NCBI RefSeq assembly: GCF_030409755.1
Contig: NZ_JAUFQE010000002.1
Span: 434,001 to 498,000, forward strand
Length of the DNA stretch: 64,000 nucleotides
Source: Vibrio lentus
GTDB taxonomy: Bacteria; Pseudomonadota; Gammaproteobacteria; Enterobacterales; Vibrionaceae
Reading direction: 5' to 3'
In this document: piece after piece, positions 1 through 64,000 of the stretch
Layout of the letters: every line of letters starts with the position of its first letter
Numbering within the stretch: position 1 is the first letter of the stretch
The notes under the pieces: model-generated
The model's input: only the letters and a program-made list of their open reading frames with translations
Databases searched by the model: none
Told to the model about the DNA's origin: nothing
Position numbers and translations under genes: made by a program

Positions 1-967
1 TAAAAGCCAAACGATAGCCATCACTGAAGCGGTCGCTGTATTCTCGGGTTGCCCCAAAATCTAACAGCCCAATCTGGCGCGTGTTTTCAACGTAAAGGTA
101 GTTGGCGAAGTTGGGGTCGGTCTGCACCATCTTAAAATCGAACAATTCCCTGAACATGAGTTCGAGCAAGCTGCGCATGACAAAATCACGAGTACTTTGA
201 TCGTAATCTTCGATTTGCTCTATCGAGACACCTTCAATGAAGTCCATCGCGAGCACTGATTCTGAAGACATTTGGGGGTGAATCTTAGGCACGACGAAGT
301 GAGCGTGTTCTTTCAGTGCATGATAGTAACGTGTCGCATAGTCAGCCTCGCGAGCATAATCCGCTTCATCATGGAGCTGTTTCTTAGCTTCTTCTAGTAA
401 GCCTTTATAATCGACGGACTTGGGTATCAAACCAACGATGTTCAGCAATGTGCCTACGTTGTCCACATCACTGTCGATACTTTTTCGAATGCCTGGATAT
501 TGGACTTTGATGGCAAGTTTGTCTCCCGCATCACTGTAAGCTTGGTGAACTTGTCCTATGGACGCACTGGCGATAGGTTTAAAGTTGAAGGAAAGAAATT
601 CGGCTTTCCAGTTGATGCCGAGTGAGCTTTCTAGCACTAGGTTGAGCTGCTTTGTTGGCAGTGGGTCGGCGTCTGAGCGCAGGCGAGAAAGAATGTCGGC
701 GAGTTCAGGTTCGAGAACATCGCCAGCGTCCATTGATAACATTTGGCCAAGCTTCATCGCTGCACCGCGCAGGTGTGCGAGTTGGTCAGTCAGGCGAGCA
801 ATGTTCTGCGGCGTCAGCATTAAGTCTTTTGCTTTTGGCCTGTTACCTTGTGCGAGTTGCTTGGTGCCTTCCGTTATCACATTACCCGCGACCCTTGTCG
901 CCAGTGAGGCAAACTTACTGAATCTCGAAATTCGATGTGTAGGAAGGTTTCTCTCTTTTGCCGACAT
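1..967 (-). CDS. ABC1/AarF/UbiB-family atypical kinase, C-terminus cut by the window edge
   Basis: This is the N-terminal 322 residues of an ABC1 (AarF/UbiB/ADCK) protein-kinase-like ATPase; the family is about 440 residues, so roughly the last 120 are missing. Visible family marks are the KxGQ motif (KLGQ, residues 72-75), the alanine-rich replacement of the P-loop (ASIGQVH, about 134-140), a catalytic-loop equivalent (QTDPNFAN, near 283) and the DFG motif (LLDFG, near 303). The catalytic loop reads DPNFAN where DPHPGN is usual. Members of the family act in ubiquinone/lipid homeostasis, but the substrate of this one cannot be read from sequence. The start ATG at 967 follows AGAGAACC. It is monocistronic within the window and divergent from the next small ORF. 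Confidence 0.88.
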   Translation of the reverse strand, partial: MSAKERNLPTHRISRFSKFASLATRVAGNVITEGTKQLAQGNRPKAKDLMLTPQNIARLTDQLAHLRGAAMKLGQMLSMDAGDVLEPELADILSRLRSDADPLPTKQLNLVLESSLGINWKAEFLSFNFKPIASASIGQVHQAYSDAGDKLAIKVQYPGIRKSIDSDVDNVGTLLNIVGLIPKSVDYKGLLEEAKKQLHDEADYAREADYATRYYHALKEHAHFVVPKIHPQMSSESVLAMDFIEGVSIEQIEDYDQSTRDFVMRSLLELMFRELFDFKMVQTDPNFANYLYVENTRQIGLLDFGATREYSDRFSDGYRLAF

Positions 968-1086
968 AAAGGTTCTCTCTGGGAATCAAGGTTGACTACA
1001 AAGTTCTATTAATCATTACCCAACCGAATGTTTTGTTGTGATAACTTGTCTCGTGGAACAGTAAACAAAATTAATAAGGACAAAAT

Positions 1087-1182
1087 ATGAAGTTTATTTG
1101 GTTGAAAGTGGCCGTAACGGTATTGGTATTTGCAGCGCTGTTTGGCATTGTTTACTACAAAGTCGCCAGTGGTATATCTTAA
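1087..1182 (+). CDS. 31-residue single-span membrane peptide
   Basis: A short ORF that starts MKFIWLKVAV and ends YYKVASGIS. It has a basic N-terminus, one hydrophobic segment of about 18 residues (VAVTVLVFAALFGIVYY) and a short polar tail, so it would be a bitopic inner-membrane peptide. A good ribosome site (AAGGA, 6 bases before ATG) supports translation. It lies alone between the divergent ABC1 kinase and the convergent DCC-family gene. No function is recognised; conservation among Vibrio relatives would decide whether it is real. Confidence 0.5.
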   Translation: MKFIWLKVAVTVLVFAALFGIVYYKVASGIS

Positions 1183-1203
1183 TTCCAATGCAATTTAGTA
1201 GAG

Positions 1204-1590
1204 CTATTTAGTACAGCTATTTCCGTTGCAGCGTGACTGTCCAGTTAGCCAAAAAGAGACTTTATATCGGTTTTTCGCAAACCGCAGATAACACCAGTCG
1301 GCCATTGGCTTAAATATCGCCCAACGCAATGGGGCGTATAGCCAACCTTTGCCAACCAGCTTCCATGCTTGGTAAGTCACGTCCAAACCAAGCAGTAATT
1401 TTCCATTCTCATCGAGTGCATGCAAAATCGTGTTGGCTGCCTCGGCATCTATCTGCGGGTAATCTGTAAACGCCTCACTGTAGATATCGATGGTTTGAAT
1501 CTGATTTTTGGTATCATGCTTGGCAAGCGCTGCCATCTCTTTTGCGCATAACGGGCATGTCCCATCGTAAAATATCGTTAATGCAGTCAT
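1204..1590 (-). CDS. DCC-family (DUF393) thiol-disulfide oxidoreductase-like protein
   Basis: A 128-residue protein of the DUF393/DCC family. The signature YDGTCPLC sits at residues 8-15 with the CxxC cysteines at 12 and 15, and the family C-terminal pattern is present (FAKNRY followed by WLTG and a Cys-rich tail, SRCNGNSC). These proteins are assumed to have redox activity because of the CxxC, but most are uncharacterised. An upstream in-frame ATG at 1638 would add 16 residues rich in Lys/Arg; I prefer 1590 because DCC proteins begin one or two residues before the first beta strand. It converges on the 31-residue peptide gene. Confidence 0.82.
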   Translation of the reverse strand: MTALTIFYDGTCPLCAKEMAALAKHDTKNQIQTIDIYSEAFTDYPQIDAEAANTILHALDENGKLLLGLDVTYQAWKLVGKGWLYAPLRWAIFKPMADWCYLRFAKNRYKVSFWLTGQSRCNGNSCTK

Positions 1591-1722
1591 TGTTTTTCTT
1601 ACTCTTTTCGTGAATACCAATCTATACGACATCACCAATTAGGTGGATCATTCTGCCCAGTTATCCGACACTGTCATTGTGAGAACTATTTTACAGTATC
1701 ATCTAGAGGTAACATCCGTTCC

Positions 1723-2310
1723 ATGCATTTACAAATTAAGAGCCTATCTCCAATGACAACAAAGTTAATGACCCGTTTCATTATAGCTATGACTACCCTG
1801 ATGCTAAGTGGTTGTGTTAGCTACAGCGTGACTGAACAAGAAATGACGAACTACCTGCAAGATTCGGTGATGTTAGAGCAGGAAGTGGGTGTACAAAACG
1901 TTATGTACGCGCAAGTTGCTGTCGATGACTTAGCGGTGAAAATTGGTCGAGCTGATGCCGAGCGTGTTTCTGTACTGGCGAATACCAATGCAAAAGTTCA
2001 GGTGTTCAACATGCCTAATATGGGGTTGGATTTGGATATTGAGTTCAGTGCGATTCCTGAATACGACAAAGAGAGTGGCGAGATTTATTTAAAATCACTG
2101 CGTTTAGAGCGCTTTGAAGAAAAAGATAAACAGCTTTCGCCAGAGATTGCCAAACTACTTAAGCCAGCCGTTTCTATGATTGGTTTTGCTTTGTCCCAGT
2201 CTCCCGTTTACAAGCTCGACAGCAATAAAGTGCAAGAGTCGTTGATTAAATCGTCAGAACCGAATCTGGTGATCCGAGATAATAAGTTGGTTATCGAGTT
2301 ATTTGATTAG
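1723..2310 (+). CDS. DUF1439 lipoprotein
   Basis: A 195-residue protein with a basic N-terminus, a hydrophobic stretch and a lipobox (LSGC, Cys31), so it should be a lipidated envelope protein. The mature part, starting VSYSVTEQEMTNYL, matches the DUF1439 lipoprotein pattern of a lipid-binding-like beta fold. Three in-frame ATGs (1723, 1753, 1768) precede the lipobox; 1723 has GAGGT upstream at a long spacing, while 1753 or 1768 would give a more typical signal peptide length. It is transcribed alone and faces the phosphatase gene. The function of the family is not known. Confidence 0.8.
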   Translation: MHLQIKSLSPMTTKLMTRFIIAMTTLMLSGCVSYSVTEQEMTNYLQDSVMLEQEVGVQNVMYAQVAVDDLAVKIGRADAERVSVLANTNAKVQVFNMPNMGLDLDIEFSAIPEYDKESGEIYLKSLRLERFEEKDKQLSPEIAKLLKPAVSMIGFALSQSPVYKLDSNKVQESLIKSSEPNLVIRDNKLVIELFD

Positions 2311-2341
2311 AGGCTTGTTGTATTAAAGGTTGACTAGTTTT

Positions 2342-2381
2342 AGCCCGAGTACGGAGTAACTTGTTATTGTGTACTCGGGCT
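2342..2381. terminator. Bidirectional stem-loop between convergent genes
   Basis: An 11-bp perfect stem (AGCCCGAGTAC at 2342-2352 and GTACTCGGGCT at 2371-2381) with an 18-base loop lies between the DUF1439 gene and the convergent phosphatase gene. No long T-tract follows on either strand, so it may act as a weak terminator or an RNA-stabilising hairpin. Confidence 0.5.
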
Positions 2382-2434
2382 GAGGTTAATTCACTCTTTT
2401 GATTGTTGTTCGATAAAAGCCATTAATCAGCAAC

Positions 2435-3064
2435 TTATTTGGTGCTAGGGCATTCAGTCGAGATGTCTCCAAACTGTTGTTTATGAACATTGATTGTCAG
2501 ATCTCTCGGTTTACTCCAATCGATGATTAACTCAAAAACAGTGTCGTAATCTGAATTCGGCCATTCTGGGATTGGGTCAACGTTATCAAAGCGATGCTTA
2601 ATCAAAGTAACAAGCACTTCAATGCTGATGTGTTCCCACGCCAGTAAAAGATCTGCATTACGGTATTTTTCTAAGAATAACTCATCAAGAATTCCTTCAA
2701 AGTCATTCAAACCATATTGTGTGTTGATGGGCATGCCATATTGGATCGCAGTTGGAGCAATGGTTACCAAAGGACGAACGTAGCTATAGCATTCACCATC
2801 GCCATGCAGCTCGCAGGTTTTAATTGATGGGTTTGGGGCAAAGATGTAGTCCGGTTTATTGAACTCACGTTGAATATAATCTGGTAATAATAGTGCTCTG
2901 TTCAATCCCTGACAGGTTAGGTTACCAAGGCCGTCATCTGGCTTTTCGGCATGTCGAACAAGAATAATTCGTTGTACTTCATCTTTACTTGTTTTTTCTG
3001 CTTCCGCAGTTGCAGTATTACAAGCCATACCTAAGAGTACCGCCAAGAATATTTTTACTTTCAT
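2435..3064 (-). CDS. Exported histidine phosphatase superfamily protein
   Basis: A 209-residue protein with a Sec signal peptide (about residues 1-20, ending TATAEA) and the phosphoglycerate-mutase-like catalytic motif RHAEKP near residue 37, which carries the phospho-accepting His. A Gly-Leu-Asn stretch (CQGLNRAL) follows, as in branch members annotated as periplasmic histidine phosphatases. A second catalytic His is plausible in WEHIS near 144. The substrate is unknown. It lies 81 bases downstream of the OprB-like porin gene on the same strand and may be cotranscribed with it. Confidence 0.78.
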   Translation of the reverse strand: MKVKIFLAVLLGMACNTATAEAEKTSKDEVQRIILVRHAEKPDDGLGNLTCQGLNRALLLPDYIQREFNKPDYIFAPNPSIKTCELHGDGECYSYVRPLVTIAPTAIQYGMPINTQYGLNDFEGILDELFLEKYRNADLLLAWEHISIEVLVTLIKHRFDNVDPIPEWPNSDYDTVFELIIDWSKPRDLTINVHKQQFGDISTECPSTK

Positions 3065-3145
3065 TTTTTACTCGAAACTTATTTAGCACTCCTTGCAAGG
3101 TTAATAACGATATTTTCCTTAATATCATTTGTACGTGTGTTTAAT

Positions 3146-4357
3146 TTAGAACTCGAACTTTGCTTTTAGGGCAAATACCACATCGGTTTTATTCTGGATT
3201 AAATTGATGTTGTCGAAGCCATTGGTCAGATCAATCGCGGTGTGATTCAGAACTTGCACACTTGGAGAAATTTGCAGCCATGGTGTGATTTGAGCTCGGT
3301 AATACGCTTCAGTTGTATATTGGTCACCTAAGTCCAACCCTTGCGTTGTGCTCTCCATTGGGCTTGCCCAGTTAACTGCCAGTCCAAACATGTCTTGGTT
3401 TCTCTGTGCAGGAATGTAACCAAAGCCGACGCTTACTGAGGCGTCGTACATGGCTCCGCCATCTTGAGCCCATCCAGCCCTAATGAAAGGCAACCAACGC
3501 TCAGCCACTAAACCTGATAGAGACAGGTTGATACCGTAACCTTCATCATCGTTTCCAACTGCGTCACGCTGCCATAGGCTGATATGAGCATTGCTGATGA
3601 ACAGCATATCTTTACTTGGTGTCCAACCGAGTTCTAAGCTTTTCCAAGTGGCTCCTGTGTCAAAGAGCTCTTTGGCTCCTTCTACTAAGTCAGAAGCGTT
3701 GCCTTTAGCATCAAGAATACTGGCCGAGCCATAAATGCTATCTGAGAAAAAACCGCCGGCCATAACACCCAGTGCACCATCAGGCAATCCACCAATCGTT
3801 CCACTACCGGAAGTAAACACACCATTGTTGAAGTCATTCCATGGACTAGCTAACGCATAAAAATCGGTGTAATCCGTCATGTCTAAGAAACCGGCGTAAA
3901 CCACCATCTGTTCTTGCATTAGAGACTGACGCCAAAATAAATGAGTAGTTCTAAAGCCTTGATCACCATATAAGGAGTGAGCAAAACCTAAGTAACCGAG
4001 ATCGGCCAAACCGTATTCTTTCGGGGAGTTTTCAGTGTATTTATGTCGATGTTCAAACTTGAAAACAATTCCACCTTTGTCTCCATCTTCTGTCTCTAGA
4101 AGATCCCATTGACCAAAGACTCTTAATGCTCCTGCCGCAGCAGATGAATCCCCAAGAGGATCAATCGCTCCCATACTCAGCATGTTGTAATCCATGCCCA
4201 ACTGTAAGCCATGTTCTTTTTGAAGGTTTTGCTTGGTTTCATTCCATGAATCGTAATGTGAACGCGAAGTCGAGGACTCTACTGGCATTGCTTCAGCGGT
4301 TGTTACCCCTGATGCCAATATCAGAGCAACCGTTGACAGGTTCAAAAGATGTTTCAT
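3146..4357 (-). CDS. OprB-family carbohydrate-selective porin
   Basis: A 403-residue outer membrane beta-barrel. It has a signal peptide ending TTAEAMPVE near residue 23, alternating beta strands throughout and a terminal Phe (KAKFEF), which is the outer membrane assembly signal. The arrangement YDSWNETKQNLQ then GLQLGMDYN near the N-terminus and the wide barrel match OprB-type porins for uptake of sugars and other small solutes. The start has a usable Shine-Dalgarno (AAGAGG). A 21-bp inverted repeat shared with two other promoters lies 159-179 bases upstream, so I infer control by the LysR regulator at 5531. Confidence 0.82.
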   Translation of the reverse strand: MKHLLNLSTVALILASGVTTAEAMPVESSTSRSHYDSWNETKQNLQKEHGLQLGMDYNMLSMGAIDPLGDSSAAAGALRVFGQWDLLETEDGDKGGIVFKFEHRHKYTENSPKEYGLADLGYLGFAHSLYGDQGFRTTHLFWRQSLMQEQMVVYAGFLDMTDYTDFYALASPWNDFNNGVFTSGSGTIGGLPDGALGVMAGGFFSDSIYGSASILDAKGNASDLVEGAKELFDTGATWKSLELGWTPSKDMLFISNAHISLWQRDAVGNDDEGYGINLSLSGLVAERWLPFIRAGWAQDGGAMYDASVSVGFGYIPAQRNQDMFGLAVNWASPMESTTQGLDLGDQYTTEAYYRAQITPWLQISPSVQVLNHTAIDLTNGFDNINLIQNKTDVVFALKAKFEF

Positions 4358-4515
4358 TTTAACCTCTTAGTAATTACGACTCAGCTTGGTTAATCAAACA
4401 CGCTGAGTGCAAAAATAATGATGTATCTAATTTAGGAGTGGGTGACTGAACTCGATTATTACTTCGCCAATCTGCCGTCATGGTATTCGCGATATCGAAA
4501 CTGAAGAAATTCGGT

Positions 4516-4536
4516 TTGTCTGACCCAATAGGACAA
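4516..4536. promoter_or_regulatory. Inverted-repeat operator copy 1 (upstream of OprB-like porin)
   Basis: TTGTCTGA, five bases, then TAGGACAA. The outer TTGTC/GACAA arms are perfect. It matches copies at 5382-5402 and 8709-8729 in arm sequence, spacing and total length. It lies between the porin gene and the gene ending at 4551. I infer a binding site for the LysR protein encoded at 5531. Confidence 0.6.
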
Positions 4537-4550
4537 TGACCGTTGAGGTT

Positions 4551-5309
4551 TTAGAAATAGGCGCGGTATAAGAACCAAGCTGCCGTGTCATCAACATGTT
4601 GAGTTTTGACGGCTGATTTTACGTCGCCATAAGTGTTCTCTACTCTTAGCTCTCCCCAGCGAGATTTATCTTGTGATAAAGGTGTTGCAAGGCGGAGTGT
4701 TGTTTTCAAGGTGCTGCTTTCAAGATCGCCGTCGATGTATGTGTATTCCGGATTGAAGGTGAAAAAAGTGCCATCGTCGCCAGTTTTAACGTTTAGGAAT
4801 GCCGCAGCAGTACCACCAATCGCGGTTTGGTCGTTGATGCCAAATCCACCGCTTTGGATAAAGTCTTCTTTGTATTCGCCTGCCAATGCGCCTGCGCGAA
4901 GGAACACAGTAAAACGTTCACTGTCCGTGTTAATTGCTGCTACGCCACCGACTGCTGCAGTGCTGACCATGTCGTTGTCTATAAGATCGAGTGACGCCGC
5001 GACTTTAGGGACTGATGCGCTATCAAGATTGAATACATGGAAGTATTGGACACGTGCATCACTGTATTTGCCTTCATTCGTCATATTGCCTTCGGCTACG
5101 ATCATGGCTTGCTGTTGTTCATTGATTGGCATTGCCATGGTGCCCATCGCTTTCACTTTGCCGGTGTTGCTAAGGCCAACAGTGAATGAGGTTACAGCTC
5201 GTGCGACATCGGATGGGTCCACACTTTGTTCTTCATCAGCCAAAATGAAAGGAGAGGTAAGCAGTGATAAGGTCAAAGCGGTCGCGGTAAAAGTCTTGGT
5301 GGTATTCAT
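4551..5309 (-). CDS. Putative outer membrane protein, unknown family
   Basis: A 252-residue protein with a signal peptide (ending FILADEE, about residue 25) and a C-terminal aromatic ending (FLYRAYF) typical of outer membrane barrels. Alternating polar/hydrophobic strands separated by short turns occupy the mature part. I do not recognise a characterised family. It is divergent from the LysR gene at 5531, and the shared 220-base intergenic region holds the best copy of the local inverted repeat, so joint control is likely. Confidence 0.7.
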   Translation of the reverse strand: MNTTKTFTATALTLSLLTSPFILADEEQSVDPSDVARAVTSFTVGLSNTGKVKAMGTMAMPINEQQQAMIVAEGNMTNEGKYSDARVQYFHVFNLDSASVPKVAASLDLIDNDMVSTAAVGGVAAINTDSERFTVFLRAGALAGEYKEDFIQSGGFGINDQTAIGGTAAAFLNVKTGDDGTFFTFNPEYTYIDGDLESSTLKTTLRLATPLSQDKSRWGELRVENTYGDVKSAVKTQHVDDTAAWFLYRAYF

Positions 5310-5381
5310 ATCGGTATTTCACATAGGTTGTTTAGATAAGCCGGAATGATATAAACGTTTAATGGAAACTCAGAATTGCTA

Positions 5382-5402
5382 TTGTCTGACGTGATCAGAC
5401 AA
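5382..5402. promoter_or_regulatory. Inverted-repeat operator copy 2 (between outer membrane protein and LysR genes)
   Basis: TTGTCTGA, the spacer CGTGA, then TCAGACAA: a perfect 8-bp inverted repeat with a 5-base gap. It lies 73 bases before the 4551-5309 gene and 129 bases before the LysR start, as expected for a LysR-type regulator binding in a divergent promoter. It is the most symmetrical of three copies in this region. Confidence 0.68.
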
Positions 5403-5530
5403 ACTACTTGAACCTTGTTGGTTTTTTTTTGAGGTGGAAGTCGTAACCTATTCATGTTCTGTCTATACTCATCACGTCAAAGTGATTGATTTGAAAGCAA
5501 CAAAGCATAATTTGAATATTGGAGTCATCT

Positions 5531-6439
5531 ATGAATTTCAGCCTCGAGCAACTCTCCACCTTTGTGACGGTTTACGAGCAAAAGTCTTTTAGCAAGGCGG
5601 CCGCTAAGCTAGATAAACACCGTAGTACCGTCGGGCAAGTTGTTGTCAATTTAGAGGATATTCTTGATGTCGCACTCTTTGAGCGCAAAGGTCGCAGTGT
5701 TGAAGCAACACAAGAAGGGAAGTTACTTTACCGCTATGCAAAGCAAGCCGTCGAGCAGCTAAAAGCCTTTGATAAAATAGCGCTCAACATTTCCCGAGGC
5801 GAACCAGAAACCATCAATATTGGTTATCTAAGCTTTATGCCACAGCTCATTTTGGTTGATATCAGGATGCAATTACAAAAAGACTTTCCAGGTTGTAGAG
5901 TCAATATGCTGGTCATGAATAAAAAGGAGATTAAGCAGGGGATTGAAGATGGGACACTGCACTTCGGTTTTGTGAATACTCACGAGAGTAGGGCGATGAA
6001 TAGCTTTCACGCGGTTTACCTAGAAACCCTTACGCTGATCCCATTCGCAAGTAAAGGCAGTGAACTGAGTAAAACGCCACCAAACGAACTGTTCTCTAAG
6101 TTAAAAATATCTAAGCAGTTAATCTTGAAATCATTAATCGATGAAGGGATGGCAGATAAAGTCACCCTTTCTGCTAACTATGAGCTTGTTGACCAACTTG
6201 CGCTTGTGATCCAATTGGTTCAGCTGGACTTAGGTTGGGCGTTACTTCCTCGCTCTGTTATTTACTCTGAATTTGTGCAGCAAAATTTAATTGAGCTCAA
6301 GCCTACTGAGATTAAAAAAGGGTTAGAGATTCCCATTTCATTATGGAGCCCACACTCTTTGCATATTGAAGGGATAAGGGAATCTATCGTTACTGCTGCT
6401 AATGAATACATCCAACACGTTTATGATGAATACTTCTAA
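5531..6439 (+). CDS. LysR-family transcriptional regulator
   Basis: A 302-residue regulator with an N-terminal winged helix-turn-helix (about residues 5-60; SFSKAAAKLDKHRSTVGQVV spans the recognition region) and a periplasmic-binding-protein-like effector domain from about 90. The ATG at 5531 is chosen because GGAG lies 6 bases upstream; a TTG at 5519 would overlap that ribosome site. It is divergent from a putative outer membrane protein gene, and three copies of one inverted repeat precede its neighbours, which suggests it controls the surrounding porin and amidohydrolase genes. The effector is unknown; a D-amino acid or N-acyl amino acid is a reasonable guess. Confidence 0.88.
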   Translation: MNFSLEQLSTFVTVYEQKSFSKAAAKLDKHRSTVGQVVVNLEDILDVALFERKGRSVEATQEGKLLYRYAKQAVEQLKAFDKIALNISRGEPETINIGYLSFMPQLILVDIRMQLQKDFPGCRVNMLVMNKKEIKQGIEDGTLHFGFVNTHESRAMNSFHAVYLETLTLIPFASKGSELSKTPPNELFSKLKISKQLILKSLIDEGMADKVTLSANYELVDQLALVIQLVQLDLGWALLPRSVIYSEFVQQNLIELKPTEIKKGLEIPISLWSPHSLHIEGIRESIVTAANEYIQHVYDEYF

Positions 6440-6461
6440 CTTGGGTTTATTAGATTAAAAA

Positions 6462-6488
6462 AACAGCCAGTAAAAATCACTGGCTGTT
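6462..6488. terminator. Bidirectional intrinsic terminator
   Basis: AACAGCCAGT and ACTGGCTGTT form a perfect 10-bp stem with a 7-base loop between the convergent LysR gene and the 6500-6886 gene. An A-tract precedes it, so it should terminate best for the leftward transcript, with weaker action rightward. Confidence 0.75.
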
Positions 6489-6499
6489 ATGAGAGCATA

Positions 6500-6886
6500 T
6501 TAGTGCGCGTTAGGTAGATCGTCTCCAATCGCTTGTCGTAACTTCATCAATTTCGTTCTTTGCCAGATATTCGTACTTGATATCTGAATCTCGAACTCTT
6601 GGTGTTCATCACAAAAGATCGCTGATGGCAATTGGTCATAACTTCCGATCAAATCATCAAGTTGCACCTGAGACAAATTGGCGACATCTACGCCGACTTC
6701 GCTTACATATGAGGCCAGTTTACTCTCCTGAACTAACGTTGGCGCTTTCGGTTCTTTGACAGATATTTGTTGTCCTGTTTGTTTAAAACTAGACACATCA
6801 AATCCCATATCATCGATGCTAGTTGCACTTGTCGTTCCTGAAAACGAACCCGTGAGTAGCAATGCACATATAGCCTTTTTGATCAT
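6500..6886 (-). CDS. Small exported protein of unknown function
   Basis: A 128-residue protein with a clear Sec signal peptide (basic MIKK, hydrophobic core, cleavage after TTSATS or nearby, about residue 22). The mature part is polar with one Cys (FCDEHQEF) and no domain I recognise. It begins 17 bases downstream of the amidohydrolase stop, so the two are almost certainly cotranscribed, and it is likely to act in the same periplasmic pathway. Confidence 0.65.
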   Translation of the reverse strand: MIKKAICALLLTGSFSGTTSATSIDDMGFDVSSFKQTGQQISVKEPKAPTLVQESKLASYVSEVGVDVANLSQVQLDDLIGSYDQLPSAIFCDEHQEFEIQISSTNIWQRTKLMKLRQAIGDDLPNAH

Positions 6887-6903
6887 GATTACCTCACCTT
6901 TTT

Positions 6904-8565
6904 CTATAGTTGCGGATTGCCAGAGGCACCCGAGTCATCGATAGAAATCGTTGGTACTGTTAGGTTTTCCAAGAACTTTTCTTTGCTCAATCCTTCAAAT
7001 CGCGATTCATCCGATGGTGTGTTACGAATGGGTTGGCCTGCCCATACTTTTTGGAACTCAGCTTCTTTAACCACTTGCTCACCATTTACGATGACATAAG
7101 AAATACCGGTTGTTGGATTGCCTTGTTCTTTGGCTTTGTAAGTCGCATTATCGGTTACGTTTTCTGGGTCGAAAATGGTGATATCCGCAACCATGCCTTC
7201 TTGCATACGACCACGAACTTTCATTGATTCAACCCCCGCATCACCTAGGTGCTTTGCTGCCCAGTAAGACGTTTGAGCAAGTGTGAATAACAATGGTACG
7301 CCTTCTTCACGTGCCATACGTAATACTTTGCCTCGAGTACCCGCAGTTCGAGGGTGACCTTGATATTCTGTTGGATCGGCATCCCAAGAATCAGTACCTA
7401 AACCTGAATAGATAGAATCTGCTGCAACGGTCATGTTTGGAATTTGTAGCCAGTATTTCATCCAATCTTTACGTGCAGGGCTAAACAGAACCACCAAGTG
7501 ACCCGGATCTTCAGCGGCAATGACCAGATACTCTTCTTTGGTCAGAAATTTATCGCGTGTTGGGTCGTACATCATTTCTTCATACTTCGCGTTGTACATC
7601 CCTTCCACAGATTCCGGTACAAGGAAAGATGAACCAATCGCAGTGGATGCTGCATCATATGGGTAGTATTCAGACCACATCACTAAGCCTTTTTCTCGTG
7701 CAAGCTTTAGCTTTTCTTCCACTTCCCACCAACCGAAGTCGTTGTTGTGGTGCATCAAAAATGGTAAGTCGAGAAGCATCGCATTGGTAAAGATTTCGTC
7801 AAAACCTAGCTGTGCTTCTGGATTTGAAGGGTTAGCGTGAAAACGTGTATGTGATGATACAAATCGGTCCCAGTTTGCTGCGACTTTCATGGACTCGTAC
7901 ATCTCAAATGCCGTCAAGCCATCTTTCATATAAGCGGTTGTTGAAGCTAGGTTCAATGCACCTTCTGCAAAGCCTTGATCAAGAACAGAAAGGATTTGGT
8001 TCATCTGCTCGATGTCAGCTTTTGTCTCAGACCAGCCACTCACACCGTCTTTAGCCGCTTCTGTTCGAAGCGAGCCAAGAATCGTAGTCGCATCATGTGG
8101 GCCTGTAATTTTCACTTCAGGATCTAGGATTTGAAGACGAGCTCCTTCGTGGCTGACACCAGTACCGTAGTTCAGTGGCCATTTACCCGCTTTTTCTTCA
8201 TACCACTCACCGACGCGAATCGCACCGACTTCCAGATCCATACCCGTTGTTACACCATCTAGGGCTGCAAGCTTGATAGATAAACCATCTAGCGAGTGAA
8301 AGTGGGTATCAATGAAACCTGGGGCAACCACTTGATTTGTTGCATCGATTGTCTCGTCACCGTCGAGTTTTTCTGCCGTAATTTTGATGATTTGACCATC
8401 TTTGATCCCGACGTTTAATACAGCATCCAGCATGCTTTCAGGGTCCATCACTCGTCCATTCTCGATAACTAGGTCGTAATCCGCGGCAAAAGCTCCTGAC
8501 GCTCCTAGGCACAATGCGATACTAACAAGTCCGCTTATGCGGCCTTTCTTGAATGATTTTTTCAT
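6904..8565 (-). CDS. Exported N-acyl-D-amino-acid deacylase-like amidohydrolase
   Basis: A 553-residue metal-dependent amidohydrolase of the D-aminoacylase branch. It has a Sec signal peptide (residues 1-28, ending GAFAAD), the N-terminal composite beta sandwich ([12 protein letters not shown]), the first metal motif HFH (residues 88-90 in GFIDTHFHS), a later HHNN near 270 and the C-terminal beta strand [12 protein letters not shown]. Family members remove acyl groups from N-acyl-D-amino acids; export to the periplasm is less usual. It leads an operon with the small exported protein at 6500, and a copy of the local inverted repeat lies 144-164 bases upstream. The exact substrate cannot be read from the sequence. 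Confidence 0.82.
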
Positions 8566-9003
8566 GATTTCTCTCTTTGTTGCTGGAAAGGTTAAAAGTG
8601 TTTACCTATTTCAGCTGAAATTAATTGTCGTACTGCCGTTTGTATTTCTGGCTTACCTTTGGAAGCTGAGATAATTCTAGCCCAATTTTTATATAACAAA
8701 ATTTCAGTTTGTCTGATCTGATCCTACAAATTAAAAGCCCTGAGTTAATGATGAGAGTCTTGGTGTTGGTCTTTGAAAGTGATTTCCCATTATTTGGACG
8801 GAATGGATATCGTTGAGGCATAGAACCAATATATGAATATCAGCACGATGGTTATCGGTTTGATGGTGATTCAGGCTTTCGAGTGGCACCGCTTTACTTC
8901 ACCCATTTATTGAATTCGTCACGCATCTCACCTTTACTTTACTCTTGTGAGCAAGCCATCGCTTCAGTCATCAAATGATAAAAAAGAAAAAGGTGAACGA
9001 ACT
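8566..9003. other. Divergent intergenic region
   Basis: This 438-base region separates the leftward amidohydrolase operon from the rightward CDGSH/glutamate-synthase-like gene. It holds the third copy of the local operator (8709-8729). A 66-codon ORF on the minus strand has neither a ribosome site nor protein-like composition, and I do not call it. Confidence 0.5.
8709..8729. promoter_or_regulatory. Inverted-repeat operator copy 3 (upstream of amidohydrolase)
   Basis: TTGTCTGA, the spacer TCTGA, then TCCTACAA. The left arm is identical to the other two copies (4516, 5382) and the right arm keeps TNNNACAA. It could serve the amidohydrolase on the left, the glutamate-synthase-like gene on the right, or both. 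Confidence 0.55.
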
Positions 9004-10566
9004 ATGAAGAATCCAGTGATAGCGGATACCAAGCCAATCAAAGTGGAGCTAACCGAAGGGGAGGAGTACTACTTCTGTACCTGTGGTAAATCGAAAAACC
9101 AACCGTTTTGTGATGGTTCTCATGCAGGTACCGGCTTTAAACCGAAGAGTTTTGTGGCCGAAGAAAACGGCGACGCCTATCTGTGTCGCTGTAAATATTC
9201 GAACAACCTACCTTTTTGCGATGGCACTCATAAACAGTTTACGGCTGAACAGGTTGGGCAAGAAGGCCCAGAGGTTCACATCCAAGCGGCTGCGCCAGAC
9301 TTGTCTCCTGCTGCGAGCGCAACCAAAGAAGAACCCACGGTCGAGTTTATCCATCAACTGGCGCGCGATGGTTTATCTAAGGTTGGGCATCATGGGCCCA
9401 TGACCTCAATGGGTGTGCCAAGATATCTATTGCCGCATTGGGATGATATTCAGGTGATGGTCGCGCAAATGGCGACCAAACCTCTGCTTGAAAATGTGCC
9501 TGTGGGTACGGAACTGATTATTGGCCCTAAAGCGAAGAAGCCGCTCAAGTTGAACATCTCCTTGTTTGTGTCTGATATGAGTTTTGGCTCGTTGTCTGAA
9601 GAAGCGAAAGTCTCGTTGGCGACAGGCGCAGAACTCGCAGGGACGGGTATCTGTTCTGGAGAGGGCGGTATGTTACCCGAAGAGCAAGCCGCGAACTCAC
9701 GTTACTTTTATGAACTGGCCAGTGCTCAGTTTGGTTACGATGAATCTAAGCTCAAGAATGTCCAAGCCTTTCACTTTAAAGGCGGACAGGGGGCGAAAAC
9801 TGGAACAGGCGGTCATCTGCCGGGAGTTAAGAACATCGGTAAGATTGCAGAGGTACGCGGCATTGAAGCGGGCACGGCTGCGATTTCTCCACCAACCTTT
9901 GTTGATCTAAAAACCGTCGCGGATTTTAAAAAGTTCGCCGACCGAGTTCGAGAAGTAACAGGCGGAATCCCGATTGGCTTCAAGTTGAGTGCCAATCACA
10001 TTGAAGAAGACATTCAGTTTGCACTCGATGCCAGTGCCGATTACATCATCTTGGATGGGCGTGGTGGCGGTACAGGCGCTGCGCCTGAAATGTTCCGAGA
10101 CCATATCAGTGTTCCCACCATTCCAGCACTTGCTCGTGCCAGAGCTTATTTAGACAAGCAAGGTGTCAGTGACAGAGTCACCTTAATCATTACTGGCGGA
10201 CTTCGTGTTCCGATGGACTTTGTGAAAGCGATGGCGCTTGGCGCTGATGGTGTCGCCATCTCGAACAGCGCCATGCAGTCGATTGGTTGTGTGGCGGCGA
10301 GAATGTGTAATACCAACAATTGCCCAGCAGGCATCGCGACTCAAAAAGCCGACTTACGCCAACGGCTAAACGTTGAAAAGGCATCGAACCAATTGAAGAA
10401 CTTCTTCGAAGCTTCGACTGAATTGATGCAAGTGATGGCGAGAGCGTGCGGTCATGATCATTTGAATCAATTTAACCCGCACGATTTAGCGACATGGAAT
10501 CGTGAAATGGCAGAGTTATCAGGTGTAACTTATTCAGGTGTCAGCCCTTTAAATCAATCTAAGTAA
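9004..10566 (+). CDS. Glutamate synthase-like FMN protein with two N-terminal CDGSH iron-sulfur motifs
   Basis: A 520-residue fusion. The first 80 residues carry two CDGSH-type [2Fe-2S] motifs: C25, C27, C36, H40 (PFCDGSH) and C61, C63, C72, H76 (PFCDGTH). From about residue 120 on it matches the FMN-binding glutamate synthase domain (GltB2-like), with FHFKGGQGAK, the Gly-rich DGRGGGTGAAPE and the 3Fe-4S-type Cys segment CNTNNCPAGIATQ. It lacks the glutaminase domain, so it is a glutamate-synthase-related oxidoreductase and not a full GltB. The ATG at 9004 follows AAAGGTGA; the earlier start at 8947 lacks a ribosome site. It sits next to the amidohydrolase operon and a shared operator. Confidence 0.85.
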   Translation: MKNPVIADTKPIKVELTEGEEYYFCTCGKSKNQPFCDGSHAGTGFKPKSFVAEENGDAYLCRCKYSNNLPFCDGTHKQFTAEQVGQEGPEVHIQAAAPDLSPAASATKEEPTVEFIHQLARDGLSKVGHHGPMTSMGVPRYLLPHWDDIQVMVAQMATKPLLENVPVGTELIIGPKAKKPLKLNISLFVSDMSFGSLSEEAKVSLATGAELAGTGICSGEGGMLPEEQAANSRYFYELASAQFGYDESKLKNVQAFHFKGGQGAKTGTGGHLPGVKNIGKIAEVRGIEAGTAAISPPTFVDLKTVADFKKFADRVREVTGGIPIGFKLSANHIEEDIQFALDASADYIILDGRGGGTGAAPEMFRDHISVPTIPALARARAYLDKQGVSDRVTLIITGGLRVPMDFVKAMALGADGVAISNSAMQSIGCVAARMCNTNNCPAGIATQKADLRQRLNVEKASNQLKNFFEASTELMQVMARACGHDHLNQFNPHDLATWNREMAELSGVTYSGVSPLNQSK

Positions 10567-10580
10567 ATAACACTTCAATA

Positions 10581-10611
10581 AAGCACATTCACTGCATTTT
10601 TGGGTGTGCTT
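10581..10611 (+). terminator. Possible terminator after the CDGSH/GltB-like gene
   Basis: AAGCACA and TGTGCTT can pair across a 17-base loop, just downstream of the stop codon. The stem is short and the loop is large, so termination here is uncertain. Confidence 0.3.
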
Positions 10612-10706
10612 ATTCTTGCCATGCAATACCAATCTATATTCCACCTGCTGTAAGGCATTGCTTTATTAGCGTTTTTAAATTACTTCCTATTTCTTGAAAA
10701 TATCAC

Positions 10707-10737
10707 TTTACCTCAAGTTAACTTGAGGTTTTATCAT
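10707..10737 (+). promoter_or_regulatory. SoxR-type operator and promoter
   Basis: The 18-bp perfect palindrome CCTCAAGTTAACTTGAGG at 10711-10728 is identical to the classical SoxR binding site of the E. coli soxS promoter. It lies between a -35-like TTTACC (10707-10712) and a -10-like TATCAT (10732-10737), separated by 19 bases. That overlong spacer is the hallmark of MerR-family-activated promoters. The promoter points at the N-acetyltransferase/FMN-reductase operon that starts at 10831. A soxR gene lies 3.6 kb downstream but is interrupted by a stop codon. Confidence 0.88.
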
Positions 10738-10830
10738 CCTACTTAATCTAAAAACACAGACAATCGCCTGATGGTTGTATAGACCAACAAGTGACGAATT
10801 GCAGGTGAGATAAATTAAGAAGGTTAGGGT

Positions 10831-11622
10831 ATGGAACAGAATCAAGTGACTGAATATTTTGCACGAATAGGCTTATCTGAAACGAGTGACATTACGGTCG
10901 AAAGCCTCAAAGCCATTCATCAGCATCAACACAGAAGTATCCCGTTCGAAAACTTCGATGTGATCAATGGACAAGCGATTCAACTATCTCCCGAAGCGCT
11001 TTACCAAAAGCTAGTGGTTAATCAGCGAGGCGGTTATTGCCAAGAGTTAAATGGACTGCTGCTGAATGTGTTAACCCACTTGGGTTTTGAAGCCAGAAGC
11101 CTACTTGGCCGTGTTCACCTAGCAGGTGAGCCGACAGGGCGTAGTCATCGAGTAACGTTAGTGACACTCAATGGTCAGCAATGGTTGGTGGATGCGGGCT
11201 TTGGCACCTTTACACCTCGAGCTCCATTGCTGCTAGAAACCGGTCTTGAGCAATCTAATGATTTACAGACCTTCCGTTTCATAGAAGACGAATTGTACGG
11301 CTTGCTATTGCAAATCAAGCAGGGTGAAGAGTGGATGAAGGTATACAGCCTAGACATGACTCACGTGTGTGCGAACGATTTAGAGTCGAGCAACTTTTTT
11401 ACATCTAACAGCCCGAAATCGATTTTTACATCGAACTGTATTGCGGCGCTGCCGATTGAAGACGGGATTGTCACGCTACTTAACCAGAAAATTAAAATTA
11501 GCAAAAACGGCTCAACAGAAGAGTGGTTGCTTGAAGACGAACCCGCTTATTTTGCTGCATTACAAACGTACTTTGGCTTAACCCTAAAGGTACCTTTCCA
11601 AGCTTTAGAGAAATGTTTCTAA
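10831..11622 (+). CDS. Arylamine N-acetyltransferase
   Basis: A 263-residue NAT enzyme that transfers acetyl from acetyl-CoA to arylamines or hydrazines. The Cys-His-Asp triad is visible: C70 in RGGYCQELN, H106 in GRSHRVTLV and D121 in LVDAGFG. The length is typical of bacterial NATs (about 260-280). It leads an operon with the FMN reductase 19 bases downstream and is preceded by a SoxR-type promoter, so it is probably induced by redox-cycling compounds, fitting a detoxification role against aromatic amines or quinone-like molecules. Confidence 0.92.
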   Translation: MEQNQVTEYFARIGLSETSDITVESLKAIHQHQHRSIPFENFDVINGQAIQLSPEALYQKLVVNQRGGYCQELNGLLLNVLTHLGFEARSLLGRVHLAGEPTGRSHRVTLVTLNGQQWLVDAGFGTFTPRAPLLLETGLEQSNDLQTFRFIEDELYGLLLQIKQGEEWMKVYSLDMTHVCANDLESSNFFTSNSPKSIFTSNCIAALPIEDGIVTLLNQKIKISKNGSTEEWLLEDEPAYFAALQTYFGLTLKVPFQALEKCF

Positions 11623-11641
11623 CCGATTTAAAGGATCAACA

Positions 11642-12163
11642 ATGAAAGTATTAGCCATTGGCGCCACCAACAGTAAGACATCGATTAACCAACAATTAGC
11701 GGCTTATACCGCAAGCCTTGCGAACAACGCGCAAGTTGAAGTGCTTGATCTTAATGATTTTGAAATGCCGATTTACAGCGAAGACAGAGAAAAGGCGTCA
11801 GGTATTCACCAGCACGCGCAGCGCTTTTTTAGCAAGATTAGTGAAGCTGACGCTGTGGTCATTTCGTTTGCAGAATACAACGGTTCTTATACTGCGGCCT
11901 TTAAGAATGTGTTCGACTGGGCATCTCGAATTGATATGAAGGTTTACCAAGGCAAGCCTGTCGTTATGTTGGCTGCATCTCCGGGCCCAGGCGGCGCAAC
12001 ATCGGTGCTATCTTCTGCCGTAAACTCTGCGCCATATTTTGCTGCGGACATCAAAGGCACACTGTCTGTGCCGAGTTTTTACGACAATTTTGATGTAGAG
12101 ATAGGGGAAGTGACCAACGCTGAAATGTTAGAGAACCTAAAATCGATCATGAGTAAGCTTTGA
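11642..12163 (+). CDS. NADPH-dependent FMN reductase-like oxidoreductase
   Basis: A 173-residue flavodoxin-fold reductase (FMN_red family). It shows the N-terminal phosphate-binding loop (AIGATNSKTSINQQLA), the EYNGSYTAAFKNVFDWAS segment that holds the flavin and dimer contacts, and the Gly/Pro-rich ASPGPGGA loop. Such enzymes use NAD(P)H to reduce flavins, quinones or azo compounds. It lies 19 bases after the NAT gene with its own ribosome site (AAAGGATC), so the pair is one operon under the SoxR-type promoter. Confidence 0.88.
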   Translation: MKVLAIGATNSKTSINQQLAAYTASLANNAQVEVLDLNDFEMPIYSEDREKASGIHQHAQRFFSKISEADAVVISFAEYNGSYTAAFKNVFDWASRIDMKVYQGKPVVMLAASPGPGGATSVLSSAVNSAPYFAADIKGTLSVPSFYDNFDVEIGEVTNAEMLENLKSIMSKL

Positions 12164-12254
12164 ACCTTAAATACTAAGCCTCAAAGATAAACCTCAGGTG
12201 TTCAGTTATTAAGGTTGAGTCTTAGGTTGTAAGCTCGTGATTAATTAAGCACAG

Positions 12255-12285
12255 AAACGGCCACCCTCAGGTGACCGTTTTTTGT
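12255..12285 (+). terminator. Terminator after the NAT/FMN-reductase operon
   Basis: AACGGCCACC and GGTGACCGTT pair with one mismatch around a CTCA loop, followed by a run of T. It lies between convergent genes and can serve the rightward operon. Confidence 0.7.
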
Positions 12286-12304
12286 ATGGTGACTACATGG
12301 GGGA

Positions 12305-13117
12305 TTATTTAGATAGCTCAGCTGCAGTATCGGCGAAGATACCTGGCATATCTTTAGCTTCACGCTCTGTTTGTCCGCCATGTTTTAGAAACGCGCCAAT
12401 GATTGCCGCTGTTTTTTGCTCTTTTGCACGCTCTAGGAAGTAACGAAGCTCTAGCTCTGCGCCCGCTTGTTCGTCTTTGATTGAAGCCGCGATGATCTCT
12501 TTGTACATCACGATGTCACGTACTTCTAACTGGCTGATCACACCTAACGTTGTTGCTAAGAAATCGTTTAGGTCGGCCTTCGGTACGAACTGCGTGATGA
12601 TGTTACGGCTCTCTGCTTGTTGAGCAGTAAAATCGTTGCCGAGTAACAATGCTTGTAGCGCTTTGTTTTTACCCATGCGTCTTGCAAATTGCACTGCGCC
12701 TTGGCCACCCGTTGGGATGTTTACATGAATTTCTGGTTGTGCGAACGCTGAGTTTTCAGTGCCATAAGCTAGGTCACACGCCATCACAAATTCATTACCG
12801 CCCCCACGAGCCACACCATCAACCACTGCAACAGACACTTGCTTCATTGATTTGATGTTCTCAATCATGTGATTGAATTCAATCGAACCCGCTTGTCCAC
12901 CTTGCGTACCATTGATCACATTAAGATCTAAGTGAGCCAAAAAGAAGCTTTCATTCAATGATTTAAATACAACAACCTTGGTATCACGATCATCTTTCAA
13001 TGACAGAACGAATGCGTTGATCTCATTGATCAAATCGAAAGTCAGTACGTTCACTGGTGGGTTGTTGATAGATACAGTTGCAATGCCATTTTGGTTAGTT
13101 GCAGATAGTAGTGTCAT
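12305..13117 (-). CDS. Enoyl-CoA hydratase/isomerase family protein
   Basis: A 270-residue crotonase-fold protein. The N-terminal GIATVSINNPPVNVL and the oxyanion-hole segment VDGVARGGGNEFVMACDLAYG (about 99-119) are typical. At the usual catalytic glutamate positions the sequence has NEF and AQPEIHVNIPTGGQG, so an acidic residue is available (E in PEI), but the exact reaction cannot be told. The gene is divergent from the LysR gene at 13248, a common arrangement for a regulator and its target. Confidence 0.82.
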   Translation of the reverse strand: MTLLSATNQNGIATVSINNPPVNVLTFDLINEINAFVLSLKDDRDTKVVVFKSLNESFFLAHLDLNVINGTQGGQAGSIEFNHMIENIKSMKQVSVAVVDGVARGGGNEFVMACDLAYGTENSAFAQPEIHVNIPTGGQGAVQFARRMGKNKALQALLLGNDFTAQQAESRNIITQFVPKADLNDFLATTLGVISQLEVRDIVMYKEIIAASIKDEQAGAELELRYFLERAKEQKTAAIIGAFLKHGGQTEREAKDMPGIFADTAAELSK

Positions 13118-13247
13118 GGGATGTTCCTCTATTAGTTCGGGACTTAATGTTGTCTCCGTTATGTGCAGCTACTATAGATTTGTAATAAGATGAGAAAAAT
13201 AGGCAAATTTGCACAATATTGGTGCTTAAAATGCAACAAAGGGCGTT

Positions 13248-14204
13248 ATGGATATATCGAGTCGTTTATTGTTATTACTTGAAGTGGTCGAGCTTGGCTC
13301 GTTTGTCAAAGTGGCGGAGCAAAGAAACGTTGATCGTTCTGTTATCTCAAAGCAGATTAGCCGTCTTGAGGAAGAGCTCAACGTTCGGTTATTGAATAGA
13401 ACAACCCGTTCGTTATCTCTGACTGCGGCTGGCAATGAGATGGTCAATCAAGCGCATCAACTTCGAGCATTGTTGAACAACACTCGACGCCTAGCGCAAA
13501 ACTACCACGCAGAGCCTCGTGGCTTACTGAGAATTACCAGCTCAACCATGTTTGGTCGACAGTATGTTCAGCAAGCGATTGCTGTGTTTCAAAAACAATA
13601 TCCGGATGTCGATTTTGAATTGAGACTAGAAGACCGAATCGTAGACATGGTTAAAGAAGGGTTTGATATCGGTTTTCGTATCGGTAAGCCCAAAAACTCT
13701 AGTTTGATTAGCCGTAAGATCGCCAGAAGTCGATTGCTGATTGTTGCTTCCCCAGAGTTCATTGCTGAGCATGGAGAGATCAATACCATCGAAAAGCTAG
13801 AGTCATTACCTGCGACCATTTATGCCGCACCGGGATTGTTGATCGACAAGTTTTCCTATGTTGACCAAGAGGGACAAGCGCAGCATTTTCAGCTCAACGC
13901 GACCTATAAAGTGAATGATGTTGAGATGATTTCTAAGAGTGCTTTAACGGGCAGTACGCTCGCAGTAGTCACAGCGCAAATGATTGAAGATGAAGTACTG
14001 AACGGCGAGTTGGTGCCTATCATGACTCATTTACACTTGGATGACTTTGGTACTTTCTATGCGGTGTATCCACATCGAGATGCTCCAATCAAAACCAAGC
14101 TTTTCATTGATACATTGAAAAACATTGTTGGTGAAGAGCAGCCTGTGTGGGAGCAAGGTATTCCCGGCTTTGACAGCATGTATGGTAATCGTCCAGCGAA
14201 GTAG
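13248..14204 (+). CDS. LysR-family regulator (CrgA-like)
   Basis: A 318-residue LysR protein with the N-terminal helix-turn-helix (about residues 15-45, SFVKVAEQRNVDRSVISKQI) and the CrgA-type C-terminal layout (GLLRITSS, then DIGFRIG near 140). It is divergent from the enoyl-CoA hydratase gene with a 130-base gap, so it probably controls that gene and itself. The gap contains GCAC-N7-GTGC (13212-13226), a possible LysR site, too weak to list separately. The effector is unknown. Confidence 0.88.
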   Translation: MDISSRLLLLLEVVELGSFVKVAEQRNVDRSVISKQISRLEEELNVRLLNRTTRSLSLTAAGNEMVNQAHQLRALLNNTRRLAQNYHAEPRGLLRITSSTMFGRQYVQQAIAVFQKQYPDVDFELRLEDRIVDMVKEGFDIGFRIGKPKNSSLISRKIARSRLLIVASPEFIAEHGEINTIEKLESLPATIYAAPGLLIDKFSYVDQEGQAQHFQLNATYKVNDVEMISKSALTGSTLAVVTAQMIEDEVLNGELVPIMTHLHLDDFGTFYAVYPHRDAPIKTKLFIDTLKNIVGEEQPVWEQGIPGFDSMYGNRPAK

Positions 14205-14309
14205 TAGACCAAAGGTTCAATCTGGGCTCTTGATAGATCGTCGTTTTCAATTTAGTCCAAACCTAAATTTGAACCCATAGTTAAAGTTAAAGTTAAAGTG
14301 AACTCTATT

Positions 14310-14323
14310 ATACTGGTCAGTAT
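14310..14323. promoter_or_regulatory. Palindrome overlapping the soxR promoter
   Basis: ATACTG-GT-CAGTAT is a 6-bp inverted repeat that overlaps a -10-like TATACT (14309-14314) about 40 bases before soxR. Three tandem GTTAAA units (14280-14298) lie just upstream. The palindrome does not match the SoxR box; it resembles TetR-type operators in form. The binding protein is unknown. Confidence 0.4.
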
Positions 14324-14361
14324 CAGGACGAAATGACTATTCAAACAGGAAGTGAAAGATC

Positions 14362-14802
14362 ATGAGAAACATTGTATACCTCACCATTGGTCAGCTGTCA
14401 GAGCGAAGCGGTGTCGCTCCTTCAGCGCTGCGCTTTTATGAAACCAAGGGGTTGATTGCTTCGATTCGCACTAACTGAAATCAACGTCGTTATCAGTCGG
14501 CGATGCTGCGTCGAATCGCGCTAATACAAGTGGCGCAGTCTATAGGCTTCACGCTCGAAGAGATCACCGAAGAGTTGTCTACTTTACCAATGAACCATAC
14601 TGCGACTAAGCGAGATTGGGAACGCGTTGCGAAGAAATGGCAGGGGCAACTCGACAGTAAGATGGCGCAGATTAAATCGCTACAAGAAAACCTAACCGGT
14701 TGTATCGGTTGTGGTTGTTTGAGTATGCAGAAATGCCAACTGTTGAACCCTGAAGATATTCTGCATGACCAAGGGCAGGGCGCACAACGCATTGTTGATT
14801 AG
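14362..14802 (+). pseudogene. soxR: soxR, interrupted by an in-frame TGA at codon 39
   Basis: The reading frame encodes a full-length MerR-family SoxR: helix-turn-helix ([20 protein letters not shown]), dimer helix, and the [2Fe-2S] cluster cysteines C114, C117, C119 and C125 in the expected CX2CXCX5C spacing. Codon 39 (14476-14478) is TGA, where SoxR proteins have Gly in RTNGNQRRY; a single G to T change from GGA explains it. Everything downstream is intact and in frame, so the lesion is recent, or a sequencing error, or strain-specific. As read, the product stops within the DNA-binding domain. An internal ATG at 14503 could give a fragment without DNA binding. The perfect SoxR operator at 10711 shows that the regulon is still present. 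Confidence 0.9.
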
Positions 14803-14819
14803 CCCTGAATCAAGGTTCC

Positions 14820-15584
14820 TTATCTGAGAGCGTCGAATCCAATACACTCTATCTTATGGTCGTTTAGCCACTGCTTTAGTGCAGAGCTAGTGAGAAGCTG
14901 GTATTCCTCAACACGCCTCTCACGATAACCAGATAATGATTTAAGCTCATCAGTGACAGAAAGCGATGGGTGACACATCAATTCGACAACCCCTTTCGGC
15001 ATTGCGGTTTGATAGCTCAGCAGTAAATCTTGTAAACGAGCAAGTGATACGCCGTCATCGAAAAATCGCATATCAAAAGCGTCGGGTGTGGCGACTTTTA
15101 GTGAATCTTGCCCATTCACAATGTTATCGATTCGTCTGACCGGAAGACCAATCTGATTGACGGTGCGAGTAAACGCGGCTTTGAGTGGTTTAAATACACC
15201 GCCAAAGTGATGGCTATCGATGTGGTTGATCGTTAACCCTGCATTGATAGCCGCTCGGTATTGAGCGTTGAGCTCAAGTGTCACTTGCTCTTCGACGACA
15301 TCGGCTTTATCGAACAGAGTGACATTGTCTAAGAAGTTGCCTTGAGCATCCACCAAGCTAGGAACAAGCTCAGGTGGCGTCAGGGGTTTTCCTGCAGTAA
15401 CGGTAAAGTGCAAACCAACCTCAGGGACTTTCCCTTGGTGATAAAGCTCCACAGCGTGTTGTGTGCCCGGCTGATTCATCATGATAGTGGTCGACTTGAC
15501 CATTCCTGCTTGTAAGCAGTCGACGATGCCGTGGTTAACACTTTCTGTGAGCCCGAAATCATCGGCATTTAAGATCAGTTTCAT
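14820..15584 (-). CDS. chbG: ChbG/YdjC-family carbohydrate deacetylase
   Basis: A 254-residue member of the YdjC/ChbG family, which removes an acetyl group from chitooligosaccharides such as diacetylchitobiose. The start MKLILNADDFGL carries the metal-binding Asp pair, GLHFTVTAGKPL holds the next conserved His, and HIDSHHFGG provides further metal or catalytic His residues. Length is as expected. It lies about 100 bases downstream of a GH4 glycosidase gene on the same strand, matching the chb logic of deacetylation followed by hydrolysis of the phosphorylated disaccharide. No PTS gene is next to it in this window. Confidence 0.85.
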   Translation of the reverse strand: MKLILNADDFGLTESVNHGIVDCLQAGMVKSTTIMMNQPGTQHAVELYHQGKVPEVGLHFTVTAGKPLTPPELVPSLVDAQGNFLDNVTLFDKADVVEEQVTLELNAQYRAAINAGLTINHIDSHHFGGVFKPLKAAFTRTVNQIGLPVRRIDNIVNGQDSLKVATPDAFDMRFFDDGVSLARLQDLLLSYQTAMPKGVVELMCHPSLSVTDELKSLSGYRERRVEEYQLLTSSALKQWLNDHKIECIGFDALR

Positions 15585-15686
15585 CGCTAGCCTTCTTATT
15601 ACTTAGTTTCTATGCGTTACTCATCAGTGCGGCAAAGGTTGGTTGTCTTGTGCTCAATGTCAGTTGATTTTCTATCTAATTGCTGG

Positions 15687-17021
15687 TCAATCTAGCTTCA
15701 ATCGGTGAGCAAAGGCTGGCATGAAGTCTAAGTTTTCACGGATGGTTTCTTGTAATGCTTCATCGATGTGCGAACCACTATCGACAATAGGATTCAGAAT
15801 CAATGCGCGCTTGGCAATGGCGATATCGCCCGTCATTGCGGCTTTCACGGTGAGTGTTTCAAACTCTTTCATTTGCTGGATGAGGCGTAGAGTATCGCTA
15901 TCAAAAGGCTCGACATTTAATGGAAGGATCGCGCTGCTGGTGATCACCGAACTCACCTCAACTGCACAGTCGTCAGGCAGGCCTTTAATCGCACCGTTAT
16001 TACGAGTGTTGACGTGCATGATAGAACGTTTGTTGTTGTGAATACTGCTCATTAGCTCACAAGCTGCTTCAGAGTAGTACGCGCCTCCTCGCTCTTCTAA
16101 CAACTGAGGCTTGGTGTCTAACATCGGGTCTTGATAGATCGCCAACAGTTGTTCTTCTACCTTAGCGACAAGGTCTGCTCGGTTGGTGCTGTTCTCTGAA
16201 GCTGAGAATTCTTTGTCGAGAATATCTCGTGATTGGTAGTAGTAGCGTAGGTAGGCACATGGCACGAGGTTCAATGATCGAATCAGCTCGCTATCCCATT
16301 CAAAGGGTGGAATGTTTTTCGGCATCATTTGGTCGTTACCACCAAGTAACTGTTCAATCACCTCACCGAGTTTGTCTTTGCCTTCATGAAGTACTTTTCT
16401 CGCCCACACTAAGTGATTTAAGCCAGCAATTTGCATGGTAATGTCGGCACGTTCTGCTCCTAACATTTCAGCCGCGCCACGTTCCATGTTGACGGGCACA
16501 TTGCATAGGCCAACAGTTTTGATGGTTGAGTGTTTAATCAAGGCTTCGGTCACCATGCCTGACGGGTTGGTGAAGTTAAGAAGCCAAGCGTCTGGGCAGA
16601 GTGTTTCCATCTCTTTGGCAATGTCTAGCGCAATTGGGATGGTGCGACAGGCATTTGAGAAGCCACCTAAGCCATTTGTTTCTTGGCCAATCATGCGGTA
16701 TTTCAATGCGATTCGCTCATCTCGCAGCCGTGCTTCCAAACGACCTGCTCTAAATTGTGAACACACGAAATCAGCGTCGATTAAGGCCGATTGTCTATCT
16801 GTGGTGAGGTGAACAGCGATGTCGCAGTTGGCTTTTTTGATCATACGCTTGGTTAAATCCGCAATCACTTTTGCCTTGTCCATCCCTTCTTCGATATCGA
16901 CTAACCACAAGTCAGAGATCGGCAGTTCGTGATGACGATTAAGGAGACCTTCAATGAGTTCTGGGGTGTAACTTGAGCCACCACCAATTACGACAACTTT
17001 GAGTTTTTGATTCTGTTTCAT
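15687..17021 (-). CDS. chbF: GH4 6-phospho-beta-glucosidase (ChbF/CelF-like)
   Basis: A 444-residue NAD- and metal-dependent family 4 glycosidase, which hydrolyses 6-phospho-beta-glucosides or phosphorylated chitobiose in the cytoplasm. The NAD loop VVIGGGSSYTPELIEGL, the metal Cys in GLCNVPVNM, the metal His in AGLNHLVW and the substrate segment NFTNPSGMVTEAL are all visible. I chose 17021 over the ATG at 17033 because GGTGAG lies 5 bases before it. It precedes chbG and is divergent from the LysR gene at 17125 across about 100 bases. Confidence 0.88.
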   Translation of the reverse strand: MKQNQKLKVVVIGGGSSYTPELIEGLLNRHHELPISDLWLVDIEEGMDKAKVIADLTKRMIKKANCDIAVHLTTDRQSALIDADFVCSQFRAGRLEARLRDERIALKYRMIGQETNGLGGFSNACRTIPIALDIAKEMETLCPDAWLLNFTNPSGMVTEALIKHSTIKTVGLCNVPVNMERGAAEMLGAERADITMQIAGLNHLVWARKVLHEGKDKLGEVIEQLLGGNDQMMPKNIPPFEWDSELIRSLNLVPCAYLRYYYQSRDILDKEFSASENSTNRADLVAKVEEQLLAIYQDPMLDTKPQLLEERGGAYYSEAACELMSSIHNNKRSIMHVNTRNNGAIKGLPDDCAVEVSSVITSSAILPLNVEPFDSDTLRLIQQMKEFETLTVKAAMTGDIAIAKRALILNPIVDSGSHIDEALQETIRENLDFMPAFAHRLKLD

Positions 17022-17124
17022 GTTGCTCACCATTTATCTTGTAGATTACGTGGTTTAATCTATATGATGGTTGTGCGCACCAACAAACCAGTAATGATGA
17101 GATATGAATTAATGAGGTTAATCC

Positions 17125-18009
17125 ATGGGGTTGTTCGAAAATCGCCAACAAACGCTGTCGCTGCTGCACACCTTTAGTGTTGCAGCCAAATATTTGAGTT
17201 TCACGCAGGCGGCTGATGAACTCTGTTTGACTCAAGGGGCAGTGAGCCATCGCATTAAAAAGTTAGAGCAACAGCTGAAGTTCAACTTGTTCATTCGTAA
17301 AACTCGTAAGCTCGAATTAACGCCCGAGGGGCAGCGTGTTTTGTCGATGCTCAACATTTCGTTTGAGTCGATATTCTCGGAGCTAACGGACATCAAAACT
17401 GGAGAGCTGAGCGGCGAATTGTATATCGCTACGTCGCCTTATTTCGCTTCGTCTTGGCTGATGCCACGCCTGCCAGAATTTAGAAAACTCTATCCAAATT
17501 TAAGCATCAAATTACAAACCAAACAGAACCAATCTGATTTACAGTTTGAACCTTATGACGTGGCAATTTTCTATAGCGAAGGCCACTATCCGAATCACTA
17601 TAGTGAGCGGTTATTTACAGGCGTGAGAACGCCGGTTTGTAGCCCTGAATATGCGCAAAAACTCAATCTTGAAAAGGGTGTTGATCGCTTAGAACAAGCG
17701 CGCTTTATACACAGTGGTGACATCACCGCATGGCAACGTTGGTTGGAAGAAGCACAAGGCAATGTTGACTGTACTCTGCAGTGTGATTATTACAGCGATA
17801 ATCGCTTGGCAATGGATGCTGCAATATTGTCGATGGGAGTGGCTTTGGGGCGCCTAGAGTTCATGCAACCACAGATTGACCAAGGACTGTTGGTTGCACC
17901 ATTTATGAGTATCGAATCAGGAAAAGGTTATGACTTGGTGTGTCCGAAAGGGATGGATCAGCGAACCAAGTTCCAAGTGTTCTCTCAATGGATCAAGCAA
18001 CAGCTATGA
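17125..18009 (+). CDS. LysR-family regulator, DsdC/GcvA-like
   Basis: A 294-residue LysR protein. The N-terminus (LLHTFSVAAKYLSFTQAADEL, then AVSHRIKKLE) follows the DsdC/GcvA subgroup closely, and the effector domain keeps the DVAIFY and GVALGR motifs of that group. DsdC responds to D-serine and GcvA to glycine, but subgroup membership does not fix the ligand. It is divergent from the GH4/ChbG operon, so its likely target is that operon. Confidence 0.85.
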   Translation: MGLFENRQQTLSLLHTFSVAAKYLSFTQAADELCLTQGAVSHRIKKLEQQLKFNLFIRKTRKLELTPEGQRVLSMLNISFESIFSELTDIKTGELSGELYIATSPYFASSWLMPRLPEFRKLYPNLSIKLQTKQNQSDLQFEPYDVAIFYSEGHYPNHYSERLFTGVRTPVCSPEYAQKLNLEKGVDRLEQARFIHSGDITAWQRWLEEAQGNVDCTLQCDYYSDNRLAMDAAILSMGVALGRLEFMQPQIDQGLLVAPFMSIESGKGYDLVCPKGMDQRTKFQVFSQWIKQQL

Positions 18010-18085
18010 CGAAATCTCACGGCTAGACAAAACAAAGTAGAAGGTCTAGTTTAGGTGGTTCTTTCAATAAAAGAAGAGGTTAGTT

Positions 18086-18466
18086 ATGTTCAGCCATGTT
18101 TTTCTCGGTACCGAAGATATTGAACGCGCGAAGTCTTTCTATGATCCAATTATGAAGGTGCTTGGTTACAACGAAGGTTCCGTTGATCCAAAAGGACGCT
18201 GTGTTTACGTTAGCCAAACGGGTGTATTAGGTTTAACCAAACCGATTGATGGTCAGCCAGCAACGCACGGCAATGGCATGACGGTGGGCTTTCTAGCGTC
18301 TTCACCTGAAGCTGTGGATGAGTGGCACCGTGTTGGCGTAGAAAATGGCGGCACAAGCATTGAAAACGGCCCTGGTGCGAGAGGCTCTGACGAGCGTCGT
18401 CTTTACATGGCCTATTTGCGAGATCCTGATGGAAACAAGATCTGTGCAACTCACTTTATGCCATAG
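18086..18466 (+). CDS. VOC-superfamily (glyoxalase-like) protein
   Basis: A 126-residue single-domain vicinal-oxygen-chelate protein: HVFLGTEDIERAKSFYDPIM at the N-terminus and YLRDPDGNKICATH at the C-terminus are the paired beta-alpha-beta-beta-beta modules. His4 and His123 are possible metal ligands. AAGAGG lies before the ATG. Relatives range from glyoxalases to resistance proteins, and the substrate is unknown. It is in the same direction as the LysR and globin-like genes. Confidence 0.82.
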   Translation: MFSHVFLGTEDIERAKSFYDPIMKVLGYNEGSVDPKGRCVYVSQTGVLGLTKPIDGQPATHGNGMTVGFLASSPEAVDEWHRVGVENGGTSIENGPGARGSDERRLYMAYLRDPDGNKICATHFMP

Positions 18467-18569
18467 TGGCGTATAATTAGATCGTATTGATTGTTCAGAG
18501 CTTGTGAATCACGGCTCTGAACTTGTAAGTTTTCCTGAAGACTCACAAATATTGCAAAGGATCTGTCAG

Positions 18570-18989
18570 ATGTCACCAAACGAACTGTTTTATGAGAGCT
18601 TTGAGCGCTGCAGGATCGACCAAGAATTTTTAGAAACCTTCTTGGCTGATTTTTGTGAGCATAACCCTAGGTTTTCAGAACGATTTGAAAGCATTGGATT
18701 AGAGCAACAAACCAAGATGCTCAAAGCTTCTATTATCCTAATCTATAACTCGTCAGGTTTATCAAGCGTGAGAAACTCGGTTAAGAGGCTAGGTAAAAGA
18801 CACAAAGATTTGGGGATGGATATCTCAGAGCAAGAGCTAAACGAGTGGTTTAATTCGTTGCTTAACACTGTTAAAAAGTACGACCCGCATTACAACGAGC
18901 AAGTTGAGCAAGCGTGGGCAGAAACGCTTGATGCTGGCCTCAAGATCATGAAACAAGAATGTGTTGTGCCACACCCTGTGAATCAATAA
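18570..18989 (+). CDS. Globin-like protein
   Basis: A 139-residue all-helical protein with a globin pattern: F28/F35 near the CD corner (FLADFCEHNPRFSERF), a central helix, and H78 in GKRHKDLGM as the likely proximal haem ligand, followed by an H-helix-like segment (WAETLDAGLKIM). The GTG at 18504 would add 22 residues without homology; I use the ATG at 18570 because AAAGG lies 9 bases upstream. Probable roles are oxygen or nitric oxide sensing or binding; without an alignment, a sensor globin-like or truncated form cannot be told apart. Confidence 0.7.
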   Translation: MSPNELFYESFERCRIDQEFLETFLADFCEHNPRFSERFESIGLEQQTKMLKASIILIYNSSGLSSVRNSVKRLGKRHKDLGMDISEQELNEWFNSLLNTVKKYDPHYNEQVEQAWAETLDAGLKIMKQECVVPHPVNQ

Positions 18990-19033
18990 GTAAGTCACCA
19001 GCAGCTTTTCTTGAAAGGTAGACTTCATTTGAA

Positions 19034-19059
19034 AGGTAAGCCATGAATCAGGCTTACCT
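19034..19059. terminator. Stem-loop between convergent genes
   Basis: AGGTAAGCC and GGCTTACCT form a perfect 9-bp stem with an 8-base loop between the globin-like gene and the convergent outer membrane protein gene. The flanking T-runs are short, so it would be a moderate terminator. Confidence 0.5.
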
Positions 19060-19085
19060 AAATTTCTAATATCCTGACTCTCCAA

Positions 19086-19856
19086 TCAAAAATGAGCTGC
19101 CCAACCCACCAAGAAGCCTTGTGTGGCAGTATCGTATTCAAAAGTGCCTTTATTTTCGTAATCAACCCAAGTGGATTTGTAGGCGAGATTTAAATCTGAC
19201 CAGTCGTTAATTTGATAACGAACTCCTGTTAGCAAAGAACTGGTAAAGTCAGTGTCGCTGCCAAGCCCCATGTCTAGACTGGTATGTGCTGTCCAACTTT
19301 TGTTGAGTTCTTTGGTCCATCGAACACCGACAAGATAATCGATCCAATCTTCATTGAGTGATTTACGTAAATCCACATTTCCTTTGGAACCATAGAGCCT
19401 TGTATCAATATCGTTGTCCCACCAACGTATCCCCACCATATAATCAATCATCCCGATATCATATTGATAGCGTTTGAAGCCCTTAGCCTCTAAAACGCCT
19501 TGTCTTATATCGACATTGCCTTTCAAAATGTTTTTGTTTATGTCTAGTACAGAATCTGTTTTCCCACTTAATTTCATGTAACTGTAATCAAGGTAGTAAC
19601 CCCATTGATTGTCATAAATTCCTTCCAGGCGAAGCATGGCACCCATGTCGATATGATCCATGATGAATGCAGGATCAACGTCTACATCTGTTGAGATTCT
19701 ACCGATCGTGCTGTTGCCTCGAATATTCAAAGCCTGAGCATAGATTTCAATACTGTGTTGCCATTTTTTTGTACTTGTTTCAGAGCTCGCTTCCTGAGCA
19801 TTAACGGTTGAGCTGACCACTAACATTGATCCGATTAAGTAACGCCACTTAGCCAT
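19086..19856 (-). CDS. Outer membrane beta-barrel protein, unknown function
   Basis: A 256-residue protein with a signal peptide (MAKWRYLIGSMLVV to about residue 21, ending VNAQ) and a barrel-like series of strands (YYLDYSYMKL, DYMVGIRWWD, DYLVGVRWTK, SLLTGVRYQI) ending in AAHF. The repeated pattern D-YMVGIRWW / D-YLVGVRWT suggests a small 8-10 strand barrel. I use the ATG at 19856 with AGGGA upstream; the longer form to 19889 breaks the signal peptide. The gene stands alone and faces the globin-like gene. No specific family is recognised. Confidence 0.7.
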   Translation of the reverse strand: MAKWRYLIGSMLVVSSTVNAQEASSETSTKKWQHSIEIYAQALNIRGNSTIGRISTDVDVDPAFIMDHIDMGAMLRLEGIYDNQWGYYLDYSYMKLSGKTDSVLDINKNILKGNVDIRQGVLEAKGFKRYQYDIGMIDYMVGIRWWDNDIDTRLYGSKGNVDLRKSLNEDWIDYLVGVRWTKELNKSWTAHTSLDMGLGSDTDFTSSLLTGVRYQINDWSDLNLAYKSTWVDYENKGTFEYDTATQGFLVGWAAHF

Positions 19857-19994
19857 ATTGATATCCCTATATTCGATTTGAAATAGCACGATTATGAATG
19901 CCTGTTCTAACTATCCATTTCCCACATATGCAACTTGTATATCCCTGATTGTAGACTATGTTTTTTTTAAAGAGCCAAATTTTGAGAGAAGGGT

Positions 19995-20384
19995 ATGAAG
20001 CCACAAAGTATTTTCTTGTTAGTCGCGGTTGTGGGCTTAACACCCATCGCTCTGTCTTACGGTTATGCACCGGTTATTTCTCTGAACTACCTATTTGAAA
20101 TCGACGCGAGTCCGATCAACGTGACTCATATCTTCCGCGCTGTGATGGGGCTTTATTTGGCTCTGGCGTTATTTTGGGTGCTTGGCGCACTGTTCAAAAA
20201 GTATCGACTACCAGCGCTCTATAGCTTGGTGGTTTTCATGTTGGGTTTGGCTGCTGGTCGAGTCATTAGCTTGGTATTAGATGGCATGCCTCATTGGCTA
20301 CTTTTCGTCTATCTAATCTTGGAGTTGGGCTTCGGTTTAGTCGGTTTAAAAATGATTCATAAAGAGCAATCTGAAACAGTATAA
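19995..20384 (+). CDS. DUF4345-type four-helix membrane protein
   Basis: A 129-residue inner membrane protein with about four hydrophobic helices (residues 5-30, 45-68, 74-95 and 100-122) and the NVTHIFRAVMGLYLALALFW segment typical of DUF4345-like proteins. GAGAAGGG lies upstream of the ATG. It ends 9 bases before the sulfatase start, so the two are cotranscribed. The function of the family is not established. Confidence 0.72.
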   Translation: MKPQSIFLLVAVVGLTPIALSYGYAPVISLNYLFEIDASPINVTHIFRAVMGLYLALALFWVLGALFKKYRLPALYSLVVFMLGLAAGRVISLVLDGMPHWLLFVYLILELGFGLVGLKMIHKEQSETV

Positions 20385-20393
20385 GGACATTGT

Positions 20394-21896
20394 ATGAAAA
20401 GGATTTTCCATCTTCTTATCCTGAGTGTGTTGAGTAGCTTTTCGCTATCGGCATGGTCAGCTCAAGAGCAGCCAAATATCTTTGTTATCTTTACCGATGA
20501 TGTCGGTATATCGAACTTGAGTGCCTATCATAACGGCGTGATGAGCAGCGAAACGCCGAACATCGACAGCATTGCCGAAAAGGGCATGTTACTTACTGAT
20601 TATTATGCTCAACCTTCATGTACAGCAGGTCGTTCTGCATTCTTAACTGGGCAGTTACCGGTGCGAACAGGGATGCACTCTGTTGGGCTACCAGGTGGCC
20701 CTGTGGGTTTAAGCGCAGATACACCAACGCTTCCTGAAATACTCAAGAGTATGGGTTACATGACTGGGCAGTTTGGTAAAAACCACCTAGGCGACCGAGA
20801 TGAATTCTTACCGACAATGCATGGTTTTGATGAGTATTGGGGTTGGTTGTATCACTTGAATGCGATGGAATACACCGAAGATCCAGATTGGCCTAAAGAT
20901 GGATCGTTAGATGCCTTTGCGCCTCGTAACGTGATCTACGCAAAATCGGACGGTAAGGGCGGTCAAACGATTGAAGATGATGGTGCACTGTCGATTGAAC
21001 GTATGCGTACATTGGATGACGAAGTTAACAAACACACGATTAACTTCATTGAAAGGGCGGTTGAAGCGGATAAGCCATTCTTTACTTGGTATTGCCCATC
21101 ACGAGGTCACGTATGGACGCATCTTTCTGAAGAGTATGAAGCCATGCTTGGTCAGAATGGTTGGGGACTGCAAGAAGTGGTGATGAAAGATCTCGATGAT
21201 CACGTTGGTGAGATGCTTGCCAAAATGGAAGAACTCGGCATTGCAGATAACACCATCATCATTTTCACGGCGGATAATGGCCCAGAAATTATGACGTGGC
21301 CAGATGGCGGTATGACCCCATTCCATGGCGAAAAAGGCACAACATGGGAAGGTGGTGTTCGTGCACCAGCACTGGTTAGCTGGCCGGGTAAAATCCCAGC
21401 GGGCAGTGTTGGCAATGGCATCTTTGACGGCATGGACTGGTTACCAACGCTGATTGCAGCGGCGGGTGGCCCTACAGATCTGAAAGAGAAAATGCTGAAA
21501 GGTCACGATGGCTTTAAAGCGCACTTAGATGGTTACAACCAAGTCGATATGCTGACCGAAAAAGGTGAGTCGAATCGTAAAGAAATTTACTACTACGAAC
21601 GAGACAAGCTACAAGCGGTTCGAGTGGGAGATTGGAAAGCGCACTTCGTAGTACAAAATCACGGTTGGAGCGGTCCGAAAGAAGAACTCAATGCTCCGTT
21701 ACTGTTCAACTTACGTCGTGACCCATACGAGCGAGCAGCTGAAGAATCAGGTATGTACTTGAAGTGGATGGGGCAGAAAATGTGGGCATTTGGTCCTGCT
21801 CAAGCCGCTATTCAGCAACACTTGGCGACCTTCGAAGAGTGGCCTCCCGTTACGCCTGAATCTCCGGCAGAGAAAACCGGCGGTGTGGGTAACTAG
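20394..21896 (+). CDS. Exported type I sulfatase (arylsulfatase family)
   Basis: A 500-residue alkaline-phosphatase-fold sulfatase. It has a signal peptide (to about residue 23), the first metal Asp pair in FVIFTDDVG (35-36), and the active-site sequence PSCTAGRSAFLTG, in which C76 in the CXAXR motif would be converted to formylglycine. The second metal site is in FTADNGPE. It hydrolyses sulfate esters in the periplasm; the substrate may be an algal or animal polysaccharide or a small aryl sulfate. No sulfatase-modifying enzyme is in the window. AAGGA precedes the start, and it follows the DUF4345 gene in an operon. Confidence 0.92.
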   Translation: MKRIFHLLILSVLSSFSLSAWSAQEQPNIFVIFTDDVGISNLSAYHNGVMSSETPNIDSIAEKGMLLTDYYAQPSCTAGRSAFLTGQLPVRTGMHSVGLPGGPVGLSADTPTLPEILKSMGYMTGQFGKNHLGDRDEFLPTMHGFDEYWGWLYHLNAMEYTEDPDWPKDGSLDAFAPRNVIYAKSDGKGGQTIEDDGALSIERMRTLDDEVNKHTINFIERAVEADKPFFTWYCPSRGHVWTHLSEEYEAMLGQNGWGLQEVVMKDLDDHVGEMLAKMEELGIADNTIIIFTADNGPEIMTWPDGGMTPFHGEKGTTWEGGVRAPALVSWPGKIPAGSVGNGIFDGMDWLPTLIAAAGGPTDLKEKMLKGHDGFKAHLDGYNQVDMLTEKGESNRKEIYYYERDKLQAVRVGDWKAHFVVQNHGWSGPKEELNAPLLFNLRRDPYERAAEESGMYLKWMGQKMWAFGPAQAAIQQHLATFEEWPPVTPESPAEKTGGVGN

Positions 21897-21910
21897 TTAA
21901 ATATCATAAA

Positions 21911-21940
21911 AAATCCCGCTCACACTGAGCGGGATTTTTA
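21911..21940 (+). terminator. Intrinsic terminator after the sulfatase gene
   Basis: AAATCCCGCTCA and TGAGCGGGATTT form a perfect 12-bp stem with a CAC loop followed by T residues. It ends the sulfatase operon and can also stop the convergent lacI-type transcript. Confidence 0.85.
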
Positions 21941-21964
21941 TTGGAATGCGTTTTAACGTTGGTT

Positions 21965-22990
21965 CTATTTCAGCGTGGTGTTTCGTTCAATGAACTTCAC
22001 TGGCACCATCAACTTAACCAAGCTCGTGTCTTGCTCTTGAATTTGACTAACCACAATTTTCACAGACTCACGTGCAAGGCGTCTGAAATCTTGCTTGAAG
22101 GTCGTGAGTTGATAGTTCAACCACTGAGTCTGCGGGATATCATCAAAACCGACTACTTGCAGATCTTCTGGAATACGCAGGTTGAACTCTAAGCGCGCCA
22201 CATCCATCACTGCCATTGCTAGGTTATCTGTCGCACAGAAAATCGCTTGCGGGTGTGTGGGTTCTGAAAATAGGGCGCGAATAGTATCCAGTGAATCAAG
22301 GTAGTCATAATCAGCTTCAATAACACGAGCTTGTTTGCCCGTTAGGTCTTCGAATTCTGAGCAAAAGCCTGCCTCGCGTTCGCCATTGGTGTAGGTCGGT
22401 ACGTTACCTGTCAGGTAAACCGCTGATTTCGTTCCCACGCTATGAAAGTGTTGAGCAGCAACTTGGCCTGCAGCGTAGTTGTCGCTAACCACATGGCTAC
22501 TCTTAGTCCCTTCAACAACACGTGCGAACTGGACGATAGGGATGTCGAACTCTTCACACTCTTCATAAAGCGACTTATTGAATGTCGCAGAAGCCGCAAT
22601 CACGCCATCAACTCGGTATTGGAAGATATTAGGAATAGAGTGGTTGTCGTTTCCATCAACTTGCCAAGGAATCAATACCGCAGAGTAACCCTGTTTTTGT
22701 AGCTCAGTGGAGATAAGCTGTAGGGTTTTCATGTGGATAGGGTAGTCAGCGTCAGGAAAAACTAGGCCAATCAATTTGGATTCATTTGTCGTCAGACTGC
22801 GGGCAAAAGCATTGGGACGATAATTCAACGATTTTGCTGCATCGAACACTTTCTGCTTGGTCTTTTCAGACACCGAACTGCCCGGTACAAATACGCGAGA
22901 TACCGTTGATTGAGAAACGCCAGCCAGCTTAGCGACATCTTTAGAGGTGACGGTTGGCTTTGATGCCGTGGAGTGTTTTGGAGAGCTCAT
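21965..22990 (-). CDS. LacI-family transcriptional regulator
   Basis: A 341-residue LacI/GalR repressor: N-terminal helix-turn-helix (VTSKDVAKLAGVSQSTVSRV, about residues 15-34), hinge (NYRPNAFARSL), and a sugar-binding-type effector domain with IFCATDNLAM and VVGFDDIP. It is transcribed away from the porin/MFS genes. A LacI-type palindrome lies 46 bases before its start, and a closely related one stands in the MFS/SSS divergent promoter, so I infer that it controls itself and that locus. Confidence 0.9.
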   Translation of the reverse strand: MSSPKHSTASKPTVTSKDVAKLAGVSQSTVSRVFVPGSSVSEKTKQKVFDAAKSLNYRPNAFARSLTTNESKLIGLVFPDADYPIHMKTLQLISTELQKQGYSAVLIPWQVDGNDNHSIPNIFQYRVDGVIAASATFNKSLYEECEEFDIPIVQFARVVEGTKSSHVVSDNYAAGQVAAQHFHSVGTKSAVYLTGNVPTYTNGEREAGFCSEFEDLTGKQARVIEADYDYLDSLDTIRALFSEPTHPQAIFCATDNLAMAVMDVARLEFNLRIPEDLQVVGFDDIPQTQWLNYQLTTFKQDFRRLARESVKIVVSQIQEQDTSLVKLMVPVKFIERNTTLK

Positions 22991-23035
22991 AGACCATACT
23001 TTTGAACCAAATTAACTGCGCACAGGATACCATAA

Positions 23036-23053
23036 TTAGGTACGTACTCATAA
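23036..23053. promoter_or_regulatory. LacI-type operator upstream of the LacI gene
   Basis: TTAGGTACGTACTCATAA, read on the other strand, contains ATGAGTACGTACCTA. It matches the site at 27252-27269 at 13 of 15 positions of its core (ATGAGTRCGTACCYA) and has the CG-centred symmetry usual for LacI/GalR operators. It probably mediates autoregulation. Confidence 0.6.
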
Positions 23054-23252
23054 AGCAATAACAAGGAATGATATGAAAAATAAGGAATAATGACTATTTT
23101 GAATTTGATGTTGGGTATAACCCACTCTCTGTGTTGGTAAAAAAGTATGATTACAGAGGTAGTGACTCAAAAGCTCTGCGTGAGAGCAGAGCTTTAGATT
23201 ACGAGTTTACCCACAAATTGAGTGACGTACCGCTAAGTCATTAGACTGTTAA

Positions 23253-23291
23253 GCCAAAAGCCAAAAGCCAAAAGCCAAAAGCCAAAAGCCA
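23253..23291. repeat. Heptamer tandem repeat GCCAAAA, about 5.5 copies
   Basis: Five full GCCAAAA units plus a partial copy lie 8 bases beyond the porin stop codon; in the porin mRNA they read TTTTGGC. Copy number of such a 7-bp repeat can change by slippage, and its position is in the 3' untranslated region. A second, unrelated heptamer repeat occupies the same relative position behind ahpF. Confidence 0.85.
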
Positions 23292-23298
23292 CTAGCGA

Positions 23299-24375
23299 TT
23301 AGAAGTAGTAACGGATACCAGCTGCGAATTGGTCATCGCTATTCTCGTAATGGTTACCAACAGACTTGTCGTTGCCATTATCAAATTGGTATTCCGTCCA
23401 CACTAAGAACTTGTTCTTCTTAAAGTGGTACTCAAGACCAGGGATAATTAGCTGGCGCTCGTAGCCATTTGCGTTGTCGTCTGTGTCCGTTAAGTAGTTA
23501 ACGTTAAAGGTTGGACGTAGACCATTTTCAAAGTGGTAGTAGGTGAAGAATTCAGCACCACGGTGGTCGTAGAATTCTGCTTTGCTGGTGGTTTCCCAGT
23601 TAGAACCTTGGCTGTAGGTGAAGCCAACAAACAGACCATTATTGGTGTAGTTCAAACCTAATAAACCGATACGTTGTGTGTCGCCATCTTTGATGTTTTG
23701 AACGCCAGCGTCGACATCGTCAAATTCATTCTGATGGTAAGCCAAACCAATGGTTAGGCCGTCAGTGATGGTGTAAAGCGTTGAAGCGCCCATACCGTTT
23801 TTCAGTGTTGCGGTTAAACCATCCGCAAGGCCAACATCTTCACGAGTTGTTTGGTAAGTGAAGCCGTATTTCCAGTTATCACTGATGTTGTTGCGGTAAG
23901 TGATAGAGTTTTCCGCGCGGCCTGTACCAGAAGCAATACCCCAGTCAGAAAGGTTGTAGTAACCAGAACCACGTGAACCAAAAACACGACCCATATCGGT
24001 AAACCAAGCCACATCGTAGAAGGTAGACCACTGCTTAGTACCTGCTGCGATTTTGCCGTATTTCTCGTGCTCTACGCCTGCGTATAGAAGTCGGTCGTAA
24101 ATGTTATCGCCGTTAGCGCCCGAGTTATAACCCCATTCGGCATGGCCAAAGCCAGTCCAACCGTTATCTAAGCCCATTTGACCTTTAAGACCGAAACGAG
24201 AACTACCACTGTTCCATTCGCCGTTATGGTCGCCGCCTTTGTCTTGGTAACGAACATCGAAACGGCCATCTAAAGTAAGGCTATCGCCCGCGTCATTGGT
24301 AAAAGTGTGTGCAGCAAAAGCTGAACCTGATGTAAGTGCCGTCAGGATCACTGCAGAAAGTATCGACTTGTTCAT
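23299..24375 (-). CDS. Gram-negative general porin (OmpC/OmpU-like)
   Basis: A 358-residue porin with a signal peptide (MNKSILSAVILTALTSGSAF, cleaved near AFA-AH at about 22), a 16-strand-type barrel pattern with a DGRFDVRYQDKGG first strand, FGLKGQMGLDNGWTGFGHAEWGY and a C-terminal FAAGIRYYF ending. The ATG at 24375 has AGAGAA upstream; the longer frame to 24480 adds an unlikely hydrophilic leader. It lies downstream of the SnoaL-like gene on the same strand, about 290 bases away, so it probably has its own promoter. Confidence 0.88.
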   Translation of the reverse strand: MNKSILSAVILTALTSGSAFAAHTFTNDAGDSLTLDGRFDVRYQDKGGDHNGEWNSGSSRFGLKGQMGLDNGWTGFGHAEWGYNSGANGDNIYDRLLYAGVEHEKYGKIAAGTKQWSTFYDVAWFTDMGRVFGSRGSGYYNLSDWGIASGTGRAENSITYRNNISDNWKYGFTYQTTREDVGLADGLTATLKNGMGASTLYTITDGLTIGLAYHQNEFDDVDAGVQNIKDGDTQRIGLLGLNYTNNGLFVGFTYSQGSNWETTSKAEFYDHRGAEFFTYYHFENGLRPTFNVNYLTDTDDNANGYERQLIIPGLEYHFKKNKFLVWTEYQFDNGNDKSVGNHYENSDDQFAAGIRYYF

Positions 24376-24668
24376 TGTTATTCTCTTATTCAGGCCGTAG
24401 AAAGCCACCGTGCTTTCAAGCCCGTTATTAGTATTGGTTTGGCAGGATGTACCCCATCCATGAGGCACTATTTGATTCAATTATTGGTGGAGCAATATTG
24501 ATTGGTGAAGCAATTGATTGGTGGAACATTGATTAGTTGGTGGAGCACTTGCTAGGCGCGAGAAGGAACGCCTAGCAAGTCATAGCAACCCAAATCAGAT
24601 GTCGACTTAGGTTGCTACTGTTTGGTTTCTATATTTTGGCTTTTATCGCCATGATTAAAGCGTTTTTA

Positions 24669-25685
24669 TTAAAGCGTTGGATTCATGATGGTTGAAGTGC
24701 GCTCGAACACATCTAGACCTTGCTGTTGTAGCCAGTAAGGAAGGTCGATAAGCACCCAGTTCTCAGACAGTTTGTCACCGTCGCGGTAGTAAACGTCAAC
24801 CACTTGCATGTTTGCGCGTACTTCGCCGCCAGTCATACCTAGGAAGCCACCTGTTGGTGTGTTTGATAGGTTTGGCCAACCGAAGAAACAAGAGAAGTTA
24901 CCTTCAGCGAAACGACAAACGTGACCGTTGAACTTCTTATCTTTCAGGTTGTTACGGAAAGGAAGTTGGTGCTGTTGTTGGTAGCGAGGAATTGTGTAAG
25001 ACGCGCCGATACCACATGGGCCGTACCAAATCATGTCTTTTGACCAGCTCTTAGCTAGTACTTCTGGTGGACAACCCATTGCGCCGCTGTCGTTAAGAGC
25101 AGACAGGTCATCAACCATTTTGTTTACTAGAGCAAGTGTCGCAACGCCTTCTTCTGGAGCCGCGTCTTCGAATAGCAGACCATCGTGATTGCGTGGGCCA
25201 GGGTAAACAAAGTGCTTACCTGTTGATGGTGGAAGTGGGTAGCAACCCGCTTGGTCCATCATGCCTAGAAGATCTAGGAACAGGCCTGTCTTTGTGATTT
25301 TGCCATCAACAACACAGTTAAACTCTGCGTAGCGAACGTTCATGATCTTGCCAGTAGGGCGCATGCCAAGGTATTCAGCGTCGAACAGACCCATGAAGTG
25401 ACCCATGCTCATTACCCAAATCTCATCTGGGTTAACTTCGTTGTTACCACCGATGAAGATATCTTGACGACGCTGCATGCGTGTCATTGATTTCATCATT
25501 GGAGCCCAGAATACGTCAGCCGCAGCTTGAGCGCCTTCTTGCTCGCGGAATGGGTAAACACCGCGCCATAAGTAATCTTCAGACGTGTGTGCTTTCAAAA
25601 CTTCAGCAACGTTTTCGTGAGTAGCGTTTTCCATTGCGTCAAAGTAGTCACGAACAATGCGTTTAGCTTCTTGATATTTAGACAT
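24669..25685 (-). CDS. Tandem SnoaL-like (NTF2-fold) protein, putative ester cyclase
   Basis: A 338-residue protein that looks like two SnoaL/polyketide-cyclase-type alpha+beta barrels in tandem: about residues 5-150 (VRDYFDAMENAT, then GHFMGLFDAEYLGMRPTGK) and about 190-330 (VDDLSALNDSG, then GGEVRANMQVVDVYYRDGDKLSENWVLIDLPY). The second half has the SnoaL-style end VDVYYRDGDKL. The enzyme reaction is not known. It lies 126 bases downstream of the MFS gene in one transcription unit, with a hairpin between, so its substrate is probably what the transporter brings in. Confidence 0.72.
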   Translation of the reverse strand: MSKYQEAKRIVRDYFDAMENATHENVAEVLKAHTSEDYLWRGVYPFREQEGAQAAADVFWAPMMKSMTRMQRRQDIFIGGNNEVNPDEIWVMSMGHFMGLFDAEYLGMRPTGKIMNVRYAEFNCVVDGKITKTGLFLDLLGMMDQAGCYPLPPSTGKHFVYPGPRNHDGLLFEDAAPEEGVATLALVNKMVDDLSALNDSGAMGCPPEVLAKSWSKDMIWYGPCGIGASYTIPRYQQQHQLPFRNNLKDKKFNGHVCRFAEGNFSCFFGWPNLSNTPTGGFLGMTGGEVRANMQVVDVYYRDGDKLSENWVLIDLPYWLQQQGLDVFERTSTIMNPTL

Positions 25686-25747
25686 AATTAATTCTCGTTT
25701 TGTTGTCGAGTCAACATTCGGAACAGGACTCGATTTGGATTTTGTTA

Positions 25748-25767
25748 CCGGCTGACTTATCAGCCGG
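25748..25767 (-). terminator. Hairpin between the MFS and SnoaL-like genes
   Basis: CCGGCTGA and TCAGCCGG form an 8-bp GC-rich stem with a 4-base loop. No T-tract follows on the minus strand, so it is more likely an attenuating or RNA-processing hairpin within the operon than a full terminator. Confidence 0.5.
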
Positions 25768-25811
25768 ATTGATGTTTATTTCGTGTCTTTAGAGGTTTCG
25801 ACTAAAGGGGA

Positions 25812-27107
25812 TTAAGCTTTTGCTGTTTCCGCTTTTTTGCTCTTGTCGAAAATGCCGCCTTTCAATGTTTCTGGTAGAGATAGCCACAGTAGACCAGCCA
25901 GAATCCATACGATTGGTGAACCCCACATTGCTGTTGCAAGGTCGCTGCGCTCTTGGATGAATACCAACACCATTGGTGCCCACATGCCGATGATACGACC
26001 ACCGTGGAACAGAGCTGCACCGAAGCTACGTAGGTGAGCTGGGAACAACTCAGAGAAGTAGCCACCCCATACCGCAGAAGCAGACAGACCGAAGTTGTAG
26101 ATAAGACCTAGGATAGCCAGCATGTTTAGGCTGCCGATCATCACGTCGCTTGGCGCAACGAAGAAGACTGACGCCATGACACCCGCAAGAATGAAACCAA
26201 ACGCGTTCACTTTACGGCCGTATTTGTCGGCGATTGCACCCCATACCCAAGCACCGAATAGAGAACCGAATGCTGAGATAGAAAAGATGATGCCGATAGT
26301 TGAACCGTCAAATTGGCGAACTTCTTTCAGGTACGTTGTCACGAAGCCAGAAAAGAATTGGTAGCCGTAGAAGTTAAGGCCAGCCAGTAATAGACAAGTG
26401 ATCGTTAGCTTGCGGTATGGTGCGCTTAGCATTTCACCCCAAGAACCTTTCTTCGCTGGTGCGTTAGATGCTTCAGCCGCGGCTTGATCTTCTTCACCGT
26501 AGGCGATCACTTTCTTGTCGCTAGGCAGGATGAAGATCATTAGTGCAGCAGCAACTAGAGGAGGAATACCACCCACCCACATTAGGCTCTGCCAAGGTGC
26601 ATCAATGCTAGAAATGAATGCCGCGTATGCACCCATTGCCATTAGGGCAACCGAGAACATAGAAGAAGCGAATGCTGTTAACTTACCGCGAACGCTTGGT
26701 GTGAATAGGCCGATCATCAGGCTTACTGCTACGGTGAAGTAGCCACCTAAAGAAATACCGATGATGAAACGCATTGCTGCCCACATCGCGTAGTCAGTAA
26801 ACATCATGTTGATGATGGTTGCGCCACCGTTCAGTGCAGTGATGACAATAAGAGTCGATTTCTTACCAAAGTTTGATGCCACCCATGCACAGCTCAGAGC
26901 ACCAATAAGTGCACCAACCGACTGCCATGTATAGAACTGAGCGGTATCCGCCAAGTTAATACCATCATACGCATCAACGATGTATGGGCGTACGTAGTCA
27001 ATAATTACAAAGTTATAACAATAGAAAAAGTAGCCAACTAGAATTGCAAGATAAGCAGCTACCCTTTGAATCATAGGAACTTCGCTCATGTGTTTTTTAG
27101 TAGTCAT
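25812..27107 (-). CDS. MFS transporter
   Basis: A 431-residue major facilitator with about 12 membrane helices. Family signatures are GALSCAWVASNFGKKSTL after helix 2 (a variant of GxxxDRxGR) and GAIADKYGRKVNAFG after helix 8. It belongs to the sugar-phosphate/aromatic-acid-like metabolite:proton symporters. It leads the leftward operon with the SnoaL-like gene and is divergent from the SSS symporter across about 350 bases containing a LacI-type operator and a CRP-like site. Confidence 0.85.
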   Translation of the reverse strand: MTTKKHMSEVPMIQRVAAYLAILVGYFFYCYNFVIIDYVRPYIVDAYDGINLADTAQFYTWQSVGALIGALSCAWVASNFGKKSTLIVITALNGGATIINMMFTDYAMWAAMRFIIGISLGGYFTVAVSLMIGLFTPSVRGKLTAFASSMFSVALMAMGAYAAFISSIDAPWQSLMWVGGIPPLVAAALMIFILPSDKKVIAYGEEDQAAAEASNAPAKKGSWGEMLSAPYRKLTITCLLLAGLNFYGYQFFSGFVTTYLKEVRQFDGSTIGIIFSISAFGSLFGAWVWGAIADKYGRKVNAFGFILAGVMASVFFVAPSDVMIGSLNMLAILGLIYNFGLSASAVWGGYFSELFPAHLRSFGAALFHGGRIIGMWAPMVLVFIQERSDLATAMWGSPIVWILAGLLWLSLPETLKGGIFDKSKKAETAKA

Positions 27108-27251
27108 GACCGATAAACCTTTATTTTTTATAGGGTGTTTTTAGTTTCGATTATTGTGTAGTGGTTATTGAATATCACCACACCATCTTCATTTCGGGAG
27201 AGATAATAGAATTTTTGTGGTTATTAGATCCGTGATCAAAGTCAATTTTAA

Positions 27252-27269
27252 AATGAGTGCGTACCCATT
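27252..27269. promoter_or_regulatory. LacI-type operator in the MFS/SSS divergent region
   Basis: AATGAGTGCGTACCCATT is palindromic at 14 of 18 positions and shares the core ATGAGTRCGTACCYA with the site before the LacI gene (23036-23053). It lies 145 bases before the MFS start. A half-similar TTACGTACTCAAG overlaps the SSS start codon (27459-27471) and could be an extra contact. Confidence 0.6.
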
Positions 27270-27280
27270 TTGTGTATTTT

Positions 27281-27298
27281 AGTGATCTTGATCTCATT
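27281..27298. promoter_or_regulatory. CRP-like site in the MFS/SSS divergent region
   Basis: AGTGATCTTGATCTCATT matches the CRP consensus TGTGATCTAGATCACA at 13 of 16 core positions, centred between the MFS and SSS genes. It lies 12 bases from the LacI-type operator, suggesting catabolite control combined with specific repression. Confidence 0.5.
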
Positions 27299-27455
27299 AG
27301 ATCGTTGTTTTGCGACTTTTTGGGCATTTAGAGTGTTTAATCATCTATCTTAGTGACAATACTCACACTTATTGTGGGTTTTTGAGGGAAAATATCCATT
27401 TTTGAGTACTATTGTCGGCGAATGAATTGCGAAATATAATAAACGGAATCTAAAA

Positions 27456-28997
27456 ATGGTTACGTACTCAAGTTTTGTGGTTATTGCTTTGTATGTACTA
27501 ACTACTCTATTTATCAGTTACTTAGTGAATAAGCGTTATAGCGTTGGTGGTGATTTTTCAACGGGCGGAAAGCAATTTGGTTGGTTTACGGCAGGTGTGT
27601 CGATTCTTGCAACCTACATCAGTGCGATGACGTTCGTGGGCATGCCGGGCTGGGTTTATAGCTCAGGCATGGAAGCGATGAGCGTCCATTTGAATTACCC
27701 AATAGTGATCTTTTTCGCTGTGGTTTTCTTTGTCCCTGTGTTTTACAAACTCGGCCTGACTTCGATTTATGAATACCTAGAGCACCGCTTTGGCGTTGTT
27801 GCTCGCACGATCAACTCTATCGTGTTTATTGTGGTTCAGTGTATTTCGGCAGGGGTGATTTTATATGCAGTTGCACTGATCTTGGTGCAAGTGTTGCCGG
27901 TGAGTATCTCCGAAGCGATCATCTACATCAGCTTATTTACCGCTTTGTATACCTATGCGGGTGGTATCTCGACCGTCATATGGACAGACATGTTGCAGTC
28001 GGCGGTGCTGATCATAGGCAGCATTGCGATCTTTGCTTTATTGCTGATGAAGATTGATGCAGGGGAGGTGTTGTCTCCTGAACACCTGAATATCATCAAC
28101 CTCGATTTTGACTTGGGTGTTGATACCACATTGTGGGCAGGTGTAGTGGCTGTGAGCTTCTTACATCTAAGTGTGTATGGCACTAACCAACTGATTATTC
28201 AAAGAACACTGGCGACCAAGAACGTTAAAACTGCACAAAAATCGATGTTGCTTTGTGGTTACGGCGCGTTCTTTATTTACCTGTTTTTCTCTGTAATGGG
28301 CGTTCTTCTGAGTGTCTTTTATCAAGACCAAAGCTTTGAAAACAGCAACGAAGTGATTCTCGATTTTGTGTTTAATCATACCAACCCAATCGTTGTTGGT
28401 TTGGTGATTTCAGCACTCTCGGCAGCGGCAATGTCGACCTTGGATTCCACTTATAACTCAATGGCGACAGTGGCAACGTTCGATTTCTATAAGCGTTTTT
28501 TCCGTAAGAAAGCTTCCGATGCACATTATGAATCGGTGGCAAGAAAAATGAGCTTGGTTGCAGCGGCGTCAGTTGTAGTACCTGCTTTGATGGCGGTATC
28601 TAACGAATCTGTGCTCAAGACGATTGCGAGTCTAACCTCTATTTTTGTCGGTATTCGCCTTGGCTCTTTCATCCTGGGTTTGTTCTTCAAACAAGCGAAT
28701 GAGAAAGGGGTGATTGCAGGCAGTATTGGCAGCGTAGCTGTGGTGTTCATTGCTAAATACAGTGGTATCTCTTGGCCTTGGTTTGCCTTGATTGGCACTG
28801 TGGTTTTCTTAGTGTTAGGTGTTGTCGTTAGTCGTTTCTGGGGAGAAGTGACCGAGCAACAAAACGAATTTATTGCCAAGCAGAAGCATTTATTCGCTAA
28901 GCCTACGGCGAGTCATTACGGCTTGTTGGTCTTTGCTGTTGTGACGATTGCTGCTTGTACTGTTATCCCTGATTGGCTTTATGCCGCTCTTTCTTAA
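27456..28997 (+). CDS. SSS-family sodium:solute symporter
   Basis: A 513-residue sodium symporter with about 13 hydrophobic helices. It starts MVTYSSFVVIALYV, with the conserved GGRDFS-like YSVGGDFSTGGKQFG loop and the sodium-site region ISALSAAAMSTLDSTYNSMATV near residues 310-330. Substrates of the family include sugars, proline, pantothenate and carboxylates; this one cannot be named. It is divergent from the MFS gene and lies 43 bases before the L-serine dehydratase gene, so the two form an operon. Confidence 0.86.
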   Translation: MVTYSSFVVIALYVLTTLFISYLVNKRYSVGGDFSTGGKQFGWFTAGVSILATYISAMTFVGMPGWVYSSGMEAMSVHLNYPIVIFFAVVFFVPVFYKLGLTSIYEYLEHRFGVVARTINSIVFIVVQCISAGVILYAVALILVQVLPVSISEAIIYISLFTALYTYAGGISTVIWTDMLQSAVLIIGSIAIFALLLMKIDAGEVLSPEHLNIINLDFDLGVDTTLWAGVVAVSFLHLSVYGTNQLIIQRTLATKNVKTAQKSMLLCGYGAFFIYLFFSVMGVLLSVFYQDQSFENSNEVILDFVFNHTNPIVVGLVISALSAAAMSTLDSTYNSMATVATFDFYKRFFRKKASDAHYESVARKMSLVAAASVVVPALMAVSNESVLKTIASLTSIFVGIRLGSFILGLFFKQANEKGVIAGSIGSVAVVFIAKYSGISWPWFALIGTVVFLVLGVVVSRFWGEVTEQQNEFIAKQKHLFAKPTASHYGLLVFAVVTIAACTVIPDWLYAALS

Positions 28998-29040
28998 TGA
29001 GTAAATTTTCTCAACTGGTTAATTTTTAACAGGTAAATCT

Positions 29041-30411
29041 ATGCTGTCCATTTTTGATATCTATAAAATTGGTGTTGGCCCTTCAAGCTCTCACACCAAC
29101 GGCCCAATGATTGCGGGTTTCCATTTCACACAATTAATCGCCGATAGAATCGCAGAAGTCGTTCGTGTCCAAGTTGATTTATATGGCTCGTTATCGTTAA
29201 CCGGAATAGGGCATCACACTGACAGAGCAACCATCTTGGGTTTACTCGGCAATAAGCCAGACACGATTAAAATCACGAGCGCTAATGAAGCGATGCGTCT
29301 TGCTATAGACAGTGGTGAAATGCAGCTGAGTGGCAGTCACACCATTGGCTTTAACTACCAAACCGACATGCTATTTCATGAAGACAATCTGCCTTTGCAT
29401 GAAAACGGCATGATGATTACCGCGTTTGACCAAAGCGGTAATGTGATTGTTGATGAAACCTATTACTCGATTGGTGGTGGCTTTATTGCGACAGCGGATG
29501 AACTGCAAAATGGCACAAAAACCCAATCGGTCGATGTCACCTTCCCATTCAGCAGTGCCGATGAAATGCTCGCTCAGGCGGATCAAAACGGCATGAGTTT
29601 GGGTGGTATGATTCTACAAAATGAAGCGGCTTTCCAAAGCGCGGATGCTATTTCAGAAAAGGCCGATCAAATCTGGCGAGTAATGACTCGTTGTATGGAA
29701 CGCGGCTTTGAAACTGAAGGCATTCTTGATGGTGGCTTGAACGTCACTCGTCGTGCTCCAAACTTGTTGAAGAAGCTCGAAGCGAATGCGGCCGTTGAAA
29801 GCGATCCAATGGAAATCATGGATTGGATTAACTTGTTTGCCTTTGCTGTCAGTGAAGAAAATGCGGCTGGTGGCCAAGTCGTGACATCACCAACTAATGG
29901 TGCCGCGGGCGTTATTCCAGCCGTATTGATGTATTACCATCGCTTCATTAAAGAGTTGGATACTAAGCAGTTAAAAGACTTCTTAGCCGTATCGGGCGCG
30001 ATTGGTATTTTGTACAAAACCAACGCTTCTATTTCTGGTGCCGAAGTGGGCTGCCAAGGTGAAGTGGGCGTTTCGTCTTCTATGGCGGCGGCGGGTTTAA
30101 CCGCTTTACGTGGTGGCAGTAATGAGCAGATTTGCATTGCGGCAGAAATTGCGATGGAACATTCATTGGGTATGACATGTGACCCGATTGGCGGATTGGT
30201 ACAAGTGCCATGTATTGAGCGTAATGCGATGGGCTCGATGAAAGCGATTAATGCTTCACGAATGGCACTCAAACGTAACAGCAAAAGCCTGATCTCATTG
30301 GATAAGGTTATCGCGACTATGTATCAAACGGGTAAGGACATGAATAAGAAATACCGAGAAACCTCACTCGGTGGCCTTGCCCTAATTCACCTTGCAGCGC
30401 CATGTGAGTAG
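29041..30411 (+). CDS. sdaA: L-serine ammonia-lyase (iron-sulfur, single chain)
   Basis: A 456-residue L-serine dehydratase that converts L-serine to pyruvate and ammonia. The N-terminal domain has GPSSSHTNGPM (substrate region), and the C-terminal domain carries the 4Fe-4S cysteines in EVGCQGEVG, MTCDPIGG and VQVPCIERN. The length matches the one-chain SdaA/SdaB type. A ribosome site precedes the ATG (AACAGGT). It follows the SSS symporter by 43 bases; uptake and deamination of serine, or of a precursor, would be a consistent role. Confidence 0.93.
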   Translation: MLSIFDIYKIGVGPSSSHTNGPMIAGFHFTQLIADRIAEVVRVQVDLYGSLSLTGIGHHTDRATILGLLGNKPDTIKITSANEAMRLAIDSGEMQLSGSHTIGFNYQTDMLFHEDNLPLHENGMMITAFDQSGNVIVDETYYSIGGGFIATADELQNGTKTQSVDVTFPFSSADEMLAQADQNGMSLGGMILQNEAAFQSADAISEKADQIWRVMTRCMERGFETEGILDGGLNVTRRAPNLLKKLEANAAVESDPMEIMDWINLFAFAVSEENAAGGQVVTSPTNGAAGVIPAVLMYYHRFIKELDTKQLKDFLAVSGAIGILYKTNASISGAEVGCQGEVGVSSSMAAAGLTALRGGSNEQICIAAEIAMEHSLGMTCDPIGGLVQVPCIERNAMGSMKAINASRMALKRNSKSLISLDKVIATMYQTGKDMNKKYRETSLGGLALIHLAAPCE

Positions 30412-30441
30412 CCATCAAACAGATTAATTAGGCTCAATATC

Positions 30442-30490
30442 AAAGCCCAGCATCGTTAGATTTTAAAACTCTAAGGTGGCTGGGCTTTTA
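30442..30490. terminator. Bidirectional terminator between sdaA and the Lrp-like gene
   Basis: AAAGCCCAGC and GCTGGGCTTT make a perfect 10-bp stem around a 27-base loop that itself can fold (TTAGA with TCTAA). T and A runs flank the stem, serving both convergent genes. Confidence 0.65.
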
Positions 30491-30538
30491 AGTATCAATT
30501 TTTGTTGCAAGACGACTGCTTATCAACTGGGAGCAAGA

Positions 30539-31024
30539 TTATTCTCCAAGAGGGAGCTTATAGCTGTTTTTCAACTCTTTAACCGAGATATTGGACTGAA
30601 TCGCACTCACGCCTTTTACTCGTCTGATCGAGCTAATACGCTCAAAGTACTCTTCTAAATCTTTCGCTAGCACTTGAATCATATAGTCGGCGCCGCCTGC
30701 AATACAGTGACACATAGGAATCCAATCGGTTACTTCGACAAACTCTTCAAACGGTTCTGTGTTTTCTACTTCATGGTTACCCAAGGTCACAAGAGTAAAA
30801 CCAGCCACATGAAAACCAAGCTTTTTGCGGTTTAGCTTCGCGGCGTAACCATCGATATAGCCCGTCTCTTCCATACGTTTCCAACGGCGCCAACATGGGG
30901 TTTCGCTGAGGTTCACTTTCTCTGCGAGCTTACTGTTGCTCATGCGTCCGTCTTGTTGGATATGTTCTAAGATGGCGATATCTGTGTCATCTAACACTTC
31001 TTTGGTGGATTCTTTCTGTTTCAT
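30539..31024 (-). CDS. Lrp/AsnC-family transcriptional regulator
   Basis: A 161-residue Lrp-type protein: N-terminal helix-turn-helix (LDDTDIAILEHIQQDGRMSN, then LAEKVNLSETPCWRRWKRME) and a C-terminal RAM ligand domain (AGGADYMIQVLAKDLEEYFE). It is divergent from the LysE-type exporter gene across 122 bases, a typical arrangement where the regulator senses an amino acid and induces its export. Confidence 0.9.
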   Translation of the reverse strand: MKQKESTKEVLDDTDIAILEHIQQDGRMSNSKLAEKVNLSETPCWRRWKRMEETGYIDGYAAKLNRKKLGFHVAGFTLVTLGNHEVENTEPFEEFVEVTDWIPMCHCIAGGADYMIQVLAKDLEEYFERISSIRRVKGVSAIQSNISVKELKNSYKLPLGE

Positions 31025-31146
31025 GGCTATTTTAGAAAAGTCTTGCTCAAGTTTGGATTAATATTAGCCTATATAGCAATTTAATTCCTAGTCGAATCTG
31101 TAAACTCTCTCCGTATAAATACTTTACTTATTAGGAGTGAGAGGAA

Positions 31147-31746
31147 ATGAGCTCTCAATTAATGCTGGCGTTCTTGCTATTTTCAACATCAATTGCAATT
31201 ACCCCTGGGGCAGGCAATATCGCATTACTTGGGATTTCAAGTCGTTACGGGTTTGCTGCGACTTTACCTTTTATCTCTGGAAACGCTGTTGGCATCATCA
31301 TCGTACTGGCGGGTTCCAGTGTCGGTTTGGTGAGCCTATTTACCCTTTACCCAGAGCTATACAACATTTTGAAATACGCGGGTGCGGCTTATTTGCTGTT
31401 CATGGCGTGGTCGATTGCGAACATGCAAATCGAAGAAAGCACCACCGACAATCGCTCGGGTTTTATGTCTGGCGTGCTGGTGCAGGTGTTAAACCCTAAA
31501 GGTTGGATTGCTTCATTAACTGTGTTTTCGCAGTTCATCACCCCGAATGCCGATTACTTGATTCAAGTCGTGACCATTATCGCGGGTATGGTGATCACGG
31601 GCGTACCGTGCATGTTGGTATGGGCGTATTGCGGTACCATGCTTAAAAAATTGCTTCAATCACCAAAACAGATGATGTTTGTGAACCGTTGCTTGGGTGG
31701 AAGTCTCGCGCTTGTTGTTGCTTTTATGCTTTATCAACCGGCATAG
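31147..31746 (+). CDS. LysE-family amino acid exporter
   Basis: A 199-residue inner membrane protein with about six helices; it opens with a hydrophobic helix followed by TPGAGNIALLGISSRYG, the conserved LysE/RhtB motif, and contains LKYAGAAYLLFMAWS and QVLNPKGWIASL. It exports an amino acid out of the cell. The ATG at 31147 follows GAGTGAGAGG. It is divergent from the Lrp-type gene, its likely regulator. Confidence 0.88.
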   Translation: MSSQLMLAFLLFSTSIAITPGAGNIALLGISSRYGFAATLPFISGNAVGIIIVLAGSSVGLVSLFTLYPELYNILKYAGAAYLLFMAWSIANMQIEESTTDNRSGFMSGVLVQVLNPKGWIASLTVFSQFITPNADYLIQVVTIIAGMVITGVPCMLVWAYCGTMLKKLLQSPKQMMFVNRCLGGSLALVVAFMLYQPA

Positions 31747-31751
31747 ATCAC

Positions 31752-31787
31752 AAAGAAAAAAACCACTCCTAAATCCATAGGAGTGGT
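31752..31787 (-). terminator. Terminator downstream of ahpF
   Basis: ACCACTCCTA and TAGGAGTGGT form a 10-bp stem with a 6-base loop; the A-run just left of it becomes a T-run on the minus strand, so it terminates the leftward ahpCF transcript. It also lies behind the convergent LysE gene but has no T-run in that direction. Confidence 0.72.
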
Positions 31788-31880
31788 GTCTAAATGTCGA
31801 CTAAGTCGTTAACAGTAAGGAATTAAGTTAACAAATATTTAAGGAACTTGAGTTAATAGCTTTTATGCCTAGAAGCTTTT

Positions 31881-31920
31881 AAGTTTTAAGTTTTAAGTTT
31901 TAAGTTTTAAGTTTTAAGTT
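31881..31920. repeat. Heptamer tandem repeat AAGTTTT, about 5.7 copies
   Basis: A run of AAGTTTT units lies directly against the ahpF stop codon and reads AAAACTT in the ahpF mRNA. It parallels the GCCAAAA repeat that follows the porin gene: same period, same position at a 3' end, unrelated sequence. Confidence 0.85.
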
Positions 31921-33512
31921 TAAGCGGTTTCAGCCTCTTTAACCGGAGCTGAGTTACGGATTAGGTGGTCAAATGCACCTAAGCTTGCTTTCGCACCTTC
32001 ACCCATCGCAATGATGATCTGTTTGTAAGGTACTGTCGTTACATCACCCGCCGCAAACACTCCTTTCATTGATGTTGCGCCATGAGCGTTAATTTCAATT
32101 TCACCGCGTGGTGACAGCTCAACTTTCGAACCCTTCAACCATTCGCTGTTTGGCATCAGGCCGATTTGAACAAAGATACCCGCAAGTTCGATCTGTTTTA
32201 GTTCGTCGGTATTGCGGTCTTTGTATTCCAGACCGGTTACACGGTTGCCATCACCAATCACTTGTGTGGTTTGCGCCATCTTGATGATTTCGATGTTTGG
32301 TGTTGCGTTCGCTTTGTCGATAAGCACTTGGTCGGCACGTAGTGTGTCTGCAAATTCAAGTACGGTTACGTGTTCAACGATACCCGCTAAATCAATCGCC
32401 GCTTCGATACCTGAGTTACCGCCACCAATAACCGCTGTTTTCTTACCTTTGAATAAAGGACCGTCACAGTGTGGGCAGTAAGCGACGCCTTTATTGCGGT
32501 ACTCTTGCTCACCCGGAACGTTCATTTCACGCCAGCGAGCACCAGTACTGGTGATAACCGTGCGAGATCGTAATGTTGCGCCGCTTTCTAGCTCAACGTG
32601 GATGTAGCCGTCTTCTGTGTCTTCTGCCGCAATGATGTTCGCAGCGCGCTGCTCAGTCATTATCTCAACACCGTACTCTTTTACGTGCTCTTCAAGGCTA
32701 GCCACTAGCTTAGGACCTGTTGTCGCTTTCACTGAGATAAAGTTCTCAATCGCCATCGTATCCATCACTTGACCACCGAATCGATCAGCAACCACACCGG
32801 TACGAATGCCTTTACGTGCTGCGTAGATAGCCGCTGAAGATCCCGCAGGGCCACCACCGACAACCAATACATCAAACGGTGCTTGTTCGTTTAGGTTGGC
32901 CGCTTTCTTTTCTGCTGCGCCTGAATCGACTTTGTTGAGAATTTCTGCCAGAGACATACGTCCTTGACCAAATAGCTCACCGTTAATGAATACGCTCGGT
33001 ACCGCCATAATATCGCGAGACTTCACTTCGTCTTGGAATGCTGCGCCATCAATCATAGTTGTCTTAATTAGAGGGTTAATCGCCGACATCATGTTGAATG
33101 CTTGAACTACTTCTGGACAGTTTTGGCATGATAGCGAGATGAAAATCTCTACATTAAGCTCTTGATCGAGTTCTTTAATTTGTTCGATTACGTCAGCTTC
33201 AAGCTTGATAGGGTGACCACCACTATGAAGCAGTGCAAGTACCAGTGATGTGAACTCGTGACCCATTGGCAAACCGGCGAAACCGATCGCAGTGCCTTTC
33301 TCTTGGTTTACGACCTGCATGATAGGGCGGCGAGTACTTGCGTTATCATCTCGAATTACTTCAATTTTGTCGGTGAGAGAGGCGATATCATTCGCCAGAT
33401 CTTGAAGTTTGTTCGCGGTATCGCTGCTATCAAGGCTCAGCACTAACTGAACATTGGTTTTTAGGTTTTCTAGGTATGCTTTTAGCTGCTGCTTCATTGC
33501 TTGATCTAACAT
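31920..33512 (-). CDS. ahpF: Alkyl hydroperoxide reductase subunit F
   Basis: A 530-residue flavoprotein that uses NADH to reduce AhpC. The N-terminal thioredoxin-like domain holds C129 and C132 (SCQNCPE), the same positions as in E. coli; then come the FAD loop [17 protein letters not shown], the redox pair CPHCDGPL and the NAD loop [17 protein letters not shown]. The start at 33512 ([14 protein letters not shown]) aligns with the E. coli start; the longer frame to 33602 adds an unrelated leader. It follows ahpC with a hairpin between. Confidence 0.95.
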
Positions 33513-33631
33513 AATCGTGCCTGCTCTTAAATTCTGTGTCTTGGTATTGACCAATACCTTCTTGCTGAAAAAGGAAAATAAAAAGGGGGCGCAAGTCGGC
33601 AAATATTGTGTTGTTGATGGCTTGAAAGGGT

Positions 33632-33671
33632 GGCGCGCAACTGCCCTTTAGGAGGGAGGCCGAAGCGCGCC
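33632..33671 (-). other. Hairpin between ahpC and ahpF
   Basis: GGCGCGC and GCGCGCC pair across 26 bases in the ahpC-ahpF gap, with no following T-run on the minus strand. It may slow transcription or set an RNA cleavage point so that AhpC is made in excess over AhpF. Confidence 0.5.
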
Positions 33672-33711
33672 TGTAGAACCGTTTTATTTGTTCTTTTTAG
33701 CTAGGCTTAGA

Positions 33712-34269
33712 TTAAATTTTACCTACTAGGTCTAGAGATGGCGCTAGAGTCTCTTCGCCTTCTTTCCATTTAGCTGGGCAAACTTCACCTGGGTGAGCGG
33801 CTACGTATTGTGCTGCTTTAACCTTGCGCAGTAGGTCTTCAGCGTCACGGCCGATGCCTTCAGCTGTGATTTCCATTGCTTGGATAACGCCTTCAGGGTC
33901 GATTAGGAAAGTTGCACGGTCTGCAAGGCCCTGACCTTCACGCATAACGTTGAAGTTGTTGGTGATGTTGCCTGTTTGGTCGCCTACCATGAAGTATTCG
34001 ATAGTGCCGATTTTGTCAGAAGTATCGTGCCATGCTTTGTGAGAGAAGTGCGTGTCAGTTGATACTGAGAAAACTTCTACGCCGCGAGATTGAAGCTCTG
34101 CGTATTTGTCTTGTAGGTCAACTAGCTCAGTTGGACATACAAACGTGAAGTCTGCTGGGTAGAAGAAGAATACAGCCCACTTGCCTTTAACGTCTTGCTC
34201 AGTGATTTCTACGAATTCGCCGTTTTTGAATGCTGTTGCGTTGAATGGTTTGATTTCTGTGTTGATCAT
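33712..34269 (-). CDS. ahpC: Alkyl hydroperoxide reductase subunit C (peroxiredoxin)
   Basis: A 185-residue 2-Cys peroxiredoxin that removes hydrogen peroxide and organic peroxides. The peroxidatic Cys lies in FTFVCPTEL (residue 45) and the resolving Cys in [10 protein letters not shown] near 163. The start has GAGAG upstream. It leads the ahpCF operon; possible OxyR half-sites lie 100-155 bases upstream. Confidence 0.95.
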
Positions 34270-34367
34270 GATTCGACTCTCTTTCTAATTTGTAGTGTTT
34301 AACGCTATCCCGCGTCGATGGAGCTATATTGCATTCGCACCGGAAATTAGTGAAATCGGACGTTTCT

Positions 34368-34424
34368 ATAGATTCAATAGGCAAATCCTATCTTCGAAAG
34401 GAAAGGACTATCGGTAAAAGCTAT
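34368..34424. promoter_or_regulatory. Possible OxyR binding region upstream of ahpC
   Basis: ATAG at 34368 and 34377 and CTAT at 34388, 34408 and 34421 recur; ATAG-N7-CTAT (34377-34391) has the half-site spacing of OxyR sites, but the second pair is out of phase. OxyR control of ahpC is common in gamma-proteobacteria, so this is plausible, not proven. Confidence 0.35.
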
Positions 34425-34569
34425 CAACAAAAACTATTAACAAAAGCCATCAAACATCAGCACCCCCAATTTGAGTAGCTATGCTTTTTAGGTTGTTCTC
34501 TATTTAGGTAAGGGGAAGTACGGTTTCTTTACGAGAGTTGAGTTGTTATACCAAACTGTAAATAACAAA

Positions 34570-34600
34570 AAATTATCATTAATATAATTTATGATAATTT
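34570..34600. promoter_or_regulatory. Long inverted repeat upstream of the VOC gene
   Basis: AAATTATCAT and ATGATAATTT are perfect 10-bp arms separated by 11 AT-only bases, 100-130 bases before the VOC gene at 34700. The arms resemble Fur hexamers (TATCAT/ATGATA) but the spacing is not that of a Fur box. The binding factor is unknown. Confidence 0.5.
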
Positions 34601-34699
34601 CAGTTAATTGTCGCATCTCCATATACTCTCTCCATCGAAACGAAACACCGAAGCTAATCTTTGGAAAGCACAGAATTAAAAACGAATTTGGAGCAAGTT

Positions 34700-35191
34700 A
34701 TGAAAATGAATCACGTAGGGATCATGGTAGGCGACATGGACCAAGCAGTAGAGTTTTACACTAAGGCTCTGGGTCTAAGAATCGTAATGAACAACACTAA
34801 GGTTATGGAAGAACGCGAATCAGCAATCGGCCGTATGTGTATCGCAGTATTTGGCGAAGGCTTCAAAGGCTTCAACATTGCACACCTAGTAACATCAGAT
34901 GGCATCGGTGTTGAGCTGTTCGAAATGAAAGATCGTCAAGAGCGTCACGAAGTAGACTTCTCTCGTCTAGGCATCTTCCACTTCTGTCTACAGCTTCCAA
35001 AAGAGCAGTTTCATTCAGCGATTAAGCGCGTTGAAGAGTTTGGCGGTAAGGTTCGTATGGACATCATGCGTTACCACCCAGAAGACGAACTAAAACAAGC
35101 GCAAATGGTTTACCTAGAAGACCCGTTTGGCAACCTATTCGAATTCTACTCGCACACATACGAAGACACGTACGCGACTGATTACGAGTAA
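34700..35191 (+). CDS. VOC-superfamily dioxygenase/glyoxalase-like protein
   Basis: A 163-residue VOC protein: MNHVGIMVGDMDQAVEFYTKALG is the first module (His5 a metal ligand candidate), IFHFCLQLP supplies a central His and YLEDPFGNLFEFYSH the final Glu. Length and layout fit lactoylglutathione lyase-like and dioxygenase proteins. The ATG at 34700 has GGAG 6 bases upstream; the TTG at 34661 is rejected. The substrate is unknown. It is divergent from ahpC. Confidence 0.82.
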   Translation: MKMNHVGIMVGDMDQAVEFYTKALGLRIVMNNTKVMEERESAIGRMCIAVFGEGFKGFNIAHLVTSDGIGVELFEMKDRQERHEVDFSRLGIFHFCLQLPKEQFHSAIKRVEEFGGKVRMDIMRYHPEDELKQAQMVYLEDPFGNLFEFYSHTYEDTYATDYE

Positions 35192-35240
35192 TCGCGTTAC
35201 CTGCCTGTCATAAGGTAGAAACCGAAACACCCCCCTAAAG

Positions 35241-35270
35241 AGGATTGGTAGAGATACCAATCCTTTTTTT
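35241..35270 (+). terminator. Terminator with GAGA tetraloop, copy 1
   Basis: AGGATTGGTA and TACCAATCCT form a perfect 10-bp stem with a GAGA (GNRA) loop and seven following T. The downstream bases (GCTTTGGGGA) are also shared with the copy at 42991, so the element is a repeated cassette. Confidence 0.9.
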
Positions 35271-35325
35271 GCTTTGGGGAATGTAATTTGGATTGGGACA
35301 CATTATGAGATTCAAAGAACTAAGA

Positions 35326-36540
35326 TCAATAGCTGAGGTAATCCATCATTTGAATTAATTGTATGCGTATCTCATTGCTTGTTTGACTGTGCCAATAACC
35401 CAATGCAAAAGACAATAGAGGGATGCCGAACATAATTGTTAGCACTAAAACGAGAAGATACTTAGATGACAATTGCCAACCATTGCGTGTTTTTAGTCCA
35501 AGTGCCTGCTTATTCGGACAAGCAGCAACACAGCGTAAACAAGCTTGGCACTCATCTGTTCGAATCTGTTTAGCGGTATGAATAATAATATTAGAAGGAC
35601 ATGCGCGAGTGCATTTGCTGCAATTCAGATTATCTTTTTCATTTAAACAATGCTTAGTGTCTCGACGAATTTTAAATGGGCTAAGCAGGCTTGTTATCCC
35701 GAGTAGTGCGCCGTAAGGGCAAAAATATCGGCAAAAAGCCCGTTGTCGCCATGCTGACATCAATAGAATGATGGCTAAAACACCAAGAGTAATCATTCCT
35801 GGTTCAACGAATACCCAAGCGGTTTTTACATCAGCGATTTTATGATAATTGCCATTGAGGTAATAAGTCAGGCTCGCGACAGGCATTCCGACTGAAATAA
35901 AGGTAAAGAAAGCCAACAATAAGTACTTCATCATGCGTAATGGCCAGTCGATCCAAGCCGGTGGTAAATACGCTTTCTTCACGAACTTTAAGCGTAATTT
36001 ATACAGATACTCCCCTGCGAGACCTAACGGACAAATCCAACCACAAAATGCACGCTTACAAGCAATACCAGTCACTACCACAGTCACGAGCATGACTGCA
36101 CCTGCCGGGTGAGTTTGATCCCAAAACCCAATAGAGAAGATAGCCTTAAATTGAATGGCCGCGGCAATAGGTAAGAAAGCATCCGTAACATCAGGTCGCA
36201 TGAAGCTCGGAGATATTTGATGAACAAGTAGCCATGTGTGAAGGGTGTACTGGATCGCCACTAAAAATAATGAAAGTGCCATCGCGTGTTGGCTGACTTG
36301 ACGCAAAACATTTGTCTTAGATGAAGCCGTAATGATGGTCGGTTTAAAGTAAAAAACGGAAGAGATAACAACCATCGCTAATGACAGAGCAATGAGTAGA
36401 GGCCAGTAGGCTGCGCTTAATACAGCAATAATGATAATGCAGGAAGTTATTATGCTACCGAGCTTTTTACCGCTAGTGTAGAGAACACAAATGCTATAAA
36501 TCAATGCAAGCATTAAGGTAAAGGATTCAATAAAAGTCAT
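35326..36540 (-). CDS. NapH/CcoG-type 4Fe-4S membrane protein
   Basis: A 404-residue inner membrane protein with an N-terminal hydrophobic region of several helices, the cytoplasmic motifs GWICPLGLAGEYLYK and FCRYFCPYGALLG of the NapH/NosR/RdxA group, and two C-terminal 4Fe-4S clusters (CSKCTRACP and CQACLRCVAACP). It would carry electrons across or along the membrane to a periplasmic or membrane partner. No partner reductase lies next to it. ATG at 36540; no operon partners. Confidence 0.85.
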   Translation of the reverse strand: MTFIESFTLMLALIYSICVLYTSGKKLGSIITSCIIIIAVLSAAYWPLLIALSLAMVVISSVFYFKPTIITASSKTNVLRQVSQHAMALSLFLVAIQYTLHTWLLVHQISPSFMRPDVTDAFLPIAAAIQFKAIFSIGFWDQTHPAGAVMLVTVVVTGIACKRAFCGWICPLGLAGEYLYKLRLKFVKKAYLPPAWIDWPLRMMKYLLLAFFTFISVGMPVASLTYYLNGNYHKIADVKTAWVFVEPGMITLGVLAIILLMSAWRQRAFCRYFCPYGALLGITSLLSPFKIRRDTKHCLNEKDNLNCSKCTRACPSNIIIHTAKQIRTDECQACLRCVAACPNKQALGLKTRNGWQLSSKYLLVLVLTIMFGIPLLSFALGYWHSQTSNEIRIQLIQMMDYLSY

Positions 36541-36726
36541 ATAGCCACCGTTTCATTACAGAGTGGTACTATAAATCGCGTGGAAGAGTATGTCTGACGA
36601 TTAATGAGCTAACTTATCTATCTTTGATATGAGTTAATTTTCATCAATATTTCACCTAACCATTAAGGGTGGTTTTTAATAACGTTAGCCGGGGTTATTA
36701 ATAAAGTGAACAGAGATGATTAATCG

Positions 36727-36854
36727 CTAAACCGCATTTTTGAAATGCTCAGTAAGAAAATCCAAAAACACTCGAACCTTGAGGCTTCCTCTTGGTGAGT
36801 GATGCAATGCGCTGACGGCTCGTTTCGCTTCATCAAATTCGCCGGAAAGTAACC
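36727..36854 (-). pseudogene. C-terminal relic of a LysR-type regulator
   Basis: Translated leftward, this stretch reads VRLLSGEFDEAKRAVSALHH, then SPRGSLKVRVFLDFLTEHF before a TAG stop. That is the conserved end of LysR effector domains (RVFIDFL then HF), without any upstream remainder or start. It abuts the 3' end of the AraC gene (stop at 36855), and its frame runs on for a few codons into that gene. I read it as the leftover of a deleted or replaced LysR gene. Confidence 0.6.
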
Positions 36855-37874
36855 TTACGATTTTAGTTCGGTAGGAGAGTGCCCAGTCCAATTTTTGAAT
36901 GCTCGGCTGAATGCGCTCGAATCTGAGAAACCAAGTTCGTGAGCGACATAAGTAATATTAGCGTCGTTTTGGTTAAGTAGGGTAAGGCTTAGTTCAAGTC
37001 GATACTTATCAAACAAGCGACGGAAACTCACACTTTCTTGTTTAAGTTTACGGTTCAAGGTTCGAGGGCTTATGTGCAGGTTGCTTGCTACGCTATCTAG
37101 GTTTGTGTCTTTCACTGCAAGCACTTTGAACGTTTCGTTCACTTTGTAGATTAAGTTGGTTTTTAACGCCTTTTCCATCTGTTGGTCAGCCATTCGTACT
37201 AATTCTGCATGAAAATCAGGTTGGAATTGGCGAGGCTTCTTCTGTGCCAGATCGTTAGAGAAAAGGAGATATCGGGCAGGGTAGCCTTCTTTCATTTCTA
37301 TATTGAATACGCGCTCGAAGATAGCCAAGAACTCATCGCCGATGGTGTTCTTGTTAATATGAATGGCTACTTTTTGCTTGGGCGCATTGAGGTACTTTCG
37401 AATGAGCTTGAGAATAATACTGAAATAGAGCCCCAAGCTAATGTGTGTCATTAGCGTTGACTCATCAATGTATTCGGGTGTCACTGTCCAAAGTTCCAGT
37501 TCACCTTTATCGGTCTCACGACTGAATATCTTTAACAGTGGGTGTATATGAATCGAATACCGACTCAGTAGTTCACAAAAGCTGGAGAGATTGGGGGCGG
37601 TTAGCATGGCCATGACCGGAGCGCCTATTTCAAGCTCATCAAAGTAGCGGGCAGACTCATCAAACAAGTCGATCAGTTCATGATCAAAACGTTGGTAGAT
37701 ATTGGTGATACCGGTTTGAAGCTGATGGGCCGAAATCGTTTCGGCGGAGCAAAGTTGTTCATATGCCTCTGCCCCTGACCAGATGTCGCTGCTGTCTCCA
37801 ATTCTAGCTTGGATCGCTGAATCTAACGTTTTAAACCAAAATATGGGCAACTGAGTACTAAAACTTTCCACCAT
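36855..37874 (-). CDS. AraC-family transcriptional regulator (OruR-like)
   Basis: A 339-residue regulator with an AraC-type binding domain of the Arabinose_bd type (residues 20-200) and a C-terminal double helix-turn-helix: DSVASNLHISPRTLNRKLKQ and VAHELGFSDSSAFSRAFKNW. This architecture fits OruR/GadX-like members that respond to amino acids or lipids. It is leftward and lies 105 bases downstream of the DUF2860 gene. The start ATG at 37874 follows AGGAAGTT. Confidence 0.88.
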   Translation of the reverse strand: MVESFSTQLPIFWFKTLDSAIQARIGDSSDIWSGAEAYEQLCSAETISAHQLQTGITNIYQRFDHELIDLFDESARYFDELEIGAPVMAMLTAPNLSSFCELLSRYSIHIHPLLKIFSRETDKGELELWTVTPEYIDESTLMTHISLGLYFSIILKLIRKYLNAPKQKVAIHINKNTIGDEFLAIFERVFNIEMKEGYPARYLLFSNDLAQKKPRQFQPDFHAELVRMADQQMEKALKTNLIYKVNETFKVLAVKDTNLDSVASNLHISPRTLNRKLKQESVSFRRLFDKYRLELSLTLLNQNDANITYVAHELGFSDSSAFSRAFKNWTGHSPTELKS

Positions 37875-37979
37875 AACTTCCTGTTATTGCTGGTTGTTGA
37901 AGAGTGTTCTTCTCGTTAATGTGCCCCAAATTATAGGATTTTTTTACTGGTTACAAGCAGTGAAAAGCTCAGTTAGACC

Positions 37980-38981
37980 TTAGAACTTGTAATCAACGCC
38001 TACTGAAACCACATATTGTGACGATTGGTAATATTCAATATTCGAAGTGGTTGTTTTTGCACCTAACAGTGATACTAGAGACCAGTTTTTTGCCTCAAAG
38101 ATATTGGCATATTCATAGGCGATAAATGCACCGAAATCTTTGTCTTCACGCGTTTTATTGAAGATAGGGTTCTCTTTATCATAGTCGCGTTTTGCTGCGT
38201 TGATCGTGAAAGCCAGACCATGATTACCGAATCTTTTCGCTAAGTTTATCTCTGCTCCAACACTTAGGAACGATAACGCATTACCCTCAGAGTTCGACGA
38301 GAAAACATTCATTGAAGGCGTGAGAATGCCAGACCCATCTTTTAAGAAGTACTGGTAACCCGACTTTAGGTAAAAATACTCTCGTTCTCGCGTCATTAAT
38401 GCTCGCTCTTCGTCCGTTAAATCAAGCCCCTTTAATCCTGTGTTTTCTTTTTTCACATCGGACTCGCCAAAAGCCATATCGATATTAAAGTTAGTCCCCA
38501 TCATTTTAGACAGCTGCATTCGAACCACGTTGCCGGTTAGGTCGGTTTCTTCTCTCTTCGAATCAACGGCATAAGGGTCATCCCACACTTCGCCAGAGAT
38601 CAGAGTCGGTAAGATGGAAAAGTCGATAACCATCCCGCTCTCCAGTTGATGCCTATAGCCAACTTCAAATGCCAACGTACCTGTAATGATGTCGTCTCTA
38701 GAAGTGCCTAAGAAAATTTGCTTGTGATTCAAAGCGCCAAAGGTGTACTGCATCGAACCTAAAATAGCGACCATTCCATTGGCTTCAGTCGCACCAGACG
38801 ACATTAAATCGGTTTGAGATTGATGATTACTTTGGCCAACATCTAAGTTGCTTGAGTTTGCGGTGAAGCCGGTTAGGAAGGTCATGTTGCCACTAAAACC
38901 TTCGCTTGGTGCCAAAGCTGCGTATGAAGGAGAAGCAAGCATCATAGTTGCCAAAAATAGGGAGATAATATGTTTCATCAA
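37980..38981 (-). CDS. DUF2860-family outer membrane protein
   Basis: A 333-residue protein with a signal peptide ending SPSYAALAP near residue 22 and a beta-barrel pattern with a Phe terminus (VGVDYKF). The N-terminal FSGNMTFLTGFTANSSNLDVGQ and the overall layout match the Vibrio DUF2860 proteins. Function is unknown; it may be a channel for small substrates. It lies 90 bases downstream of the amidase gene on the same strand. Confidence 0.78.
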   Translation of the reverse strand: MMKHIISLFLATMMLASPSYAALAPSEGFSGNMTFLTGFTANSSNLDVGQSNHQSQTDLMSSGATEANGMVAILGSMQYTFGALNHKQIFLGTSRDDIITGTLAFEVGYRHQLESGMVIDFSILPTLISGEVWDDPYAVDSKREETDLTGNVVRMQLSKMMGTNFNIDMAFGESDVKKENTGLKGLDLTDEERALMTREREYFYLKSGYQYFLKDGSGILTPSMNVFSSNSEGNALSFLSVGAEINLAKRFGNHGLAFTINAAKRDYDKENPIFNKTREDKDFGAFIAYEYANIFEAKNWSLVSLLGAKTTTSNIEYYQSSQYVVSVGVDYKF

Positions 38982-39071
38982 TAGACTCGTACTTGAATAG
39001 TTTTTTAATCGAACTGATTTCGAAATCGAATAGCTCTTGAAAATAAATAGCTCTTGAAAGTGAATTGCTTC

Positions 39072-40643
39072 TTAAAGTGCTATTGGGGCTTTTTTATTTG
39101 CCCAAGGCTTGGCGCTTTCTAGTTGATAGGCCAATTCAAATAAGAGGCGGTCGTTGCCTCTTGCTGCGGAAAAATGACTGCCGACTGGAAGATTCTGCTT
39201 GTTCCAATACAAGGGCACCGACATCGCAGGGTTGCCAGCCACGTTTTCGATTGGCGTGTAAGACATTAACTTCTCAGAGCGTGCCCATATCTCTTTGCCG
39301 GAGTGCGCTTTCTGGTCGAAATATTCAATATCCAAAGGAATATGGTTTGAACACGGAGTCAGCCATATATCGATGGTTTTAAAGAAATCTCGGTTGTGAG
39401 TCAGTGCGAAATTGTGGCATCGCGCTTTGGAGTCGATATACATATTAGGTTCGGCTTTTAAGCGTGCTTGCATCTCGCGAGCCAAATAAACGACGTTGTC
39501 ACTCACCTTGTCTGGCATTGATTCAAGTGGCATACCTAGGCGGTCGAACTGTTCAACAAAGCCTGCCATCTTGTTGCCAAATACCCCCATGTAATTGCGC
39601 ATGAACACGTCGCCATCTTGTATCGGCTGGTCAACTTCTATAACGATATGTCCAAGGCTTTCGAGTAACGAGGCCGTAGATCGAATAGCAGCGAGCGTAT
39701 CTTCATCGGGAAGTCTGCCGTGGATATCTTTTAGGGTGACACCAATCGTTATTTTTCTGTTGAGAGAAGCATTAACCATTCCTATCGGAGTTCGTGGAAA
39801 AGGCGTCTCAAAGTTGTTTTTTGTGTGATGCTCTGTGACTGAAACCGCTAAAGCAGCGTCACGAACGGTTCTCGACATAAACGACTGATGGGTAAAATCT
39901 TCATTTGTTGAGCCGTCAGTTAGGCCCGAAATCAAAGATTCTCGACTCGGTTTAAAACCAAAGATTCCCGTCGCTGAAGCTGGCATTCGAGATGAACCAC
40001 CACCATCTGTAGAATGCACTAAGGGTACATATCCAGCAGCGATTGCAGCTGCACCTCCACCAGTCGAAGAATGGACACCTCGGCTTAAATCCCATGGGTT
40101 ACGCGTCGCACCATAAAGTGGATTTTGTGTGCATCCCAACGTCATCATCTCAGGGATATTCGTCATGCCTATCGTGTTTAACCCTGCATTCTGTGTCGCA
40201 CGAATAAACCAAGAGGTCTTGTTAGGCTTTCTACCTTGGTTTAGTTTCGACCCCATCGTGCATTCAAGCCCAGCCACATCGACACAGTCTTTTGCTAGAA
40301 AGGGGACGCCTGCAAAGGGGGAATTAGGGTTAAATGAGTCTGCGCGTTCCAGTGCTAAATCAAAGCACTCAGAAACCACGGCATTGACCTGATCGTTTGT
40401 CTGGCGAATTTTATATATCGCTTCTTGTACGAACTCTTTTGGTGTGGCTTTTTTGCTTCTTATTAGGCTAGCCATCTCTGTCGCATCCAGTGGCGAGTCA
40501 ACGGTTCGGTAATCTGCTGGTAATGTTTTTGGCGAAGTGGGGGATGCATTCGCTAAAGCAGGTAGAGATATAGCCGCAGCTGAAACTGCGCCTTTTCCCA
40601 TAACTTTGAAAAAATCTCTGCGCTTTAATTCATTGATAGTCAT
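39072..40643 (-). CDS. Tat-exported amidase (amidase signature family)
   Basis: A 523-residue amidase. A twin-arginine signal ([11 protein letters not shown], residues 8-18) targets it to the periplasm. The Ser-Ser-Lys catalytic elements are visible: Lys in FLAKDCVD, the Gly/Ser-rich [13 protein letters not shown] and [14 protein letters not shown] segments. AS-family enzymes hydrolyse amides; this one could act on an amide taken up with the DUF2860 protein. It leads a likely operon with that gene. Confidence 0.85.
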
Positions 40644-41063
40644 AGTTTCTATCCCAAGTTAGAAAGTCACTATCCTTGTTTCGAAATCTAGCTTGCTAGA
40701 TCTATCTTCACTCCGTGTGCTGATTTATGGGACTAGAATAAAGATCGGAGTGTTTGCTTGCAGTGCAAATACCGCCAACATTCATACCATTCACGCCAAC
40801 TCGTTTGTCGGGTTATGTATAGGCAGGCGTTATTACTACTTTAACAAAGTCGTTGTGGGTGAATGGCATGGAATGGTTGAGAAATAAGCAATTTTAAGAC
40901 GTTGTTAAAGTTGACGTTTTAAGGATAAAACCTTTCATGAAAATGACGGAAGAAAGCGTTGTTTATGGAAATATTGCGGGCTCATACCGAATGGTAGCCT
41001 TGATTGAGCTGTGACTATACTCAGCGCAATATTGCTAACCAACAACAACGAAAATAGAGAAAC
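40644..41063. other. Intergenic region without a clear gene
   Basis: This 420-base region between the amidase and RlpA-like genes (divergent) has a 64-codon frame on the plus strand (40693-40887) without a ribosome site, and a 25-codon ORF (40937-41014) with AAGGA upstream that starts MKMTEESVVYG. Neither has a recognised product, and I do not call them as genes. Confidence 0.45.
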
Positions 41064-41516
41064 ATGCAGAGATTAGCGTTCCCAAATCACATGAAAAAAC
41101 TACACATCATCTTTACCGCTCTTATTCTTATGATATTAGCCGGGTGCACCTCAACGTCGGCTGTCGGCAGTTCTAAAACAAAGGACTATGCCAAGTCACA
41201 TGCTCTTGTGGGTAAAGCTTCTTGGTATGGCGATAAATTCCATGGAAAACTCACAGCAAGTGGTGAGACATACAACATGAATGCTTATACGGCAGCGCAT
41301 AAAACTTTAGCCTTTGGCACTATAGTGAGAGTGACTAACACTGCCAATAATAAGTCTGTCGAAGTTAAAATTAACGATCGAGGCCCTTACGTAAAAGGCC
41401 GAGTGATCGACCTTTCTCACAAGGCATTTGCAAAAATCGGCAACGTTAAGCAAGGCACTGTGCCTGTCAAAATCGAGATTGTTGATGACAGTAATACCTT
41501 TAGGTATAAGCACTAG
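41064..41516 (+). CDS. RlpA-like septal-ring lipoprotein (double-psi beta barrel)
   Basis: A 150-residue lipoprotein with a lipobox (LAGCTS, Cys28) and an RlpA-like double-psi beta barrel: VGKASWYGDKFHGKLTASGE, then FGTIVRVTN and NDRGPYVKGRVIDLS. The catalytic Asp/His type residues of lytic transglycosylase RlpA are present (D in NDRGPY). It lacks the SPOR domain of full-length RlpA, so it is the short form. ATG at 41064 has GAGAA upstream; 41091 is an alternative. Confidence 0.82.
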   Translation: MQRLAFPNHMKKLHIIFTALILMILAGCTSTSAVGSSKTKDYAKSHALVGKASWYGDKFHGKLTASGETYNMNAYTAAHKTLAFGTIVRVTNTANNKSVEVKINDRGPYVKGRVIDLSHKAFAKIGNVKQGTVPVKIEIVDDSNTFRYKH

Positions 41517-41956
41517 AATCCCCTCCTAGCCTCCCCTTGGTTTACATCTCCGATCCCTTACCAGCAATGGAAAGGGGAGGAACTGACCGTCGACCTTGAT
41601 GAGTGTACAGTACATCTATGCTTACTTGATTAGGCTGCGTTGCGGCCTTTTTTGATCCTTTCTAGCATCATTTTTTAGTTAGATTATCTAATTCTTAGAA
41701 TTTGAATTGGGTCTTGTATATCTCAATGACTCAGTGGTTTACATGTCGGTTCACCAAGCTTCATTAAAATTCATTGTGAAATAATGAAAAGATGACCTAA
41801 TCCAAAGTGAGTTGTAATTTGATTGGCAAGGGGAAGGAAAGGGAAATTACATTTCGTTACTTACTGAAGTAAATCTGAAACATCGCTGACACGGTTTTGA
41901 AATTTTTGATGGCTAGCTTATGGAGTTCTAAAACGAATCCAAATAAGGAAATACCC
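41517..41956. other. Intergenic region with a long-loop stem
   Basis: This 440-base stretch contains a 9-bp inverted repeat CCTCCCCTT / AAGGGGAGG (41530-41538 and 41572-41580) just behind the RlpA-like gene, which could be a terminator with a large loop. I see no gene. Confidence 0.5.
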
Positions 41957-42970
41957 GTGAAGCTAACACCTGTCGTTGCCGCCGTAATTATGTCTTTCAG
42001 TTCAGCAAGCTTTGCTTTCAGCCTGCAACAATCTGCCAATGAAAACAGTGAAGATCTCGTATGGACGGGGCACCTTAGCCCAGACAGCGACACGGTAATG
42101 TCTGCGATGCTCGCGGCTCATATCTATGGCGGTACGGCAACAGTGCCTGAGCCTATCAACCCTGAATCGACGTTTATCTTGAACTACTGTAATGCGGAAT
42201 CACCGCGAGTAGAGACAGATTATTCTTCATACCGAGTAGGGTTGGTGGACTTCAACCAAGTGACTCAATTAGCGCCAACCATCGACCAAGCATCTATTGT
42301 GGCTGTGGTCGATCATCACGCGATTGGTGGCTCTCCAATTAATACGCCACAAATTGTCGAGATGGATATTCGAGGTTGGGGTTCAGCTGCAACGATTCTG
42401 GCTGATAACGCTGAAAAGCTCGATGTGACCTTACCTAAGCACCTTGCTTGTGTTGGTTTGGGTGCGATTCTTTCTGACACCGTGGTATTCCAATCAGCAA
42501 CTACAACAAATCATGATCGTGAATACGCAGAGAAGTTGGCGAAGGTTGCAGGCATTTCAGATATCGAAGACTTCGGCCAACAAATGCTGATTGCTAAATC
42601 AGACCTTAGCCACCTTTCATCTGAAACCATTCTGACTCTGGACTACAAAAACTTTAAGTACGGTGGCAAACAGGTGGGTATCGGTGTTGCTGAAACGCTA
42701 ACGGCTCAACAACTGATTGATCGTAAAGATGAGCTTTTGGCTGCGATGAAGTCTTATAAGGCAGAGAGCGGCTTAGACCATCTGTTCTTCTCAATCACCG
42801 ACACTAAGAACAAAGAAGCAAACTTACTTTGGGTAGATGAAAGCGACTATCAAGTCATTAAGTCAGCTTTCAATGCCGAACCAACAAGCGACATGTTAAC
42901 TCTGGAAGGCGTCACTTCTCGCAAGCGTCAGATTGGCCCTGCGGTTCAAAAGGCAATTGAGAGCTTGTAA
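41957..42970 (+). CDS. Exported family II (manganese) inorganic pyrophosphatase
   Basis: A 337-residue DHH-family pyrophosphatase that hydrolyses pyrophosphate to phosphate. Metal motifs: GHLSPDSDTV, VDFNQVT and VVDHHAIGG; the substrate-binding end motif SRKRQIGP is intact. The GTG at 41957 follows AAGGAA at ideal distance and gives a normal signal peptide (VKLTPVVAAVIMSFSSASFA), unusual for this cytoplasmic enzyme family. The TTG at 41897 would place 20 hydrophilic residues before the signal. It stands alone and ends at a terminator. Confidence 0.87.
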   Translation: MKLTPVVAAVIMSFSSASFAFSLQQSANENSEDLVWTGHLSPDSDTVMSAMLAAHIYGGTATVPEPINPESTFILNYCNAESPRVETDYSSYRVGLVDFNQVTQLAPTIDQASIVAVVDHHAIGGSPINTPQIVEMDIRGWGSAATILADNAEKLDVTLPKHLACVGLGAILSDTVVFQSATTTNHDREYAEKLAKVAGISDIEDFGQQMLIAKSDLSHLSSETILTLDYKNFKYGGKQVGIGVAETLTAQQLIDRKDELLAAMKSYKAESGLDHLFFSITDTKNKEANLLWVDESDYQVIKSAFNAEPTSDMLTLEGVTSRKRQIGPAVQKAIESL

Positions 42971-42990
42971 GTAGAAAGAGAGTTTGGGAG

Positions 42991-43020
42991 AGGGATTGGT
43001 AGAGATACCAATCCCTTTTT
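42991..43020 (+). terminator. Terminator with GAGA tetraloop, copy 2
   Basis: AGGGATTGGTA and TACCAATCCCT form an 11-bp stem with a GAGA loop and a T-run, followed by GTTTTGGGGA. It is a near copy of the terminator at 35241-35270. Confidence 0.9.
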
Positions 43021-43154
43021 GTTTTGGGGAGAGCTAAAACTACATATTTTTATAATGTGAGCAATCACGTTAATTTGATAATGAGTCCATATTGTTTAGT
43101 TCGCTTAAATATCAAACTTGATGTGTATTAAAGATCAAATGTCCATTTGTGTTA

Positions 43155-43496
43155 ATGTCGGTCATCAACATCTATATGGTATACGGTGAAGTTTTGGCTA
43201 GACGTGGTAGTGGTTTAAGAACAGCGATTAGAGTTGTTAAAGCTATAGATAAAGCAAACAAGCGTTCTATACGGGAATCTGAAAAGCGCCGTAAAGCAGC
43301 TGAACGTGAAGAACTACGAGTTGAGCGTGAAAGGATACGCCGGTTAAAAGACGTTGAACGAACTGAGAAAAAGAGAGCCTCAGAAGTAAAAAGAGCGTTT
43401 AAAGAGTCCTTGGTTGAAGCGAAAGATGAATACAACGATCGCTGTCTTGAACGCTCTTCATTAAGAAAACAATTTATCAAAGAGGTTTTAAAGTAA
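43155..43496 (+). CDS. Charged coiled-coil protein, partner of the DUF4041 gene
   Basis: A 113-residue protein made mostly of Arg, Lys and Glu from residue 25 on (for example RRKAAEREELRVERERIRRL), predicting a long amphipathic helix or coiled coil. Codon use and the strong charge pattern suggest a real protein, but no ribosome site is obvious, and starts at 43149 (GTG) or 43176 (ATG) are possible. Its stop codon directly abuts the ATG of the DUF4041 gene, so translation is coupled. I recognise no family. Confidence 0.6.
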   Translation: MSVINIYMVYGEVLARRGSGLRTAIRVVKAIDKANKRSIRESEKRRKAAEREELRVERERIRRLKDVERTEKKRASEVKRAFKESLVEAKDEYNDRCLERSSLRKQFIKEVLK

Positions 43497-44918
43497 ATGG
43501 ATAATAATTTACTAATAGTTGTCGTTTCAGCCGCGGTATTAATTATCTTGACCTATATCCTAACTAAAAATAGTGCCAACAAAAAAGTAGCGGAATATAA
43601 GTCAATCGATGAGGCACTTAAGCTCGTAAAAAACGAACTACATGTGGTGAAGACTGAATCTGAACAAGCCGCGAGAGAACTAGATTCTATATTCAATGAG
43701 ACTGAATCGTTAAGGGCTCTTCAGAAAAATGAGAATACAATTGCTGAGAGTTTAGCTCAAAAAACAAAAGAGCTTGGAGCTGTGGAGCTAGGTATCGAAG
43801 ATAGTAAATCTTCATTTGAGATGAATACTAAGGCTCTTGATGAACTCATGGGTAAGCTTGACTTATATTCTCGAATTGATGAGTACACTTCATGTGGTCA
43901 TTTTGAAATGCCACAATATTTGTACGAGACGTCAGTTCGCTTTGCTGAAGAAATTAAGGAAGTTAGGCAATCTCAAAAAGAGATGATCAAAGATAAAACT
44001 GCGATTATTTATCCAAGCTACACGGTTATCTCAAATGATGCTGCTTACAATAGAAAAATCCTAGATGCACAAGTTAAGTTAATGCTGACTGCGTTTAATA
44101 CAGAATGTGACTTCTTAATAGGTAAAGTATCGCCAAGTAGCTTTGCTCGAACATTAGAACGCATAGAGAAGCTAGCTAATAATATTGAAAAACTTTGTGC
44201 TACTTTTGAATGCGGCTTTAATTTGGACTATATCGAGTTAAAATTTGAGGAGTGCAAACTCCAATATCAATACATGCTCAAGAAAGAAGAAGAGCAAATT
44301 GAACAGAAATTAATTAAAGAGCAGATTCGTGAAGAACAGCGAGCTATAAAGGAGTTCCAAAAAGCAATTGCTGATGCTGAAAAAGAAGAGAAGATGTATC
44401 GCAAGATGCTTGAAAAGGCACGTGAAGAATTAAATGATGCTTCGGATGAAGAGAAAGAGCTTATGGAGCGTCGAATAGCAGAGCTGCAAACTCGACTCGA
44501 AGAAGCTGAATCTAAAGAACAACGAGCTAAGAGCATGGCTGAACAAACTAGAAAAGGGCATGTTTACGTGATTAGTAACATCGGCTCATTTGGTGAAGAT
44601 GTCTATAAAATTGGTTTAACGAGAAGGCTTGAGCCAATGGATCGCGTTAAAGAATTAGGGGATGCAAGCGTACCATTCTCTTTTGATGTCCACGCTATGA
44701 TTTATGCCGATGATGCTCCTGCTTTAGAGGCTGCTTTACATAGAGAGTTCCATACTCAACGTGTAAACGCGGTTAATACCCGCAAGGAGTTTTTCCAAGT
44801 TGATTTGGAATCTATACAAGAAGCTGTAGAAAAAATTGCTGGCTTTGAAGCTGAGTTTAAAATGACGGCTCTCGCAGAAGACTATTATGAAAGCTTAAGG
44901 CTCCAAGATGCTGCGTAA
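43497..44918 (+). CDS. DUF4041 / GIY-YIG (T5orf172-Mug113) nuclease-like protein
   Basis: A 473-residue protein: an N-terminal membrane helix (NNLLIVVVSAAVLIILTYIL, 3-22), a coiled coil, the DUF4041 region (SRIDEYTSCGHFEMPQYLYE to about residue 250), a long Glu/Lys coiled coil (260-350), and a C-terminal GIY-YIG-like domain of the Mug113 type (GHVYVISNIGSFGEDVYKIGLTRR, then ALHREFHTQRVNAVNTRKEFF). Proteins of this layout occur in mobile and defence contexts. The membrane helix fused to a nuclease-like domain is notable. It is coupled to the upstream charged protein and ends at a strong terminator. Confidence 0.8.
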   Translation: MDNNLLIVVVSAAVLIILTYILTKNSANKKVAEYKSIDEALKLVKNELHVVKTESEQAARELDSIFNETESLRALQKNENTIAESLAQKTKELGAVELGIEDSKSSFEMNTKALDELMGKLDLYSRIDEYTSCGHFEMPQYLYETSVRFAEEIKEVRQSQKEMIKDKTAIIYPSYTVISNDAAYNRKILDAQVKLMLTAFNTECDFLIGKVSPSSFARTLERIEKLANNIEKLCATFECGFNLDYIELKFEECKLQYQYMLKKEEEQIEQKLIKEQIREEQRAIKEFQKAIADAEKEEKMYRKMLEKAREELNDASDEEKELMERRIAELQTRLEEAESKEQRAKSMAEQTRKGHVYVISNIGSFGEDVYKIGLTRRLEPMDRVKELGDASVPFSFDVHAMIYADDAPALEAALHREFHTQRVNAVNTRKEFFQVDLESIQEAVEKIAGFEAEFKMTALAEDYYESLRLQDAA

Positions 44919-44922
44919 ACAT

Positions 44923-44956
44923 AATCGAGCTAAGATATCTTAGCTCGATTTTTTGC
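44923..44956 (+). terminator. Terminator after the DUF4041 gene
   Basis: A perfect 28-base palindrome (AATCGAGCTAAGAT with its complement) is followed by six T. Confidence 0.88.
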
Positions 44957-44989
44957 ATCAGAACTTAGAGTATTTCGGTTCACCCAAAC

Positions 44990-45019
44990 AAAAATGGAAC
45001 GCCTGAGCGTTCCATTTTT
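44990..45019. terminator. Bidirectional terminator before the GNAT gene end
   Basis: AAAAATGGAACGC and GCGTTCCATTTTT pair with a CTGA loop; A and T runs flank the stem on both sides. It ends the leftward GNAT transcript. Confidence 0.88.
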
Positions 45020-45034
45020 CGTATCTGATTTACC

Positions 45035-45541
45035 TTAAACTTGCTCGCTTGGGTGTCCCCACATTAGCTCGCTTGCGTAAGGGCCAGTAACGCTTGATGT
45101 TGATTCACCCACGCCGTCTAGTGCGCCAGGGGTCAGTGCTTTAGCGAACCAACACTCTAAAGGTGCAAGTGTCCTTACTGGTGGAAGCACGTTATGTGGC
45201 GTGTTGTAACGGTTGCCGTAGTGGAACGGTTCGCCCATCACGAAGATAACGTCAGCGTCGAGTTGTTTCTCGGCTTCTTCCATCAATCGAGTCGCGTAGC
45301 CTTTGCCTTGGTATTCTGGCAATACAGCTAAAGGTGCAAGCACATAACACTTCAGGTGTGGTGCTGCGTCTATGGTGATTGGGGTATAGCATGCGTGTGC
45401 TACGCCTTCATGCACGATAGAAAAGCTGCCGTCGGCAATAAGATCGTCAGCAAATTCTGCGTACAGTTTTGCATGGCGTTCGTCGTAAAGTCCGCCTGCA
45501 GCGGCGAAAGCTTGGTATTGAATTTCATAAGGGGTTTTCAT
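45035..45541 (-). CDS. GNAT-family N-acetyltransferase
   Basis: A 168-residue acetyltransferase: LAPLAVLPEYQGKGYATRLMEEAEKQL is the acetyl-CoA pyrophosphate loop (motif A), and VIFVMGEPFHYGNRYN follows as in YhbS-like members. The acceptor is unknown. Leftward; lies 100 bases downstream of the TetR gene. Confidence 0.86.
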   Translation of the reverse strand: MKTPYEIQYQAFAAAGGLYDERHAKLYAEFADDLIADGSFSIVHEGVAHACYTPITIDAAPHLKCYVLAPLAVLPEYQGKGYATRLMEEAEKQLDADVIFVMGEPFHYGNRYNTPHNVLPPVRTLAPLECWFAKALTPGALDGVGESTSSVTGPYASELMWGHPSEQV

Positions 45542-45641
45542 TTGAAAAATTCCTAACTTAAATTATTGGTTGTTAGCGTTTTCAGATATCAAATTGTTTT
45601 AGATAGCCAACAACGTTTTATTGAGCTTTTAAGCGAGGTAC

Positions 45642-46208
45642 TTATAAATCCAGCAGCAGTAAGTACTTAGCTATGAAGCGTTCTTTAATTTGCTCTAACG
45701 GGTAATCACCATCCGAGAACAAGTAATTGAGTGCGATACCGTCGATATCGGCGATTAACATGTGGCTATCGACAATGCTGTTGGCATTGGGAACGTCACA
45801 CAGAATGACTTCGAAAGAGTGCACCATCAGTTGGTAGCGTTCGTCTAACAAATCTTTCAATATCAGCCTTGTTGAGGGCTGGCATTTCAATTGGTAATCA
45901 AGTTGATAAAACCGTTTTTGTTGCGGGTCGGACATCGACAAGAAGATGTGCTCGATAAGGTTAATAAACCTCTCTTTAACCGACATACCTTCACTAGATT
46001 GGTCAACACTTTCACCAACTTCGCTAATGATTTCAGCCATGCGAACAAACACTTGTCTTAGTAGGTCATCTTTGTTTTTGAAATGATGAAAAACTAAACC
46101 CTTCGATACTTTCGCCGTTTCACACACCTGTGCGATAGACGTTTTTTCAAAGCCTTGTGTCGCGAATAATTCAATCGCGGCTTGGATTGCTTGCTGCTTC
46201 TTGTCCAT
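45642..46208 (-). CDS. TetR-family transcriptional regulator
   Basis: A 188-residue TetR protein with the N-terminal DNA-binding domain (AAIELFATQGFEKTSIAQVC, then VSKGLVFHHFKNKDDLL) and a helical ligand domain. The ATG at 46208 is preferred; a GTG at 46217 precedes it. A 26-bp inverted repeat lies 19-44 bases upstream, almost certainly its own operator. No obvious transporter target is next to it; GNAT is the only downstream neighbour. Confidence 0.9.
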   Translation of the reverse strand: MDKKQQAIQAAIELFATQGFEKTSIAQVCETAKVSKGLVFHHFKNKDDLLRQVFVRMAEIISEVGESVDQSSEGMSVKERFINLIEHIFLSMSDPQQKRFYQLDYQLKCQPSTRLILKDLLDERYQLMVHSFEVILCDVPNANSIVDSHMLIADIDGIALNYLFSDGDYPLEQIKERFIAKYLLLLDL

Positions 46209-46226
46209 GGATATCACTCAATTATG

Positions 46227-46252
46227 TTACAGACCGACTATCCGGTCTGTAA
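46227..46252. promoter_or_regulatory. TetR-type operator
   Basis: TTACAGACCG, six bases, CGGTCTGTAA: perfect 10-bp arms immediately upstream of the TetR gene, in the AGACCG/CGGTCT style of AcrR-type operators. It implies autorepression. Confidence 0.8.
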
Positions 46253-46403
46253 TTTATTTGAGGATAGTATACGAGATGAATTTGGAACGCAAGATCTTTA
46301 AGGATCGTCGGATTAGATCAAGGAAAGTGTCGATTTTATTGGCAACAGTGAGTTAAAGATGGGGTGTCGCCTTTAACCTTGGAATTTGGCAAAGCTTTGA
46401 TGA

Positions 46404-47651
46404 TTACTCCTGCTCTGATCTCAACCAAAACTCAGAAAGATCTTCAAACAGGTCGTCGTTATCTAAAATACTTAAATGGTTTTCGTCGTAACCAAGAATT
46501 TGTTCGGCATTCAATTGAGCTGGACGCGACAACTGGCTTGATAGGTTAATGACGCCATCGTTACTGTTGGTGTTAAACAGCTCGCCCGAGTTGTAACCAA
46601 ACGCCAAGAAGTGTGGGGTGTGGGTTGGCTTGTTATCCGCAAATAAATCGGCGATGAATTTGCCGTCTGGATTTAAATCGACCCAAGCTGGCATTACAAC
46701 GGGGGAGTATTCTATTCCTTGTTTGGCTGATGCTACGCCACCAAATGGCGAAGAGATGGTAGTGATGCTGCTAACAAAATCACATAGCTGGCCAATGCGA
46801 CACTGACGAATACTGTTTGTCACGATCAAGCCACCCATACTATGGGCTACCACGTGCATTTTTTGAATCTTGTATTCAGTCACTATGGTATGCAAAAGGT
46901 TACTCAAGCCTTTTGAATTTAAAGAGAGTGATAAGCCTGAAGGGTAGTTAAATACCCAGATTTGATATTTGGACTGATCGATCTTTTCAATGAGAGGAGC
47001 GAAATCTATAGCGGTCGCATTGATGCCATGCACAAATAGGATAGAGGTTTTATTTGGGTCGTATTCAGATAGAAAATAGAGTCCGGCATTGTTTTCGAGC
47101 AAAAATGTCAGCGGTTGCCACATGCCGAGATTGGCGTTCTCTTTCTCAAAAGGTTGATCCGTCAAACTCACAACGGTGCCTATTTCTACGAGGTCCAATT
47201 CTATTTTTAAGAGGGAAGACAACGAACGATCAACAAAGGCGCTTGGCAGTGCATTTTCATTAACGGTTAGCGAAACGTCGATTGTCGATTTGTCTTGGTG
47301 GTCGTGAAGGTTGATCACACTGAATGGTTCGTCAGCTTGTAGGGTTAAGTCTTGGTTTCTATCTTCAAAGATAAGTAGGTAGTGGATATCGTTTGATAGC
47401 TGTAACTGAATACTGTCGCTGTCTATTATGCCGTCGTAGCCATCAACTTCGCTTTTGTTGATGTCTTTAACTTGTTCAATAACCACGGCAGAGTCTGAGG
47501 CTGGTTGACTCAAGGTGATGGTGTATTGGTCGGTAATTGAGTCGATCGCGTCCATCTCATGAGAGAGATTTCTAAAGTTTCCGCATCCTGATAGCACAGA
47601 GCTAAGTAACAGCACTGAACTGGCTAACAGCGCAGTAAATAATCGCCTCAT
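46404..47651 (-). CDS. Lipase-like alpha/beta-hydrolase lipoprotein
   Basis: A 415-residue lipoprotein. The ATG at 47651 gives a signal peptide with lipobox LSGC (Cys about 22). The hydrolase domain begins near residue 200 with ILFVHGINAT, and has the nucleophile elbow AHSMGG (Ser in GHSMGG-like context) and a Gly-rich region after it. The first half is a beta-rich region without a recognised domain. Probable role: envelope-anchored esterase/lipase or PGAP1-like. It lies upstream of the TetR gene in the same direction but 150 bases away. Confidence 0.8.
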   Translation of the reverse strand: MRRLFTALLASSVLLLSSVLSGCGNFRNLSHEMDAIDSITDQYTITLSQPASDSAVVIEQVKDINKSEVDGYDGIIDSDSIQLQLSNDIHYLLIFEDRNQDLTLQADEPFSVINLHDHQDKSTIDVSLTVNENALPSAFVDRSLSSLLKIELDLVEIGTVVSLTDQPFEKENANLGMWQPLTFLLENNAGLYFLSEYDPNKTSILFVHGINATAIDFAPLIEKIDQSKYQIWVFNYPSGLSLSLNSKGLSNLLHTIVTEYKIQKMHVVAHSMGGLIVTNSIRQCRIGQLCDFVSSITTISSPFGGVASAKQGIEYSPVVMPAWVDLNPDGKFIADLFADNKPTHTPHFLAFGYNSGELFNTNSNDGVINLSSQLSRPAQLNAEQILGYDENHLSILDNDDLFEDLSEFWLRSEQE

Positions 47652-47826
47652 TTCAATTTTATCCCCATATCGACAAGCTTCATCCTTGAATTCACACCCT
47701 GTGTTTAATATTAGCAATAAAACAAAGAGTTATCTTATCCATTCTGGTTGATCACATTCTGTCTTGAGTATGAGTATGAGTATGAGCTTGCTGGGGATGT
47801 TGGAAGGGTAATTGCGACTATCTTGG

Positions 47827-48273
47827 TTACTTAGATGACAAACACTGTTGATTAGGGTTACGTAATTCAATAATGGTGTTGCTGATATCGATTCGTTTGA
47901 ACGCTTCGTCATTAACTTGAGCATTGCTGAAATTAGTACGAAACAAGTCGGCACGCAGTAAATCGACGTTGTGCATTTGTGTGTTGCTCATGTCGGCGTT
48001 GCGTAAATCCGCGTCTTGGAAAATCGCGTTATTCAGAGTCGCGTGGCTGAAATTGGCGTAGGTGATGTCCGCTTCACTCATGTTACTGCCCGATAAATCC
48101 GTACCGCTAAAATTGGTGCGAATTAGGCTGGCGCAACGCAGGTCGACGTTTTGAAGCGCTAGATTACTTAGGTCGGCATTACGCAATTGTGCTCGTTCGC
48201 CACCTTGGTTTTCTAGCCATAACTTGTGTTGTTCAAGAATGGAATCAAGCTCTTGTTGAGTGTATTTGTTCAT
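47827..48273 (-). CDS. Pentapeptide-repeat protein
   Basis: A 148-residue protein with about 15 pentapeptide units of the A(D/N)LXX type from residue 30 to 125 (for example NADLSNLALQNVDL and FSGTDLSGSNMSEADITYAN), which form a right-handed quadrilateral beta helix. Related proteins include Qnr-type DNA mimics and others of unknown role; there is no Qnr loop pattern I can identify. It lies 48 bases downstream of the ArsR gene and may be cotranscribed. Confidence 0.82.
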   Translation of the reverse strand: MNKYTQQELDSILEQHKLWLENQGGERAQLRNADLSNLALQNVDLRCASLIRTNFSGTDLSGSNMSEADITYANFSHATLNNAIFQDADLRNADMSNTQMHNVDLLRADLFRTNFSNAQVNDEAFKRIDISNTIIELRNPNQQCLSSK

Positions 48274-48321
48274 ACTTCACGCCACCCCTTCAGTTGTTCG
48301 ATATCGTTTATTGATCTGGTA

Positions 48322-48711
48322 TTACTTAATTTTGCTGTGCCACACTTCGCTGTCTGGGCCAACGACACATTCGCCATCTACTCTCATGGATAAACGAATC
48401 AGGCAACGTTTCACTACTTCTTTGAAGTCGTCTTCCGGTAAGTGTCTGACTGAATCAACCAAGGCTTTGCAGTGAGGGGCGTTTTGTTCTTTTAATGTGT
48501 AGAACACCCATTTACCTTTCTTTTCGTGGTTGAGCAGGCCTGCTTTGTAGAGCATTTTTAGGTTACGTGAGACGTTGTATTGAGTCTCACCAATGATGTC
48601 CATGGCTTCAGCCACCGCCATGCATTCGTCCACATGCAGAAACAGCCAGAATAATCGTAAGCGATTGGGTTCCGACAGGGCTTTTAATGCATCAATATAT
48701 TTTTCATCCAC
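48322..48711 (-). CDS. ArsR-family metalloregulator
   Basis: A 129-residue ArsR/SmtB repressor: winged helix-turn-helix with LSEPNRLRLFWLFLHVDECMAVAEA at the start of the motif and NVSRNLKMLYKAGLLNHEKKG in the recognition region. The classical ELCVC arsenic site is replaced by HVDEC, so the ligand may differ. It follows the permease gene by 86 bases, and an operator-like palindrome overlaps the permease promoter, as expected for a self-regulated efflux operon. Confidence 0.86.
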   Translation of the reverse strand: MDEKYIDALKALSEPNRLRLFWLFLHVDECMAVAEAMDIIGETQYNVSRNLKMLYKAGLLNHEKKGKWVFYTLKEQNAPHCKALVDSVRHLPEDDFKEVVKRCLIRLSMRVDGECVVGPDSEVWHSKIK

Positions 48712-48797
48712 GTGGTGGTTACCTTTTCAACGAATAGCGCCACTCAATACGAGCAGCGCGAAGTTTCTATTTTGTCGTTTTTACAAAGTGTAAGCCT

Positions 48798-49715
48798 CTA
48801 CACAACGTATTGGAAGATGGCGCCACCAACGACGGCGGTGGTTAGAACGATTCCAACAAACGCGATTACGGCTTTTCTTTTTAGAACTGCTGATACTAGC
48901 GCGATTTCAGGCAAACTTGCACCAGTACCACCGATAATTAATGCAAGTGCTGCGCCTAAGCCCATTCCCTTAGCAATTAATACGTTAAGTAGCGGTATTG
49001 CCATTTCGATACGTAGGTAAAGTGGAATACCAATCAATGAAGCCACCACTATCGATTGGAAGCTATCGCCACCGACATACTTCTCAACCAGATCCGCAGG
49101 CAGGTAAACCGCAGAGAACCCGCTGATCGCCGCACCCAACAATACGTATGGGATGATTCGTTTGAACAGAGACCAAGCGCCGCCCATGGCATTACGCATT
49201 CTTGATGAAGAAGAGGGTGCTCCACCACAGGTTGAAGCGTTGCTGCTGCATCCTTTTCCTTTGCTGTCTTCCAGTTCGTCGGCACGTTTGATTTCATTTT
49301 TCCAAGGCGACTTGGAGATCAAGTAGCCACCCAGTACCGCTGCGGTAAAGGTTACCAAGAAGTACACAACGGTGATCTTCAATCCGAACGCGGCATACAC
49401 CATCGCCAACACAATGAAGTTACACAGTGGCGCTGAGATGATGAAGCTCATCACCGTACCCAGTGATGCACCCATCGACGCCATTGCCATGGTGACAGGT
49501 ACAACCGCCGCACTACAAAATGGCGTCAACATACCAAATAGCGCGCCCAATAGGGTTCCCCATTTGCCGTGTTTAGTTAGCGTTGCTTGGAGTTTTTCTT
49601 GAGGGATGTATTCACGCATGATGCCAGTTAGCAGTGACACGATGGCGATGATAAGGACTAAGCCTTTCGCTACATAAAAGAACTCGTTAAACGCAATTAA
49701 TAATTTAGTATCCAA
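48798..49715 (-). CDS. DUF318-type permease (ArsP/SO_0444-like metal efflux)
   Basis: A 305-residue membrane protein with about eight helices in two halves, with the conserved LTPFCSAAVVPVTMAMAS segment (a Cys in the membrane helix) and a Cys-rich cytoplasmic loop (KGKGCSSNASTCGG). These permeases export organoarsenicals or divalent metals. The TTG at 49715 is chosen because a promoter (-10 at 49748-49753) lies upstream of it; the TTG at 49784 would be inside the promoter. It leads an operon with the ArsR gene. Confidence 0.78.
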   Translation of the reverse strand: MDTKLLIAFNEFFYVAKGLVLIIAIVSLLTGIMREYIPQEKLQATLTKHGKWGTLLGALFGMLTPFCSAAVVPVTMAMASMGASLGTVMSFIISAPLCNFIVLAMVYAAFGLKITVVYFLVTFTAAVLGGYLISKSPWKNEIKRADELEDSKGKGCSSNASTCGGAPSSSSRMRNAMGGAWSLFKRIIPYVLLGAAISGFSAVYLPADLVEKYVGGDSFQSIVVASLIGIPLYLRIEMAIPLLNVLIAKGMGLGAALALIIGGTGASLPEIALVSAVLKRKAVIAFVGIVLTTAVVGGAIFQYVV

Positions 49716-49747
49716 AATTGGAATCTCTAGAAAGTGAAAGAAGCTGG

Positions 49748-49776
49748 ATAATATGATCACATGCACATTTGTGCAA
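49748..49776 (-). promoter_or_regulatory. ArsR-type operator and promoter of the permease operon
   Basis: On the minus strand, TTGCAC (49771-49776), a 17-base spacer and TATTAT (49748-49753) form a promoter; the palindrome TGCACA-TT-TGTGCA (49762-49775) overlaps the -35 and spacer. ArsR/SmtB repressors bind such imperfect palindromes. Confidence 0.7.
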
Positions 49777-50203
49777 GTATGCAAGTGTAAGTTGGGAAGG
49801 AATTAGGTACTAAAATCGCGGTTCTGTCGTAGGCTCGTCTCTTGAATAGATAGGGCTCACAGATAGATAATTTATATAAATCATATAATTAGATTTTATG
49901 TGCAACGGAAGAAGCTACTGGTTCAGGCGTTGGTGTGTGGGCGTGATTTTTTCGCTGAAGTGGAGATCTTATGGGAAAGTTTTGCTTTTTGGGTGTGTTG
50001 GGTAATGGCCGAACTGTGGATTAGGTTAGTTTCGGGCGGACTAGATTGGGACTTAGTTCGGGTATTAGGCTCCAAAAAAAGGGTATCGGAGACATTCTAT
50101 TCTGTGAATGCAGGTGTAAATAGAGAACAGACATGAATTTGTGAAAGGAGAGTGCAGTAAAAAAGGTGCCATGATGAATTCATCACAGCACCAGCCACAT
50201 TAA
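49777..50203. other. Intergenic region, no gene seen
   Basis: This 427-base region contains AT-rich promoter-like sequence and a 78-codon plus-strand frame (49900-50136) without a ribosome site or recognisable product. I see nothing else. Confidence 0.45.
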
Positions 50204-51466
50204 TTAAAGGTTATTCTTATACACCTTGCCGTCTTTCATGATCAGCTTTTGAGTCTCGGTGTTGGCTACACACGCCACACCTTCCAGTGGGTTACCATCG
50301 ATGATTAATAGGTCGGCATACGCGCCTTCAACAATCTGACCTAATTTGCCTTCTTGGTAAGGGTGTTGGTAAGTCGACATCTCGAACAGGCGTCCACAGT
50401 TTGAGGTCGCCATACGCAGCGCTGTGATGGTATCGAACACTTGTTCAATCGCTCCGAATTCGTTCAACTGAGTGGCATGCACGTTGGTTTCACCGACACA
50501 GTCGGTACCAAAGGCAATGTTTTGGATATCGTGTTTTTTGATAAGCTCTGCCGATTTAAACATGGCTTTGCCTACGCGTTCTGTCTTGCGATACGTCTCT
50601 TCATTCGGCAATGGAATTTTACGCTCGGCAATCAATGAAGCGGTAAAGTAAGAAGGAATCACCCAAATACCTTCCTCTTTGATTATCTCTGCAATGTCGT
50701 CATCCATAATCGTCGCGTGCTCAAATGACATCACGCCCGCTTCAGCTGCTCGACGCATTGCATCAGAAGTATGGATGTGCGCAGCCACATAGGTTCCGTA
50801 ATCTGAAGCGGCTTGAACAGCAGCTTCCATTTCATCGGAAGTAAATTGTAATGTGTCTAATGGGTCGAAGGTGGATGATGCACCGCCACCGGCCATGATT
50901 TTGATTTGTGACGCGCCCATAAACAGTTGTTCACGCACCGCTTTCAATACTTCTGAGCGGCCATCGGCGACTCTCATCGCACCGAGCTTCATCATTGGTG
51001 AATCTTCGTGACCATTGGCCAAACGTTCTTGCGCTTGGTTTTGGCGGTAATCTGAGTGGCCACTGGTTTGCGAAATTGCGGCCATTGAAGGCATTATTCT
51101 TGGGCCCGTTGCGTAGCCATTGTCGATGCTCCTTTTAAGACCAAGCGTGTTACCCGCCACATCACGAATGGTAGTAAAGCCGCGCATTAACATCTCTTCT
51201 GAAATTTTCGCAGAGCGAATCGCCACTTCTTCACGAGTCATGGTATCAATCACATTGAATGATGCCGAGAGGGTAATATGAACGTGCGCATCAATCAGGC
51301 CGGGCATTACCGTGCCGCCTTTCGCATCAATGATTTCATCAGCGACCGCTGGATCTATCTGACCAATCTTAGTCACCAAGTTATCTTCAATAAGGATGGA
51401 GACGTTTTCGATAAGTTTGTCATCGACACCGTTAAACACGTTGGCATTAATAATTAGCTTGTTCAT
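50204..51466 (-). CDS. Metal-dependent amidohydrolase (imidazolonepropionase/Xaa-Pro dipeptidase-like)
   Basis: A 420-residue amidohydrolase: MNKLIINANVFNGVDD as the first beta strand, GLIDAHVHITLS for the HxH metal pair, a metal Lys/His in QIKIMAGGGASS and YVAAHIHTSDAMRRAAEAGVMSFEH, and the Asp in AFGTDCVGE. The ATG at 51466 follows AGAGGTG; the frame runs to 51493. Relatives hydrolyse cyclic amides or dipeptides. Monocistronic, with a 440-base region upstream. Confidence 0.86.
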   Translation of the reverse strand: MNKLIINANVFNGVDDKLIENVSILIEDNLVTKIGQIDPAVADEIIDAKGGTVMPGLIDAHVHITLSASFNVIDTMTREEVAIRSAKISEEMLMRGFTTIRDVAGNTLGLKRSIDNGYATGPRIMPSMAAISQTSGHSDYRQNQAQERLANGHEDSPMMKLGAMRVADGRSEVLKAVREQLFMGASQIKIMAGGGASSTFDPLDTLQFTSDEMEAAVQAASDYGTYVAAHIHTSDAMRRAAEAGVMSFEHATIMDDDIAEIIKEEGIWVIPSYFTASLIAERKIPLPNEETYRKTERVGKAMFKSAELIKKHDIQNIAFGTDCVGETNVHATQLNEFGAIEQVFDTITALRMATSNCGRLFEMSTYQHPYQEGKLGQIVEGAYADLLIIDGNPLEGVACVANTETQKLIMKDGKVYKNNL

Positions 51467-51493
51467 ATTCGACACCTCTTTGGTATGAGTCAT

Positions 51494-51904
51494 TTTGTTG
51501 ATGAGGTAATCATAGGGTTGGGGAGAGGCGAAAAATGGCCATTTGATGACACGTAATGACGAGGCTTATTTTTTGTGTCTTTCTCTGTTTTAAGTGCTGC
51601 TTTGATTTGAACGCTGCTTTGTTTTGAACGCTAAGGGGGATTCTAATCGTCGCTGCCTTAAATCGTCGTTATCGTGCGTTGAGAGTCAATTTACCGAATC
51701 GTAATCGGCTCCGAAACAGCACGGCATAAGCCAAGATATTGAAGTAGTTCATTGATTAATAAGACATACTTCGCGTTGACAATACCCCGAAAATTGTCAA
51801 CTCGATGTCAGTATTTAGGGGCTCTGACATTGGCCTGAAATTTAAATTCGTTCAATGAGGCAACATCCTGATACCAAGAAAAGTATATGGTTAAGGATTC
51901 AATC
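51494..51904. other. Divergent intergenic region with inverted repeat
   Basis: The 411-base region between the amidohydrolase (leftward) and the CAP lipoprotein (rightward) holds GTTGACAAT / ATTGTCAAC (51775-51801, 9-bp perfect arms, 9-base spacer), 104-130 bases before the lipoprotein start. No ORF is credible here. Confidence 0.55.
51775..51801. promoter_or_regulatory. Inverted repeat upstream of the CAP lipoprotein
   Basis: GTTGACAAT, nine bases, ATTGTCAAC. Perfect arms. Possible operator for an unknown regulator; it could also be the -35 region (TTGACA) of a promoter. Confidence 0.5.
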
Positions 51905-53272
51905 ATGAAAAAACAAAATATCTCGGCAGTGGCGCTTCTCGCATTGATTATTGCTGGTTGTGGCGGAGAAAGTTCATCAGGAGGTGACAGCACAACGTCA
52001 AACAACGTTAATGCTCCAAGTAATCCAAGTAATCCAAGTAATCCAAGTAATTCAGGTAACCCCGACTCTCCGTCAACAATCGTGTCTCAGCAGCCCGATA
52101 TCAAGGCGCTCAGTAACACTATGATTTTTGCTATCGAAGGCTTTGTTGAAAAAACGGATCCAATCAGGAATTTCTCATCTATTGCCGTCCAAAATGAGCT
52201 GCCCGCATTCAAGGGGGGAGATACTCAGAAAGTCGATATGACTATCGCTGTACCAACAATCATTATCGATAATGGCAGTAACTTCGTTAACGATTGGCAT
52301 TGTTACGAAACCACAGGGTTAAGCGCGCAAAGGAAGAATCATCAACTGCTCGTAGACGGTACAATTTCTGAATATCGATACGATATGCAAAGCAACTCTT
52401 GTTCTAGTGAGCACTTGGGATCGTATGTGTTTAACAATGCGGTGTTGGACAGTTCTTTGGAATTTAAAACCGTTGGCAGTGTCGTTTTCAAAGATGGGAG
52501 CGGAGTAGAGTCTAATTTGCCCACTTATGACTTTATAGCTCAGGCTTATGGACAGCAGTCTAAAGAGCGGTTTGGTGACTCTTGGGAGTTGTTACAGCGC
52601 GACAAAATTAACGCAGCAGCAAAAGAAGTTGGGGCTTCGATCTTTGAGTTGAACACTTCATCAGGAAAGATCGATTTGGATCTCGACCTGCTTAATAGCG
52701 ACACTCTTATCGATTTCTCATCACTAGATACAAATCAATTATTGAATGGTGCGATTTGGGGGATGCCTGGCCAAGGCGTTGCCGATGAAAGATGGTGTCG
52801 AATTGTGAATATTCCAGACGATCTAAGCCAGAACAGTATTAAGTACCAATCTGTTATCTCGACAAATTGTGCGAGGTCGACACAACGTTATTGTGATGCC
52901 TTTGGTTCATCGTTTTCGAGTGGTAATTACCCACCGGTAGCGCCTATCGCTTGGGACAGTAACACGGCGAGTAATGCTCAATTGAACTCAGATGAGCAAC
53001 ACAGAAGAGATGCTCAAGGTCACTTTGTTGTGAACAGTTCTGGCCAGAATGCGTTTGTTCTCTCATCGAACTCGGCTGTGATCCCTATCTTTGGCTACAC
53101 CAGTCCGCGAACTGATGGGAAGGATAATAATGCTGGTCTTAATAGTTGGGCTGGTCACGAAGGTCACTGCCAAAACGTGATGAACAGTCGACACACAAAG
53201 ATGGGTATTGGATACAAAACCAGTAAGTCAGACGCATCGAAAATGTCTTATTGGACGCAAGATTTCAACTAA
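51905..53272 (+). CDS. CAP/SCP-domain lipoprotein with a repeat linker
   Basis: A 455-residue lipoprotein: signal peptide and lipobox (LIIAGCGG, Cys20), then a Ser/Gly-rich linker that contains a four-fold NPS repeat encoded by a tandem 9-base unit (near 52016-52051). A long middle region without a recognised domain follows. The last about 90 residues resemble a CAP (SCP-like) domain, with NSWAGHEGHCQNVMNSR, MGIGYKT and SYWTQDF. AAGGA precedes the ATG at 51905. CAP proteins have many roles outside the cell; the precise one is not known here. Confidence 0.75.
   Translation: MKKQNISAVALLALIIAGCGGESSSGGDSTTSNNVNAPSNPSNPSNPSNSGNPDSPSTIVSQQPDIKALSNTMIFAIEGFVEKTDPIRNFSSIAVQNELPAFKGGDTQKVDMTIAVPTIIIDNGSNFVNDWHCYETTGLSAQRKNHQLLVDGTISEYRYDMQSNSCSSEHLGSYVFNNAVLDSSLEFKTVGSVVFKDGSGVESNLPTYDFIAQAYGQQSKERFGDSWELLQRDKINAAAKEVGASIFELNTSSGKIDLDLDLLNSDTLIDFSSLDTNQLLNGAIWGMPGQGVADERWCRIVNIPDDLSQNSIKYQSVISTNCARSTQRYCDAFGSSFSSGNYPPVAPIAWDSNTASNAQLNSDEQHRRDAQGHFVVNSSGQNAFVLSSNSAVIPIFGYTSPRTDGKDNNAGLNSWAGHEGHCQNVMNSRHTKMGIGYKTSKSDASKMSYWTQDFN
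52016..52051 (+). repeat. In-frame tandem nonamer repeat (NPS linker)
   Basis: The 9-base unit AATCCAAGT repeats four times within the lipoprotein linker, encoding Asn-Pro-Ser each time. The copy number may vary between strains without changing frame. Confidence 0.8.
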
Positions 53273-53474
53273 CTCGCTGATTGCGTAAATAGGGGTAATC
53301 CGTTTAGTGCCGACTTTGTTTGTTTGTTCGACAGCGGCACTTAACTCGACCGTGGCACTTTATTTATGATGTGACTGATTTTGAGTGGTGTCATCAAATG
53401 GTAAGTTTTGCTCTGATTCGAACGTTAAGATGTATTTCAAATCAAGGCGACTTATCAAATTAGAGAGAGACAGA

Positions 53475-53954
53475 ATGACTAAATCAGACAAAGTTTACGG
53501 TTTCAACACTCCACAACGTCTATTCGTCGGTTACACGTTAGCCGTGCTGGTGGACTTAGTGGTACTTAACTTCTTTGATGAGTACTGGGATTTCGTAAAT
53601 ATTGAGTCTTTTACTATCTCTCTGATTGCCGCGGTTCTACTGCAATTACTGTTGAAACTGTCCATTGGTTTGGAACATAAAATTGCTGAGCACTTTAAGA
53701 GCAAACCGGGTACAGCACCTAAAGTCTACCGAGCAATCACGACTTACATCATCTTGGTCGGCTCAAAGTTCGTGATGCTAGAAGCGATTAACCTATTGTT
53801 CGGCGAGAAGGTGAGCTTTACAGGCCCTTGGAATGGTGTGGTGGCGTTCTTCGCCGTGGTATTTACGATTCTGATTGCTGAAGTGATTGTATCTAAGGTT
53901 TACTTTGCGCTAGATGATAAACAAGCATCAAACTTAAACGAAAAGACAGCTTAA
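53475..53954 (+). CDS. Inner membrane protein, unknown function
   Basis: A 159-residue protein with about four membrane helices (VGYTLAVLVDLVVLNFF, SLIAAVLLQLLLKLS, TYIILVGSKFVMLEAI, GVVAFFAVVFTILIAEV). The ATG at 53475 follows GAGAGAGA; the earlier frame from 53385 lacks a ribosome site. It resembles conserved Vibrio and related marine membrane proteins. Monocistronic, ending at a terminator. Confidence 0.68.
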   Translation: MTKSDKVYGFNTPQRLFVGYTLAVLVDLVVLNFFDEYWDFVNIESFTISLIAAVLLQLLLKLSIGLEHKIAEHFKSKPGTAPKVYRAITTYIILVGSKFVMLEAINLLFGEKVSFTGPWNGVVAFFAVVFTILIAEVIVSKVYFALDDKQASNLNEKTA

Positions 53955-54000
53955 ACAACAGCTGAATAGAATTCGGGAGTTTGAAACGAACTCTTAACTG

Positions 54001-54032
54001 AAAAGGGCTAGCAGGTTTGCTAGCCCTTTTTT
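54001..54032 (+). terminator. Intrinsic terminator
   Basis: AAAAGGGCTAGCA and TGCTAGCCCTTTT form a 13-bp perfect stem with a GGTT loop and further T after it. Confidence 0.92.
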
Positions 54033-54460
54033 GTTTTATGTATTAACCGCCAATCAATACACAGCATGCACTCTGCTGACGCCGCCTTCTGATTAGTAAA
54101 ACCCATAATGCTCACTGTCGATCCAATACGTTAAATGAATAATTAAAAAACGGGTCAGATATGCTTGTAATTTTCTCGTGGGTAATTGAACAGAATGATT
54201 AATAGCCTTTAATTTGGGTTAAATATTAATTTGTTATTAACGATGGATAGGGATAACTATTAAATCGACAATCTTTTTCTATTATCCCTATTGTTTTTGA
54301 GGTGTTGTCTGTTCTAGATATAAAACAGACTCAATTAAGATCTTTAATATTCATAAAACCAATCATTGCTTTAATCTAGATCACAAATATCAATAAGCAC
54401 TGTGTTGCATATTTTGTTTCTGGGTTATTTTCCTGACGCCATCATAAAGGAAAAATAATA
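54033..54460. other. AT-rich intergenic region
   Basis: This 428-base stretch carries no gene. It includes a CRP-like site (54370-54385) in the upstream region of the next gene, whose ribosome site is AAAGGAAAAA. Confidence 0.55.
54370..54385. promoter_or_regulatory. CRP-like site upstream of the 54461 gene
   Basis: TTTAATCTAGATCACA matches TGTGATCTAGATCACA at 14 of 16 positions and lies 76 bases before the ATG, a usual place for activation. Confidence 0.6.
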
Positions 54461-55117
54461 ATGAAAAAAACAATAGCTCTAGTGTCTGTAACTGCTTGCC
54501 TAAGTCCATTTGCTTTTGCTGATAATAGTAACGTTATCACAGGTGAATCACCTGAAGGTGTCTACGTTCAATACCAATCAACTAACCAAGTTAACGAGTC
54601 GATGAAGCAAGAGGGTTTTGCACTGCATCGCTGTGGTATCAATACGCTTCGTAATGATATTCAAGTTAATCAAGGTTCAGATGTTCCTCACAGTCAGATC
54701 CAGTGTGTGTATTCAAAACCGGGTCAATCAACGAGTGATGAATCTGAATTGCTCTATTGGCACTTGAACATTCTTTACAGCGTGGAGAATGAGAACTTCA
54801 TTGCTGAGAGTGAATTTGCTGAGCGTTATACCAGCGAGATCTATACCCATAGCCCTGAATATCTTCTAGACATTGGCCCAAATTATTACCGTCAGCGCTC
54901 GGAAGTTGAAGCTTTGGGAATGAAGGTAGGCGAATGTAACCTACAAAAAATCTATTACTTTAGTGCACCTACGGAAGAGTCATACTTGTCAGATATAGCA
55001 TCTTGCCCTGTATATAAGGCCGACGGTGAGCTTTCTGGTAATATTACAGTGGAAATTAATCATACCCCGGCTAATTTAGGTTACAGCGAGCGTCTTGTTA
55101 GTTTTCATGCAATTTAA
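54461..55117 (+). CDS. Secreted protein of unknown function
   Basis: A 218-residue protein with a signal peptide (ending FAFADNS near residue 21). The mature part is polar, with four Cys (HRCGIN, IQCVYS, GECNLQ and ASCPVY), perhaps two disulfides. No known domain is recognised. A CRP-like site stands upstream, so it may be made under carbon limitation. Monocistronic, with a palindromic terminator behind it. Confidence 0.65.
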   Translation: MKKTIALVSVTACLSPFAFADNSNVITGESPEGVYVQYQSTNQVNESMKQEGFALHRCGINTLRNDIQVNQGSDVPHSQIQCVYSKPGQSTSDESELLYWHLNILYSVENENFIAESEFAERYTSEIYTHSPEYLLDIGPNYYRQRSEVEALGMKVGECNLQKIYYFSAPTEESYLSDIASCPVYKADGELSGNITVEINHTPANLGYSERLVSFHAI

Positions 55118-55227
55118 TAAATGATTTTATAGTTAATAATATAAAAGTTTGAATTGCCTTAGAATACATATTGGAATTAGCGTTTATTCGCATACGCTAA
55201 TTAAGCTAAGTCACATCTAATTGTGAA

Positions 55228-55256
55228 AAAGGGTTGGTATTAATACCAACCCTTTA
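55228..55256. terminator. Palindromic terminator between convergent genes
   Basis: AAAGGGTTGGTATT and its exact complement form a 28-base palindrome built on the Vibrio-common TTGGTAT/ATACCAA motif. It lies between the secreted protein and iutA genes, which converge. Confidence 0.8.
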
Positions 55257-55280
55257 ATTATATTTTTGATGAGTATTCAG

Positions 55281-57437
55281 TTAGAACTTAACTTGGTAGT
55301 TTACGTTGTAAGTTCGGCCGCGACCTTTGTAGTCATACGCTGCTGAATCGTAATGTGACGAGTAGACGATTTGAGCACGTTGACCCCAAATGGTGGTGTA
55401 GTCTTTGTTCAATAGGTTTTGAATACCGAAACCTAAGCTACCGACAGGAAGTTGGTAAGTTCCGACCAAATCAAACACGGTGTAGCCGTTTAGTTCATTT
55501 TGATCGTCGTCTTCATAATCAAACATGGTCTGGCTTTGTACTTTGATAGAAAGGTCTGTGTCATACCAACCAGCCCAAGCATTGGCTTTTGAAGTGCTGG
55601 CTTCGCCCGCTGTAAAGTCTTTCCAACCGTCATCGCCTTTCACTTCTGAAATCACGTAGTGACCTGATGCGCCTATTTGAATGTTCTCATGCACCCAGTA
55701 AGATGCCATCGCTTCTAAACCGTAGACTCGCTTTTTATCGTCGATTTCTTCGATAAGCAGTGTGTTTTTGTCGTATTTCACTGACTTGTCAGACTGCGAA
55801 TAGTACGCCGCTGTTTGCAGGTTTAGGTCTCCAGTATCAAGGCGGTAACCCAGCTCGAAGCTGTTGGTTTTGATACCAGACATTTTCGAGTCGTTCACGT
55901 TAATACTGTCGTTAAGTTGCCAGTGATCGCCAACCAATGTGTAGTCGCCTTGTCCGTAGTATTTCGCCGGATCTGCAAGATCGAAACCTTGAGAGAAGTT
56001 AGCCCATACTTGAGACTCATTGGTCAGATGGTAGATCGTACCTAAGTTGAATAAACCAACGGTGTAATCGGTCTCGCCACCAGGAACGGCATCGGCTGAT
56101 GTACCATTGCCCGCTGCAATGCTCTTTTGCTGGCTGTAACCGACGAAGTCGTCAATCTTGTTCGACATGTACTGGTAGCGGAAACCACCTTCTACGGTCC
56201 AATCATTGGTTAGCGCATAGTCGGCTTGAATAAAGCTCGCGATTGAGCTGACTTTAACGCCAGCATAGCGACCCACTTGTGCGTAAGTCTTGTTGATCAA
56301 GTTACCCGAATTATTAGCAATGGTTGGATCGTAAAGTGCTTGGTTACTATCAAGTTGGTCTTGATATGCATCGATACCGTAAACAATGTTGAATTTATTG
56401 AAGCTCTTAGCCAATGCCGCTTTTAAAGAGATAACATCGGTGATCTGTTGACCAGAAGATTGGAAATAAGGTGTATAGGTTTGGTCTTCTTTGCGATACG
56501 AAGCTTCAGCAATCAGTTGGTGGCCTAAGAACTGCTCATCCACATAAGAGGCACTTAGCATAATGCGTTCAGTACCGTGTTCGCGGTCAGAATCAAACCC
56601 TTTGCGGACGTCTACGAAGTCACGCCCAACAATGTATAGGCCATAAGGCGAGTCTTGTTGGCTATCGTAATATTGTGCTAGGAAGTTCAGTTTCTTGGTT
56701 TCTGACAGGTTAACGCCAACAGTCGTTAGGAAATCGACTGTCTTGTTGAATTGAAGTGAACCTTGCGAAATATCAGGGGTAACAATATCGCCATCGGCGT
56801 CGAAGAAACCTTGTGTCTCGGTGTAAACCACTGAAGAACGAGCTTGCACGGTTTCATTACCACCAGAGATAGATTGACCGATTTTGTAATCGAAATCTTC
56901 ACCTGAATTGAAGCCCGATGAACCACCCACAAAGGATTCAAACTCCAGTTCTTCACTTTGAGCTTTCTTGGTGATGATATTGATGACACCACCTGAAGCG
57001 CCTGCACCGTAGACAGAGGTCGCGCCCGATAACACTTCGATGCGGTCAATGTTAAATGGGTCAATAGAATCTAGATGACGACTGATTTGACGAGAAGACT
57101 GCAGCGAAACGCCATCAATCATTACAAGCATCTTACGGCCGCGAAGGTTTTGGCCGTAGTTGGTGCGAGCACCACTGCTTACGTCTAGCGAAGGAATGGT
57201 TGCTGACAGGATCTCTCCAAGAGATTTACCACCACGATATTCTTGCTCGATTTGGTCAGAATCGATATACCACACCGTTCCTGGGATATCGCTGATCGCT
57301 TTAGGGGTGCGGCTAGAGACGACCACCATTTTTTCTTCACTTGTATATTCTTGCGCTTGGGCTGTAAACACTGTGCTCGCTGCGACAATCGCTAGGGCTA
57401 CGGTGGAAAGCTTGAAACTTCCTTTTTCGGTTTTCAT
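55281..57437 (-). CDS. iutA: TonB-dependent ferric aerobactin-type receptor
   Basis: A 718-residue outer membrane siderophore receptor with signal peptide (to about residue 28), TonB-box-like EEKMVVVSS, plug domain (NYGQNLRGRKMLVMIDGVSLQ, IDPFNIDRIEVLSGATSVYG) and a 22-strand barrel. The C-terminus, NLLNKDYTTIWGQRAQ then DYKGRGRTY, closely follows E. coli IutA along its whole length, so ferric aerobactin is the probable ligand. ATG at 57437 was preferred over 57512. A Fur-like box lies about 270 bases upstream. The uptake genes fhuBDC follow beyond the GntR gene. Confidence 0.9.
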   Translation of the reverse strand: MKTEKGSFKLSTVALAIVAASTVFTAQAQEYTSEEKMVVVSSRTPKAISDIPGTVWYIDSDQIEQEYRGGKSLGEILSATIPSLDVSSGARTNYGQNLRGRKMLVMIDGVSLQSSRQISRHLDSIDPFNIDRIEVLSGATSVYGAGASGGVINIITKKAQSEELEFESFVGGSSGFNSGEDFDYKIGQSISGGNETVQARSSVVYTETQGFFDADGDIVTPDISQGSLQFNKTVDFLTTVGVNLSETKKLNFLAQYYDSQQDSPYGLYIVGRDFVDVRKGFDSDREHGTERIMLSASYVDEQFLGHQLIAEASYRKEDQTYTPYFQSSGQQITDVISLKAALAKSFNKFNIVYGIDAYQDQLDSNQALYDPTIANNSGNLINKTYAQVGRYAGVKVSSIASFIQADYALTNDWTVEGGFRYQYMSNKIDDFVGYSQQKSIAAGNGTSADAVPGGETDYTVGLFNLGTIYHLTNESQVWANFSQGFDLADPAKYYGQGDYTLVGDHWQLNDSINVNDSKMSGIKTNSFELGYRLDTGDLNLQTAAYYSQSDKSVKYDKNTLLIEEIDDKKRVYGLEAMASYWVHENIQIGASGHYVISEVKGDDGWKDFTAGEASTSKANAWAGWYDTDLSIKVQSQTMFDYEDDDQNELNGYTVFDLVGTYQLPVGSLGFGIQNLLNKDYTTIWGQRAQIVYSSHYDSAAYDYKGRGRTYNVNYQVKF

Positions 57438-57955
57438 TTTGTTCTCAATCTTGATCAATAAAAGGCGGCACAAAGACTCATATTTGTGCGATGGCTTTGT
57501 TGTTATAAGCAAATAAGTGTTCGTTTTTATCTATCGGCAATAAAAATGAAGCGTCTTAAATTAGAAAGTTGTTCAACCTTGGTGACTTTGCTTATCACCT
57601 CAAAGTCATTCATCTCGATATCTTCCGAGATTGCATGTTTTGTCGTTTCAGTGGTCAACTCAACATTAATCAAAGTACGAACTGTAATCGTTATACTTAT
57701 CAATTCTAAATAAGAATCATTATTATTGTGTTTTTGTTGCGAAAATACAATATTGAAATGCAATTTTATTTTATAGATTTGAAATTAGTGGTTGATGGCT
57801 TGGTGTTGCACGGTGAAAAGAGGGCTTATGGAGTGTGGTTTTTGGTCGTCATCTTGCTGGTGGAATGCAATGGGGCATAGGTATAGGGTTTGATAGATAG
57901 GGTAGAGAGATGATGAAGTAGTGAGCGGGGCAGCGGTTGTTGTCTGCCCCAGTGA
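57438..57955. other. Long iutA upstream region
   Basis: A 518-base region between iutA and the GntR gene (both leftward). It holds the Fur-like box at 57706-57724, leaving an unusually long leader before iutA. A 78-codon frame on the minus strand (57527-57763) overlaps the Fur-like site and is not called. Confidence 0.5.
57706..57724. promoter_or_regulatory. Fur-like box upstream of iutA
   Basis: This 19-mer matches the Fur consensus at 13 of 19 positions, with the right half AATCATTAT intact. Iron-repressed expression of iutA is expected. Confidence 0.6.
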
Positions 57956-58912
57956 TTAACTGTTTTTTGCCATGATGCTATCAATCAAACTTTTTTGCTG
58001 AGCTTGAGATACATTCATGACGTCGTTGTAGGTGCGCTTCATTACGCGAATGTCGTTCTCTAATAGTTCAGCCAACTGAGTGGATGCGGTTTGATTATCA
58101 CCTTTTAGTACTAACTCAATGATCGCAAGACGACGCTGACACGATTTAGTGACCGAGGATTGAATGTGCATTGAGACTAGATCGGTCGCTTTACGGAGGC
58201 GATTGTGTTGCTGCATGGTAGCCAGCAAAAAGCGATTTCCCGAACACGCCGCAAGTTGCTCGTGAAACTCGGCACTGAGTGCAAAGAGTTGACTCGCAGT
58301 GACTGATTCTGGCGTAGCAATGGCTTGTACATGGTTATCGCGGCAGCTTTCCATCACAGTGTTATCCAATGCCCATGTGGGTTCAAGTAAACCTGCTGGT
58401 TCAAAAATTAGTCGACATCGATAACTTTCAGTGTGTCTTTCTAGGGTGTTCAACACGCCATCAAGTTGCCATTTATAGCCCGGACTGCGGCGAAAAATAC
58501 CGTCATTTTCTAATAAGCGAAGGACTGCTTGCATCTCACCACGATTCACATCGTAACGTTCTTGCAGTTCCTTCTCGGAAAAGGAACTGCCGAGCTCGCT
58601 AAAAAACAGATCCATCAAAACACGGAGATATAATTGCTCTTGTTGAGACTGTTTATTGCTATCCTGGCCTGCAATTTCGATATCTGAGGCGTCGGTTTGC
58701 AACACCGAACCCTTGTAAGGAACAACTTTAGTTATACCTTGAGTCGATAGGTGCTTTAACACCGCGCGAATGGGTGTTCTGGATACTTCGAATTGTTGAG
58801 CTAGCGACGATTCGTTCAGGCTGCTGCCCGCTTTAGCATCCTCAGATTTTAGGCGAGTGATCACTTTAAACAGTAAATCTTGTTGGAGCTTTGTAATTGT
58901 AGTTATGTCCAT
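57956..58912 (-). CDS. GntR-family regulator with two winged helices and an FCD-like domain
   Basis: A 318-residue regulator. The first winged helix (residues 2-68: LNESSLAQQFEVSRTPIRAVL) is followed by a second, similar one (about 90-150: FSEKELQERYDVNRGEMQAVL), then a helical FCD-type ligand domain (FEPAGLLEPTWALDN to the end). Two winged helices in one GntR chain are not usual. It lies between iutA and fhuBDC in the same direction, so it is probably a local regulator of ferric siderophore uptake. ATG at 58912 is used; TTG at 58921 is an alternative. Confidence 0.82.
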   Translation of the reverse strand: MDITTITKLQQDLLFKVITRLKSEDAKAGSSLNESSLAQQFEVSRTPIRAVLKHLSTQGITKVVPYKGSVLQTDASDIEIAGQDSNKQSQQEQLYLRVLMDLFFSELGSSFSEKELQERYDVNRGEMQAVLRLLENDGIFRRSPGYKWQLDGVLNTLERHTESYRCRLIFEPAGLLEPTWALDNTVMESCRDNHVQAIATPESVTASQLFALSAEFHEQLAACSGNRFLLATMQQHNRLRKATDLVSMHIQSSVTKSCQRRLAIIELVLKGDNQTASTQLAELLENDIRVMKRTYNDVMNVSQAQQKSLIDSIMAKNS

Positions 58913-59116
58913 GAGGCTCAAAAAGTGTGTTTATGCTTGATCCTATGGTAAACAGAAAAGCAGGTGAATACCATGTATTGTGTTTTTGCGGCCAAAAGAC
59001 AATGCTGATAAGTTTGTTGGCAAGCGTGTTAATGGGTGAGCGAAAAGCGAGCTCCGCTTAAAGCACTGGCTTCAAACGGGGATTTCAAACGGAGAAAGTG
59101 ACTTCTCCGTATATGC

Positions 59117-61114
59117 CTATTTTCTCATTAGATAGAGGAAGTAACCGCCACCGAGCAGAGACGCCAATAACCCTGCTGGGAATTGCCATGGGAACCACAA
59201 AGTACGACCAATCCAATCGGCAGCCACCATAATAATCGCGCCCAACAATGCTGCTGTGAGCATCTGAGGGATAACGCGATACTGGTGAAGCGAGCGAGCC
59301 ATGTGCGGTGCTAATAATCCGATAAAGCTCAGTGGGCCAATAACAATCGTACAAAGCGTCGTTAGCGCGGCAACCAACAGAAGCAACGCCAAGCGAACCA
59401 AGGTCGTGTTCATACCGAGGCTACTTGTGGTGACGTCACCCAAGTTAATGAGCTCTATCCAACGATTCAGTGACAGTGCCACAGCGCCAACGATAGCAAC
59501 ACCAATCGCGAGTAACATCACGTCTTGATTGGCGACTAAGTAGGTAGAGCCAGAAAGCCAAGTGAGCAGGGACGTAGCATTCTCGTTCCCAGAACTCATC
59601 GCAATGCGTAGCAAAGCGTCGAGCCCCGCACTTAGCGCGATACCTGTTAACAAGGTTTGAGTGGGAGCGAAATTGTGTTTCCTACCCATAAACCAAACCA
59701 ATGCCGTCACCGACGTTGCGCCTAGCGTGCCGAGCAGCATTTGCTCTTCTCGCCCAACAGCCGTGCCAAAGAGCGTGCCGAGAACAAGTGCAAGCGCGGC
59801 GCCTGAGCTGATTCCCAAAACTTCAGGGCTCGCCATCGGGTTATTTGAGATTCGCTGAATAATGGTGCCGGCAAACGCGAGCCCAACTCCCGCTAATAAT
59901 GCAACCAACACACGTGGTAAACGTAATTCGAACAGTGATTGGTGGAATTCGACACTCCAACCGAACTGGTTTTTACCAAACGTAAGAGCAACAGTACAAA
60001 TGACAACGAGTAGAAGGAACATGGTCACCAGCACTTTACGCGTATCGACTAACTTGTAGCACTCGACGTGTTCACTACGGTTTTTTAAGTCGGATTGCAG
60101 TTTGGTACGTTGCAGTAACCACAATAGGAAGGGAGCACCAAGCAGAGCCGTCATCGCTCCGGTTGGCAGTAATTCGCCACCGACTCCTGAGAATGGCTGA
60201 ATCACTAAATCGACAATCAGCAAGATCAAGCTACCAACCAAACCACTGACCAGAATCTGTTTTGTAAGAGTTCTAACGCCCATCAGTCTAGCGATGGCGG
60301 GAGCGACGATTCCAACAAATCCAATCAAGCCAACCTCACTGACTACCGCGGCAGTAATAAAGATCGCCAGTGATAAGCAAAGCAGTTTGATTTGTTTGAT
60401 GTTTACGCCAAGTGAAGTCGCGACATTGTCGCCAAATTGCAGCGCAGACAACGGTCGCTGAAATACCAGTAGTAATAGCGTAGGGATAGAGACTAAAGGA
60501 ATGAGAACCTGAACACTTGACCAGTCGTTTTGATTCAGTACACCTGCACCCCACACAAAAATACTGGTGAGTTGTTGTTCATGCAACATGAGCAACATGG
60601 TATTGAGTGAGCCCAAAAATAGGCTAACAACCATACCTGCGAGTACCATGTGCAGCGGTGAAAATCCTCGTGCAGAACTTAAGGCAAAGACCAAGCCTGT
60701 AGCAAGGCAACCTCCGATGAAAGCTGGGATGAAACCGGGAATGGCAAGGTTGGCAGGAATTAACAAGATCCCCAAAACCATACCCAGTTCAGCACCCGCA
60801 GCAACACCAAGCGTGGTGGGTGAGGCTATCGGGTTACGTAACACAAACTGCATCACACACCCAGCAACCGCAAGCGCGAATCCACAAATCAGTGCAACGG
60901 TGAGCCGAGGTAAATACGTTAGGTGGGTAATTAAGTGTTGATAGTTTGAAGGATCAAAATGGAAAAGCGTATCCCAGATGAGCCCAACCCCTTGTGAATA
61001 TGGAGCGGTTATTTGCAGAAGTACGCTGATCAGCAAAACAACAGCGATCGATAGCACTGCTGTTTTGATATTGATTCGTTCAGTGACGGTTTTTTCGAGC
61101 TTGATGGTAGCCAT
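59117..61114 (-). CDS. fhuB: Ferric hydroxamate ABC transporter permease (double FecCD)
   Basis: A 665-residue permease made of two fused FecCD halves (residues 1-330 and 340-665), the same layout as E. coli FhuB (660). Each half has the GSGxx-type coupling loops (for example ANPIASPTTLGVAAGAELG and NNPMASPEVLGISSGAALA). It moves ferric hydroxamates through the inner membrane. Its ATG overlaps the fhuD stop codon by one base (TAATG), so the genes are translationally coupled. Confidence 0.93.
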   Translation of the reverse strand: MATIKLEKTVTERINIKTAVLSIAVVLLISVLLQITAPYSQGVGLIWDTLFHFDPSNYQHLITHLTYLPRLTVALICGFALAVAGCVMQFVLRNPIASPTTLGVAAGAELGMVLGILLIPANLAIPGFIPAFIGGCLATGLVFALSSARGFSPLHMVLAGMVVSLFLGSLNTMLLMLHEQQLTSIFVWGAGVLNQNDWSSVQVLIPLVSIPTLLLLVFQRPLSALQFGDNVATSLGVNIKQIKLLCLSLAIFITAAVVSEVGLIGFVGIVAPAIARLMGVRTLTKQILVSGLVGSLILLIVDLVIQPFSGVGGELLPTGAMTALLGAPFLLWLLQRTKLQSDLKNRSEHVECYKLVDTRKVLVTMFLLLVVICTVALTFGKNQFGWSVEFHQSLFELRLPRVLVALLAGVGLAFAGTIIQRISNNPMASPEVLGISSGAALALVLGTLFGTAVGREEQMLLGTLGATSVTALVWFMGRKHNFAPTQTLLTGIALSAGLDALLRIAMSSGNENATSLLTWLSGSTYLVANQDVMLLAIGVAIVGAVALSLNRWIELINLGDVTTSSLGMNTTLVRLALLLLVAALTTLCTIVIGPLSFIGLLAPHMARSLHQYRVIPQMLTAALLGAIIMVAADWIGRTLWFPWQFPAGLLASLLGGGYFLYLMRK

Positions 61115-62025
61115 TATTCTTGGGTTAGTAATTCTGTAATGTGGTCACTAAATCTTTGAGCGGCAATAAGTCCACCAAAGGTCCAAATACTAGGAAGTTC
61201 GTAAACTGAATCTGTACGTGTAAATTCCATCACTTGCCAAAGAGGAGATAGAGTCAGTTGTTTTCGCTCTTCTTCTTGAAGAGGGCCAAATAGCATGACA
61301 TTGGTTTTTTGGTGCTCAGCGAGTCTTTCCGTTCCTACCGTACTGAAGCCCCATAGGTTAGTTTGCTCTTGCCAGTCATTTTTCAGCCCCATCTTGTTGA
61401 TGGTCGCTTGCGCAAGTGAACCTTGGCTGTGGATTCGTAATGTTTTGTCGTTAATGAAGCGAGCGAATATCAGCGGTTTCTCTGAGTTACCCGCCGCACG
61501 CACTTTTTCGCCGTTTTCACGGAGTCGCGTGTTTGTTTCTGCAATTACTTGTTGAGCGCGTTGTTCTCGGTCGAACAACTTCCCTAAAGACAGAGTAATT
61601 GACGTTGCAGATTCGTATGGCTGCTTCTTTTTACTGTAGATACTGAAAACCAATACCGGAGCGATTTTGTTTAGCTGATGGTAAGCCGCCGACATATGTT
61701 CACTGATTAAAATGACATCGGGTTTGAGTTCGGTCAGCAATTCAAGGTTCGGTTCACGTCGAGAGCCTACATCGGTCACGTTTGAATTCAGTTCGGGTTT
61801 CACTACCCATTGTTGATAGCCTTTGGCGTCTGCAATACCCTCTAGTTCAACACCTAGGCTTAACACGGTTTCTGTAAGAGCCCAGTCTAGTGCCACTACT
61901 TTTTTCGGCGTCGTATCGAAAGAGACGATGCCCATTTCGTGTGTGATTTCTAAAGCATGGGCACTCTTTATTGCAAGAGCATTAAAAGCGAATAATGTGC
62001 ACAGTAGTGTTATGAACGTTTTCAC
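61114..62025 (-). CDS. fhuD: Periplasmic ferric hydroxamate binding protein
   Basis: A 303-residue substrate-binding protein with a signal peptide (ending AHALEI at about residue 25) and the helix-backbone FhuD fold: VVALDWALTETVLSLGV, then ELKPDVILISEHMSAAYHQL. It hands ferric hydroxamates to FhuB. It lies between fhuC and fhuB in one operon, and the overlap with fhuB is tight. Confidence 0.9.
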   Translation of the reverse strand: MKTFITLLCTLFAFNALAIKSAHALEITHEMGIVSFDTTPKKVVALDWALTETVLSLGVELEGIADAKGYQQWVVKPELNSNVTDVGSRREPNLELLTELKPDVILISEHMSAAYHQLNKIAPVLVFSIYSKKKQPYESATSITLSLGKLFDREQRAQQVIAETNTRLRENGEKVRAAGNSEKPLIFARFINDKTLRIHSQGSLAQATINKMGLKNDWQEQTNLWGFSTVGTERLAEHQKTNVMLFGPLQEEERKQLTLSPLWQVMEFTRTDSVYELPSIWTFGGLIAAQRFSDHITELLTQE

Positions 62026-62043
62026 AACCGATTCCTTTTGTAT

Positions 62044-62811
62044 TTAAGGGATGTAACTAATAGGTTGCCCTGTTTCAGGGTGTTTAAAGAGCGCCAGTTC
62101 CATGCCGTAGATCTGCATCAGCGTCTCAGGCGTCATCAACTCTTTCGGTGGGCCTGAAGCGATGACTTTTCCGGAATGAAGCGCAATCAAATGGTCACTG
62201 AATTTGGCAGCCATGTTGACATCATGCAGGACCATAATAACGGTTAACCCTAACGTCTGGTTGAGTTCCCTGATCAAGGCAAGCAATTCATGTTGATGTG
62301 CGACATCGAGTGCAGAGGTTGGCTCATCAAGCAAAATGCATTGGCTTTGTTGAGCGAGCAGCATCGCGACCCAAGCTCTTTGTCTTTCACCACCAGACAA
62401 TGTGGCAACAAATCGATCTGAAAAGGCGTTCAAACCAACTTTCTCAATCGCTTCGTCTACTATGGCGTAGTCGTTACGGCTGTACCGTCCAAATGCGCCT
62501 TTCCACGGATAACGACCAAAGCAAACCAGTTCACGAACTGTCACACCATCAGTAATCGGGGGATGTTGAGGAAGGTAAGCAACTTGGTGTGCAAATTCGA
62601 GATTGCTATACGATGAAAGCAACTGCTGGTCGAAGAAAACGTCGCCTTCAGAGGGGGTGTTTTGTCTACTCAACAGTTTAATCAGTGTCGATTTCCCACA
62701 TCCATTATGACCCAACAAAGTGGTGATCTTTTTAGGTTCAAACGTTAAGTTGGTAGGGGAAAGAATCGTCTTACCGTCGATTTCGAACGAGGCATTGGTA
62801 AGTTTGTACAT
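62044..62811 (-). CDS. fhuC: Ferric hydroxamate ABC transporter ATPase
   Basis: A 255-residue ABC ATPase with Walker A GHNGCGKSTL, signature LSGGERQRAW, Walker B CILLDEPTSALD and the switch His in MVLHDVN. It drives FhuB. It leads the fhuCDB operon 18 bases before fhuD. A Fur-like box lies 57-75 bases upstream. Confidence 0.93.
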   Translation of the reverse strand: MYKLTNASFEIDGKTILSPTNLTFEPKKITTLLGHNGCGKSTLIKLLSRQNTPSEGDVFFDQQLLSSYSNLEFAHQVAYLPQHPPITDGVTVRELVCFGRYPWKGAFGRYSRNDYAIVDEAIEKVGLNAFSDRFVATLSGGERQRAWVAMLLAQQSQCILLDEPTSALDVAHQHELLALIRELNQTLGLTVIMVLHDVNMAAKFSDHLIALHSGKVIASGPPKELMTPETLMQIYGMELALFKHPETGQPISYIP

Positions 62812-62867
62812 AATGCAATATAGAGTTGAGTTATAGGCTACTAGCCGCTAATGTAACATAATGAAAC

Positions 62868-62886
62868 TCAAATGATAATGATTCTC
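62868..62886. promoter_or_regulatory. Fur-like box between fhuC and the MFS gene
   Basis: The sequence contains AATGATAATGATT, 12 of 13 bases of the Fur core, and 14 of 19 overall. A weaker ATCAT-N5-ATGAT element lies close by (62902-62916). The site could control both fhuCDB and the divergent MFS gene. Confidence 0.62.
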
Positions 62887-62963
62887 CAAATCAATCAATT
62901 TATCATTATTTATGATATTTCCCATTATTCAGCATTCCAACTTTTTCTAGCGCCTTCGATATT

Positions 62964-64000
62964 ATGTCTGTCATCCAAAATAAAAAATTCCACTTAATGA
63001 CCATTGGTCTTGCTGCCGCCCTAATGGGAATTGGGCAAAACGGCTTACTCGTTTCTCTGCCTTTTCTTGTGGAACAGTCTGCATTCAGCTTGCCTACGTG
63101 GTCGATTCTTATCGCAATAGGAAGCATATTATTTTTGCCGTCTGCGCCTTTTTGGGGAAGACAGAGCGATAAACATGGTCCGAAAAAAGTCGTCATTCAG
63201 GCATTGGTAGGCATGGCTGTCAGCTTTGCTTTTTTGTGTTTTTTTGCGATGAACAGTGACCAAGAAAAGGCGCTAGTGTTTTGTTTAAGCGGGCTAGTGG
63301 TGGCGCGAATTATTTATGGTTGTACGGTGTCTGGAATGGTGCCCGCGAGTCAACATTGGGCGATATTGTTGTGTGGTGAGAGAAACCGTTTACAGGCTAT
63401 TACTTCGGTGAGTATTGGCTTAAGTGCTGGTCGATTGATTGGCCCGATTCTATCCATTCTTGCGTTAAAGTTTTCACCTTATGCGCCTCTGATTATCATG
63501 GTTTTATTACCATGTTTGGCGTTAATCGCAGCGATGTTATTGCCAGCACCAGAAATGAATACAGAACAAGCGAGTAGCAAGATTCCATCGCCTTGGCTGC
63601 CGAGTAGGGCACTATTGCCTTTTTTATCGAGTGGATTGTTGCTGTGTGCGGCAGTCGCGTTGTTGCAATACAGTTTCTCTCCATTGATTTATTCGATCAC
63701 CCATTGGGCAACTGATCAATTAAGTGACGCGATTGGCATTCTGTTAACTATCGGCGCCGCGTTTACTTTCGCTACTCAACTCTTGGTTATCAAAAAGGAC
63801 AAACTGACGCCGATTTTTATGTACCGTTGTGGCGCTTATGCTTTGGTTGTCGGCTTTGTGATGTTCTTGATTCCTAGTATGTGGGCGTTTGGGGTGGCGA
63901 TGGTAGTGACGGCGATTGGCGCAGCGCTGCTTGTTCCTGCTTACACGTTGTTTGCCACTGAAAAGCAAAGTGGCGCACCGGGTGCTGCCGCAGGGTATAT
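62964..64000 (+). CDS. MFS transporter, cut by the window edge, possible siderophore exporter
   Basis: The first 345 residues of a major facilitator. It starts MSVIQNKKFHLMTIG, has about ten membrane helices and the loop motif FWGRQSDKHGPKKVV (GxxxDxxGxx pattern) after helix 2. It shares a Fur-like promoter region with fhuCDB on the opposite strand, as siderophore exporters do, so export of the endogenous siderophore is a reasonable inference. The ribosome site is weak. Biosynthesis genes could lie beyond the right edge. Confidence 0.8.
   Translation, partial: MSVIQNKKFHLMTIGLAAALMGIGQNGLLVSLPFLVEQSAFSLPTWSILIAIGSILFLPSAPFWGRQSDKHGPKKVVIQALVGMAVSFAFLCFFAMNSDQEKALVFCLSGLVVARIIYGCTVSGMVPASQHWAILLCGERNRLQAITSVSIGLSAGRLIGPILSILALKFSPYAPLIIMVLLPCLALIAAMLLPAPEMNTEQASSKIPSPWLPSRALLPFLSSGLLLCAAVALLQYSFSPLIYSITHWATDQLSDAIGILLTIGAAFTFATQLLVIKKDKLTPIFMYRCGAYALVVGFVMFLIPSMWAFGVAMVVTAIGAALLVPAYTLFATEKQSGAPGAAAGY

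Follow-up and report, generated by a model that had tools for sequence, protein, structure and literature searches.

A 21-bp element stands at an OprB porin gene, between the diverging genes of an outer-membrane protein and a LysR-type regulator, and in front of an exported amidohydrolase (Table 1) in the 64-kb stretch of Vibrio lentus DNA analysed here, which we call the window. This arrangement raises the question of which protein reads the element and what the genes behind it do together. We consider it probable that they form a LysR-controlled module for amide hydrolysis in the periplasm, with the 21-bp operator bound by LysR and a small anion as inducer; on the best reading, the regulon is new but of a known kind, and the active site of its enzyme is unusual. 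No paper on this locus was found among the titles listed from the open-licence full text of PMC, and the operator is not claimed here as unpublished.

Table 1. Features of the block, with positions in the window
Feature	Position	Strand	Remarks
OprB-family porin, 403 aa	3146..4357	-	PF04966, 48.9 bits (cut-off 22.9)
Operator copy 3	4516..4536		in the gap from OMP252 to OprB, 159 bp ahead of the OprB start
OMP252, predicted outer-membrane 12-strand barrel, 252 aa	4551..5309	-	predicted model and fold matches
Operator copy 1	5382..5402		divergent OMP252/LysR promoter; perfect palindrome; conserved core site
LysR-type regulator	5531..6439	+	likely reader of the operator; exceeds the cut-offs of PF00126 (59.6 bits) and PF03466 (47.2 bits)
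Terminator-like hairpin	6462..6488	-	between the converging LysR and small-protein genes; 12-pair stem, T tail
Small exported protein, 128 aa	6500..6886	-	gene follows that of AmiH; residues of CD.H and W.RT conserved
AmiH, exported D-aminoacylase-like amidohydrolase, 553 aa	6904..8565	-	PF07969; PRK09061, 325.3 bits
Operator copy 2	8709..8729		144 bp upstream of the AmiH start

Operator copies in the window and in the genome

The pattern TTGTCTGA-N5-TNNNACAA matches exactly at 4516, 5382 and 8709, as a preliminary description of this DNA had stated, and the middle copy, reported there as symmetrical, is a perfect palindrome that matches on both strands. The same description assigned one copy to each intergenic region of the block; this was incorrect, as the gaps on either side of the small gene, towards LysR and towards AmiH, hold none. 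Throughout the 5.9-Mb genome the pattern occurs five times exactly and 16 times with one mismatch. Two of the exact occurrences are not in the block but within open frames of 666 and 877 codons, and the three that fall outside long open frames are the block sites. A reversed control pattern yielded no exact place and 14 with one mismatch; since the one-mismatch counts are about equal (16 vs 14), only the exact class stands out. With up to two mismatches the counts were 144+125 for the pattern and 100+111 for the control. From the palindrome TTGTCTGA-N5-TCAGACAA the three sites differ at 0, 2 and 2 positions, and two other genome places, both in long open frames, also come within two; when up to three mismatches are allowed, the count is only slightly above that of the control (32 vs 27 per strand). 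Within the window alone, the eight matches with up to two mismatches represent a modest excess over a shuffle mean of 3.3, eight being reached by 2 of 100 shuffles.

Conservation of the sites in relatives

The site of the divergent OMP252/LysR promoter is kept in all five examined relatives that carry the LysR ortholog (4/4 Vibrio and an Agarivorans-like locus), that is, in 6/6 loci when the window is included. The AmiH site is kept in the six relatives whose AmiH is 72-75% identical (5/5 Vibrio and the Agarivorans-like locus), one of which belongs to another family. At the OprB promoter, in contrast, the operator was present in none of four relatives; OprB relatives at 66-73% adjoin the same genes. 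The expected presence of the motif at orthologous Vibrio promoters thus held for the OMP252/LysR and AmiH sites and failed for OprB, whose site was accordingly removed from the conserved core in which it had been placed.

For a footprint scan, a position weight matrix (PWM) was built from the three window sites alone, and 2000 Markov sequences per promoter served as background. For the divergent promoters of the four relatives, 0, 0, 0 and 2 of these sequences scored as high as the best match; for the AmiH promoters of the five, 0, 17, 0, 7 and 7 did so. When applied to the held-out Agarivorans-like locus, the two top places in 17 kb were the divergent OMP252/LysR and the AmiH promoters. The intergenic DNA around the conserved sites is otherwise poorly alignable among the relatives. 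A degenerate pattern drawn from the sites hit 34 places in six genomes, 13 of them in the blocks by construction, against 7 for the reversed pattern; 20 of the 29 places examined were intergenic, and 7 of these 20 lay outside the blocks. Conservation at orthologous promoters, and the finding that no further exact copy lies outside long open frames genome-wide, where many copies at unrelated genes had been named as the contrary outcome, support the earlier claim of an operator common to a small regulon.

One relative, G198, keeps the AmiH site (score 17.4), although its 430-contig assembly yielded no LysR ortholog and no OMP252. A best score of 9.7 was reached in four loci whose AmiH is 38-57% identical and whose stretch has no LysR ortholog, a weak negative control because their AmiH is distant and the LysR ortholog lies elsewhere in one genome (G036). 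The matrix for block scores was made from 11 distinct block site sequences, and these scores are partly by construction; with the same matrix a score of 15.3 arises within the OprB frame of G108, and the paralog places reach up to 18.4, therefore the F28 sites of G183 (14.4) and G198 (11.9) are not secure. The latter falls within an open frame of 96 codons that was called mechanically.

The operator of the LysR paralogs

LysR paralogs of about 50% identity, from Vibrio and Shewanella, are accompanied by an in-register 21-bp operator, roughly WTGWNGGRYNNNRYCCNWCAW, behind which lie exported hydrolases, outer-membrane proteins and efflux genes. The idea that the paralogs use different palindromes was dropped after matrix scans gave this related operator; regular-expression and four-mismatch scans of the paralog loci for window-type sites returned 44 places, within the 20-90 of 20 permuted controls. 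In 39 non-overlapping stretches (leaving out L102 and L123, which overlap others) the paralog matrix detected 64 places, 59 of them intergenic though 82% of the bases lie in open frames; the matrix had itself been derived iteratively from these stretches, some of which come from near relatives, and the places are not all independent. Twelve of the 39 stretches, including that of the own-genome paralog (13.8), had no place above the threshold of 14, and 10 of 40 LysR genes had one directly upstream. When trained on 34 Vibrio stretches and applied to five Shewanella loci, the matrix gave 12 places, 11 intergenic, and 50 permuted matrices gave a mean of 0.5 and a maximum of 3. Of 30 runs started from permuted seeds, one converged on the real motif again, with 63 places of which 58 were intergenic, and the other 29 ended with 0-22 places, 0-3 of them intergenic. 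The best match of the paralog matrix in the window is the copy at 8709. The window operator appears to be a diverged form of the paralog operator, probably used by one LysR clade: the regulators with a window-type operator form a single tree branch of six orthologs, with a support of 100/100.

In the paralog stretches the operator directly precedes AaeA-like genes in 10 of 16 cases, C45 N-acyl hydrolases in 5/10, patatins in 3/7 and PM20D1-like M20 genes in 2/4, the gene families being mechanical frames joined by single linkage. These positions would suit a module that does not feed the cell and instead cleaves and disposes of toxic or signalling amides and esters, the resulting acids being expelled by AaeAB-like pumps. 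However, no efflux gene was found among the window block genes, and the two outer-membrane proteins are porin-like, and we regard disposal as rather unlikely.

The AmiH active site

AmiH carries a signal peptide, as read from its sequence, which fits the exported location proposed earlier, and its score against PRK09061 (NF006560) is just below the curated cut-off of 340. The nearest solved structures are D-aminoacylase and N-acyl-D-glutamate deacylase (PDB 1M7J, 3GIP), with which AmiH shares a whole-length profile match, the HxH motif, two further His, the catalytic Asp, the Arg of HPR and two Tyr; unlike them, it has Glu112 where the metal-ligand Cys would stand, Asn275 in the position of the carboxylate-binding Lys, and a signal peptide. 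Both replacements occur in 120/120 of the nearest homologs, as do the catalytic Asp383, His88, His90 and His239, and His273 is kept in 119 of the 120 (one gap). In a wider alignment of 17 rows Glu112 is found in all, and the Asn275 position is His in two (L112 and L028).

According to PMC12017989, the metal site of subtype V amidohydrolases is Cys/His/His, and OngB (PDB 9KB1), an N-acetyl-D-glucosaminate deacetylase that serves in the oxidative utilization of chitin, has Cys97 and Lys254, the latter binding the alpha-carboxylate. AmiH retains the subtype V catalytic Asp and HxH, and lacks both the Cys and the substrate-site Lys of D-aminoacylase and OngB. OngB belongs to the same fold family, at a distance from AmiH about that of D-aminoacylase; the positions of its Cys97 and Lys254 are Glu and Asn in AmiH, the pairing of Asn275 with Lys254 coming from sequence alignment. 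By these residues AmiH is D-aminoacylase-like, not canonical.

The presence of Glu112 and Asn275 in the 120 nearest homologs leaves N-acyl-D-amino acids, the substrate first suggested, unproven; we consider these compounds themselves an unlikely substrate and give small N-acylated acids as a class an even chance. The original proposal went further and described a self-contained unit for uptake and degradation of N-acyl-D-amino acids that included the CDGSH/GltB-like enzyme. The nearest structures, the kept catalytic Asp and His residues and the carboxylate-binding Arg and Tyr speak for such a unit, but the two fixed replacements speak against it, as does the lack of any D-amino-acid oxidase or racemase among the 27 proteins run against Pfam. 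The CDGSH/GltB gene proved to be a mere neighbour: its orthologs lie elsewhere in 5/6 relatives, with the degenerate motif upstream in 0/5 stretches, and it was discarded as a member. The complete unit therefore seems improbable.

The AmiH family comprises 4371 of 7998 scored candidates at E 1e-30. Several of the 120 listed matches bear the name aminoacylase or N-acyl-D-amino-acid deacylase in their source records, which the Glu-for-Cys active site puts in doubt. V. agarivorans has AmiH at 88% and the OMP at 71% among the matches.

LysR as the likely reader

The regulator has an N-terminal HTH_1 and a C-terminal LysR substrate domain, which, with its divergently transcribed neighbour and a palindromic operator, is the common organization of LysR-type regulators. 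Unlike the named ones, it stayed below the cut-off of every NCBIfam model (AceR, GltC, AaeR and others) among the best 25 of 54; of these, AceR was the best match (97.9 bits vs a cut-off of 500), and a selenium-metabolism LysR, CidR and GltC were also near. The classical LysR box has T-N11-A at its dyad, which is usual and not obligatory. At the dyad of the middle palindrome T-N11-A is absent, positions 5 and 17 being C and G, and the paralog matrix has T at position 5 with a frequency of 0.33.

The absence of T-N11-A and the retention of the AmiH site in G198 would fit a palindrome read by another transcription factor, with LysR as a bystander. This we also judge improbable, since the divergent LysR promoter holds the site in all six loci with the ortholog, the window included, and a related operator occurs in register in the neighbourhoods of LysR paralogs; the earlier designation of LysR as the reader is thus supported as likely. 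That three similar 21-mers without function arose by chance or as a repeat, which the small excess of inexact matches in window and genome would allow, is contradicted by conservation within poorly alignable DNA and by the held-out locus, and has a negligible probability.

A probable periplasmic amide-hydrolysis module

In the LysR-controlled module that we favour, LysR would bind one 21-bp palindromic operator at three promoters: the divergent one that its gene shares with the predicted 12-strand outer-membrane channel, the one of the gene pair for the zinc-type AmiH and the small exported protein and, in V. lentus, additionally that of the OprB porin. A small anionic inducer, presumably the substrate or its product, may set the three promoters together; OMP252 and OprB would admit a small acidic N-acyl compound to the periplasm, where AmiH may cut its amide bond. 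The sites, their conservation, the gene set, the LysR clade and the paralog operator were computed, and we infer binding by LysR, the sign of regulation, the inducer, transport and catalysis.

OMP252 is predicted to be a KdgM/NanC-like barrel; it has no Pfam match at E 0.001, and its fold matches to these 12-strand monomeric porins show 6-13% identity. The PF04966 match of OprB covers residues 288-403 only. The small exported protein adjoins AmiH in 6/6 relatives, and its predicted model (pLDDT 41) is unusable. The hairpin is a consensus match only; the region holds 12 such matches, and shuffled sequence gives a mean of 7.9.

A wider scenario, which we offer tentatively, is that a LysR paralog family of Vibrio, Shewanella and the Agarivorans-like locus reads one conserved 21-bp operator architecture and through it controls distinct sets of exported hydrolases, outer-membrane channels and acid exporters. 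In one clade, inner positions of the operator (6 and 16 of the middle copy) might have drifted together with a change of HTH Thr32 to Ser, insulating two sister regulons within one cell, and AmiH might represent a new Glu metal-site type with a new substrate.

The block provides a testable regulon and operator for a LysR family that was detected in 72 of 227 congeneric genomes at E 1e-60. Many exported hydrolases and outer-membrane proteins near it have no assigned substrate, and the operator and gene set could group such 'hypothetical' genes into pathways. The family of the Glu-for-Cys amidohydrolase is large as well, and the change is carried by all 120 of the matches listed.

The blocks of the relatives also hold a second exported amidohydrolase and a DUF3299 (ZrgE-like) protein, with the operator before some of these genes; DUF3299 corresponds to ZrgE of the V. 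parahaemolyticus Zrg operon (PMC9817125). A CobW-like GTPase adjoins AmiH paralogs and, with DUF3299/ZrgE, hints at a possible zinc link.

A probable LysR-controlled module and its operator

Taken together, our results led us to propose that the block (3146-8565) is probably a LysR-controlled periplasmic amide-hydrolysis module working through one operator, a reading that draws on the operator and its conservation, the gene set, the LysR clade and the operator of the LysR paralogs. LysR would bind its own divergent site and the other operator sites, would answer a small acid, and would thereby set channels and hydrolase together. Signal peptides of the block proteins were read from the sequence.

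Operator copies and genes of the block
Feature	Position	Strand	Remark
Operator copy	4516-4536		exact pattern match
Operator copy, middle	5382-5402		exact match, both strands
Operator copy	8709-8729		exact pattern match
OprB porin		-	
OMP252, outer-membrane protein, 252 aa		-	no Pfam match
LysR		+	
Small exported protein, 128 aa		-	
AmiH, exported amidohydrolase, 553 aa		-	

The exact pattern occurs at five places in the 5.9-Mb genome (G000): the three block copies, one in contig C1 and one elsewhere in C2, the last two both within long open frames; read backwards, as a control, it has no exact match there. The block sites carry 0, 2 and 2 mismatches to the full palindrome, and the two non-block places with 2 mismatches each lie in a long open frame. 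With one mismatch the genome holds 16 places for the real pattern versus 14 for the backward one. Inexact matches show no clear excess in either the window or the genome; the case for the operator is made by exactness, position and conservation.

At about 74% identity, AmiH was present in five other genomes among the 227 of the genus and, in a search of 394 genomes of the order, in the Agarivorans-like G279, which belongs to another family. A footprint matrix was built from the window's three sites only, and its best place in each region was compared with 2000 Markov sequences. For the divergent OMP252/LysR region of the Vibrio relatives G108, G036, G183 and G220, this place was reached by 0, 0, 0 and 2 of the 2000, and for the 300 bp upstream of AmiH in G108, G036, G183, G198 and G220 by 0, 17, 0, 7 and 7. 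Upstream of OprB, which lies ~100-200 bp after OMP252 in G108, G036, G183 and G220, it was reached by 843, 1826, 595 and 1252, respectively. In the held-out 17-kb locus of G279 the AmiH promoter scored highest (21.4), followed by the OMP252/LysR promoter (14.0); the next place reached 12.2, and OprB had none of the top six places before it. In alignments the sites stand out as conserved blocks amid poorly alignable DNA. The regulatory half of the preliminary description is supported: its three copies are real and exact, the middle one is symmetrical, and those at the OMP252/LysR and AmiH promoters are kept in relatives; the OprB site is not conserved in the four examined. Its inclusion of the CDGSH/GltB-like enzyme did not stand: that gene (ATG at 9004, 275 bp past the third site) was not found in the related blocks examined, and its orthologs lie elsewhere in 5/6 relatives, with the motif in 0/5 of those upstream stretches. 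Adjoining OprB, window positions 2435-3064 encode an exported 209-aa protein, putatively histidine-phosphatase-like (RHAEKP), with no Pfam match and no relative in related blocks.

It is unlikely that LysR is a bystander and the palindrome is read by another transcription factor, a view favoured by G198, where the AmiH site is kept (17.4) although the 430-contig assembly yielded no LysR ortholog and no OMP252. As to control by LysR, four loci whose AmiH is more distant (38-57%) and whose stretch lacks a LysR ortholog (L120, L124, L132, L137; OprB in three) had no site (best 9.7), a weak control; G036, source of L132, has a LysR ortholog elsewhere in its genome.

Further sites in relatives

Most relatives' blocks additionally encode a DUF3299 protein and F28, another exported amidohydrolase; in G220 and G279 F28 is divergent from AmiH, the same site being common to both. 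G036 has a third site before DUF3299-F28 (L099:11904), and weak places before F28 in G183 (14.4, at 100 bp) and G198 (11.9, at 86 bp) are no better than noise. A degenerate pattern derived from these operator sites, TGTNKGAYNNNAYNNKACR, has 34 places in six genomes versus 7 for its reversed control; 13 of the 34 are inside the blocks, and the 29 classified comprise 9 coding and 20 intergenic places (13 block, 7 other).

An operator-like 19-mer, TGTATGATTTCATGGTACA, is identical in G000:C2:758623-758641 and G183:C82:145940-145958 (L166), and its G183 copy stands in intergenic DNA ahead of the gene for a 216-aa exported protein. Other operator-like intergenic sites away from a LysR gene (G036:C2:124633, L168; G036:C2:126676, L171; G220:C1:581031, L149) adjoin exported genes that appear patatin-like and esterase-like.

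The wider LysR family

LysR relatives (E 1e-60) occur in 72/227 genomes of the genus, and those of Shewanella share 48-52% identity. A matrix for the paralogs' own operator (family operator), iterated on 39 non-overlapping stretches around LysR-relative genes, found 64 places, 59 of them intergenic, though open frames cover 82% of bases; 12/39 stretches had none. The consensus was (A/T)TG(A/T)N-GG-(A/G)(T/C)-N3-(A/G)(T/C)-CC-N(A/T)CA(A/T). Trained on 34 Vibrio stretches alone, the matrix located 12 places across five Shewanella loci, 11 of them intergenic; 50 permuted matrices averaged 0.5 and never gave more than 3.

Genes with a family-operator place directly upstream, 39 stretches
Genes	Fraction
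AaeA-like	10/16
LysR	10/40
OMP252	10/21
Another exported family, unnamed	6/9
C45 hydrolase	5/10
DUF3299	5/9
AmiH	4/21
Patatin	3/7
Omp85-like	3/8
Carboxylesterase	2/8
Other genes (comparison)	8/241
Neighbouring VolA-, FadL-, helicase-like families	0/6 each
AaeB-like, downstream of AaeA	0/15

In the 64-kb window this matrix peaks at 8709 (17.5; next 13.6), so the window operator is in register with the family operator; no score comes from the copies at 4516 and 5382. At the own-genome paralog (G000:C1:453156, 52%), the family-type sequence ATAGAGGATTGGATCCATCAA lies between the LysR gene and the adjoining AaeA-like gene; it scores 13.8, marginally short of the threshold of 14. A single branch (support 100/100) unites the six LysRs that go with the window-type operator. 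All six have Ser at HTH residue 32, which we take, from LysR-DNA structures, to touch bases; in the remaining LysRs it is Thr in 38/41 rows, or in 36/37 once one double and three far rows are dropped.

The own-genome paralog (L097, G000:C1:446000-463000) adjoins AaeA/AaeB-like efflux genes, with apparently VolA-like lipase and FadL-like genes near. An exported M20 peptidase of PRK08262 type, presumably PM20D1-like, lies near LysR/OMP252 pairs (L107:1905-3419, L104, L106, L108), with the family operator upstream in 2/4.

The AmiH enzyme

Among solved structures, those closest to the AmiH family profile are N-acyl-D-glutamate deacylase, D-aminoacylase and OngB. The OngB paper defines subtype V by a Cys/His/His metal site together with a catalytic Asp, and names the residues holding the acetamido and carboxylate groups (PMC12017989). 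Compared with that account, AmiH resembles OngB and subtype V in keeping His88, His90, His239, His273, Asp383, Tyr212, Tyr301 and Arg406, but Cys97 of OngB aligns with Glu112 and Lys254 with Asn275; therefore AmiH is not filed as a D-aminoacylase, and N-acylated D-amino acids, proposed earlier as substrates, are unsupported. Glu and Asn occupy these positions in all 120 listed homologs (the best 120 of the 4371 that reach E 1e-30); a wider set of 17 has Glu throughout, with His replacing Asn in two rows. By a crude rule, 114/120 listed homologs have a hydrophobic N-terminal start. The most likely role of AmiH is the hydrolysis of some amide in the periplasm.

A CobW/ZigA-like GTPase gene adjoins AmiH paralogs in L110, L126, L128, L130 and L133, standing between two of them in all but L128, and a ThrE-type exporter is found near these genes. 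The GTPase is a possible metal-supply link for exported amidohydrolases.
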